Shown piece by piece: positions 1-41,228 of a DNA stretch of 41,228 nt. The notes under the pieces were generated by a model. The model was not told where the DNA came from and did no database searches. It saw only the letters and a program-made list of their open reading frames with translations. The position numbers were made by a program, and so were the translations under genes. Location of the stretch: positions 1 to 41,228 of the forward strand of contig JANXXE010000101.1 in the NCBI GenBank assembly GCA_025350815.1, written 5' to 3'. Origin of the DNA: Myxococcales bacterium. GTDB taxonomy: Bacteria; Myxococcota_A; Polyangia; Fen-1088. Each line of letters starts with the position of its first letter. Position 1 is the first letter of the stretch.

Positions 1-1124
<1,124 letters not shown>

Positions 1125-1159
1125 TCCCACCGCTCGCCTGGGGGCCCACAGGGGGCCGG

Positions 1160-1188
1160 CGGCGCCCGCAGCGGTTGCGCGGGCGCCG
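1160..1188 (+). terminator. GC-rich hairpin after dnaK
   Basis: A 10-bp perfect stem (CGGCGCCCGC at 1160-1169 pairing with GCGGGCGCCG at 1179-1188) encloses a 9-base loop, 36 bases after the dnaK stop and 29 bases before the lgt start. There is no T-tract after it, so it is not a textbook intrinsic terminator. It could attenuate dnaK transcription or mark an mRNA 3' end. Confidence 0.35.
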
Positions 1189-1216
1189 GCCGGGAAACTG
1201 TTGTAGAAGCGCACGA

Positions 1217-2314
1217 ATGCGCCCGGTCCTGGTCTTCTTGCCCTCGAAGTTCCTGTTCTTCGCGGCCCTCGTGCTGGCCGCGGGTCTGTTCGTCCAAAAC
1301 GTGATCGGTCGCCGTCGCAACGCGGCCCATCCCTGGTCGTCGACGCCGCTATACCTGCTGGGCGGCGCCTGGTTGCTGGTGGGCCTCAAAAGCGGCTCGT
1401 GGATGCCAACGGGACCCGGGTTCGCCCAGACGTGGACCCCGGTCCCCATCTATTCGTACGGGGTCATGCTGGGGACCTCGATGATCATTGGCTGGTTTCT
1501 GGCGATGCGGCTGGCCGCGCAGGACGGCCTGCGGAACGAGGACGCGGGCGCCATCTATATGTGGACGGCGATGTACTCGATCGTCGGGGCGCGCGTCCTT
1601 TACGTGATTGTCGAGTGGCGCGAGTTCGACAGCGTGACCGAAATCTTCATGGTCAACCGGGGCGGACTGGTTGCCTACGGCGGCATGATCGGCGGCTTTC
1701 TGGCCAGCTGCTACGGCTGCTACAAGCGCAAGGTGCCCCTGCTGAAATGGGCCGACGTCGGCGTTCCGTCGGTGGTGTTGGGCACCGCGATCACCCGGGT
1801 CGGCTGCCTGCTGTTCGGATGCGACTACGGCAAGCGCACGGACCTGCCCTGGGCCATTCGCTTTCCCGGCCCCAGCCTGACGAACGCGCAGGGCAGCCCC
1901 GCGTGGCGCGACCACGTTCAGAATCTGGGGCTGGCGCGCGACGCCACCCAGTCGTTTCCGGTCCACCCGACCCAGGTCTACGAGATGCTGGCCGGCCTGT
2001 TTCTGTTCGCCGTGATGATGTACACGCGACGGGCGAGGAAATTTTCGGGCCAGGCGTTTCTGGTCTGGGTCATCGGCTATGGCACGTTGCGACCCATCAT
2101 CGAAATCTTCCGCGATGACGACCAGCGCGGGACCGTCGGGCCTTTGTCCACTTCGCAGTTCATCGGGCTGGTCTCGGTGGTGCTGGGGACGGCGCTGCTG
2201 GTCAAGCTGCTGAAGCAATATCGGGCCGATCCAGCGTCGCTGCGCCTGTGGGAGCCGGCGCTGCAGGGCGCTGCTGCGCCGACGGTCACCGGTAAGCGTA
2301 GGAAAAACCGCTGA
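1217..2314 (+). CDS. lgt: Prolipoprotein diacylglyceryl transferase family protein (Lgt)
   Basis: This integral membrane enzyme family transfers diacylglycerol from phosphatidylglycerol to the lipobox cysteine of prolipoproteins. The family is recognisable from IYSYGVMLGTSMIIGWFLA, RVLYVIVEW, the GGLVAYGGMIGG segment, RVGCLLFGCDYGK and HPTQVYEMLAG, with about seven hydrophobic segments. I chose ATG 1217 because the open frame upstream is Arg-rich and non-membrane; this gives 365 residues, longer than the usual ~270-300, with an extra N-terminal membrane segment. In the signature loop the Asn residues of classical Lgt (RIGNFINGE type) are replaced by Cys/Phe/Asp, and the His of HGG is Tyr. This is the divergent GC-type branch, so Lgt activity is likely but not certain. 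Lipoprotein clients do exist in the window (30449-31981 and 38104-38667). Confidence 0.85.
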   Translation: MRPVLVFLPSKFLFFAALVLAAGLFVQNVIGRRRNAAHPWSSTPLYLLGGAWLLVGLKSGSWMPTGPGFAQTWTPVPIYSYGVMLGTSMIIGWFLAMRLAAQDGLRNEDAGAIYMWTAMYSIVGARVLYVIVEWREFDSVTEIFMVNRGGLVAYGGMIGGFLASCYGCYKRKVPLLKWADVGVPSVVLGTAITRVGCLLFGCDYGKRTDLPWAIRFPGPSLTNAQGSPAWRDHVQNLGLARDATQSFPVHPTQVYEMLAGLFLFAVMMYTRRARKFSGQAFLVWVIGYGTLRPIIEIFRDDDQRGTVGPLSTSQFIGLVSVVLGTALLVKLLKQYRADPASLRLWEPALQGAAAPTVTGKRRKNR

Positions 2315-2317
2315 AGA

Positions 2318-2326
2318 TGGTATACA
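2318..2326 (+). promoter_or_regulatory. Extended -10 promoter upstream of 2358
   Basis: TGGTATACA is an extended -10 (TGN followed by TATACA, 5 of 6 matches to TATAAT) starting just after the lgt stop. Transcription would start near 2333, giving a ~25-base leader with a GAGAGGA ribosome binding site before ATG 2358. No clear -35 is visible, which extended -10 promoters tolerate. Confidence 0.45.
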
Positions 2327-2357
2327 CGCCCCGTACTTTCCAACCTGAGAGGAACAA

Positions 2358-2906
2358 ATGAGCCTGAAGCGAAGCTACGTAGCGGGACGAAGTCCTTTCG
2401 GAGTGGGCGGGGAGCCGGGGGGGAAAGTGGGACGGCAAGAGCTGTATGACGAGCTGAAGCGGCTGGCCCAGGGCGGGCAGGTCTTCACGCCCGTGGATAT
2501 CGCACTGAGCGTTGGCGCGGGCGAGCCCCAGGTGTCGCGCGCCCTGCTTGGACTGTCGGCCGAGGGTTGTCTCGAAAAGATCGAGCCCGGCAAGTACAAG
2601 GCAACCCCGTTCGTCGAGATAACCCAGGCCGAGTTCATCAAGGCCTTCGCGCGCGCATCCAAGACGGATTCAACCCGGCAGCGGGACCTGTCGGACATCG
2701 GGCGCCTCAAGCAGAACAACGACATCATGCGCGGCCGGCTGCTGACAGCGCTGGCCGAGCGGGATCACTATCTTGCCGCCCTCAAGCGACACGGCATCGA
2801 CCCCGGCCCCGTGCCGGCGCCGGTCGCAGCCCCCGCGTCCGAAGCACCGGCTGCGGCCGAAAGCGCGACGCCAGGTTCCGGCGACGCGGCTGACTCGCAG
2901 AGCTAG
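2358..2906 (+). CDS. Winged-helix-like hypothetical protein
   Basis: A 182-residue soluble protein of unknown function. Residues ~25-85 (GRQELYDELKRLAQ, FTPVDIALSVGAGEPQVSRA, LLGLSAEGCLEKIEPGKYKA) have the helix-turn-helix plus beta-wing pattern of a winged-helix DNA-binding domain. Residues ~100-145 form a charged helical region, possibly a coiled coil, and the last ~35 residues are a Pro/Ala-rich disordered tail. A good ribosome binding site (GAGAGGA, 6-7 bases upstream) supports ATG 2358. The gene has its own candidate promoter and lies 17 bases before the FHA-domain gene, so the two are probably co-transcribed. A regulatory role is inferred from the fold only. I do not recognise a named family. 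Confidence 0.75.
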   Translation: MSLKRSYVAGRSPFGVGGEPGGKVGRQELYDELKRLAQGGQVFTPVDIALSVGAGEPQVSRALLGLSAEGCLEKIEPGKYKATPFVEITQAEFIKAFARASKTDSTRQRDLSDIGRLKQNNDIMRGRLLTALAERDHYLAALKRHGIDPGPVPAPVAAPASEAPAAAESATPGSGDAADSQS

Positions 2907-2923
2907 CCGGGCGGCCTTGCGTC

Positions 2924-3865
2924 GTGCGGCTGCGATTTCGCATTCGCGCAACGGCCTCGCCGCCGGGGCAGGTTTCGACTGGCTCGACGCCGATAGAGCG
3001 CACTGTCGATATCGACGGCGCCGCCAGCGAGATTCAGTTCGGCCGCCAGCACGGTGTGCAGGTACAGCTGCCCTTTGCCGCGATCTCCGGGCTGCACGCC
3101 CGACTTTCCCGTCAAGGGGTTAGCTGGACCATCACCGATCTCGGCAGCGCCAACGGCACCTGGGTGGGGACGACCCGTTTGACGGCACTGGCGCCCCGTC
3201 CACTTGTGCCGGGGGACACCTTTCGCCTGGCGGATGTGCAGGTGACGTTCACGCAGGCAATAAGTGAAGGTGCCGACCCGGCGGGCGGGACAGTCGAAAG
3301 CACGGCCACCATCGCGCGTCGTCTGGTCAACGACCTGTTCCGGGGCGGCGGTGGCGCCGACGTCGCGCGCATCGTGGTGGACAGCGGCCCCACCACTGGC
3401 CAGGCAATCGCGCTTTCCACCGCAGACCGCCCCTACCGCGCGGGCCGGGGGGCCGATTGCGAGATCCGCCTGCCGGATGAGGACGTCTCGCGCGAGCACG
3501 CTTCGTTCCGACGGTCATGGGAAGGCGTGGTCGTCAGCGATCTCGGCTCGAAGAATGGCGTCACAATTTCGGGCGAGCGCGTCCAGGGCACGCGCCGGAT
3601 GCGCGACGGTGAAACCGCGACTGTCGGCGCCACGCGGCTGCGCCTGGATGATCCCGAAGATCGCTATCTGCGCGAGATACAGAAGCCACAACAGGCCCAG
3701 CCCGCCCGGCCAGTCAGCAAACCGGCGGCCGCTGTCGCCTTGCCGCCAACCATCCAGCCACCGGCACGGAAGTGGTCCGCCATGCCAGGCGTATTGGCGG
3801 CCCTGGCCATGGTGGTGCTGCTTGGCGTCCTTGGCCTGGCGGCGTGGCTGGTGCTGGGGCACTAG
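2924..3865 (+). CDS. Tandem FHA-domain protein with C-terminal membrane anchor
   Basis: A 313-residue protein with two forkhead-associated domains, modules that bind phosphothreonine peptides. FHA1 spans roughly residues 30-105 (FGRQ, ISGLHARL, DLGSANGTWV). FHA2 spans roughly 155-230 (RAGRGADCEIRLPDEDVSREHA, DLGSKNGVTI). Both keep the GR, S-x-x-H and NG signature residues. After a Pro/Ala linker a single hydrophobic helix of about 22 residues (near 288-310) ends two residues before the stop, so this looks tail-anchored with the FHA domains in the cytosol. The start is GTG 2924. Such proteins usually read out Ser/Thr kinases; no kinase is in the window, though a PP2C phosphatase lies at 37315. 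Confidence 0.88.
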   Translation: MRLRFRIRATASPPGQVSTGSTPIERTVDIDGAASEIQFGRQHGVQVQLPFAAISGLHARLSRQGVSWTITDLGSANGTWVGTTRLTALAPRPLVPGDTFRLADVQVTFTQAISEGADPAGGTVESTATIARRLVNDLFRGGGGADVARIVVDSGPTTGQAIALSTADRPYRAGRGADCEIRLPDEDVSREHASFRRSWEGVVVSDLGSKNGVTISGERVQGTRRMRDGETATVGATRLRLDDPEDRYLREIQKPQQAQPARPVSKPAAAVALPPTIQPPARKWSAMPGVLAALAMVVLLGVLGLAAWLVLGH

Positions 3866-3885
3866 TGCCGGGTAGATTCTGAATC

Positions 3886-4881
3886 ATGTCGCACCCACCC
3901 GGGCTGGCTGCACCGCTGGTATTCACGCCGGTGTACCAGACACTGGTCTGGGGCGGCCGACGGATGGAACAGTGGCGCCCAGACCTGCCGCCGGGCCCGA
4001 TTGGCGAATCCTGGGATGTGGCAGATCACGAACGCGGTATGAGCGTCCTGGCCGACGGCGAGCTGCGCGGCAACACCCTGCGAGACCTGGTGCGGGCGCA
4101 CGGGCAGTCACTGATCGGTAAAGGCTTCCGGGGTGGCCCGTTCCCGCTGATGGTCAAGCTCATCGACGCGACCGATCGGCTGAGCATCCAGGTGCACCCC
4201 GACGACGCGCTGGCGCGCAAGCTGGGGGTCGGAGACAACGGCAAGACCGAATGCTGGTTGATGCTGGCCGACGGGGGCGAGCTGTACCAGGGCACGCGGG
4301 TCGGGGTGACCAGGGAGATCTTTGCGCAGGCACTGACGGCGGGATCGCTCGTCGAAACGCTGAACCGTTTTGAGGTAAAGGCGGGAGACTTCTTCTTCCT
4401 GGAGGCGCGCACGGTGCACGCGCTGGGCGCCGGTTGCCTGTTGTTCGAGATCCAGCAGACCTCCGACGTGACCTTTCGCGTGTACGACTGGGGCCGCATG
4501 GGCCTGGACGGAAAACCGCGCGCGGTGCACGTCAGCGAATCGCTGGAAGCGATCGACTTTGGTCGCAGCGACGCGGGCCTGGGGCCCCGGCGGCCGCCGT
4601 GGCAGGCGGACGGCGACGGTGGCGAGTTCCGCTGGCTGGTGGACTGCCCGTCATTCAAGGTCGAGGAACGTCGCAGCCTGGGCCCCATCGTCATGCAGGC
4701 AGATCCCAGCGACACCTGCACCTTGCTGACCTGCCTGGAGGGAACCGCCCGCGTCAGCACTGCGGGGGGCAGCGTGAACTTGATGGCGACCCACAGCGCG
4801 CTGGTGGCGGCCTGTGCGGGCCCGTGGCGAATTCAAACACAGGCGCCCGTGCGGCTTCTGGCCTCGAACCCAAAATTTTAA
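3886..4881 (+). CDS. manA: Mannose-6-phosphate isomerase, class I
   Basis: A 331-residue cytosolic Zn-dependent cupin enzyme interconverting mannose-6-phosphate and fructose-6-phosphate, which feeds GDP-mannose and exopolysaccharide synthesis. The zinc ligands of the type I family are all visible: Q102 and H104 in IQVHPDD, E122 in GKTECW and H178 in RTVHALGAG. The opening TPVYQTLVWGGRRME is also typical. Start ATG 3886 is 20 bases after the FHA gene. A TAGATT hexamer lies 7 bases before the ATG and there is no Shine-Dalgarno sequence, so a leaderless transcript is possible. The length fits short bacterial ManA enzymes. Confidence 0.93.
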   Translation: MSHPPGLAAPLVFTPVYQTLVWGGRRMEQWRPDLPPGPIGESWDVADHERGMSVLADGELRGNTLRDLVRAHGQSLIGKGFRGGPFPLMVKLIDATDRLSIQVHPDDALARKLGVGDNGKTECWLMLADGGELYQGTRVGVTREIFAQALTAGSLVETLNRFEVKAGDFFFLEARTVHALGAGCLLFEIQQTSDVTFRVYDWGRMGLDGKPRAVHVSESLEAIDFGRSDAGLGPRRPPWQADGDGGEFRWLVDCPSFKVEERRSLGPIVMQADPSDTCTLLTCLEGTARVSTAGGSVNLMATHSALVAACAGPWRIQTQAPVRLLASNPKF

Positions 4882-4904
4882 CAGCCTCCGATCGGAGAAG
4901 ACCC

Positions 4905-5399
4905 GTGTTCTGTGATGCACACCGGGCGAGGTTGGTGGAGATCGCTGCTCGACGAGGCGACAAGGGCTTCCCCCGGATTGCACAGGAGGCACTCGATCGC
5001 TATTCCGCCGAAGAGGGCGGCCGCAAGGAGCGCGTCGAAGCCGCGCTGGCGCTCGGAGGAACCCTCAGCCAAAAGGCTAGCGAGGCAACCACGTCGATCA
5101 ATGCGTTTGAACTCGGTAGCGGCGCGCGCGAGGGTCGGGAACACGCAAAGGTGGAGGTCCTCCTCGCGGCACTGACGATCCTCCCGGTCGACGGCCACGC
5201 GGCAGACTTGGCAGCCGGCGTGCGACGTGATCTAGAGAAAAAGGGCAACGGAATCCGGATGGCCGACTATCTGATAGCGGGCGTCTGCCTCGCGCACGAA
5301 GGAACCTTGCTCACGAGAAACGTCGACCACTTTGGCCGGGTCCACGGCCTGCGCATCGGGGGGAACTACCGACAGGACCCGAGGACTCGATTGCCCTAA
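4905..5399 (+). CDS. VapB-like antitoxin fused to N-terminally deleted PIN domain (VapC remnant)
   Basis: A 164-residue ORF starting at GTG 4905 behind a good Shine-Dalgarno (GGAGAAG). Residues ~1-58 resemble the helical VapB-type antitoxin pattern (IAQEALDRYSAEEGG, then VEAALALGGTLSQ). Residues ~62-152 resemble the latter two thirds of a VapC PIN ribonuclease: TTSINAFELGSGAR with the conserved Glu (E69), RMADYLIAGVCLAHEGTLL with the conserved Asp (D121), and TRNVDHFGRVHGL. The first ~45 residues of a normal VapC, which carry the first catalytic Asp of the LDTN motif, are missing. I infer that an internal in-frame deletion joined vapB to vapC. The product is probably inactive as an RNase but still translated. 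The same frame is open back into manA, but that extension is not coding. Confidence 0.65.
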   Translation: MFCDAHRARLVEIAARRGDKGFPRIAQEALDRYSAEEGGRKERVEAALALGGTLSQKASEATTSINAFELGSGAREGREHAKVEVLLAALTILPVDGHAADLAAGVRRDLEKKGNGIRMADYLIAGVCLAHEGTLLTRNVDHFGRVHGLRIGGNYRQDPRTRLP

Positions 5400-5452
5400 C
5401 AGATTGGGCCGCTTTCATTGCGGGGACGACCTTTCCGGAAGAAACTGGCTGC

Positions 5453-7840
5453 GTGACGAGCCCGCCCTTCCGCACGCAGCGATCCGCGGCGCCATACTTC
5501 TGGCTGCTGTTGATCCTGTGCGTCGCCTATCTGCCGCTGTTCTACGGGCAGATCATTTTCTTCCGCGATCCCGCCCACTGGAACTACCCCGCGCGTTGGT
5601 TCCTGCGCACGTCGCTGCTGCGCGGTGATGTTCCCAGCTGGAACCCCGATCAGGGGTTGGGTTTTTCGGTATTCGGAAATCCTCTTTACGGCCTGTTCTA
5701 TCCACCGAACTGGCTTTACCTGCTGGGCGCCCCACAAAGCGTCGTGGGACTTGTGAATTGGCAAAGCTTCGCGCATATGGTGTGGGGCAGCGCGGGCGTG
5801 CTGCTGCTGGCGCGCCGCCTGGGTGCGGGGCACGCGGCGGCTGTGGTGACCGCAGTGTCTTGGGGCTTATCGGGCTTCACCACATCCATGTGGACGGCTG
5901 GATTGTTGCTGCTGGCCGGGGCCTGGGTGCCCTGGTGTGCGGTCGGCTTCGTGGCACTGGCGCGAAGCCTCCGACGGCCCGGGTTCGCGTGGCTAGGTGG
6001 CATCGTAAAGGCCGCCGCGCCCGTCGCCCTGACCTTGCTGATGGGCGAGATCTTCGTCGCGATGATGGGGGTCGCTTTCGGCCTGGCCACGGCGGCTGCG
6101 GTGACGGCGACCGATGCGCCACCTCTGCTGGCCGCCCCGGTTCAGCCGCGCTGGCGCTGGTTCGTCGCGCCCCTGGGAGCCCTGGTTCTGGCCGCGGCGA
6201 TCGGCGCCATAACCGTGCTGCCTGCCCGCGCCGTTGCCGCGGCCACGGACCGTGCGCAGCCGCTGGCCCGCAACATCGCCGAGGCTTGTTCACTGCACCC
6301 GCTGCGCTTGTTCGAGTTCGTCGCGCCGGAAGCCATGGGCTATGTGTACGAGCACTACCCCGGCGGAAAGTGGGTCGGCGAGCCGGCTTTCGGGGATCTG
6401 CCTTTGACGTTCAGTGTGTACTTTGGCACGAGCGCCCTTGCCCTTGCGCTGATTGCCTTCGGACGTGGGCGGCGCCTAGCGACGGCCCTGGCCGCGCTTG
6501 CGGGCCTCGCCCTGCTGGTGTCACTTGGCAAGTACACGCCGGTGCATCAGGCGCTGCGCACACTGATCCCGCCGCTCAAATATATGCGCTACCCGGAGAA
6601 GTACATCGTACTCATCGTCGGGTGGGTGTCGCTGCTGGCGGGGCTTGGGGCGTCGCGTATCTTCTCGACCAGCCACCCGCAGCGGCAGCCGTGGCTGCGC
6701 ACCTTGGTATTTGGGTTCCTGTTGCTGACGCTGGCCGCACTGGCACGCGCGCTGTTCCCGATCGAATTTGGCGGTTACATCCGGGTTGGCGCCCTGCGGG
6801 GGGCGGCGGCGGTCGCGGGGATTCTGGCGGTGCAGGCCCTGGCGCCCCGACGCCGAGCAGCCGCCGCCGTACTGCTGGTGGCATGCGTGGCCACCGACCT
6901 TGCCGCGGCGGCGTGGCCGCTACAGGGCTTCGGTCCGCGTCGGATCGCCACCAGCGTGCCCCCGGCCGTCAAGGCGCTGCTGCAAGACTACAAGGGATCC
7001 CTCGTACCACCGCGCCTGTACCGCGCGGACAAGGTCGAGTCGTCAGTGGGACGCTTCGTCAGGGCCAGCAACAACACCGAGGGCGAGCTGCGTTCGATGC
7101 TGTCGATGACCCAGAACACGATGTCGACCTTCGGCGTGGCAAACCTGCCCGGGTACGACGCCGCCATCCCTTCAACCCTGCCGCTGCTGTGGGTGACGGG
7201 GCAAAAGGTCGGTCAGAGCGTGCTGCGCTTGCTTGCCATCGACTATGCGCTGTTGCCCGTAAAGGATCCGGATGCGGCCGACCAACGCTTCGGGCTACAC
7301 AGATTGTTCGACCCCTTGCCAGGGTCGCGGCTTTACCGCGTTGAGGATCCTTTGCCCCGCGTGTACCTGGCCGGGCGGGCCGAGGTGGCGGCGGACGACG
7401 ATGCCCTGAAGCATCTGTTCGAGCCCGACATCGTCGCGGGGGGGCGGGTTTTGCTGGCCCCCGGGGCCGATGCGGCGACCCGCACAGGCAGCGCGGCGCG
7501 GGTGGGCGACTGCCGTCTTGAGGCGTTCTCGAACGCGCGGGTCGCGGCCACCTGTCGCGCCGATCGGCCGGGCGTCGCGGTGTTCGTCGAGCAGTACGGC
7601 ATCGGCTGGCGCGCCGATGTGGACGGTCACCCGGCACCCCTGCTGCGCGCAAATCTTCTGATGCGAGCCGTATCCGTCGATGCCGGCACCCATCGAATCG
7701 TGCTTTCGTACACACCACCTGCGGTCAAAACCGCGGCTGTCATATCGATACTGGCGCTGCTGGCCCTGGCGCTGCTGGCAATAGCCCGGCGCGTACTGGA
7801 ACGCCGAATTCCCGTCGAAGCGGCGCCGGCGGCGACCTAG
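5453..7840 (+). CDS. YfhO-like polytopic membrane protein
   Basis: A 795-residue membrane protein with about 11-12 predicted membrane helices over residues 1-490, a large soluble loop, and a last helix near residues 755-775. The N-terminal stretch PFLYGQIIFF-like (LPLFYGQIIFFRDPAHWNYP), then DVPSWNPDQGLGFSVFGNP and YGLFYPPNWLY, together with the C-terminal beta-rich part (ADRPGVAVFVEQYGIGWRA, GTHRIVLSYTPP), is the pattern of the YfhO family, GT-C-type proteins implicated in lipid-linked glycosyl transfer to cell-wall polymers or lipoteichoic acid. In this Gram-negative-type genome the acceptor is unknown. The start is GTG 5453 with a weak GGAAG upstream. The stop overlaps the ffh stop on the other strand in a shared CTAG. 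Confidence 0.82.
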   Translation: MTSPPFRTQRSAAPYFWLLLILCVAYLPLFYGQIIFFRDPAHWNYPARWFLRTSLLRGDVPSWNPDQGLGFSVFGNPLYGLFYPPNWLYLLGAPQSVVGLVNWQSFAHMVWGSAGVLLLARRLGAGHAAAVVTAVSWGLSGFTTSMWTAGLLLLAGAWVPWCAVGFVALARSLRRPGFAWLGGIVKAAAPVALTLLMGEIFVAMMGVAFGLATAAAVTATDAPPLLAAPVQPRWRWFVAPLGALVLAAAIGAITVLPARAVAAATDRAQPLARNIAEACSLHPLRLFEFVAPEAMGYVYEHYPGGKWVGEPAFGDLPLTFSVYFGTSALALALIAFGRGRRLATALAALAGLALLVSLGKYTPVHQALRTLIPPLKYMRYPEKYIVLIVGWVSLLAGLGASRIFSTSHPQRQPWLRTLVFGFLLLTLAALARALFPIEFGGYIRVGALRGAAAVAGILAVQALAPRRRAAAAVLLVACVATDLAAAAWPLQGFGPRRIATSVPPAVKALLQDYKGSLVPPRLYRADKVESSVGRFVRASNNTEGELRSMLSMTQNTMSTFGVANLPGYDAAIPSTLPLLWVTGQKVGQSVLRLLAIDYALLPVKDPDAADQRFGLHRLFDPLPGSRLYRVEDPLPRVYLAGRAEVAADDDALKHLFEPDIVAGGRVLLAPGADAATRTGSAARVGDCRLEAFSNARVAATCRADRPGVAVFVEQYGIGWRADVDGHPAPLLRANLLMRAVSVDAGTHRIVLSYTPPAVKTAAVISILALLALALLAIARRVLERRIPVEAAPAAT

Positions 7841-9429
7841 CGGCGTCGGCCGCGCTTACGGGCCTTGCGCGCGTCCTTGCGTTTGCGCTTTTCCTTGGCG
7901 CGGTCCACGTTGCGCTTGGGCGCCTGGAAGTGTCCCCTTTCGGCCGAGGGCGTGTTCATCATTCCAGCCAGCTGGTTGACGTCGATACCGGCGAACTTCT
8001 TCATCTGCGCCATCTGCTTGAACCCGGGGATCTTACCCAGCAGGCCCGTTGACTGGCCGAGCTGCATCATCAACTGCCGCATCATCGCGAAGCGGTTCAG
8101 GATGTCGGCGACCTCGTTTTCCTTGTGGCCGCTGCCGGCAGCCACGCGGCGGATGCGACGCTGGTCGTAAAACGCGCTGCGCTTCTTCTTGCGCGCACCA
8201 CCGTCGACGATTTCTTCCCAGCTGGAGATGACGAAGCGTTCGGGGTGGCGCCGTTCATCCTCGGTCATCGACGAGATGATGGAAGCGATGCGCCCGAGCT
8301 CTCGGTCGTCGATCTTGGCCCCGTCGGGCATGGCGTCGGCAACGCCGGGGATCTTGTCGATCATCTCGGACAGCGAGCCCATCTTCTTCAGGACGCCGAT
8401 CTGCTCGAGGAAGTCGTTCATGTCGAACTTCCCCTTGAGCATGCGCATCGCATCCTGCTCGGCCTTTTCCTCGTCGACGACGTCCTCGAACTGCTGGATC
8501 AGGCCCACCACGTCGCCGCGGCCGAGAATGCGGCCCGCCATGCCCTCGGGCCGGAATTCCTCCAGCCGCTCGGACGCCTCGCCCATGCCGACGAACTTGA
8601 CCGGCTTGCCAGTCACGGCCTTCACCGATAGCGCCGCGCCACCACGCGCATCGCCGTCGAGCTTGGTCAGGACGACACCGTCCAGATTCAACAGGTCATT
8701 GAACGCCTTGGCCGTTCCGACCGCGTCCTGGCCGATCATGGCGTCGACCACCAGCAGAATATTCCCCGGGTTGCAGCGTCGATCGATCTCCTTGAGCTCG
8801 TTCATCAACAGCTCGTCGATCGCCAGGCGCCCGGCGGTATCGAACAGCACCACGTCGCGTCCCGTTTCGGCGGCGATGCGCAGCGCCTTTTCGCAAATCA
8901 GGGGCGGGCTACCACCTGGCTCGGCGTAAACCGGAATGTTCAGGCGCTGGCCGATGATCTTGAGCTGCTCGATCGCGGCGGGCCGATAGACGTCGGCCGC
9001 CACAAGCAACGGACGGTGGTGCCGCTTTTCCAGGTACAAGGCCAGCTTGCCGATGGTCGTCGTCTTGCCGCTGCCCTGCAGCCCGACCAACATGATTCCG
9101 GTCGGCCCCTTCTTGGCGAACTTCAGACTGGTGTCGACCGGGCCCATCAGCTCGACCAACTCGTCGTGGCACAGCTTGACGAAGTGATCCTCGGCGCTGA
9201 CCTTGCGAACCTTCTCCTTGGACGAGGCGCGCACCCGGACAATCACGCCCGTGGCTTTCTGCCGCACGCGCTGGCAGAAGTCCGTCACGACCTCGAAACC
9301 GACGTCCGCTTCCAGCAGCGCCGTGCGCACGTCTTTCAGCGCCTCGTCGACGGTGGCCTCGTCGAGTTCGGCCACGCCCTGGAATTTTTGTTTGGCGGTG
9401 CGGAAACCCTTGGTCAGTGTCTCGAACAT
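7837..9429 (-). CDS. ffh: Signal recognition particle protein Ffh (SRP54)
   Basis: The GTPase subunit of the signal recognition particle, which binds signal sequences and 4.5S RNA and delivers ribosomes to FtsY. The N domain is at residues 1-~90. The G domain has P-loop GLQGSGKTTT (116-125), DTAGR (197-201), TKLDGDARGG (255-264) and the GMGE motif (281-284). The M domain starts near residue 325. It is 530 residues, against ~450 in most bacteria. The excess comes from an insertion of about 22 residues at ~398-419, just before the RNA-binding RRIRRVAAGSG segment, and a very basic tail (about residues 505-530). The family Ser of the GSRKRR box is Arg here. A candidate promoter lies 9 bases before the ATG. 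Confidence 0.97.
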   Translation of the reverse strand: MFETLTKGFRTAKQKFQGVAELDEATVDEALKDVRTALLEADVGFEVVTDFCQRVRQKATGVIVRVRASSKEKVRKVSAEDHFVKLCHDELVELMGPVDTSLKFAKKGPTGIMLVGLQGSGKTTTIGKLALYLEKRHHRPLLVAADVYRPAAIEQLKIIGQRLNIPVYAEPGGSPPLICEKALRIAAETGRDVVLFDTAGRLAIDELLMNELKEIDRRCNPGNILLVVDAMIGQDAVGTAKAFNDLLNLDGVVLTKLDGDARGGAALSVKAVTGKPVKFVGMGEASERLEEFRPEGMAGRILGRGDVVGLIQQFEDVVDEEKAEQDAMRMLKGKFDMNDFLEQIGVLKKMGSLSEMIDKIPGVADAMPDGAKIDDRELGRIASIISSMTEDERRHPERFVISSWEEIVDGGARKKKRSAFYDQRRIRRVAAGSGHKENEVADILNRFAMMRQLMMQLGQSTGLLGKIPGFKQMAQMKKFAGIDVNQLAGMMNTPSAERGHFQAPKRNVDRAKEKRKRKDARKARKRGRRR

Positions 9430-9438
9430 AAGGGCGGG

Positions 9439-9447
9439 AACTTACCA
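9439..9447 (-). promoter_or_regulatory. Candidate promoter -10 of ffh
   Basis: On the minus strand CTGTGGTAAGTT lies 9 bases before the ffh ATG. It can be read as an extended -10 (TGG + TAAGTT), which would put the transcript start within a few bases of the ATG. It shares the ten bases GCTGTGGTAA with the region before the PP2C gene at 37315. No Shine-Dalgarno is visible. Confidence 0.35.
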
Positions 9448-9484
9448 CAGCCCGGGCCCTGGCCAGCCGCGACCCGCCCGCAGG

Positions 9485-11056
9485 TCAAGCGGAGTCCGTG
9501 CGCCCGAAGGCCGACCGGCCGCTCGCTTCCCACCACGCCCACCAGCGCTGCAGGGCTTCATCGCGATCCCGCCTCGATAGGTCGAAATGGTAGCCCATGT
9601 ATTCGCCCGTCAAATCGCGCAACTCGACGCTGGCGGCCAAACGCAACTCGGGGCTCTTGTGCCCCAGGGCCTCCAGCAGCCATTCGACGCGGCTTCTGTC
9701 CCGGGACTGTCGCTCCCAGTTGTTCCAGCGCCAACGCGCGCTGCCAAAGTCCTGCTTCGTGATATCCACCAGCGCCGCGTGCGCCGCCGTGGCGATGCGC
9801 GCTTCCGGGTTCTGCAACGCCTCGATCAGCAAGGGCACCGCCGACGGCGCGCGCAATTCGCCGAGGGACGCGATGGCCCGCCGGGCGCGCGGGATGTCAT
9901 CCGCGCTGGCCTCGCTCAACAGACTGGCCGTCAGCGCACGAACCTTGTCGTGCTCCAGGCGCCGCCGCAACGCCCGCAGCGCGGAACGTCGAATGGCTTC
10001 GTCGTCGTCATCGACCAGCCGGCACAGAATCGGTTCAGGGCCCGTGACATCGGTGAACTCAAGAATGCCGACCGCCCACAACCGCCATTGCACATCCGGA
10101 TGTTCCAGCAAGGGCGAGACCGGCCGCGCCAGCCGGACGCCGTATCCCGCCACCAGCCGTAGCAGCGCGCGTTCCGCCTCGGGGCGGCGTCGGACGCGAT
10201 CCGGCAGTCGAGAAATAAGGCTGTCGGGCCCCACCCACTGCAGAATCTTCGCCGCGGCGGTCCGCCCCGCCGTGCTCTCGGGCTCAAGCTCGTAGATCTC
10301 TAGCAGCACGTCGATGTCGTGCCCAGCACTGACCAGCACGCCCGGATCCACGATGGGCACCAGGTCATCGTTGGCCTCGTCGATCTCCGCCGCTTCGATG
10401 ATCTCGATGCCAACCTCGGGCTCGCGGATTCGCTGCCCTGGCCGCGGCCCGGTGTCGGCCGCTGGCGCCACCGCCAAACGTGGCGGCGTGTGCAGGCGGG
10501 CCCACTGCCGGGCGCCCGACGGCCCGATGAGCTTCAACAAAAGCGATAAAAACCGCGCCGGCACAGCTTCCCGGTAGGCGGCACCAAATGCGGCCCAGAA
10601 GCGCACTTCTGGGGCGACGAAGATCTCGACCTCAAGGCCGCGCGCCGTGCCCCAGTCCATCAGGGCATCCACGTCCACCGACGGGCGACCCAACATCTGG
10701 ATGGTGTCGTCCCGTTGTCGCACCGGCACCGCTCCAAAGCGTCGGGCCAGTTCGGGGTCGAGCAAGAACGACGCCTCCTTGTCGGGGGGCTCAAGGTGGG
10801 CGTCGGTGATCGACGACAGGCCGGTCGCCTGCGCCAGGTGCGCCCACAAGTCCCGCTCGGGCACGAGGCCCATTTCGAGCAAGACCGTGTCAAGCCCGCC
10901 GCCATAAAGCCGCTCGCGCCGCGCAGCCTGTCGAGCGACGTCGGCGCCCAGGATCCCCCGCAGCACCAGAAGCGAGGACAACGGCGACAGCGGCGGTGAA
11001 GCCGGCGCCCCGCCCCTAGCGATCGACGATGACGTGGGTGCCACAGAGATGGTCAT
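9485..11056 (-). CDS. MshEN-domain and HEAT-repeat protein
   Basis: About 523 residues. The first ~150 residues match the N-terminal domain of type II/IV secretion ATPases (MshEN/GspE_N): DTVLLEMGLVPERDLWAHLAQATGL, then LLDPELARRFGAVPV and VDALMDWGTARGLEVEIFVAPE. MshEN domains of this type can bind cyclic-di-GMP. The C-terminal ~230 residues are HEAT/PBS-lyase-like helical repeats (DDDDEAIRRSALRALRRRLE, AVPLLIEALQNPEARIATAA, SPELRLAASVELRDLTG). There is no ATPase domain, so this is not GspE itself. The start is uncertain: GTG 11074, ATG 11056 and GTG 11044 overlap the RDD gene, and TTG 10981 does not; none has a Shine-Dalgarno. It is the last gene of the rpsU-prmA-rsmE cluster. Confidence 0.8.
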   Translation of the reverse strand: MTISVAPTSSSIARGGAPASPPLSPLSSLLVLRGILGADVARQAARRERLYGGGLDTVLLEMGLVPERDLWAHLAQATGLSSITDAHLEPPDKEASFLLDPELARRFGAVPVRQRDDTIQMLGRPSVDVDALMDWGTARGLEVEIFVAPEVRFWAAFGAAYREAVPARFLSLLLKLIGPSGARQWARLHTPPRLAVAPAADTGPRPGQRIREPEVGIEIIEAAEIDEANDDLVPIVDPGVLVSAGHDIDVLLEIYELEPESTAGRTAAAKILQWVGPDSLISRLPDRVRRRPEAERALLRLVAGYGVRLARPVSPLLEHPDVQWRLWAVGILEFTDVTGPEPILCRLVDDDDEAIRRSALRALRRRLEHDKVRALTASLLSEASADDIPRARRAIASLGELRAPSAVPLLIEALQNPEARIATAAHAALVDITKQDFGSARWRWNNWERQSRDRSRVEWLLEALGHKSPELRLAASVELRDLTGEYMGYHFDLSRRDRDEALQRWWAWWEASGRSAFGRTDSA

Positions 11057-11555
11057 GCAGGGCCCGATGCTCACGATCGAACAGGCACCACAGCCAGCCG
11101 AGGCCAGCCGGCATCACACTGAGAGCCAACAACACAAAGCGCAGAATGCCACGCGCCGGCCCGGGTGATCCCCCGCGAATCGAGATGACCCGAAGACCGA
11201 GCAACCTTTTTCCAACCGTCTGTCCCACAATCCCGCCCAGATAGATCTGGTAAAGGGCGCCAATGCCAACGAACAGTCCGGCTGCGCCGAGGGCCAGCGG
11301 GTTGCGATCAAGAACGCCGGCGAGGACAAAATCGGGACCGAGTTCCCGGGCACCCGGCAAGGGAATGTTCAGGATCAATGCCGCACCGACGGTCACGCCG
11401 GTGGCGACGCCCGCCACCAGGACCGTGTCGACAAGCGCGGCCAGCATCCGGCGCGGAAACCCAGCCGCCCGCACGTACATGACGGTTTCCTCGCGCCCGC
11501 GTACGCGCCCGGACGAGGTGCCCGTGGCAAAGGCTGCCGGCGCGTACGAACTCAT
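11016..11555 (-). CDS. RDD family membrane protein
   Basis: A 179-residue inner-membrane protein. The RDD signature is visible near residues 30-45 (GFPRRMLAALVDTVLVAG: the Arg pair followed by the Asp inside the first helix). Two further helical stretches and the C-terminal LFDREHRALHDHLCGTHVIVD complete the fold. The family is of unclear function; some members are linked to ion or small-solute transport. I chose ATG 11555 because the longer open frame upstream overlaps rsmE and its translation is not membrane-like. It follows rsmE by 52 bases and slightly overlaps the start of the HEAT protein. Confidence 0.85.
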   Translation of the reverse strand: MSSYAPAAFATGTSSGRVRGREETVMYVRAAGFPRRMLAALVDTVLVAGVATGVTVGAALILNIPLPGARELGPDFVLAGVLDRNPLALGAAGLFVGIGALYQIYLGGIVGQTVGKRLLGLRVISIRGGSPGPARGILRFVLLALSVMPAGLGWLWCLFDREHRALHDHLCGTHVIVDR

Positions 11556-11607
11556 GAAGCCATTGTGGGCAGGTGTCCCCCCGGTGGCAAGTTTCAATCG
11601 AGGTGTT

Positions 11608-12333
11608 TCAATCGAGCGCCCCGACGGCCGCCTGCACGAGTGTAAGCGCGACCAGTGCCGCCGTCTCGACGCGCAGGATTCGGGCTCCCAGACCCACCGG
11701 GCCAAAGCCGGCGACGCGCGCCGCAGTGACCTCATCCGGGGCGAATCCCCCCTCCGGCCCGACCAGCAGCAACACGTCCCGTTCATGTCCGGTGAGGGCG
11801 CCACGTAACGGACAGTCGCGTACCCCCTCGAACAGCATCAGGCGACGCGCGTCGGGCGCCACCGGAAGAACCAGCGCCTCGGCCAGCGGCAACGGCGCAT
11901 CAATGACGGGCACGTCTGCACGCCCCGATTGGCGCGCGGCTTCCTCGGCAATCGTGCGCCAGCGCGTGGGACGCCCCGCTGCCGCTGGCCGCGCAACGGA
12001 ACGCGACGTCAGGGCGGGCACGATGCGACCGACCCCAAGTTCGGTGGCCTTCTGTACGATCCAATCCATCCGGTCGCCGCGCGGCACCGCCTGCAACAAC
12101 GTGATGAACACGCGGGGCAGTGGCACTTGCCGCCGTTGCCCCAGTGCAACCTCAGTCGCACGGGCACCCACCGCTGCGATCCGCCCGTCAATCTGGATGC
12201 CGCCCCCGTCGAAGATTTCCACCTCATGCCCGACCGCCAGACGCAGCACCCGCGTCAGGTAACGGTGGTCTTCGCCATCCAGTGTGACCGTCTGGCCCGT
12301 CAGTCGCTCGGGCGCCACGAACAGCCGCGCCAT
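11608..12333 (-). CDS. rsmE: 16S rRNA (uracil1498-N3)-methyltransferase
   Basis: A 241-residue SAM-dependent SPOUT-fold methyltransferase that makes m3U1498 in 16S rRNA. Family features in order are an N-terminal PUA-like domain (HRYLTRVLRLAVGHEVEIFDG), ATELGVGRIVPALTSRS, RWRTIAEEAARQSGRADVP, and the knot region LLLVGPEGGFAPDEV followed by LGARILRVETAALVAL. Start ATG 12333 is three bases after the prmA stop, so the two are co-transcribed. prmA-rsmE adjacency is a common bacterial gene order. Confidence 0.95.
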   Translation of the reverse strand: MARLFVAPERLTGQTVTLDGEDHRYLTRVLRLAVGHEVEIFDGGGIQIDGRIAAVGARATEVALGQRRQVPLPRVFITLLQAVPRGDRMDWIVQKATELGVGRIVPALTSRSVARPAAAGRPTRWRTIAEEAARQSGRADVPVIDAPLPLAEALVLPVAPDARRLMLFEGVRDCPLRGALTGHERDVLLLVGPEGGFAPDEVTAARVAGFGPVGLGARILRVETAALVALTLVQAAVGALD

Positions 12334-12336
12334 GCC

Positions 12337-13221
12337 TTATCCCGCCGACAGCAGCAACCCCGCCCACTCGTCGTCGTCCTGGCGGGTGACAAGGCGCAGG
12401 CCGACATCCCGGTATCGCACCAACAGCGCGTCAACATCCGTCTGTAACAAACCCGACAGCACCAACCGGGCCCCGGGACGCAGACGCGCGGGAAAATCGG
12501 GCGCCAACAACGTCAGCACATCCGCCTGGATGTTGGCCATGATCAAGTCGAACGGACCCGGCGCCTCCACCAGCGTTCCGGTGACGACCTTGACCGTGCC
12601 GACCTTGTTGCGGGCCAGATTCTCGTCGGTGCAGCCGGTGGCTTCGGGATCGTTGTCCACGGCCTGGCCTTCGGCCTGCGGCCACAAGCGGGCCGCCGCA
12701 ATCGCCAAAATGCCCGAGCCACACCCAAGGTCGAGAAAACGCGACACCGGCAGGCCTTCGTCGCGCAGGCGTTCGGCCAGCGCAATTACCAGTCGCGTCG
12801 TCGGATGCGCCCCGGTGCCAAAGGCCCGTCCGGGGTCCAGATCGATGATGTGCTCGCCGTCCTGAACCTGGCCTGGATCCCAACTGGGGCGCACGATGAA
12901 CCGGCGCCCGATGCGCGTCGCCCGGAAGAACTGCTTCCAGACATCGCGCCATTCGTCCTCGTGGGCCGCGCGCTGGCGGATGACGACGGGGTCGACCGAC
13001 ATCCCCGATGCGCGCGCGACAGACAGGCAGGATTCGGCCTCGGATAGCACACCTTCGACTTCGGCCGGCGGACACAGCGCCACCACCACGCTGCGGTCGG
13101 CGGCCGTCGACAGCAACGTCCCTCGGTCGCGAATCTCGACCCCTCCGGTCAGCGGGGACACCGCCGCCGCCAGCAATTCAGCCGCGTCGGCCGACGCCTC
13201 GATCTGAAGCTCGACCCACAT
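12337..13221 (-). CDS. prmA: Ribosomal protein L11 methyltransferase
   Basis: A 294-residue SAM-dependent enzyme that trimethylates ribosomal protein L11. It has the N-terminal substrate-recognition domain (residues ~1-100), the linker DEWRDVWKQFFRATRIGRRFIVRPSW, the family signature LDPGRAFGTGAHPTTRL, and the Rossmann SAM-binding motif I FLDLGCGSGILAIAA. A typical motif IV (LIMANIQADVL) follows. Its ATG overlaps the stop of the upstream PLP-enzyme gene by one base (TGATG), implying translational coupling. Confidence 0.95.
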   Translation of the reverse strand: MWVELQIEASADAAELLAAAVSPLTGGVEIRDRGTLLSTAADRSVVVALCPPAEVEGVLSEAESCLSVARASGMSVDPVVIRQRAAHEDEWRDVWKQFFRATRIGRRFIVRPSWDPGQVQDGEHIIDLDPGRAFGTGAHPTTRLVIALAERLRDEGLPVSRFLDLGCGSGILAIAAARLWPQAEGQAVDNDPEATGCTDENLARNKVGTVKVVTGTLVEAPGPFDLIMANIQADVLTLLAPDFPARLRPGARLVLSGLLQTDVDALLVRYRDVGLRLVTRQDDDEWAGLLLSAG

Positions 13222-14465
13222 CAGTGCGCCAGCGCCTGGCGGATGTCGTCCTCGAGATCTTCGGGCGCCTCGATGCCCACCGACAGACGCAACAACCCGT
13301 CGGAGATCCCGTGTCGCGCGCGCTCGTCTGGCGACAGTCCCTTGTGAGAAAACGACGCCGGATGGGTCAGCAGGGACGTCACCTCGCCCAGGCTGGCCGC
13401 GCGGACGATCAGCCGGACGCGATCATAAAAACGCCGGGCCGCCGCGCCACCGCCCAGGTCAAACGACACGATGGCGCCACCGGCCCCTGCGGCCAGCAAG
13501 GCGCGCGCCCGCATTTGGTCAGGATGATCCGCCCGCGTCGGATAGTGGACGCGCTGCACGCCCGGCAAGGTCGCCATCACGTCAGCCAATCGTGCCGCCG
13601 TCGCGCATTGCCGCTCGACCCGCAGGGCCAGGGTCCGCGTCCCACGCGCAGCAAGCCACGCGCAAAAAGGATCCATGATCCCGCCAAACAGCGTCCGGTA
13701 CCGCCGCACCCGCGCGATGGTCGCTGCCGACCCGACGACGATTCCACCCAGCAAGTCGCCGTGGCCGCCGATGTACTTGGACACGCTGTGCACCACCGCG
13801 GTTGCGCCATGTTCCAGCGGCCGACACAGGCACGGCGTCGCGAAGGTGGAATCGACAATCAACGCAAATCCCCGGTTGCGCGCCATCGCACCCAGCGCCG
13901 GAAGATCCGCAAGGCGCAACAGCGGATTCGAAATCGTCTCGACCAGCAGGGCGCGCGTGGCCGACCCCACGGCCGCCGCCACCGCATCGGTGTCCCAGCC
14001 TGCCACAAAACGCGCGGCCGACCCGTGCGCGGGCAACAGATCACGCACCAGTTCCGTCGAACCGCCGTAGATCCCGTCGGACGCCAGTACCTCGCCGATG
14101 GCAGCGCCCCCGCCAGGACCGTCGCTGTCAGCCCGGGCCAGGGCAAAAATCGCCGTCGCAACGGCCGCCTGGCCGGATGCGAAGCTCAGGCCCGCTTCGG
14201 CACCCTCAAGATTCGCGATGGCCTGCTCGAAGGCCTCGTTGGTCGGGTTACCGTGGCGGCTGTACAGGTACGCGCCACCGGAAGCCGCGCTGTCCGCGGC
14301 CGCGGCGTCGGGGTACGAAAAATTGGACGTCTGAAAAATCGGCAGCGCGTGCGACACCTCGCCCGCTGGCCCCAGCGCGGGTGAGCCCAAACGCGAGCCG
14401 CCGTCGGAACCTCGGGACGCCCCCAGATGGGCCGCCCGGGTCGATAATTGCGCTTCGCGCTTCAG
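13221..14465 (-). CDS. Trans-sulfuration PLP enzyme (cystathionine gamma-synthase/lyase family), probable CTG start
   Basis: A Cys/Met-metabolism PLP-dependent enzyme. Landmarks are LPIFQTSNF, YSRHGNPTNEAFE, the cofactor-stacking SDGIYGGS, ETISNPLLR, VDSTFATPCL and the Schiff-base lysine in SVSKYIGGHGDLLGG (K230 counted from 14465). The substrate could be O-acylhomoserine, cystathionine or methionine, and the sequence alone does not decide. The first ATG/GTG/TTG-type start is TTG 14390 (389 residues), but the 25 codons before it are in frame and encode the conserved family N-terminus (LSTRAAHLGASRGSDGG, like the TRAVHAG-x-D motif). The only start that includes it is CTG 14465, whose last two bases lie in the rpsU stop (CTGA overlap). 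An in-frame stop lies further upstream, within rpsU. Confidence 0.85.
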   Translation of the reverse strand: MKREAQLSTRAAHLGASRGSDGGSRLGSPALGPAGEVSHALPIFQTSNFSYPDAAAADSAASGGAYLYSRHGNPTNEAFEQAIANLEGAEAGLSFASGQAAVATAIFALARADSDGPGGGAAIGEVLASDGIYGGSTELVRDLLPAHGSAARFVAGWDTDAVAAAVGSATRALLVETISNPLLRLADLPALGAMARNRGFALIVDSTFATPCLCRPLEHGATAVVHSVSKYIGGHGDLLGGIVVGSAATIARVRRYRTLFGGIMDPFCAWLAARGTRTLALRVERQCATAARLADVMATLPGVQRVHYPTRADHPDQMRARALLAAGAGGAIVSFDLGGGAAARRFYDRVRLIVRAASLGEVTSLLTHPASFSHKGLSPDERARHGISDGLLRLSVGIEAPEDLEDDIRQALAH

Positions 14466-14677
14466 CGAATCACGCGCCGCTTCGCCTCACGACGACGCCG
14501 CTTGCGTGCCTCACGCATCTTGCGCTTGCGCTTGACCGAGGGTTTCTCGTGATAGCGGCGGCGCTTGATCTCCTGGAGGATCCCCTCCTTCGACATCTTC
14601 TGCTTCAGGATCTTCATCGCCTTTTCGATAGAGTCCCGAACTTCAACTTCGAGGGGTCGGCCTAGCAGTGTCTCCAA
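14462..14677 (-). CDS. rpsU: Ribosomal protein bS21
   Basis: A small basic 30S subunit protein involved in translation initiation. The core VRDSIEKAMKILKQKM, then GILQEIKRRRYHEKPSVKRK, and the Arg/Lys-rich tail are diagnostic. I chose TTG 14677 (71 residues) because a strong GGAGG sits five bases upstream and a sigma-70-type promoter lies at 14729-14757. The longer frame from GTG 14779 would run through that promoter and gives a 34-residue extension unlike S21. The final CGC-TGA supplies the CTGA overlap with the next gene. Confidence 0.92.
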   Translation of the reverse strand: METLLGRPLEVEVRDSIEKAMKILKQKMSKEGILQEIKRRRYHEKPSVKRKRKMREARKRRRREAKRRVIR

Positions 14678-14728
14678 GAATTCCTCCAGATCGGTCAGAT
14701 GGCGGTCGCCGTACGAGCGGGGCCAGAG

Positions 14729-14757
14729 ATAAAACACCCACCCGTGGTCAGGGTCAA
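14729..14757 (-). promoter_or_regulatory. Sigma-70-type promoter of rpsU operon
   Basis: On the minus strand: TTGACC (-35, 5 of 6), a 17-base spacer, and TTTTAT (-10, 4 of 6). The predicted transcript start is near 14722, giving a ~45-base leader that contains the GGAGG at 14683-14687 before TTG 14677. This placement is the main reason for rejecting the longer rpsU start. Confidence 0.55.
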
Positions 14758-14853
14758 GGGTCGTTGTTGCAAGACTCACCGAGAGATCCGTCGACCCTGT
14801 GCATTATTCTTGCGCTCGGTCGGATATTCGTACGCCTCATGACGAAATTTTCT

Positions 14854-14882
14854 TTGCCTTATTCGCGCGCCCGAAGTATTAA
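14854..14882 (+). promoter_or_regulatory. Candidate promoter of small protein 14952
   Basis: TTGCCT, 17 bases, TATTAA (4 of 6 matches for each hexamer) in the 274-base divergent region between rpsU and 14952. The start would be near 14889, leaving a ~60-base leader with an AGGAGAG ribosome binding site. The rest of the region shows no other convincing element. Confidence 0.35.
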
Positions 14883-14951
14883 CCGAGAACAGTGTGACGG
14901 GGGGCCTGCAGCCATAATCACGGCAAGCAGGGGCCAACAAAGGAGAGAGTC

Positions 14952-15137
14952 ATGTTGGGCGCAAAGGTATTCACAGCGACGAAGGCGAGAGATCGGGACG
15001 AGCTGGGCGAGGTGCTGACCCGCTGGCTTCACGACAACCCGCGAGCGCGTGTCACTGACAAGGTGGTCACGCAAAGCTCCGACCGCGAATTCCACTGTCT
15101 GAGCATCACGATCTTCTACGAGCTGCAGCCGGCCTGA
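14952..15137 (+). CDS. Small Cse60-like conserved protein
   Basis: A 61-residue soluble protein with a clear ribosome binding site (AGGAGAG, 5 bases before ATG). The layout is an N-terminal strand (GAKVFTATK), a helix (RDRDELGEVLTRWLHDNP), then two strands (RVTDKVVTQSSDREFHCLSITIFYEL). This resembles the small Cse60-type family known from Bacillus sporulation, whose members share the helix followed by a final ITIFYE strand. Function is unknown. The gene has its own 5' region and a good Shine-Dalgarno, so I regard it as real despite its size. Confidence 0.75.
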   Translation: MLGAKVFTATKARDRDELGEVLTRWLHDNPRARVTDKVVTQSSDREFHCLSITIFYELQPA

Positions 15138-15196
15138 GGCCGGACCTGCGACGCCGTCGTTAGCAGCGCTTGGTCGGGCGCCCGCCCCGGTGGCTG

Positions 15197-15205
15197 TGCC
15201 ATACT
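15197..15205 (+). promoter_or_regulatory. Extended -10 of nadK, possible leaderless start
   Basis: TGCCATACT (TGN + CATACT) ends exactly 8 bases before ATG 15214. A transcript starting 6-9 bases after the -10 would begin at or next to the start codon, and there is no Shine-Dalgarno. The spacing is the same as at the MoxR gene (18745-18753). Confidence 0.4.
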
Positions 15206-15213
15206 CGGCGGCC

Positions 15214-16065
15214 ATGCGGTTCGGGTTCCTGCTGACCAAGGGCAAGGCGGAGGCGCCGCAAATCGCGTCGACGCTGGCGCAAGGTCTGATTGCGCGCGGC
15301 CACGGCGTTGTCGTCATCGAAGAAGATGCGCGGGCGCTGCCCGGAGCCACCGTCGTTCCCGCGGCGGCTCTCGGCTCGTCGGTCGACGTTCTTGTTGTAT
15401 TGGGCGGCGACGGAACATTCTTGCGCGGGGCCAGCCTGGTGTCGGACCATGGCGTGCCGCTGCTGGGAATCAATCTGGGCAGCCTGGGCTTCATGACCCA
15501 TTACAGCCTTGGCGAGGCCGCCGAAGCCATCGCCCAGGCCTCCTGTGGCAAGTTGCCCATCGACGACAGGATGCGCCTGCGCGTCACCGTTTGTGTGAAC
15601 GGCCAGGACGTCGAGACCCGCAGCGCCCTGAACGAGGCCGCCATCACCGCGCACACGATCGCCCGCCTGCTGGATCTGACGGCCGAACTGGACGGCGGCG
15701 TCATCACGACCTACAAAGCCGACGGCCTGATCCTGGCCACGCCCACGGGTTCAACAGCGTACAGCCTGGCCGCCGGTGGCCCCATCTTGACGCCCGATCT
15801 GGAGGCCATCGTCCTGACCCCTATCTGTCCGCACACGCTGACCAACCGCCCGGTGGTCCTGCGCGCCGACGCGCGCATTGCGGTGACCAACGTATCGCCC
15901 GGCCCCGTAATCTTGACCCTGGATGGCCAGTGGAGCCGGGAGCTGGGCCGGGGCGATTCCATCCACGTGCGCAAGGCCGACCGCCCCTTGCGAACCTTCC
16001 GCCCCCCAAGCCGGTTCTTTGCGATCCTGCGACAGAAACTGTCGTGGGGCGAGCGCCAAGGTTAG
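15214..16065 (+). CDS. nadK: NAD kinase
   Basis: A 283-residue cytosolic enzyme phosphorylating NAD to NADP. The hallmark motifs are present: GGDGT (residues 64-68) within VVLGGDGTFLRGA, the NE motif in ALNEAAI, and TPTGSTAYSLAAGGPI. I prefer ATG 15214 over GTG 15190 because the family starts close to the first strand (MRFGFLLTK) and a -10-like element lies directly before it. recN follows 63 bases later. The nadK-recN order is common in bacteria. Confidence 0.95.
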   Translation: MRFGFLLTKGKAEAPQIASTLAQGLIARGHGVVVIEEDARALPGATVVPAAALGSSVDVLVVLGGDGTFLRGASLVSDHGVPLLGINLGSLGFMTHYSLGEAAEAIAQASCGKLPIDDRMRLRVTVCVNGQDVETRSALNEAAITAHTIARLLDLTAELDGGVITTYKADGLILATPTGSTAYSLAAGGPILTPDLEAIVLTPICPHTLTNRPVVLRADARIAVTNVSPGPVILTLDGQWSRELGRGDSIHVRKADRPLRTFRPPSRFFAILRQKLSWGERQG

Positions 16066-16128
16066 CGGTTGGCGAAACAGCGGGCGAAACGGCGGACGAT
16101 GCCGACCGATAGCGGGTTGAGGTGAATC

Positions 16129-17793
16129 ATGCTGGCACTGTTGCGCGTTTCCGGGTTTGCACTGATCGATGAGGTCGAGCTGTCTTTCGGCCCCGGCCTG
16201 ACCGTAATCACCGGTGAAACCGGCGCCGGGAAAAGCATCCTGGTCGAAGCGCTGAGCTTGCTGCGCGGTGGGCGCGCCAGCGTCGATCTGATCCGCACGG
16301 GCCGCGACGAGGCGCAAGTCGAGGCGATCTTCGAGGTACCCGTGGGCGCGACACTGCGGGAACGCCTGGACGCCGAGGGGCGCACGTCGGACGAGGGCCT
16401 GGTCGTCAGGCGGCAGATCGCGCGGTCGGGACGCGGGCGCATTCACCTTGGCCGGGGCCTCGCCACAGCGGCAGATCTGGCGTCCAGCGTCGGCACGCTG
16501 GTCGACATCACCTCGCAGCACGACCAGCAGTCGCTGATGGACGCCGAAAGTCAGCTTCAGATTTTGGACGCCTTCGCGAGCAACGGCGATCTTGTCCTGC
16601 AGGCGCAGGCGGCGCACGAGGCGCTGACGGCCGCACAGGTGGCACTGGCGGCCTTCGACGCCGACGCACGCACGCGGGCCGAACGCGAAGATCTGCTGCG
16701 CTTTCAGCTGAGCGAGCTGGACGAGGCGGCGCTGCAACCTGGCGAGGACGATGCGTTGCGGGCCGAACGCGAGCGGATCAAGGGCGCGGAAAGATTCCTG
16801 GGCGCCTGCGCGCGCGGCGAGGATGCCCTTTATTCAGGCGAAGGCGCGGCGGCCGGTCAGGTGGCCGGTGTCGCACGCGAGCTGACGCCCCTGGCGGGGC
16901 TGGACCCGGCGCTGGCGCCGCTGGTCGAACGCCTGCGGGACGCCCAGGCGGTCATCGAGGACGTGGCGACGGATCTGGGTCGCTATGCCGGCGGGCTGAA
17001 GTTCGATCCGGGGCGCCTCGAAGAGATCGAGGAGCGCCTGTTCCTGGTCGGACGCCTGTGCCGCAAGCACGGCGGCACCGTGGCATCGGTGACGGCCCGT
17101 CGTGAGCACCTGGCCAGTGAGCTTGCGCAGATGGGATCTTTTGAAGAGGTGCTCGGCGAGCGCCGGCGGGTGGTGGCCGACGCCGGGGCCCGGCTGGCGG
17201 CGATCGCCGCGGATCTGTCCGCGCGCCGACAAAAGGCCGCCCGGGGCCTCGGCAAAACCATCGACGAGACGTTGCACGAGCTGGGCCTCGCGGGCGCGCG
17301 CGTGCCGGTGGCGGTCGAGCCGCGCGGGGAGCTCGGTCCGAATGGCGGCGATCGCGTGCGCTTCCTGTTTGCGCCCAATCCGGGGCAAGAGCCGCGGCCC
17401 CTGGCGAAGATCGCATCCGGCGGCGAGCTGTCGCGGGTCATGCTGGCCGTCAAGCGCGCGCTGGCCAAATCGGATCAGGCGGTGACCTATGTTTTCGACG
17501 AGGTCGACACAGGCGTCGGCGGCGGCACCGCCGAGGTCATCGGACGCAAGCTGAAGGCCATCGCGGCCGACAGACAGGTCCTGGCGGTGACCCACCTGGC
17601 GCAAATCGCGGCCTTCGCAGACCACCATCTGATGGTGACCAAGGAAGTCCGCGACGGGCAGACCAACGTCGTCGTCGACGTGCTGACGGGCAAGGCCCGC
17701 ACGCTGGAAATAGCGCGCATGTTGGCGGGCAAGCCGCCCTCGCGCCAGGCCACGGCCCACGCGGACGAGATGCTGCGCAAGGCGCGCGGCTAG
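16129..17793 (+). CDS. recN: DNA repair protein RecN
   Basis: A 554-residue SMC-like ATPase acting early in double-strand break repair. It shows Walker A GETGAGKS at residues 29-36, a central coiled-coil stretch (roughly 150-370), the ABC signature ASGGELSRVMLAVKRAL, and Walker B with D-loop in VFDEVDTGVGGGTAEVIG, followed by VTHLAQIAAFADHH. GAGGTGA before ATG 16129 acts as ribosome binding site. Its stop overlaps that of the convergent GNAT gene in a shared CTAG at 17790-17793. Confidence 0.96.
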   Translation: MLALLRVSGFALIDEVELSFGPGLTVITGETGAGKSILVEALSLLRGGRASVDLIRTGRDEAQVEAIFEVPVGATLRERLDAEGRTSDEGLVVRRQIARSGRGRIHLGRGLATAADLASSVGTLVDITSQHDQQSLMDAESQLQILDAFASNGDLVLQAQAAHEALTAAQVALAAFDADARTRAEREDLLRFQLSELDEAALQPGEDDALRAERERIKGAERFLGACARGEDALYSGEGAAAGQVAGVARELTPLAGLDPALAPLVERLRDAQAVIEDVATDLGRYAGGLKFDPGRLEEIEERLFLVGRLCRKHGGTVASVTARREHLASELAQMGSFEEVLGERRRVVADAGARLAAIAADLSARRQKAARGLGKTIDETLHELGLAGARVPVAVEPRGELGPNGGDRVRFLFAPNPGQEPRPLAKIASGGELSRVMLAVKRALAKSDQAVTYVFDEVDTGVGGGTAEVIGRKLKAIAADRQVLAVTHLAQIAAFADHHLMVTKEVRDGQTNVVVDVLTGKARTLEIARMLAGKPPSRQATAHADEMLRKARG

Positions 17794-18677
17794 ACCGAGC
17801 GAACGACGAATTCCAGCTCGACTTGCTGCAGGCGCGAGGCGCTAAGTGGGTCCGCGCGCTCCACCAGCCAGCCACCGGTGCGGGTGAAACCAGCGCGCCG
17901 AAAGACCGCAAGGCTGGCAAAATTCTTCACGTGAACGTAGGCGCGAAGGCGGGGAATCTTGCGGGTCACAGCCTCGGTCAGCACGGCCTGGGTCAACCTG
18001 GACCCACCGCGCTTGCCCCGATACGCCGGATCCACGACCAACGACCGGAGCTCGGGAATCGCCTCTTGATGGGCCAACCACGCAGCTCCGACCAGGTCCG
18101 TCCCCACAAATAAGCCAAAGCCCGTACCCAGGGGCGATGGGTCCGCCACCACCCGGCCGTAACCGCGGCGGATCAGGTCGGCGTAGGCTGACATGTCGGC
18201 GGCCAACAACTGCCGGACCTGAAAGTCGGCCGACGCAGCGCTGACCCCGCCCCATCGGCCCCACATCCGGCGGCCTTCGTGGCGGCTGCGGGCCGCGACC
18301 AAACCGGCGTGCCACAGCGCCAGGGTCCACATCCCGGGCGCCCGTTCAGCCAGGGCCGCCAGAGGTCCCCTGGCCCCGACGGAACCGACGATTCCGCCCA
18401 CCCAGCCGTCCGCCATCGGGGCGCTGTCCCTGCGCAGCAGCGCCTGCCCGTCGGGCCGCAGGGCCAAAATCCGCCGCCAGACGAGGGCTTTTCCGTCGGC
18501 CACGCAGCACAGGGCTCCCGCCCTCGGCTGCCTCGACAGCTCAATTCTGTCACCGGCGCGGACCAGGGGCAGAAGCGACCCGTCGGGCACAACCATCTGC
18601 CACCGCGCCGGCAAGGTTCCGTCCCTAAACTTTTCCAGGATTTCGGCCGCTTCTAGGATGACAAGAGGGAGCCCCAT
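17790..18677 (-). CDS. S24/S26-peptidase-like domain fused to GNAT acetyltransferase
   Basis: A 295-residue protein with two parts. Residues ~25-115 (VPDGSLLPLVRAGDRIELSR, then GALCCVADGKALVWRRILAL) follow the S24/S26 fold pattern of signal-peptidase/LexA-like proteins: a Ser followed by P-x-x-x-x-GD, then the strand where the general-base Lys usually sits. The Lys position is not clear, so catalysis is doubtful. Residues ~150-295 are a GNAT N-acetyltransferase: PELRSLVVDPAYRGKRGGSRL (acetyl-CoA loop), then LRAYVHVKNFASLAVFRRAGF. Start ATG 18677. The substrate is unknown. Fusion to a small S24-like domain suggests that it recognises or processes a peptide end, but this is inference. Confidence 0.7.
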   Translation of the reverse strand: MGLPLVILEAAEILEKFRDGTLPARWQMVVPDGSLLPLVRAGDRIELSRQPRAGALCCVADGKALVWRRILALRPDGQALLRRDSAPMADGWVGGIVGSVGARGPLAALAERAPGMWTLALWHAGLVAARSRHEGRRMWGRWGGVSAASADFQVRQLLAADMSAYADLIRRGYGRVVADPSPLGTGFGLFVGTDLVGAAWLAHQEAIPELRSLVVDPAYRGKRGGSRLTQAVLTEAVTRKIPRLRAYVHVKNFASLAVFRRAGFTRTGGWLVERADPLSASRLQQVELEFVVRSV

Positions 18678-18744
18678 CGCCTTGCACCCGACAAGCTATC
18701 ACCCCGTCGCCCCGACCGCCCCGGTCAGCGCACCCGCCACGCCC

Positions 18745-18753
18745 TGCTATAGT
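18745..18753 (+). promoter_or_regulatory. Extended -10 of MoxR-DUF58-TgpA operon
   Basis: TGCTATAGT (TGN + TATAGT, 5 of 6) ends 8 bases before ATG 18762, without a Shine-Dalgarno. It predicts a leaderless or near-leaderless mRNA. The same TATAGTGACCC string recurs before the lipoprotein gene at 38104. Confidence 0.5.
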
Positions 18754-18761
18754 GACCCGAA

Positions 18762-19739
18762 ATGACGGCGTTCCTGGCGGCCGAATACGCGGCAAGTTCC
18801 GCCGAGCTCATTCAGCGGATCGAGGCCAATATCGCCAAGGTCATCCGGGGCAAGCCCGCCGCCATCTGGAGCGCCGTCATGGCGCTGGTCGCCCGCGGGC
18901 ATCTTTTGATCGAGGACGTCCCGGGCGTCGGCAAGACCACGCTGGCGCGCGCCTTTGCGGCATCCATCGGGGGCACGTTTCACCGCGTACAGTTCACAAG
19001 CGATCTGTTGCCGTCGGACATCATCGGTGTGTCGGTGCTTGATCCGAAGACGGGTCATTTCGAATTCCGCCCCGGCGCAATCTTCGCCAACGTCGTGCTG
19101 GCCGATGAGATCAACCGCACCACGCCGCGCACGCAAAGCGCGCTGCTGGAGGCGATGAACGACGGCCAGGTCTCGGTCGACGGACGCACGCACAAGCTTG
19201 AACAACCGTTCCTGGTGATCGCCACCCAGAATCCCGAAGAACATTACGGCACCTATCCTTTGCCCGAATCGCAGATGGACCGATTCATCCTGCGCATCCG
19301 CCTGGGTTATCCGGCAGCCGAAGACGAAAAGCGCCTGTTGCTGGAGGCGCCCGGCGTGTCCGGCGAATCGCTGTCGAAGCTGTCGCCGGTGCTGCTGTTA
19401 CGGGACATCATTGGCCTGCAAGAGGCCGCCGACCGCGTGCGGCTGGCGCCCGAACTGGCCGAGTACATCGTCGCCGTCGCACACGAAACACGCCATTCGC
19501 CCTTCTTGTCGCTGGGGATTTCCCCGCGCGGCGAATTGGCCTGGCGTAACGTCGCGCGCGCCGTGGCGCTGGCCGATGGGCGCGAATTCGTGCTGCCCGA
19601 CGACCTGAAGGCGATGGCGCTGCCTACGCTGGCACACCGGCTGATCCTGTCCAACCAGCTGGATTCCACCACGCGCACGCGCGAGGAAGCCGAACGCGTA
19701 CTGACCGAGATCTTGAACCGCGCGCCCATTCCCGGCTAG
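18762..19739 (+). CDS. MoxR-family AAA+ ATPase
   Basis: A 325-residue AAA+ ATPase thought to act as a chaperone for maturation of partner complexes. Walker A is EDVPGVGKTT (residues 51-60). Walker B VLADEINRTTPRTQSALLEAM, sensor 1 VIATQNPEEHYGTYPLPESQMDRF and the C-terminal lid (LSLGISPRGELAWRNVARAVAL, sensor 2 Arg) follow in order. It is the first gene of a MoxR / DUF58 / transglutaminase cluster, a widely conserved trio; the next gene starts 14 bases downstream. Confidence 0.95.
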   Translation: MTAFLAAEYAASSAELIQRIEANIAKVIRGKPAAIWSAVMALVARGHLLIEDVPGVGKTTLARAFAASIGGTFHRVQFTSDLLPSDIIGVSVLDPKTGHFEFRPGAIFANVVLADEINRTTPRTQSALLEAMNDGQVSVDGRTHKLEQPFLVIATQNPEEHYGTYPLPESQMDRFILRIRLGYPAAEDEKRLLLEAPGVSGESLSKLSPVLLLRDIIGLQEAADRVRLAPELAEYIVAVAHETRHSPFLSLGISPRGELAWRNVARAVALADGREFVLPDDLKAMALPTLAHRLILSNQLDSTTRTREEAERVLTEILNRAPIPG

Positions 19740-19753
19740 GCGCGCCCCCCGCC

Positions 19754-20800
19754 ATGAGGCTGCTGCCGCGCCGCTTTCCGCCGACCCGTGAGGGGTGGTG
19801 GTTTCTGGTCTCGACGCTGCTGATCGGCGCCGCGGCGGTGAACGGCGGCATCAATCTTTTGTTTCTGGTGTTCGGCATGATGCTGTTTCTGATCCTGGCA
19901 AGCGGGGTCATGTCCGAGCTGGGCCTGCGGCACCTGGCCGTCGCCCGCCGTCCACCCGCCACCATCCATGCGGGCAGTCCGTATCTGATGGGCGTGTCCG
20001 TGCGCAACGACAAGAAGCGACTGCCCACCTTTTCACTGGAGGTCGAAGATCTGATCGGGGACAAGCCCGTTGACCGTCGCTGCTACTACCTGAAGCTGCC
20101 CGCCAGCCGCATGCAGGAGACCGCGTACCGGCACACCCTTTACCGGCGCGGCGTTCATCAGCTGACGGGCTTTCGCATTTCCACCCGTTTTCCGTTTGGG
20201 CTGATCCGAAAGTCGCGCGACATGGACGCGCGGACTGAACTGCTGGTCTATCCGGCGCTGGTTCCGCTGCCACAGGATTTGATCCCGACGGGGCCGGCAC
20301 AGAACGGACAGCGCGTGGCCACCCGCCCCAGCCGCAGCGGCGACTTCTACGGGCTGCGCGAGTTTCGCGAAGGCGACGACCCGCGCGACATCCACTGGCG
20401 CACCTCGGCCCGTCGCGGGCGACCCTTCGTCCGCGAATGCGAGGACGACAGCGGCCGAACGGCGCTGGTCGTTCTGGAAGGCGGGTCCGCCGACGGGGAC
20501 GCTGCTTTCGAGGCGGCGGTATCAATGGCGGCCTCGATCGCCGTCGCGCTGGTCAAGCGCGGCTTCCAGGTGGGTCTGGAGACAGCCACGACCAGCGTCG
20601 TGCCCGGACACGGACCCAACCAGATGGCGCACATCCTGAAGGTCCTGGCGCTTGTGAAAGCGGAGGCAGCCACGGGTCCCAGGCGCGGCGGTGCAAGATC
20701 TCAGAGCGACGCCACCTGTTTTCGGATCAGCCCGGGCCAGGTGACACCGAGGGTACAGGTCGACAAGGGCGACACGCGAAATCTGGGGCGAGCGTCGTGA
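19754..20800 (+). CDS. DUF58 domain protein
   Basis: A 348-residue protein anchored by two N-terminal helices (WWFLVSTLLIGAAAVNGGIN and LLFLVFGMMLFLILASGVM), followed by a beta-rich region and the DUF58 signature GDFYGLREFREGDDPRDIHWRT. A vWA-like C-terminal part follows. DUF58 proteins are standard partners of MoxR ATPases. The stop overlaps the next start as GTGA (20797-20800), so translation of the transglutaminase is probably coupled. Function in this organism is unknown, probably envelope-related. Confidence 0.9.
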   Translation: MRLLPRRFPPTREGWWFLVSTLLIGAAAVNGGINLLFLVFGMMLFLILASGVMSELGLRHLAVARRPPATIHAGSPYLMGVSVRNDKKRLPTFSLEVEDLIGDKPVDRRCYYLKLPASRMQETAYRHTLYRRGVHQLTGFRISTRFPFGLIRKSRDMDARTELLVYPALVPLPQDLIPTGPAQNGQRVATRPSRSGDFYGLREFREGDDPRDIHWRTSARRGRPFVRECEDDSGRTALVVLEGGSADGDAAFEAAVSMAASIAVALVKRGFQVGLETATTSVVPGHGPNQMAHILKVLALVKAEAATGPRRGGARSQSDATCFRISPGQVTPRVQVDKGDTRNLGRAS

Positions 20801-23112
20801 GATTCCAGGCGGTGCACAAGCTGGTTTCCTACCTGCTGGCCGCGGCCGCCGTGACGCTGGTGACGACCTCGGGTGCCGTGCCGCTACCGACGCTGGGCTT
20901 GATTGTCCTGGTTGGCGTCCTGTCCTGGTTCGTCGAGCCCGGGACCCGCATGGGCAGTCTGCTCGATCGCGCGGGCCTGGTGTTCAACGTGGGCGCGCTG
21001 TCGTTCTTCGCGTTGAGCCTGTTCGAGGTCGTGCGCAGCTTCCCGCAGCCCGACCTGACACCGGTGCTCAACCTGGTGTTGTTCCTGCTGGGCTACAAGC
21101 TGTTCCACCGCCGCGGCAACCGGGACTACCTGCAGCTGTACATCCTGTCGTTTCTGCTGGTCCTGGGCGCGGCGTGGCTGGCGCAAAGCGTGCTGTTCGT
21201 CGTCGGGTTCTCGGCCTACGTGGTGCTGGCCACGTGGACGCTGATCCTGTTTCACCTGCGCCGTGAGATCGAGGACAACTACCTGGTCAAGCACCGTCGC
21301 GACGCCGACTCGGAGAAGGTGACGGCCGCGCGCGTACTCAACTCACGCCGCGTGGTCGGCGGCGCCTTCTTCGCCGTCACGGCGCTGGTCGCTGTCGGCG
21401 TGCTGGCGGGATCGGGACTGGTCTTCGCCTTCGTGCCGCGTATCGGCCTCGGCTTCCTGTCGGGGGGCGTGCGGCATCACGCCACACTGATTGGATTTTC
21501 GACCGAGGTGACTCTCGGCCACCACGGCGTGCTGTCGTCCGACAACGACACGGTGGTCCTGCGGGCCCGGGTCCCACGAATCGCCGCGTTGCCAGACGAC
21601 GCCGCCCGCGGGCGCGCCATCTCGTCGCTGTACTGGCGCGGAACCGTTTATGACACGTACCAGAACGGGCGCTGGCTGACGGCCGTCGAGAAACGGGAAA
21701 AGACCATCCTGTCAAAGGACTACCTCCATCCGCAAGACGACGGCAGCACGGTCTGGTACGTCGAAAGTCCCCAGGCCCCGCGTGACCCACTGCCGACGCG
21801 CGGACCCCGACCGCGAATTCCGCTGTCCCAGACGGACGAGCAAGAAATCACGGTGGTCGGCCTGTCGTCGCCGGTGGCCTTCGCCCTCGACCAGCCGATC
21901 GCCTTCCGGATGCCGCAGGCCCGGCTCAGCTCATGGCGACAGCTGGGTCTTGAACCGCGCGCCTCGGGCGAGGTGGGCCTGGTGGTCAGAAGCGCTCGGC
22001 CCGACGGACAGGCCATGGGTGACACGCATGACTTTTCGGGCGCGCAGTACTTCGCATACTCGCGCGATCCCCTGTTCCATCCCGACCTGCACGGGGGCAT
22101 CCCGCTCGGTGATATGGAAGCGGGCGCCCTGGACAATTATTTGCGCGTCCCGCTGTCGTTGAGCGGCCGCCTGGGCGAACTGGCCACGTCGGTCGCGAAG
22201 GGCAAGCCGACGGCGCTCGGCAAAGTGCGCGCGATCGTCGACTGGCTGCGCAGCACACACGGCTATACCACCAACCTGCAGCGCAATGAGCGGATAGCCG
22301 ATCCACTTGAGGATTTCATCTTCACGCAGACCGCCGGTCACTGCGAATACTTCGCGTCGGCGGCGGCCGTGATGCTGCGCCTGGTGGGCGTGCCGACGCG
22401 CTACGTGAACGGGTTCCTGGGCGGCGAATGGAACGAATTCGGCGAGCACATCACTGTCCGCGACAACCGCGCGCATTCCTGGGTCGAGGCCTACCTGGGC
22501 GCACTGGGTTGGGTGCGCGTCGACGCCACACCGGCGGCGCCCATCCCGACGCGCATGGGGCGCCTGCGCCAGATCTTCGATTCGGTCGACCAGTTTTGGG
22601 GCCGATGGGTCATCGACTACGACGCCAATCGGCAGCTGGAACTGGCGCGCAAGCTGGGCCGCCAAATGGGTTTGCAATCAAAGGCTGCGGGCCACCCGCC
22701 GATCTCATGGCCCAGCAAGAAGGTCGTGGCCTTGCTGGCGGTGGCCCTTGCCGCCGCGGTGGCCGCGTGGGCCCTGGCCCGTCGACGCTGGCAACCCCGT
22801 CGCGCGGCGGCTGGCGGTGCTCGACAGCGGGGCGAACCCCCCATCGCGCGCTTGTACCACCGGGCGCTCGGGCGGCTGGCGGGCAAGGGCTGGTTTCGCG
22901 CGACGACGGAGACCCCGCGGGAATTCGCAAGCCGTCTGGGCAAGGCCGCCGTACCCGGCGCCGACTTGCTGGCCCGCCTGACCGAACACTACGAGGCGTC
23001 ACGCTACGGGGATCGCGTCATCGACGCGGCCGTGGTCGAGGACCTGGGCCGCGATCTATCGTCCCTCGGAGTGGGGCGACCGCCGGCCGCCGCACCCGCC
23101 CCACCCGCCTGA
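20797..23112 (+). CDS. TgpA-like membrane transglutaminase (DUF3488, DUF4129)
   Basis: A 771-residue protein starting at GTG 20797. It has about six N-terminal membrane helices (residues ~1-220, DUF3488 type), a large periplasmic region, a transglutaminase-like catalytic domain, one further helix near residue 650 (VVALLAVALAAAVAAWALA) and a C-terminal DUF4129-like helical domain (ARLYHRALGRLAGKG, TPREFASRL). The catalytic triad is intact: C516 in AGHCEYFASAA, H560 in NRAHSWVEAY and D576 in VDATP. Pseudomonas TgpA, of the same architecture, is essential and envelope-located. The frame is open far upstream of the GTG, but that region lies inside DUF58 and is not coding. Confidence 0.93.
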   Translation: MRFQAVHKLVSYLLAAAAVTLVTTSGAVPLPTLGLIVLVGVLSWFVEPGTRMGSLLDRAGLVFNVGALSFFALSLFEVVRSFPQPDLTPVLNLVLFLLGYKLFHRRGNRDYLQLYILSFLLVLGAAWLAQSVLFVVGFSAYVVLATWTLILFHLRREIEDNYLVKHRRDADSEKVTAARVLNSRRVVGGAFFAVTALVAVGVLAGSGLVFAFVPRIGLGFLSGGVRHHATLIGFSTEVTLGHHGVLSSDNDTVVLRARVPRIAALPDDAARGRAISSLYWRGTVYDTYQNGRWLTAVEKREKTILSKDYLHPQDDGSTVWYVESPQAPRDPLPTRGPRPRIPLSQTDEQEITVVGLSSPVAFALDQPIAFRMPQARLSSWRQLGLEPRASGEVGLVVRSARPDGQAMGDTHDFSGAQYFAYSRDPLFHPDLHGGIPLGDMEAGALDNYLRVPLSLSGRLGELATSVAKGKPTALGKVRAIVDWLRSTHGYTTNLQRNERIADPLEDFIFTQTAGHCEYFASAAAVMLRLVGVPTRYVNGFLGGEWNEFGEHITVRDNRAHSWVEAYLGALGWVRVDATPAAPIPTRMGRLRQIFDSVDQFWGRWVIDYDANRQLELARKLGRQMGLQSKAAGHPPISWPSKKVVALLAVALAAAVAAWALARRRWQPRRAAAGGARQRGEPPIARLYHRALGRLAGKGWFRATTETPREFASRLGKAAVPGADLLARLTEHYEASRYGDRVIDAAVVEDLGRDLSSLGVGRPPAAAPAPPA

Positions 23113-23249
23113 CGGCCGCCCTGCCAATTTGTCGTGCGCCAACCCGCGCACGCGCCACGGGGTCAAGATGGCGTCGACGGCAACCCGCGGTCGCGCCCGC
23201 GCTCCGCCCACAAACGCGCGGCTACCCACGGCACCACATTTGCAGCACA

Positions 23250-24584
23250 ATGCCGTGGTTCATGAGGTTCCCGCATCGTTTCCTTCCCGTCGTCGTCGCC
23301 CTCGCCCTGGCGGCGCTCACACCCGCGCGCGCGCGCGCGCAGGCCACGACGACACCGACTGCGACCGCTCTGTTCACGAAGGACGATTTCCTCATGAGGC
23401 TCTGGCAGAAGACCTCAGCCGGCGAATGGGTGCCGCTGAGCACAACCGAGCAACTGTATTTCTTCAACCGCGCGCGCTGCGAATGCGAAACGCCTGTCCA
23501 GATCACCGTGGAATACACCGCCAGCGGCCAAGCCAAGAAGGGCCAACTCACACAGGGGACCGCCAATGTCCTCGTTGGACCCGAGCGCTGCCTGGATGCC
23601 GACTCGACCTCCCGGGCCAACGCCCACTGCGCAGCCGTCGACCCGGGCAAGACCTCGCTGGACCTGCTGAACCTGGGCCGTGGACGCGAGGTCGTAAATA
23701 CCACGGTGAAGCGACTTTTCGCCGCCCGCAGCGCCACGACGCCCCTCGCCGCAGACGCGAATCCGTGTACGGGCGAGCTTGCCCAAAAGGTATGGCTCGG
23801 CGTCTTCAGGGATCTCAAGAATGATCCAGACCTCACCGCCGATGCGGCACCGCAACTGGGTCTGACTTTGGACGGCCGGGCTCCAACTGCGCCGGTGGGC
23901 ATCGCGGCCGTGGGCGGCAACGAGGCCTTGTCGGTCAGTTGGAAGGGCGTTACGGGCGTGCCCGATCTCCTGGGCTACCTGGTCTTCTGCAGCCGCGGCG
24001 ACGACAACGCCGTCTTCGAACCCAGTTTTTACAACAACCAGTATCAACAGTGCATCGACGGCGTCTTGACCGGCTCTGGCGCCGGCTCCGTCCGCCGATC
24101 GGCGGGCGATGGGGGCGCGGACGCATCGGCCGGCGCCGACGCCTCAGGCGACGCAAACACCTCAGACGGCGCGGTCGCCAAGTCGTCCGCCCTCACCGTC
24201 GACGAACAAACACCCAGCGTCCTCATCAGGGCGCCCGATGCGTTCCGACAGCTCAAGCCTGCCTATCTGTGCTCGGATCTTCTGACGTCGCAAAACAGCG
24301 CTCGTCTGTTCACCCTGCAAAACGGCATCCCCTACCTGGTGGGCGTGAGCGCCGTCGACAAACGCGGCAACGCCAGTCCCATCGAAACCGTCGCGCTGCA
24401 ATACCCGCTGCCGACCCGCGATTTCTATCGGGGCTACCGGGGCGAAAACGGCCAGGCCGCCGGCGGCTACTGCACCATCGTGACGCCCAACGGACGCCGG
24501 TCGCACAGCAGCGATTTCGCCGCGGGCGTGGCGCTGATCGGTGCGCTGGTCCTTCGGCGCCGGCGGCGACAGGTGCGGCGATGA
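23250..24584 (+). CDS. MXAN_2561-like secreted protein with MYXO-CTERM-like tail
   Basis: A 444-residue exported protein. Residues 1-~28 are a signal peptide (RFLPVVVALALAALTPARA) whose Ala-Arg end is encoded by a (CG)n tract. The body contains several Cys, a possible fibronectin-like segment (APTAPVGIAAVGGNEALSVS), and a low-complexity Ala/Asp/Gly linker at ~290-315. The C-terminus is a Ser-rich stretch, one short helix (FAAGVALIGALVLRR) and an Arg cluster, the three-part layout of MYXO-CTERM sorting tails, though without the usual GC dipeptide directly before the helix. It overlaps the next gene as ATGA. The pair resembles the myxobacterial MXAN_2561/2562 genes, as I recall those families. 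Function is unknown. Confidence 0.78.
   Translation: MPWFMRFPHRFLPVVVALALAALTPARARAQATTTPTATALFTKDDFLMRLWQKTSAGEWVPLSTTEQLYFFNRARCECETPVQITVEYTASGQAKKGQLTQGTANVLVGPERCLDADSTSRANAHCAAVDPGKTSLDLLNLGRGREVVNTTVKRLFAARSATTPLAADANPCTGELAQKVWLGVFRDLKNDPDLTADAAPQLGLTLDGRAPTAPVGIAAVGGNEALSVSWKGVTGVPDLLGYLVFCSRGDDNAVFEPSFYNNQYQQCIDGVLTGSGAGSVRRSAGDGGADASAGADASGDANTSDGAVAKSSALTVDEQTPSVLIRAPDAFRQLKPAYLCSDLLTSQNSARLFTLQNGIPYLVGVSAVDKRGNASPIETVALQYPLPTRDFYRGYRGENGQAAGGYCTIVTPNGRRSHSSDFAAGVALIGALVLRRRRRQVRR
23324..23340 (+). repeat. Alternating CG tract in signal-peptide region
   Basis: Seventeen bases of uninterrupted alternating C and G inside the signal peptide codons (the ARARA part) of the gene at 23250. 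Such tracts can slip during replication or adopt Z-DNA. A change of one CG unit would shift the frame and abolish the protein. Confidence 0.8.
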
Positions 24585-25357
24585 CCGTGACCGTGGCGGC
24601 CCGCCTGGTCGGACTGTGCGTGGCCCTGACAACGCTGTCTGTTGCCACACCAGCCGCCCATGCCCAGAACGCCGTGCGCGACGCCGATAGGTTCCGATCG
24701 CGCCAAAGCTGGGCCTTCGAGCTCAAGATGGGCCCCTACTACCCCGACATCGATTCGGAGTTCGCCGGCACGGACAAGGCCCCACACAAGCAATACTTCG
24801 GCACCAGCAAGCGCCTGATGGGTCAAGTCGCCATCGACTACCAGTTCTTTCGCGGGTTCGGGTCATTGGGCGTGGGCGCGACGCTGGGCTACGGTCGCGA
24901 AACGGCGCACGCCTTCCGCGAGACAATCGCCGGCATTTCGGACGCGCGTTCCGCCGACGAGACCCGCCTGTCGCTGTTCCCAACGGCGCTGTCTGTCGTG
25001 TACCGCCTGGACGCCGCAGCCCGCCGCTGGCATCTGCCTGTCGTGCCCTACGGAAAACTGGGACTGTCCTACGTCATGTGGTCCATATCCGACGGCAACG
25101 GCACGACGGCCAAATCCGATTCACCGCCCGGCAATGGCAGGGGCGGCACATCGGGGATCTATGCCGCCCTCGGGGTGTCCCTGCTACTGGACGTCTTCGA
25201 TCCCGGCGCCGCGCGCGAGCTGGACGCCGACGTCGGCGTGAATCACACCTACCTGTTCCTGGAGGCCGCCCGCTTCGACCAGTCGGGGCTCGGCACAAAG
25301 AACGTCCTCAAGGTTGGCGACACCACGTGGTTCGCCGGCTTCATGTTCGAGTTTTGA
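24581..25357 (+). CDS. Outer-membrane beta-barrel protein, MXAN_2562-like
   Basis: A 258-residue protein with a signal peptide (LVGLCVALTTLSVATPAAHAQ) and alternating amphipathic strands ending in an aromatic C-terminal residue (FAGFMFEF), as expected for a BAM-assembled barrel. The opening strand WAFELKMGPYYPDID, the middle VVPYGKLGLSYVMW and the late segment LLLDVFDPGAARELDADVG, then VNHTYLFLEA, are characteristic of the MXAN_2562 family as I recall it. The start ATG overlaps the upstream stop (ATGA) and the stop overlaps the truA TTG (TTGA), so three genes are tightly linked. It may work with the upstream MYXO-CTERM protein at the cell surface. Confidence 0.85.
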   Translation: MTVTVAARLVGLCVALTTLSVATPAAHAQNAVRDADRFRSRQSWAFELKMGPYYPDIDSEFAGTDKAPHKQYFGTSKRLMGQVAIDYQFFRGFGSLGVGATLGYGRETAHAFRETIAGISDARSADETRLSLFPTALSVVYRLDAAARRWHLPVVPYGKLGLSYVMWSISDGNGTTAKSDSPPGNGRGGTSGIYAALGVSLLLDVFDPGAARELDADVGVNHTYLFLEAARFDQSGLGTKNVLKVGDTTWFAGFMFEF

Positions 25358-26100
25358 CGCCGACCGCGCGCACGCTCCGTCTACTTGTCGAGTACGACGG
25401 AACGGATTTCCACGGCTGGCAGCGGCAGGCGGGCCAGCGCACGGTGCAAGGGTGCATCGAAGAGGCCTTCGCGAAAATGGTCAACCACCCGGTCACCGTG
25501 CGAGGTTCCGGACGGACCGACGCCGGCGTCCACGCCGACGGACAGGTGGCCAGCGTCCTGCTTGAATCGCGAATTCCCGCGGCCGCCTTTCAGCGCGGCC
25601 TCAACACCTACCTACCCGAAGATATTGCCATCCTGGACGTGGCCGATGTGGCCGACGACTTCGACGCCCGACGGTCAGCCCGCGGGAAGGTCTATCGCTA
25701 CCAGATCTGGAACCACGTGGTGCGATCGCCCCAGCACGCGCGTCGGACCTGGCATCACCGCGCGGCACTGGACACCGATGCCATGCGCCGGGCCGCCGCC
25801 GTCTTTTTGGGACAACACGACTTTCGCGGCTTCCGAGCCGCCGACTGCGACCGCCTGAACACCACACGCATCATGAGACGCTTCGACGTGCATCGTCAGG
25901 GCGCCTTCGTCACGCTGGAGGTCGAAGGCACAGCCTTTCTCAAGAACATGGTGCGCATCCTGGTCGGCACCGTGGTCGCGGTGGGCCTGGGCAAGATGAA
26001 CGAGGCCGACATCCGCGCCATCCTTGCGTCCGGCGATCGCACGGCCGCCGGTGTCACGGCCCCGGCCAACGGCCTGACCCTTGTGCGCGTTATCTACTGA
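25354..26100 (+). CDS. truA: tRNA pseudouridine(38-40) synthase TruA
   Basis: A 248-residue enzyme that isomerises uridine to pseudouridine in the tRNA anticodon stem. Family motifs are LLVEYDGTDFHGWQRQ, the catalytic Asp D56 in GSGRTDAGVHADGQVA, FDARRSARGKVYRYQIWN, and VEGTAFLKNMVRILVGTVV. The start is TTG 25354 in a TTGA overlap with the OMP stop; no other start lies between it and the conserved first strand. It ends in a 7-base tail-to-tail overlap with plsC. Confidence 0.95.
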   Translation: MTPTARTLRLLVEYDGTDFHGWQRQAGQRTVQGCIEEAFAKMVNHPVTVRGSGRTDAGVHADGQVASVLLESRIPAAAFQRGLNTYLPEDIAILDVADVADDFDARRSARGKVYRYQIWNHVVRSPQHARRTWHHRAALDTDAMRRAAAVFLGQHDFRGFRAADCDRLNTTRIMRRFDVHRQGAFVTLEVEGTAFLKNMVRILVGTVVAVGLGKMNEADIRAILASGDRTAAGVTAPANGLTLVRVIY

Positions 26101-26816
26101 GACGTCTGCGGGGGCGTGCGCATCTCGGCGATTTCCCCGCGCACGCGTTCCAGCAGGGCGTTGCGATCGGCGCCGGTCAGGCCCGCCGTCGGGATGGGCT
26201 GACCGATGATGACCTGCACATGGCCCGGCCGCACCAGCAGGCTGCCGCTCGGCATCGATGCGCGCGTGCCACGCACCGCAATCGGGACGATGGGCACCCC
26301 TGCTTCGATCGCCAGATGAAAACCACCCTTCTTGAAGGCGCCGAGGTTGCCGTCGCGCGAACGCGTCCCCTCGGGGAACAGCAGCACTGACTCGCCGCCC
26401 CGGATGCGACGTTTGGCCTCGTCCATGCTGCGCCGGGCGGACAACGCATTGGCGCGATCGATGAAGATGAAACGCCCCGCCCACATCGCCCAGCCGAACA
26501 ACGGAATCTGCCCCAGTTGCTTCTTGGCTATCATCCGGACCCGCGCCGGGATGGCCACGAACAGCGCCCAGATGTCGACCGCCGACTCGTGATTCGCCAT
26601 GAAAACGTAGGGCTGGCCCACATCCAGCGCGCCGCGGAACTCGACGTTTATCCTCAGGCCCGACAGGCGCATGGCGATCCGAGACCAGGTCCGGGCCAGG
26701 TCAAGAACGCGATCCCCGCTGCGGTCCAGCAGGCGCGTGCCCAGGGCCAGCAGACTTCCCACCACCGTCAGCAGGGCCACCAGAAGGCTATTGAGCCCGG
26801 CACGAAGCAGCGACAC
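26094..26816 (-). CDS. plsC: 1-acyl-sn-glycerol-3-phosphate acyltransferase
   Basis: A 240-residue membrane-bound enzyme converting lysophosphatidic acid to phosphatidic acid. There is an N-terminal helix (LLVALLTVVGSLLALGTRLL). The catalytic NHx4D motif is at 75-81 (NHESAVD), followed by the substrate-binding LFPEGTRSRDG and the later GVPIVPIAVRG. Start GTG 26816. It is divergent from pssA with only 23 bases between the start codons, so two steps of phospholipid synthesis share one control region. Confidence 0.93.
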   Translation of the reverse strand: MSLLRAGLNSLLVALLTVVGSLLALGTRLLDRSGDRVLDLARTWSRIAMRLSGLRINVEFRGALDVGQPYVFMANHESAVDIWALFVAIPARVRMIAKKQLGQIPLFGWAMWAGRFIFIDRANALSARRSMDEAKRRIRGGESVLLFPEGTRSRDGNLGAFKKGGFHLAIEAGVPIVPIAVRGTRASMPSGSLLVRPGHVQVIIGQPIPTAGLTGADRNALLERVRGEIAEMRTPPQTSQ

Positions 26817-26824
26817 GCCGGGGA

Positions 26825-26833
26825 TGGTATCCT
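26825..26833 (+). promoter_or_regulatory. Extended -10 of pssA within 23-bp plsC/pssA divergent region
   Basis: TGGTATCCT (TGN + TATCCT, 4 of 6) ends 6 bases before GTG 26840. On the minus strand the overlapping GATACC (26826-26831) is 9 bases before the plsC GTG. Both could serve as -10 elements for short-leader or leaderless transcripts; neither gene has a well-placed Shine-Dalgarno. Confidence 0.35.
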
Positions 26834-26839
26834 CCCTCC

Positions 26840-27736
26840 GTGGATTTCCGGAAGACTTACTACATCCTTCCGAACCTCTTCACCCTGTCGTGCGTCCTGT
26901 GCGGCTTCACGTCGCTGTCCTTGTCGGCGACGGGTAAGGGGGAGACGGATTTTTATCTGGCGGCGCTCGCCATCTGCTTCGGATTCTTCTTCGACACCTT
27001 CGACGGCCGCGTCGCCCGGCTGACGAAGACACAGACCGATCTGGGACGCGACCTGGATTCACTGGCGGACGTGATCACGTTTGGGGCCGCGCCCGCGCTG
27101 CTGGTTTACAAATGGGGCCTGACCAACTTCGGTCGTCTGGGCATCTTCATCCCTGGACTGTTTGTCTGCGCGGGCGCATTGCGACTGGCCCGCTTCAATG
27201 TGTTATCCCGCCGGGACGAACTGGGCGGTCAGAAGAAACCCGGCAAGTACATCCTGGGGCTCGCCATCCCGGCTGCCGCCAGCGTCCTGGTCTTCATGGT
27301 GATAGTCAGCCACAACGCCGGCCAGTACCGCGCCGTCAGCGAAAGCGGCACGGCGGCCATTGTTCTGGTGCTGTCCGCGCTGATGGTTTCGCGCGTGCGC
27401 TTCCGATCGTTCAAGGACGTGCACTTAAGCGGCAAGACCGTCGGCGTCCTGCTGCTGGTCGCGGGCGCCTCGGCGGCCATCGTGCTGGCCGGGTTGGAAA
27501 AGGGCTTCATCTTCCTTTTTCTGGTGCTGGCCTACATCACTCTTGGGCTCGCCGAGGAAGTCATCTTCTTCCGCTCGCGCGCGGCCGAGGCGCGCGGCGC
27601 CGCACGTGCGATCAAGCCAGAACCGCCGCCCGCCAAGGAAGAAGACGTCCTGCGCGAACTGGGTGCCTTTGACGACGCCGAGGACGAGCCGGCAGACGGG
27701 GTCGTTGACGGCCCCGGACACGTCAAGGGCACCTGA
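26840..27736 (+). CDS. pssA: CDP-diacylglycerol-serine O-phosphatidyltransferase
   Basis: A 298-residue integral membrane enzyme making phosphatidylserine, the precursor of phosphatidylethanolamine. The CDP-alcohol phosphotransferase motif DGx2ARx8Gx3Dx3D is complete (D55, G56, A59, R60, G69, D73, D77). The N-terminal ILPNLFTLSCVLCGF is the usual PssA opening, and about seven hydrophobic segments follow. The last ~55 residues are an acidic, Pro-rich cytosolic tail. Start GTG 26840 is inferred from this N-terminus. No psd decarboxylase is nearby in the window. Confidence 0.94.
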   Translation: MDFRKTYYILPNLFTLSCVLCGFTSLSLSATGKGETDFYLAALAICFGFFFDTFDGRVARLTKTQTDLGRDLDSLADVITFGAAPALLVYKWGLTNFGRLGIFIPGLFVCAGALRLARFNVLSRRDELGGQKKPGKYILGLAIPAAASVLVFMVIVSHNAGQYRAVSESGTAAIVLVLSALMVSRVRFRSFKDVHLSGKTVGVLLLVAGASAAIVLAGLEKGFIFLFLVLAYITLGLAEEVIFFRSRAAEARGAARAIKPEPPPAKEEDVLRELGAFDDAEDEPADGVVDGPGHVKGT

Positions 27737-27737
27737 G

Positions 27738-28136
27738 TCAGGTCGACTTCGGGGCGCCGCCGCCGTCGTCCACTTCCACGAAGATCCCGTACAGGATTCC
27801 GATCAGGGGCCCGAGCACCGCAGGAACCTGCGTCGCGGGTTGACCCGGCGTCCACAGGGGCGAGGCGAAAGGGACAGCCACCCCGCCCAGCGCCTTGCGC
27901 GCAACCCAGAATAGCCCCGCTGCCACCAGCCCCCCGAACAGGCCCTTGAGCGCCGGCGTCCACAGCGTCTCGTGCCGCCAAGGCGGCTTGCCACACGCGA
28001 TCCCGACCAAGAAACCGACCGTCGCGTAGACAAGATACGACACGGTGCCACCGCCCACACCCGCCCGGGACGCGACCACGCCCACGACGCCCCCCACCAG
28101 GCCGCCCTTAAGAATCCCGAGGAATACCCGAATCAT
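27738..28136 (-). CDS. Hypothetical small membrane protein
   Basis: A 132-residue protein that I do not recognise. Four hydrophobic Gly-rich segments are visible: IRVFLGILKGGLVGGVVGVV, VSYLVYATVGFLVGIACG, LKGLFGGLVAAGLFWVA and VPAVLGPLIGILYGIFVE. The C-terminal tail is short and acidic. The Gly-zipper character suggests closely packed helices in the inner membrane. It ends one base after the pssA stop on the opposite strand. Start ATG 28136. Confidence 0.65.
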   Translation of the reverse strand: MIRVFLGILKGGLVGGVVGVVASRAGVGGGTVSYLVYATVGFLVGIACGKPPWRHETLWTPALKGLFGGLVAAGLFWVARKALGGVAVPFASPLWTPGQPATQVPAVLGPLIGILYGIFVEVDDGGGAPKST

Positions 28137-28247
28137 TGGCGCGCCAGTCTAGCAGACAGTTTCGGGTACCGACGGGTGTCCGCCCCCCAGTCACCCCAAT
28201 TTTTCCGGCCGTCGCCGCAGCCCGGGTGTAGTGTTCCCGCGACGCAC

Positions 28248-28889
28248 ATGAGGGGTGGCTTTCTCACACGGGTATTGACGTACGTCGCGACAATCGTCGC
28301 GTTTCGCTTTCGCGGCAAGAGTCTCAAGACCGCCTTTGCCACCGTGAAGTTCGGCGGACGCGTGCATCCCCTCGTGACCAGAGGCCTTCTTGAGGATGTC
28401 CGGACAGGGATGGCCACGGTGGCCGCGGTACTGGCCGCGATAACCGCAAGCGTCCTGACGCTGGGATTCGACCTGGTCAGGCCGTCGATATGGGCACTGG
28501 GTATCGGCGCGTTCGTGGCGGGCTTGCTTCAGCCCAAGCGTCCCTGGCGCTGGTGGATGATCTCGGTGCTCGCGATCCCCCTGTCGTACGTGCTGGCGGA
28601 AAACGTGGGCATCTCGGCGGATACGGGTATATGGAAGGCCAGGCAGGCGTTACAGCCCACGCTGGTTCCGCTGGCGACTGTTTACGCGGCGGCCATTTTG
28701 CGTTTTATTGGCAGGAAGATCTCAGGCGGGGACGCGCCGCCTTTGGCCCAGGTGCTCGCCAGCCAGCCCATGCTCCGACGGGCCACGCCGATCGCGGCAC
28801 CGCCGGAAACCGCCGGAACCGTTGACGACAACGCCACGACCGCTTCGTTGGGCGCGGCCGGCGGCGACGATCGGGCGCGGCGGAACTAG
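28248..28889 (+). CDS. Hypothetical membrane protein
   Basis: A 213-residue protein of unknown function. A basic N-terminal ~50 residues (ATIVAFRFRGKSLKTAFATV) precede hydrophobic segments at about 55-75, 80-95 and 100-117, and one more near 145-160 (LVPLATVYAAAILRFIG). The last ~45 residues are Ala/Pro-rich and probably disordered. I chose ATG 28248 because the longer open frame upstream is Arg/Pro-rich, overlaps the opposite gene 27738-28136 and looks non-coding. No ribosome binding site is evident. Confidence 0.6.
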   Translation: MRGGFLTRVLTYVATIVAFRFRGKSLKTAFATVKFGGRVHPLVTRGLLEDVRTGMATVAAVLAAITASVLTLGFDLVRPSIWALGIGAFVAGLLQPKRPWRWWMISVLAIPLSYVLAENVGISADTGIWKARQALQPTLVPLATVYAAAILRFIGRKISGGDAPPLAQVLASQPMLRRATPIAAPPETAGTVDDNATTASLGAAGGDDRARRN

Positions 28890-28912
28890 TGCACCGCTAG
28901 CTTGCCGTCGGT

Positions 28913-30331
28913 CTAGTCGTTCTTGGCAACCGTTGGCGGCAGCGCTTTCATCGCTGTCAGACGGGGGCGGACCGCTGCGAGGTAAGCCTGTCGATCGGAA
29001 ACTGGGGCTTCGCGAACGATCTGCAACTTGGTGGGATCGATGAATCCACCGTTCTTGGTCACGCTGAAATGCAAATGCGGGCCGGTGGACAATCCGGTGG
29101 TCCCCACATAGCCGATGACCTCTTTCTGCTGCACGGTCTGGCCCACCTTGAGGCCCTTGGCGAAACGCGCCAGGTGGTAGTAGCGGGTGCTCAGGCCATT
29201 GGGGTGCAGCAGGACCACCGTATTTCCCGAACCCGACTTCATTTGCGCCTCGGTCACCCGGCCCGTCATCGGGGCCCATACCGGCGTTCCGACCGGCGCC
29301 GCGTAGTCCACGCCCAGATGGGCCTTCGTGCGGTGAAGAATGGGATGAAACCGCTTCAGATCGAACTTCGAGCTGATGCGCACGTAGCGCAACGGGGTCT
29401 TCAACATGGCCTTGGCGACCGCCTGGCCACGCTCGTCGTAGTAGTGCCCCGTACCCCGGGCCCCGGACGGGTTCCAGTAAAAAGCGCGGTAGGTCCCCGC
29501 CCGGCCGCCGTACTCGGCCGCCAGAAGGTGGCCGTACTTGTAGAACTGGCCGCCCAGGAACTGCTTTTCCACCACGACCTTCCAGTGATCACCCGGGTGC
29601 GTGTCGATATAAAAATTGAGATCCCAGGCAAAAAGTTCCACCAGCAAGCTGACGAGGGCGCTTGATTCGCCGGCCTTCTGCACGGATTCGTATAGCGACG
29701 ATTCGATAAGACCGGCCGCCTCGGTGGCCCGCACCTCGATGGCTTTCTCCTGCTTCTTGGCGAACCAGGTACCGTCGGGTCGCGGCGCCACCACATAGCG
29801 CAGCACCGGGCTCGGGATGTATTCGAAGGTCTGCGCTGCGCCCTCGTCGTCGAAAAACACCGCATACCCATCCCCGGGTCGTATCAGCTTCGGGTCAACC
29901 AGCCGCGACAGGGCCCGTATGACGGGACCCGCGACACCGCCCAGTCCCTCGCGCACGAGCACCGTCCCGAGGACGTCCGAGGGACCGAACTTCCCCTCGA
30001 CCGAGCGCTCCGCACCTGTGGCGGGTGCCTGGTTCTGCGCCGTGACGGCCGCGGGCAGTGCCGCCCCCTGCACCACCTTGCCGGCTGCGGAAGCCGCGGC
30101 CGGGGCTGGCGGCATGGGGCTGGCCGCGGTCGGTATGGATTCCTCTAGAACGCGCGTCTTCTCCTTCGACAGCAACTTGCCCGTCGACATCAACTTGCGA
30201 ACCGCGGTGTCGTCGCGGAAGAAGAAGACGTAGACGTTGACGCCCGTCAGGGCCACCAGAACGAGGCCAAGACGCAATGAGTTGCGAAACTCGGCTTTTC
30301 GTCTTCGCCGGCGCCGGGGGAACAAGGCCAC
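28913..30331 (-). CDS. M23 family peptidoglycan endopeptidase, membrane-anchored
   Basis: A 472-residue LytM/MepM-type protein. A short basic N-terminus and one helix (LRLGLVLVALTGVNVYVFFF, 19-38) anchor it in the inner membrane with a periplasmic body. After a Pro/Ala linker (~65-110) comes an OapA/LysM-like stretch (SDVLGTVLVREGLGG, PKLIRPGDGYAVFFD), then an M23 domain at ~330-440. The zinc ligands are present: H338 and D342 in HLGVDYAAPVGTP and H421 in GPHLHFS, with H386 in STRYYHLARF and H419. An active DD-endopeptidase is likely. The start is GTG 30331. The Cys-rich lipoprotein gene lies upstream on the same strand, separated by a 117-base gap with a 9-bp repeat array. Confidence 0.92.
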   Translation of the reverse strand: MALFPRRRRRRKAEFRNSLRLGLVLVALTGVNVYVFFFRDDTAVRKLMSTGKLLSKEKTRVLEESIPTAASPMPPAPAAASAAGKVVQGAALPAAVTAQNQAPATGAERSVEGKFGPSDVLGTVLVREGLGGVAGPVIRALSRLVDPKLIRPGDGYAVFFDDEGAAQTFEYIPSPVLRYVVAPRPDGTWFAKKQEKAIEVRATEAAGLIESSLYESVQKAGESSALVSLLVELFAWDLNFYIDTHPGDHWKVVVEKQFLGGQFYKYGHLLAAEYGGRAGTYRAFYWNPSGARGTGHYYDERGQAVAKAMLKTPLRYVRISSKFDLKRFHPILHRTKAHLGVDYAAPVGTPVWAPMTGRVTEAQMKSGSGNTVVLLHPNGLSTRYYHLARFAKGLKVGQTVQQKEVIGYVGTTGLSTGPHLHFSVTKNGGFIDPTKLQIVREAPVSDRQAYLAAVRPRLTAMKALPPTVAKND

Positions 30332-30390
30332 ACCTAGAAACGACCACGAGCCCAGACCAGCGTCAACTTCGTTGTACTGGCCGGGCCGCC

Positions 30391-30453
30391 GCGACTACGG
30401 CGACTACGGCGACTACGGCGACTACGGCGACTACGGCGACTACGGCGACTACG
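30391..30453. repeat. 9-bp tandem repeat, 7 perfect copies
   Basis: Seven perfect head-to-tail copies of GCGACTACG, 63 bases. The last unit overlaps the stop codon (30449-30451) of the Cys-rich lipoprotein gene. The rest lies in the 117-base gap before the M23 gene. Being a multiple of 3, the repeat is open in several frames, but none looks like a gene. Perfect copies imply recent expansion. Confidence 0.95.
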
Positions 30454-31981
30454 GAACGATGGCGCCGCCCACGCACGCATAACCGAGCACGCCCCGAAAA
30501 GCGCAACGGAGGGTCCCATCACAGGTCCCAGTGGCCGCCGTCATACCGGCGTAGGCCGTACAGCAGGGCTCACCCAACTTGCCGCAGGACTCGCACTTGC
30601 TGGTCTGCGGTGAACAGGTCGTCGCCGAGGCCGAGCACCACCGAACATTCGTGCCGCTCACGCAGCAAGCCTGTCCGAGCCCGCCGCACCCGCCGCACGC
30701 GCCGCCCGCGCCACAGGACATCCCGTTGGGACATTGGCCACCCCCACCCAGGCACAGCGACGGTCCGTTCGCCTGGGGCACGCAGCACCCGCCAGCCGCA
30801 CAGCGGTTTCCATCACAACAGTTGCCGCCGGCCGTGCCGCATCTTTCGCAGCGTTCCACCCCCCGGGCGTCCTGCAAACACTGCGTGTCTGGCTCGTTGC
30901 AGGTCGAGCGCGGCGGGCAGCAGGACTGGCCCTGGCGGCCACATGCGCACTGCCCGTCCGCACACAAGCCGTAGGAGACACCGAACGATGTGCAGGCGTT
31001 TCCAGGTCCGACGCAACGGCCCGCAAGACAGCAGCCGGAACCTGCACACTGGCCACCGGCACAACACGCGCCCCCCGCAGCGCCGCACGCGTCGCAGCGA
31101 CCTGAGGCCGTGCACACGGCGCCCGGCGAACACGGGACCGCAGCGGCGCAGCACACGTCGTTCACCGCGCCGCAGGGCACGCACAGGCCGGACGGGTCGC
31201 AGCGTGTGCCCGGGCCGTAGCAAGTGGCGCCGCAGCAGGCCTGGCCCTTGCCCCCGCAGGCCGAGCAGCGTCCCGCCGCGCACATGCCACCGGCTGCCGT
31301 CACGCCGCACGAGGATCCGGAAGGGACACAGGATCCACCGTAGCAACAGGCGCCGCCCGCGCAGGCGTTGCCGCCCGGACAGCAGGGCGTCCCAGGAACG
31401 CCGCAGGTCGCGCAAACACCGTCCGCGGGCCGGGTACAATAAAGACCGGTCGCCAGACAACTGTTGCCCGCGCAGCAGGCAGCATCGGCGGCCTGGCCGC
31501 AAACGGTGCACAGGTTGCCAACGCATCGGGTGCCGGAGGCCGTGCAAGCCCCGCGGTCGCAGCATGGCTCCCCCACCGCACCGCAGCCCCCGCACGAGCC
31601 GCTTTTGCAAACGGCGTCGGTGTCGCCGCACTTGGCGGAATTCGCCACACACTGGCCAAGCACGCAGCAGCCGCCCGCCGCGCACGAATTGCCCGCGCAA
31701 CAGGCGAGACCCGTTGTTCCACAAGACGCGGCGTCGGGCTCAGGGCTGGCAGCATCCGCCGGCCCGTCGTTGTCCAAATTGGGGGCATCGGCGCGGGTCA
31801 CGGCCTCCTGCGTGAAGGCGTCTAGTACGACCTGCGGCACGTCCGCTTCGTGCAATCCGCCGTCGCCGGTCGCCGCGATCCCGGCGTCCCCCTTCGACGA
31901 CGCGCCTCCACCGCATGCCGGAACGGAGGCAACGAGCCCCACCAGAACGATGGCTTTGCACCAGGGTCTGTGGGTCGTCAA
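30449..31981 (-). CDS. Cysteine-rich modular lipoprotein
   Basis: A 510-residue lipoprotein: the signal peptide ends in lipobox SVPAC (acylation at C23). It is followed by ~60 residues of Asp/Ala/Gly-rich linker and then ~425 residues packed with 82 cysteines (84 in the whole precursor). The body consists of 11 repeats built on C-x2-CG-x2-G-x2-CC (some with small variations, the first lacking the leading C-x2), about 37 residues apart, each followed by further C-x3-4-C and CC pairs. Examples are CATCGVPGTPCC, CSACGGKGQACC and CESCGKLGEPCC. The Cys spacing suggests small disulfide-locked knots or metal binding outside the cell. I do not recognise a named family; similar Cys-rich repeat proteins occur in myxobacteria. 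There is no catalytic motif. Its stop lies in the 9-bp repeat array. Confidence 0.85.
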   Translation of the reverse strand: MTTHRPWCKAIVLVGLVASVPACGGGASSKGDAGIAATGDGGLHEADVPQVVLDAFTQEAVTRADAPNLDNDGPADAASPEPDAASCGTTGLACCAGNSCAAGGCCVLGQCVANSAKCGDTDAVCKSGSCGGCGAVGEPCCDRGACTASGTRCVGNLCTVCGQAADAACCAGNSCLATGLYCTRPADGVCATCGVPGTPCCPGGNACAGGACCYGGSCVPSGSSCGVTAAGGMCAAGRCSACGGKGQACCGATCYGPGTRCDPSGLCVPCGAVNDVCCAAAVPCSPGAVCTASGRCDACGAAGGACCAGGQCAGSGCCLAGRCVGPGNACTSFGVSYGLCADGQCACGRQGQSCCPPRSTCNEPDTQCLQDARGVERCERCGTAGGNCCDGNRCAAGGCCVPQANGPSLCLGGGGQCPNGMSCGAGGACGGCGGLGQACCVSGTNVRWCSASATTCSPQTSKCESCGKLGEPCCTAYAGMTAATGTCDGTLRCAFRGVLGYACVGGAIVP

Positions 31982-32013
31982 CAGTGGGGCTCCCCGTCCC
32001 GGTGGCCTGAACG

Positions 32014-34434
<2,421 letters not shown>

Positions 34435-34447
34435 CGTAGGTGATCGT

Positions 34448-34453
34448 ATTATG
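34448..34453 (-). promoter_or_regulatory. Candidate -10 of lon
   Basis: CATAAT on the minus strand (5 of 6 matches) lies 13 bases before the lon ATG, which predicts a leader of about 6 bases. A TTGTCG 15 bases further upstream is a weak -35. No Shine-Dalgarno precedes the ATG. Confidence 0.4.
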
Positions 34454-34465
34454 CACGGACCGGGC

Positions 34466-34491
34466 AGGCGACAAATTTAAAGGTGTCGCCT
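34466..34491 (-). terminator. Hairpin between recA and lon
   Basis: An 8-bp perfect stem (AGGCGACA with TGTCGCCT) and a 10-base A/T-rich loop lie 27 bases past the recA stop. There is no T-run. It could be a weak terminator or RNA 3'-end structure that separates recA from lon. The second arm overlaps the candidate lon -35 region. Confidence 0.4.
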
Positions 34492-34517
34492 TCAGCAGAT
34501 CCCCCGCGCGGGCGGAC

Positions 34518-35762
<1,245 letters not shown>

Positions 35763-35789
35763 GGGATCTCCTTCTTGGTACTCGTGCCG

Positions 35790-37208
35790 CTATTTTGAAA
35801 ACTGACGCCGGGCCAGATCGATCGCGTAATAGGCGGCGGCCCGCCGGATGCGTTCGCGGCCCCCGGTAAATAGTTTTGTCTCGGCGCGCGTCGTCTTGGG
35901 ACCCGCGATGGCGAAGGACACCGTGCCCACGGGCTTTTCACTGGGGGTCGGCCCGGAGACCTTCGGAACCTTGTCCCCGCCTTCTCGATCAGCGCCCGCA
36001 ACCCCGGTGATCGCGATGCCCACGGTGGAATTGCAGATTCGCTTGACCCCTTCGGCCATCTCGCGCGCGCACGGCTCGCTGACCGCACCGAATTCTTCGA
36101 TTGTCTTGGCCTTGACGCCCAGAACGTTCACCTTGACGTCGTTGGCGTAACATACGACCGATCCGAGGAATACGTCGCTGGCGCCAGACTCGGCGGTGAT
36201 CAGCTGACCGGCGTAACCGCCCGTGCAGGATTCGGCAATCGCCATGGTCGCGGCGGCCTCGCGCAGCGCCTTGCCCACGGCCCAGGGGAAGGTTTCGCCG
36301 TCGATGCCGTAGATGCCGTTGCCGATGCGCTTGCGCAGATCGCCCTCGATCTTGTCCATTAGCTCTTTGCTTTTGGTGGTGGGTCCCCGCACGATCACCT
36401 TGACGTGGTTCTCCGGGGCGGCGGTGCGAAAATGCAAGGTCGCGCCCGTAACCCCGTCGAGCAGACCCGCCAGACGGTGGTCGATATGCGATTCACCCAT
36501 TCCATAGACGTGCCAGGTACGCACGATGGCCGGAGCAACGCCCGCGGTCTTGAGCACGGTCGCAAGACGGGGCGCCACGTGATCGGCAAAGACCTTTTCC
36601 ATTTCGCGCGGAACGCCGGGCAGGAAGTAGGCATCCGCCCCGCCCAGCCTGATGCGAAAGCCGGGCGCGATGCCGGCCCCGTTCGACAGCGCCTCGGCAC
36701 CGGCCGGAACGCGCACCTGGCGCAGGTTGTTCGGCGTCAGTTCGAAGCCGTGCGCGGAAAAACGCTTCTTCATCGCATCGAGCGATGCGGCGTGCGGCTC
36801 GGCACTGACCCCCAATAGTTCGGCCACCGCGTCGACGGTGCGATCGTCCTCGGTCGGACCCAGCCCGCCGGTGGCGATCAAAACATCGACGCTGCCGCGC
36901 AGGCGTTCCAGCGCCGCGCGAATCGCCTGCGGATCGTCGGGCACCACCGTTTGCTCGCGCAGCACGACCCCGGCTTCGAAAAGGCGTTCGGACAAATACG
37001 CCGCGTTGGCGTTGACCACCTCGCCACAGACAACTTCGTCGCCGATGGACAGCACGGCCGCGGTGACCTGCGGTCCGCGGGCGACGATGCGTTGCGGGGA
37101 TTTTTCCGTCGAGGGCCGGTCTGACGAAGCGGCCCCAGAGTTGGCCTCGGGAGGCAAAGGCTTCTTGCCCCCCGCACGCCCCGGAGACACCCTCGACGAG
37201 ATAGACAT
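35790..37208 (-). CDS. cinA: CinA family protein (MoaB-like domain plus nicotinamide-nucleotide amidase)
   Basis: A 472-residue competence/damage-inducible protein. Residues ~47-220 are the MoaB/MogA-like domain (VLSIGDEVVCGEVVNANAAYL, ATGGLGPTEDDRTVDAVAE, FLPGVPREMEKVF). Residues ~300-465 are the CinA C-terminal amidase that deamidates NMN (AIAESCTGGYAGQLI, the Ser/Thr-Gly-Gly active site; AITGVAGADREGGDKVPK). The ~46-residue Ser/Pro-rich N-terminal extension before the core is unusual. No later canonical start exists close to the core, so ATG 37208 stands. It is the first gene of a cinA-recA unit. Confidence 0.92.
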   Translation of the reverse strand: MSISSRVSPGRAGGKKPLPPEANSGAASSDRPSTEKSPQRIVARGPQVTAAVLSIGDEVVCGEVVNANAAYLSERLFEAGVVLREQTVVPDDPQAIRAALERLRGSVDVLIATGGLGPTEDDRTVDAVAELLGVSAEPHAASLDAMKKRFSAHGFELTPNNLRQVRVPAGAEALSNGAGIAPGFRIRLGGADAYFLPGVPREMEKVFADHVAPRLATVLKTAGVAPAIVRTWHVYGMGESHIDHRLAGLLDGVTGATLHFRTAAPENHVKVIVRGPTTKSKELMDKIEGDLRKRIGNGIYGIDGETFPWAVGKALREAAATMAIAESCTGGYAGQLITAESGASDVFLGSVVCYANDVKVNVLGVKAKTIEEFGAVSEPCAREMAEGVKRICNSTVGIAITGVAGADREGGDKVPKVSGPTPSEKPVGTVSFAIAGPKTTRAETKLFTGGRERIRRAAAYYAIDLARRQFSK

Positions 37209-37217
37209 TTGTTCAGT
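37201..37217 (+). promoter_or_regulatory. Possible LexA-like box at cinA-recA start
   Basis: ATAGACATTTGTTCAGT matches 14 of 17 positions of the Myxococcus LexA consensus as I recall it (CTRHAMRYBYGTTCAGS). It overlaps the cinA start codon and lies next to the candidate -10. If real, it would place cinA-recA under SOS control. The consensus is degenerate, so chance matching is a real concern. Confidence 0.25.
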
Positions 37218-37246
37218 ACCTTAACCATCGCCCATCCGACTGTCAA
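37218..37246 (-). promoter_or_regulatory. Candidate promoter of cinA-recA
   Basis: A perfect TTGACA -35 (37241-37246, minus strand), a 17-base spacer, and a weak -10 TAAGGT (3 of 6). The transcript would start close to the cinA ATG at 37208. A weak -10 with a perfect -35 is compatible with a regulated promoter. Confidence 0.45.
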
Positions 37247-37253
37247 CGAAACC

Positions 37254-37285
37254 CCGACATACGAAACCCGGTCATGCGATGTCGG
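37254..37285. repeat. Inverted repeat between cinA and PP2C gene
   Basis: CCGACAT (37254-37260) and ATGTCGG (37279-37285) form a 7-bp inverted repeat with an 18-base spacer, in the 106-base divergent region and upstream of the PP2C -10. It could be an operator half-site pair or chance. Confidence 0.35.
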
Positions 37286-37295
37286 CGGGATGCTG

Positions 37296-37304
37296 TGGTA
37301 AAAG
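37296..37304 (+). promoter_or_regulatory. Candidate -10 of PP2C gene
   Basis: TGGTAAAAG (TGN + TAAAAG, 4 of 6) ends 10 bases before ATG 37315 and lacks a Shine-Dalgarno after it. The ten bases GCTGTGGTAA are identical to those preceding ffh on the minus strand. Confidence 0.35.
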
Positions 37305-37314
37305 ATCTGTACCG

Positions 37315-38079
37315 ATGCGCATCCGCTATGCCGCCAAGACGGACCCAGGACTCAAGCGGAACCACAACGAGGACCATTTCTCCCTCATCGAGGACGAGCA
37401 GCTTTTTCTGGTCGCCGACGGGATGGGCGGACACGCCTGCGGAGAAGTCGCCTCGCAGATGGCCGGCGACGTCATCAAGGAATTCTTTGGGCGCTCAAAG
37501 GACAGCGACGCGACGTGGCCCTACAAGATGGACCGGCAGCTGTCGTATCTGGAAAACCGCATGGTGGTCGCCATCAAGACGGCCAACCAGCGCATCTTCG
37601 AGGCGGCCAGCAAGGATCTGCGCCTCAAGGGCATGGGCACCACAGTCGTCATGAGCCAGGTCGCCGGCGACACGCTGTACATTGCGCACGTGGGCGATTC
37701 GCGCTGCTACCGCATCCGGGCCGGCACCGCCGAACAGATGACGCGCGACCATTCCTTGCTTGAAGATTACAAGGACGCGCGACCCGACATGTCGGAAGAG
37801 GAACAGAAGAAGTTCCCGCACAAGAACGTCATCACGCGGGCGCTGGGCATGCGCGATTCTGTCCAGGTCGACGTGATCAGCAAAGAGATCCAGGACGGCG
37901 ACGTCTTCTTGCTGTGCTCGGACGGCCTGTCGGGCATGGTCGACGACAAGAAGATGGGCGAGACCGTGGGCAAGGCCAGTGACCTCGAGCAAGGCGTGGC
38001 GGCGCTGATCGCAACGGCCAACCAGGCCGGCGGTAACGACAACATCACCGTGCTCGCGCTCGAGTGCAAGGCCAGTTAG
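37315..38079 (+). CDS. PP2C-family Ser/Thr protein phosphatase
   Basis: A 254-residue soluble metal-dependent phosphatase (PppA/Stp1 type) that reverses Ser/Thr kinase signalling. Metal-binding motifs are intact: RNHNED (15-20), [12 protein letters not shown] (33-44), [21 protein letters not shown] and GGNDNITVL. It carries a ~10-residue insertion rich in charged residues around [16 protein letters not shown] 37315 fits the family start ([15 protein letters not shown]). A kinase partner is not in the window, but the FHA protein at 2924 is a plausible reader of the same kind of signal. Confidence 0.94.
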
Positions 38080-38091
38080 CCCACGGCCTTG

Positions 38092-38097
38092 TATAGT
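38092..38097 (+). promoter_or_regulatory. -10 of lipoprotein gene 38104, leaderless type
   Basis: TATAGT (5 of 6), preceded directly by TTG, ends 6 bases before GTG 38104. Expected transcription start coincides with the GTG. The string TATAGTGACCC is the same as that before the MoxR gene at 18762. Confidence 0.45.
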
Positions 38098-38103
38098 GAC
38101 CCC

Positions 38104-38667
38104 GTGAAAACCCTGGTGGTCGCATTGTTCGTATTCGCATGCGGGTGCGGTGGCGGAACAGGCGCGGGACCGGGCGGCGACGCCGGATCCAGCCCGACTG
38201 GCGGGGCAACGACGGGCGGCACTTGCCCCCTGACCGCTACGGTCGACGGGACGACCTATACAGCGGTGTCGTGCACGGCCCATGGCGAGCCGACGTTTGC
38301 GCCGGGGGTTTACAAGCTGGTCATTTCGGCGCCATTCAACAAGATCAACACGAACTCTGGCCACATTCGCTCGCTGTTCATCGTCTTGACGGACAACGAA
38401 GACGCGCCCGCTGCGACACACCTCAAAACATTCACCGTCTCGGCCGAAAACCCCGGCGCCTCTGCGGTCTACAACGTGACCCAGTTCGATTCGTGGTCCA
38501 CGCTGGACGGCAGCGCGAACGTGGGGTCGGGATCGTTCACCGTCACGGAATACGACAAGGCGGCCAAGGTCATCTCGGGCACCTACAACATCGTCGTCAA
38601 GCAAGGAACGAATTCCAAGACGATATCCGGCACGCTCACGCACGTAGCGATGAGCAACGCCCAATAA
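38104..38667 (+). CDS. Hypothetical lipoprotein
   Basis: A 187-residue protein starting at GTG 38104 (MKTLVVALFVFACGCGGG). A lipobox with Cys at about residue 13 or 15 predicts acylation, followed by a Gly/Thr-rich linker to residue ~40. The remainder is a beta-rich domain (TATVDGTTYTAVSCTA, GSGSFTVTEYDKAAKVISGT, SKTISGTLTHVAM) typical of small envelope beta-sandwich domains. I do not recognise a named family. It sits 24 bases after the PP2C gene and ends 8 bases before the convergent histidine kinase. Confidence 0.78.
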   Translation: MKTLVVALFVFACGCGGGTGAGPGGDAGSSPTGGATTGGTCPLTATVDGTTYTAVSCTAHGEPTFAPGVYKLVISAPFNKINTNSGHIRSLFIVLTDNEDAPAATHLKTFTVSAENPGASAVYNVTQFDSWSTLDGSANVGSGSFTVTEYDKAAKVISGTYNIVVKQGTNSKTISGTLTHVAMSNAQ

Positions 38668-38675
38668 GTGACCTT

Positions 38676-40163
38676 TCAGCCGACCGCGGGCAGCGTCACG
38701 ACGAAGTTTGTCCGCGCGCCTTTGCCCTCGCCGTCCGAAACAATTTCCAGGCTGCCGCCGTAGCTTTCGATTATCGACCGGCTGATGGGCAGGCCAAGGC
38801 CCGTGCCCTGGCCAGGCGGCTTGGTGGTGAAGAACGGATCGAAGACCTTGCGGCGGGATTCGACGGGGATTCCGGGCCCCTCGTCGGCAAACGTGATCTG
38901 CACCCGCCCGTCGGCTGCGTGGCAACTGACCGTGATCGTGCCGGTGCCGCCCATGGCATCAGCGGCGTTCAGCAACAGGTTCACGAACACCTGGGTCAGT
39001 CGCCCCGGCGAGACCAGCACGTTTGACCAAGTCGCAGCCTTGCCCGTGTCGACGCTGACGCCGCGGAAGCGGGCTTGCGGCGCCAGCAGCGCGCGGGCGG
39101 TGTCGACGATCTTCAGTGGCTCGGTGGTCTGCGCTTCTTCGTGGCTCGGCCGTGAATATTCCAGAAGGTCCTGAATGATGCGGTGAATGCGCTGGGTCTC
39201 GGCCTTGACCCGGTCGAGGGCATCCAGGCGATCGGCAGGGCCCAGTGCGCGCCCCGACGGAGACGCGGCGTCCGCGGCATCCGCGCGCAGGATATCGACG
39301 TAACCGAGAACGGCGGCCAGCGGGTTGCCGATCTCGTGCGCCACCCCGGCGGCCAGTTGCCCGACCGATGCCAGCTTCTCGGTGCGAATCAGCTGTTCCC
39401 TCTGGTTCACCAGCGACGACGTCATCTGATTGAAAGCCGCGGCCAGCGCCGCGATCTCACGCGGGCCGGACGGCGGGATGTGTTGCTCCCACTCGCCGGC
39501 GCCGACACGGGTCGTCGCCCTTTGCATCGCATGCAGCGGGCGAACCACAAGCTGCGTGATGACCAGAAACCCAAGCGCCAGCACCAACAGCGCATCACCG
39601 ACGGCCAGCGCCGCCAGCAGCCAGCCCGAACGATCCAGGACCGCACCGACGGGTGTGGGCGCGGGCAGCGTCAGGCGTACCGCACCCATCACGCGATCCC
39701 CCAGTGTGACGGCCGCGTACGACAGCAACTGCATGTCGCCTTGCGGTCCCACGCGGTAGTTAAAGACGGCGGGCGTCCCTGACAACACCGCCGTCAATAC
39801 AGGGGGATCGACGTCACCCGGAACCCGGAGCGGCCAGGCCGCCACGCCGGCACCGTCGAGGCCGCACAGCGCCACCTGCCACACGTCGCCCTTGCCGCTT
39901 AACTGCCGCAAGACGGTGTCGACGCGCGCGCGGTTGCCGGCCGCCGTCAAGGGCTGCCCGCCGTCGAGGACCGCAGCGATGGCCGCCGCGGCCGACGAGG
40001 CCATGAGAACCGCTGTCGACTCGCGCTGGGCGCGCAGGGTACCGCCGGCGGCCCACAGCGCCAGGTAACCCGTCGACAGCACCGCAAACAAGGTTACAAG
40101 ACCCAGGCCCAGCAGGATCTGCGCCCGAACGCCCAGAACCCTGTTGCCGATCGTGGTGGTCAT
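38676..40163 (-). CDS. Sensor histidine kinase
   Basis: A 495-residue membrane kinase. TM1 is at ~14-38 and a periplasmic sensor region at ~40-178 (single-Cache-like size). TM2 is ~180-206, a HAMP domain ~207-258, and the HisKA domain has phospho-acceptor H276 in [22 protein letters not shown]. The HATPase domain shows N box [14 protein letters not shown]1 DEGPGIP, the F box [18 protein letters not shown] and [14 protein letters not shown] 40163 is chosen because upstream codons are Arg-rich and overlap Fur. There is no receiver domain and no adjacent response regulator in the window. It follows fur by 37 bases and may be co-transcribed with it. Confidence 0.92.
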
Positions 40164-40200
40164 GAAGGCGACGGGCTGCCTTGCCCCAGTGGGGCGCGAA

Positions 40201-40692
40201 CTATTTCTTCCGCGCCTTCTCCGATGGGCAGTGCCCACCGGGGATCCCTTGCGCCTTTTCGCATAGACCAAACAGTTCGTGGCGGTGCTGCAAGATGTTG
40301 AAGCCCAGGCGATGGGCGACACGGGATTGCAATTGTTCGACCTCGTCGCTTTCGAATTCGACGATGAACTGACACTGCTGGCAGATGATGTGGTCGTGGT
40401 GCGCGCGCTGGCCGCTTACCTCGTACAGCGTCTGACCCGAGCCGAACTGCCGGGACGCCGCAAGCCCTGCCTCTTCCAGCAACTTGACCGTGCGGTAGAC
40501 GGTGGCCAGACCAACGCCCGGGTTTGCCTTGCGCGCCGAGGACAGCAGCGCTTCGAGCCCCACGTGCCCGGTGGTACGCAAGAAGGCGTCGACGATGGCC
40601 TCGCGCTGCTGCGTCGTCTTGAGCCCCTTGCGGCGCATGTACGCCCGCCACGGCTCCTTGAGATTGCTTGCGGACAGTTTGACCTCACCCAC
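40201..40692 (-). CDS. fur: Fur-family transcriptional regulator
   Basis: A 163-residue metal-responsive repressor. The N-terminal winged helix is at ~10-90 (KTTQQREAIVDAFLRTTGHV, LATVYRTVKLLEEAGLA). The dimerisation/metal domain has HHDH (98-101), CQQC (104-107) and a second Cys pair C144/C155 (GLCEKAQGIPGGHC, 10 residues between) in place of the usual CxxC. It could be Fur, PerR or Zur in specificity. I chose GTG 40692 because GGAGG lies 5 bases upstream; the longer frame from ATG 40731 overlaps into the thioredoxin gene region. Position directly after a peroxiredoxin-like gene favours a role in oxidative stress or iron. Confidence 0.9.
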   Translation of the reverse strand: MGEVKLSASNLKEPWRAYMRRKGLKTTQQREAIVDAFLRTTGHVGLEALLSSARKANPGVGLATVYRTVKLLEEAGLAASRQFGSGQTLYEVSGQRAHHDHIICQQCQFIVEFESDEVEQLQSRVAHRLGFNILQHRHELFGLCEKAQGIPGGHCPSEKARKK

Positions 40693-40718
40693 GCGTCCCT
40701 CCGATTCCCGACGTCCCG

Positions 40719-41228
40719 CTAGGCCTTCCATTTGATAGAGCAGCCCATCGACGGAACCTGTGGCGCATCCGGTGCGCGGCCCGCCAGCACGGCATCGAGG
40801 CCGGCGGCAAGTTCGCGGCGGGTCACCTTGGTGGGATCCTTCCACGCGTCGTCAATTCGGCCCCCGTAGGCCAGTCGTCGGTGCGCATCGTAGACAAAAA
40901 TGTCGGGCGTACACACGGCCCCGAATGCGCGCGCGACGGTCTGGGTCTCGTCGTGCAGGTAGGGAAATCCGTACTGCTTGGCCTTCCAGCGAAGGGCCAG
41001 CTGGGGGAAGGCGTCGTCGGGATAAGTCGCCGCGTCGTTCGAACACACGGCCACGAACTGCACGCCACGCGGACTGAATTGCCGGGCCAGGTCGATGATC
41101 CGATCCTCGACCGCCATCACGTACGGGCAGTGGTTACAGATGAACATGACCACCAGCGCGGACGCGGAAGCAAAATCATCCCGCCCGTACGACCGGCCAT
41201 CGACGGCCGGCAGGAGGAAGTCCGGGCA
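40719..41228 (-). CDS. Thioredoxin/peroxiredoxin-like family protein, 5' truncated by window
   Basis: At least 169 residues, open to the window edge. The sequence CPDFLLPAVDGRSYGRDDF is the usual AhpC/TSA start, and VVMFICNHCPYVMAVEDR carries the CNHCPYV redox motif of the PRX_like1 branch of thioredoxin-fold proteins. VQFVAVCSNDAATYPDD, TQTVARAFGAVCTPDIFVYD and the conserved end SMGCSIKWK also fit. It is probably a thiol reductase or peroxidase-like protein; the exact reaction is unknown. The Fur gene starts 26 bases downstream on the same strand, so the two are likely one operon. Confidence 0.92.
   Translation of the reverse strand, partial: CPDFLLPAVDGRSYGRDDFASASALVVMFICNHCPYVMAVEDRIIDLARQFSPRGVQFVAVCSNDAATYPDDAFPQLALRWKAKQYGFPYLHDETQTVARAFGAVCTPDIFVYDAHRRLAYGGRIDDAWKDPTKVTRRELAAGLDAVLAGRAPDAPQVPSMGCSIKWKA

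Follow-up and report, generated by a model that had tools for sequence, protein, structure and literature searches.

The minus-strand open reading frame at 30449-31981 of the window, by which we mean the whole 41,228-nucleotide stretch of myxobacterial DNA analysed here, encodes a protein of 510 aa with 84 cysteines, of which the last 425 residues hold 82; these figures of the preliminary description are confirmed from the sequence. With a probability of about 0.5, we propose that this protein is an outer-membrane-anchored rod of disulfide-bonded modules that acts as a tough coat or adhesive stalk. It would be exported as a lipoprotein and probably held in the outer membrane through lipid on Cys23, and we infer that it is exposed at the cell surface with its cysteines oxidised. 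A flexible 63-residue linker would bear a rod of eleven small modules, each folded almost wholly via intramodular disulfides, three per 6-Cys module and five per 10-Cys module. Since nothing else is attached to the array, the rod itself would have to be the functional part. Its role may be that of a surface coat or stalk, resistant to proteases and denaturation, making multivalent contacts of low specificity either between cells or between cell and substrate.

The ORF has a TTG start codon with a Shine-Dalgarno-like stretch, GGGGAG, about 8 nt upstream; a promoter and terminator scan around the gene found nothing above shuffles. The features of the gene, read from the sequence unless stated otherwise, are as follows.

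31916..31981, minus strand: signal peptide, residues 1-22, with lipobox V-P-A/C at its end
31913..31915, minus strand: Cys23, predicted to be lipidated (lipobox pattern), then GGG
31724..31912, minus strand: disordered low-complexity linker, residues 24-86 (63 residues)
31586..31723, minus strand: module 1, 10-Cys type, also modelled
31502..31585, minus strand: module 2, 6-Cys type, single-module model with pLDDT 94
31406..31501, minus strand: module 3, 6-Cys type, also modelled
31259..31405, minus strand: module 4, 10-Cys type
31175..31258, minus strand: module 5, 6-Cys type
31088..31174, minus strand: module 6, 6-Cys type
30944..31087, minus strand: module 7, 10-Cys type
30842..30943, minus strand: module 8, 6-Cys type
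30689..30841, minus strand: module 9, 10-Cys type
30587..30688, minus strand: module 10, 6-Cys type
30452..30586, minus strand: module 11, 6-Cys type plus a short C-terminal tail; the stop codon follows at 30449-30451

The earlier reading as a lipoprotein with a disordered linker agrees with the V-P-A-C lipobox of the window protein, in which Pro at -2 is not the commonest lipobox residue, and with a plan common to most members of the family: lipobox, low-complexity linker (median 64 residues, range 7-221), modules, end. In nearly all members no extra domain follows the last module. The lipobox pattern test was passed by 59 of the 72 homologous arrays, a set that includes a few fragments, and several of the arrays that failed it are truncated. 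The window lipoprotein has no Asp at +2 after Cys23, which predicts an outer-membrane location under a sorting rule established in enterobacteria. At the other end of the gene, a 9-bp unit, GCGACTACG, recurs in 7.1 perfect tandem copies (30391-30454) that overlap the end of the coding sequence; on the gene strand each unit carries one in-frame TAG, so that a run of in-frame stops follows the ORF.

The count of eleven modules holds, with 10-6-6-10-6-6-10-6-10-6-6 cysteines from module 1 to 11 and a sum of 82. There are two classes. The seven 6-Cys modules have 28-34 residues (45 in module 11, tail included) and the pattern C-x6-CC-x4-C-x5/6-C-x4+-C, and the four 10-Cys modules have 46-51 residues and the pattern C-x6-CC-x4-C-x4-CC-x4-C-x6-C-x6-C-x4-C. 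Variation lies mainly in three loops. A fixed period of about 37 residues, as first described, does not exist; 37 is the average of the two module lengths. The string CxxCGxxGxxCC, given earlier as the mark of the modules, is exact at 7 sites, but only CG-x5/6-CC is invariant. The modules are rich in Gly, Cys, Ala, Ser and Thr, with few aromatic residues and almost no His; the small residues and scarce aromatics suit a structural role. Exactly the same module order was found again in an array from a different family (L079), where the per-module positional match with the window protein is clear only for modules 1-3.

None of the curated family libraries searched contains the repeat, and among the phylum genomes sampled it is confined to one myxobacterial class. 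The window protein had no match in Pfam, NCBIfam or PHROGs, nothing significant among PDB sequences and no match in a plasmid search, which bears out the earlier statement that it holds no known domain. With eight members, no NCBIfam model matched at E up to 10, and Pfam gave nothing for nine of ten other members and only a weak match to the PT disordered repeat for the tenth. A characterised Cys-rich family was sought and not found, and the literature searched held no paper on this repeat. Rubredoxin matches among the PDB sequences (E 0.09-0.13) were discarded as chance alignment of cysteines.

Three paralogs lie in the same genome, on contigs C8, C118 and C212. Among relatives, 14 of 59 carry homologs. 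So do 31 of 290 genomes from the class of this genome (about a tenth, at E <= 1e-8) and 12 of 284 in a phylum sample, where all 12 belong to that class. A Cys-array gene is carried by 8 of 10 genomes in one family. Other classes of the phylum gave none in 57 genomes, a weak negative from a set without a positive. Five close pairs have dN/dS of 0.10-0.24 and retain 100% of their Cys columns, and on these clean pairs the homologs are judged to be under purifying selection. The sixth pair, L083 and L087 (partial frames, 166 codons), has dN/dS of 0.81 with 34 of 38 Cys columns kept. In the genome search both of these frames were interrupted by a TGA, and they are possibly decaying copies or assembly errors. 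The preliminary description had taken absence of the ORF from close relatives as the mark of a composition artefact. At this locus the ORF is indeed missing from relatives whose flanking sequence was covered, but homologs elsewhere are under purifying selection, and the paralogs, the homologs across the class and this selection with its kept cysteines together argue that the ORF is not a product of chance or composition.

The case for disulfides comes from the number of cysteines and the way they are lost. The arrays were cut at the C-x6/7-CC signature into 665 segments, after removal of two wrong-frame ORF segments. Six cysteines were counted in 486 segments, ten in 154, another even number in 23 and an odd number in 2. 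The count is thus even in 663 of 665, as it was in 431 of 433 segments of an initial set. Among the 25 irregular segments only 2 have an odd count (at even odds, p is about 1e-5, with relatedness ignored). Read by eye, all 16 of the 8-Cys modules have lost C8 and C10 and kept C9, although these are mostly one orthologous position and may reflect a single loss event. Similarly, C2 was lost together with C5 (6-Cys type) or C6 (10-Cys type) in 4 of 4 modules, again by eye. For example, one module of L084 has no C2 and C6, and the next has none of C2, C6, C8 and C10; L015 and L148 each have a 6-Cys-type module from which C2 and C5 are missing, and this may be one orthologous module in both. Single losses in L016 and L015 are the exceptions. 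Because cysteines are lost in fixed partner pairs, C2-C5(6) and C8-C10 are likely bridges, and the even counts with the paired losses point to disulfides within modules. The full pairing that we propose is C1-C4, C2-C5, C3-C6 for the 6-Cys module, which is the cystine-knot (knottin) order, and C1-C4, C2-C6, C3-C7, C5-C9, C8-C10 for the 10-Cys module; C1-C4 and C3-C6(7) depend on the module being knottin-like, and C5-C9 is assigned by exclusion.

The same observations bear on the earlier suggestion of metal binding, in which reduced thiolates at the cell surface would bind or store metal. The very high Cys content would suit this role, as would a cation-efflux gene in the neighbourhood of the C8 paralog, found at that one locus only. 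Even counts and pairwise losses fit disulfides instead, the modules have almost no His, and the exported compartment is presumably oxidising, so that we give metal binding very little credence. A point against the disulfide reading, and one in favour of metal, is that no Pfam match for DsbB (PF02600) or VKOR (PF07884) was found in the genome itself (97.7% complete), which leaves the disulfide source unexplained. That genome nevertheless encodes many Cys-rich exported proteins. If the disulfide-bonded rod is right, it offers a test case for heavily disulfide-bonded exported proteins in a genome without recognisable DsbB or VKOR.

Three consecutive modules were modelled, as had been suggested. 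AlphaFold2 gave a pLDDT of 87.7 for modules 1-3 with 33 homologous triplets, and 94.3 for module 2 alone with 58 single modules. In the latter model a C-terminal beta-hairpin (model residues 22-29) bears C5 and C6. The Foldseek list against the PDB for the single module consisted mostly of ICK, cyclotide and knottin miniproteins, with a squash inhibitor and Dkk4. The best TM was 0.61 over 28 of 30 residues (mostly 0.5-0.6), not significant, with all E > 1. The three-module search gave a similar list, none of it significant. Non-significant E values are expected for 30 residues, and equally for a coincidental resemblance, and the ICK comparison was chosen after the list had been seen; the ICK-dominated list is suggestive and falls short of proof. 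Matches to viral models, namely giant-virus Cys-rich proteins, were set aside, as none had E <= 0.001 and TM was low.

In knottins, one disulfide threads a ring made by the other two (PMC2659701). The modelled module resembles them in its size of about 30 residues, its 6 cysteines and its C-terminal beta-hairpin with C5 and C6, and the pairing 1-4, 2-5, 3-6 as proposed, with co-loss behind 2-5, would be that of the ICK. In the usual knottin loop order any adjacent Cys-Cys stands at positions 3-4. Here all 6-Cys modules have C2 and C3 as neighbours instead, with 5-6 residues between C4 and C5, and to our knowledge usual knottins do not have the C2-C3 spacing. Because the usual loop order does not apply, the framework reads as different or permuted, and we call the module knottin-like and do not file it as a knottin. 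It has no significant sequence or fold match to knottins, and the knot is a candidate only. Knottins are also soluble proteins of one or two modules, whereas here a bacterium carries arrays anchored by lipid, each with roughly 4-22 modules. It is a tentative reading, which we hold at somewhat under even odds, that such long arrays (about 22 modules and 150 cysteines at most) consist of cystine-knot miniproteins whose Cys framework is unusual, and that knottins serve as rod-like surface material in one myxobacterial class, having arisen there independently of those of eukaryotes. If so, bacteria would hold natural long tandem knottin-like scaffolds, of interest for the engineering of stable proteins.

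Squash-type knottins block proteases, and the array might likewise be a surface protease inhibitor, with one protease blocked per module. One weak fold match, to the squash trypsin inhibitor 1mct_I, suits this idea, but its TM is 0.40-0.42 and it spans no more than 20 columns. Loop 1 is the conserved CGxxGxxCC where a variable reactive loop would be expected, neither a protease target nor any neighbour is conserved, and an inhibitor array is in our view very unlikely.

Among known systems, the secreted cysteine-rich repeat proteins (SCREPs), for which bacteria are among the reported taxa (PMC6262176), share the secretion and the tandem domains, predicted here to be disulfide-rich. SCREP is an architecture class and not a homology family, and the repeat described here has no Pfam or NCBIfam match. 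Also comparable are the TraA repeat TIGR04201 and DUF4215 (PF13948), which are likewise myxobacterial, extracellular, Cys-rich and in tandem. The Cys-rich repeats of TraA, which occur with PA14 and MYXO-CTERM, have been proposed to form a rigid surface stalk (PMC3325183). Unlike TraA, the window protein has neither PA14 nor MYXO-CTERM and has its lipid anchor at the N-terminus, and its modules hold 6 or 10 cysteines against three invariant ones per TIGR04201 repeat. TIGR04201 did not match any of eight members (NCBIfam, E up to 10), nor did DUF4215 match the window protein or ten other members in Pfam, although the same model detects DUF4215 elsewhere in the genome. One such case, at G000:C136:33908-37234, is a frame of 1304 residues that contains at least 14 repeats of DUF4215, a different myxobacterial Cys-repeat family. 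The weakly conserved surfaces rich in Gly, Ala, Ser and Thr, the lipid anchor and the predicted cross-linking fit a coat or stalk, by analogy with the proposal for TraA (PMC3325183). The earlier suggestion of a disulfide-rich surface adhesin, spacer or shield is plausible, and if it is right, a widespread unclassified extracellular domain is added to the myxobacterial surface.

The alternative with more to recommend it is a specific multivalent binder, in which the module loops form recognition surfaces for kin, a prey surface or a polysaccharide. Animal double-knot peptides, which bind symmetric targets, provide a parallel. Module order is conserved between families, and loops 3-5 differ in length and sequence, but loop residues are mostly G, A, S, T, D or N with no conserved binding motif, and close pairs are under purifying and not diversifying selection. 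Against it, too, nothing recurs beside the array genes across the 20 loci examined except generic regulators of the two-component and sigma-54 kinds. PA14 + DUF4215 proteins are encoded near Cys-array genes at two loci of the same GTDB family (L062:5890-8139 and L058:2111-4012), one of them 95 bp from the array gene on the same strand. This would suit a binder and recalls the TraA domain plan, and we treat it as a lead only. Overall, we regard the specific binder as possible but doubtful.

The preliminary description noted the neighbouring M23 endopeptidase gene, and a functional link with it is not supported. The two genes lie on the same strand, 117 bp apart, and could form a cell-wall remodelling unit. 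However, 16 of 17 family genomes have M23, mostly next to pssA/plsC, and where the flanking sequence was covered no Cys-array gene adjoins it in these relatives. On a single contig of G002, about 0.68 Mb separates the two genes, and the paralog and homolog loci adjoin unrelated genes for regulators, transport and housekeeping. A partnership with M23 is hardly credible in this light. Because M23 is conserved in relatives without a Cys-array gene beside it, we consider the adjacency, judged on gene order, to be incidental. Elsewhere in the window, a 9-bp repeat, CACCATTGG, lies at 34583-34615 inside the coding sequence for the RecA C-terminal tail, where it gives a Gly/Ala/Asn-rich extension.
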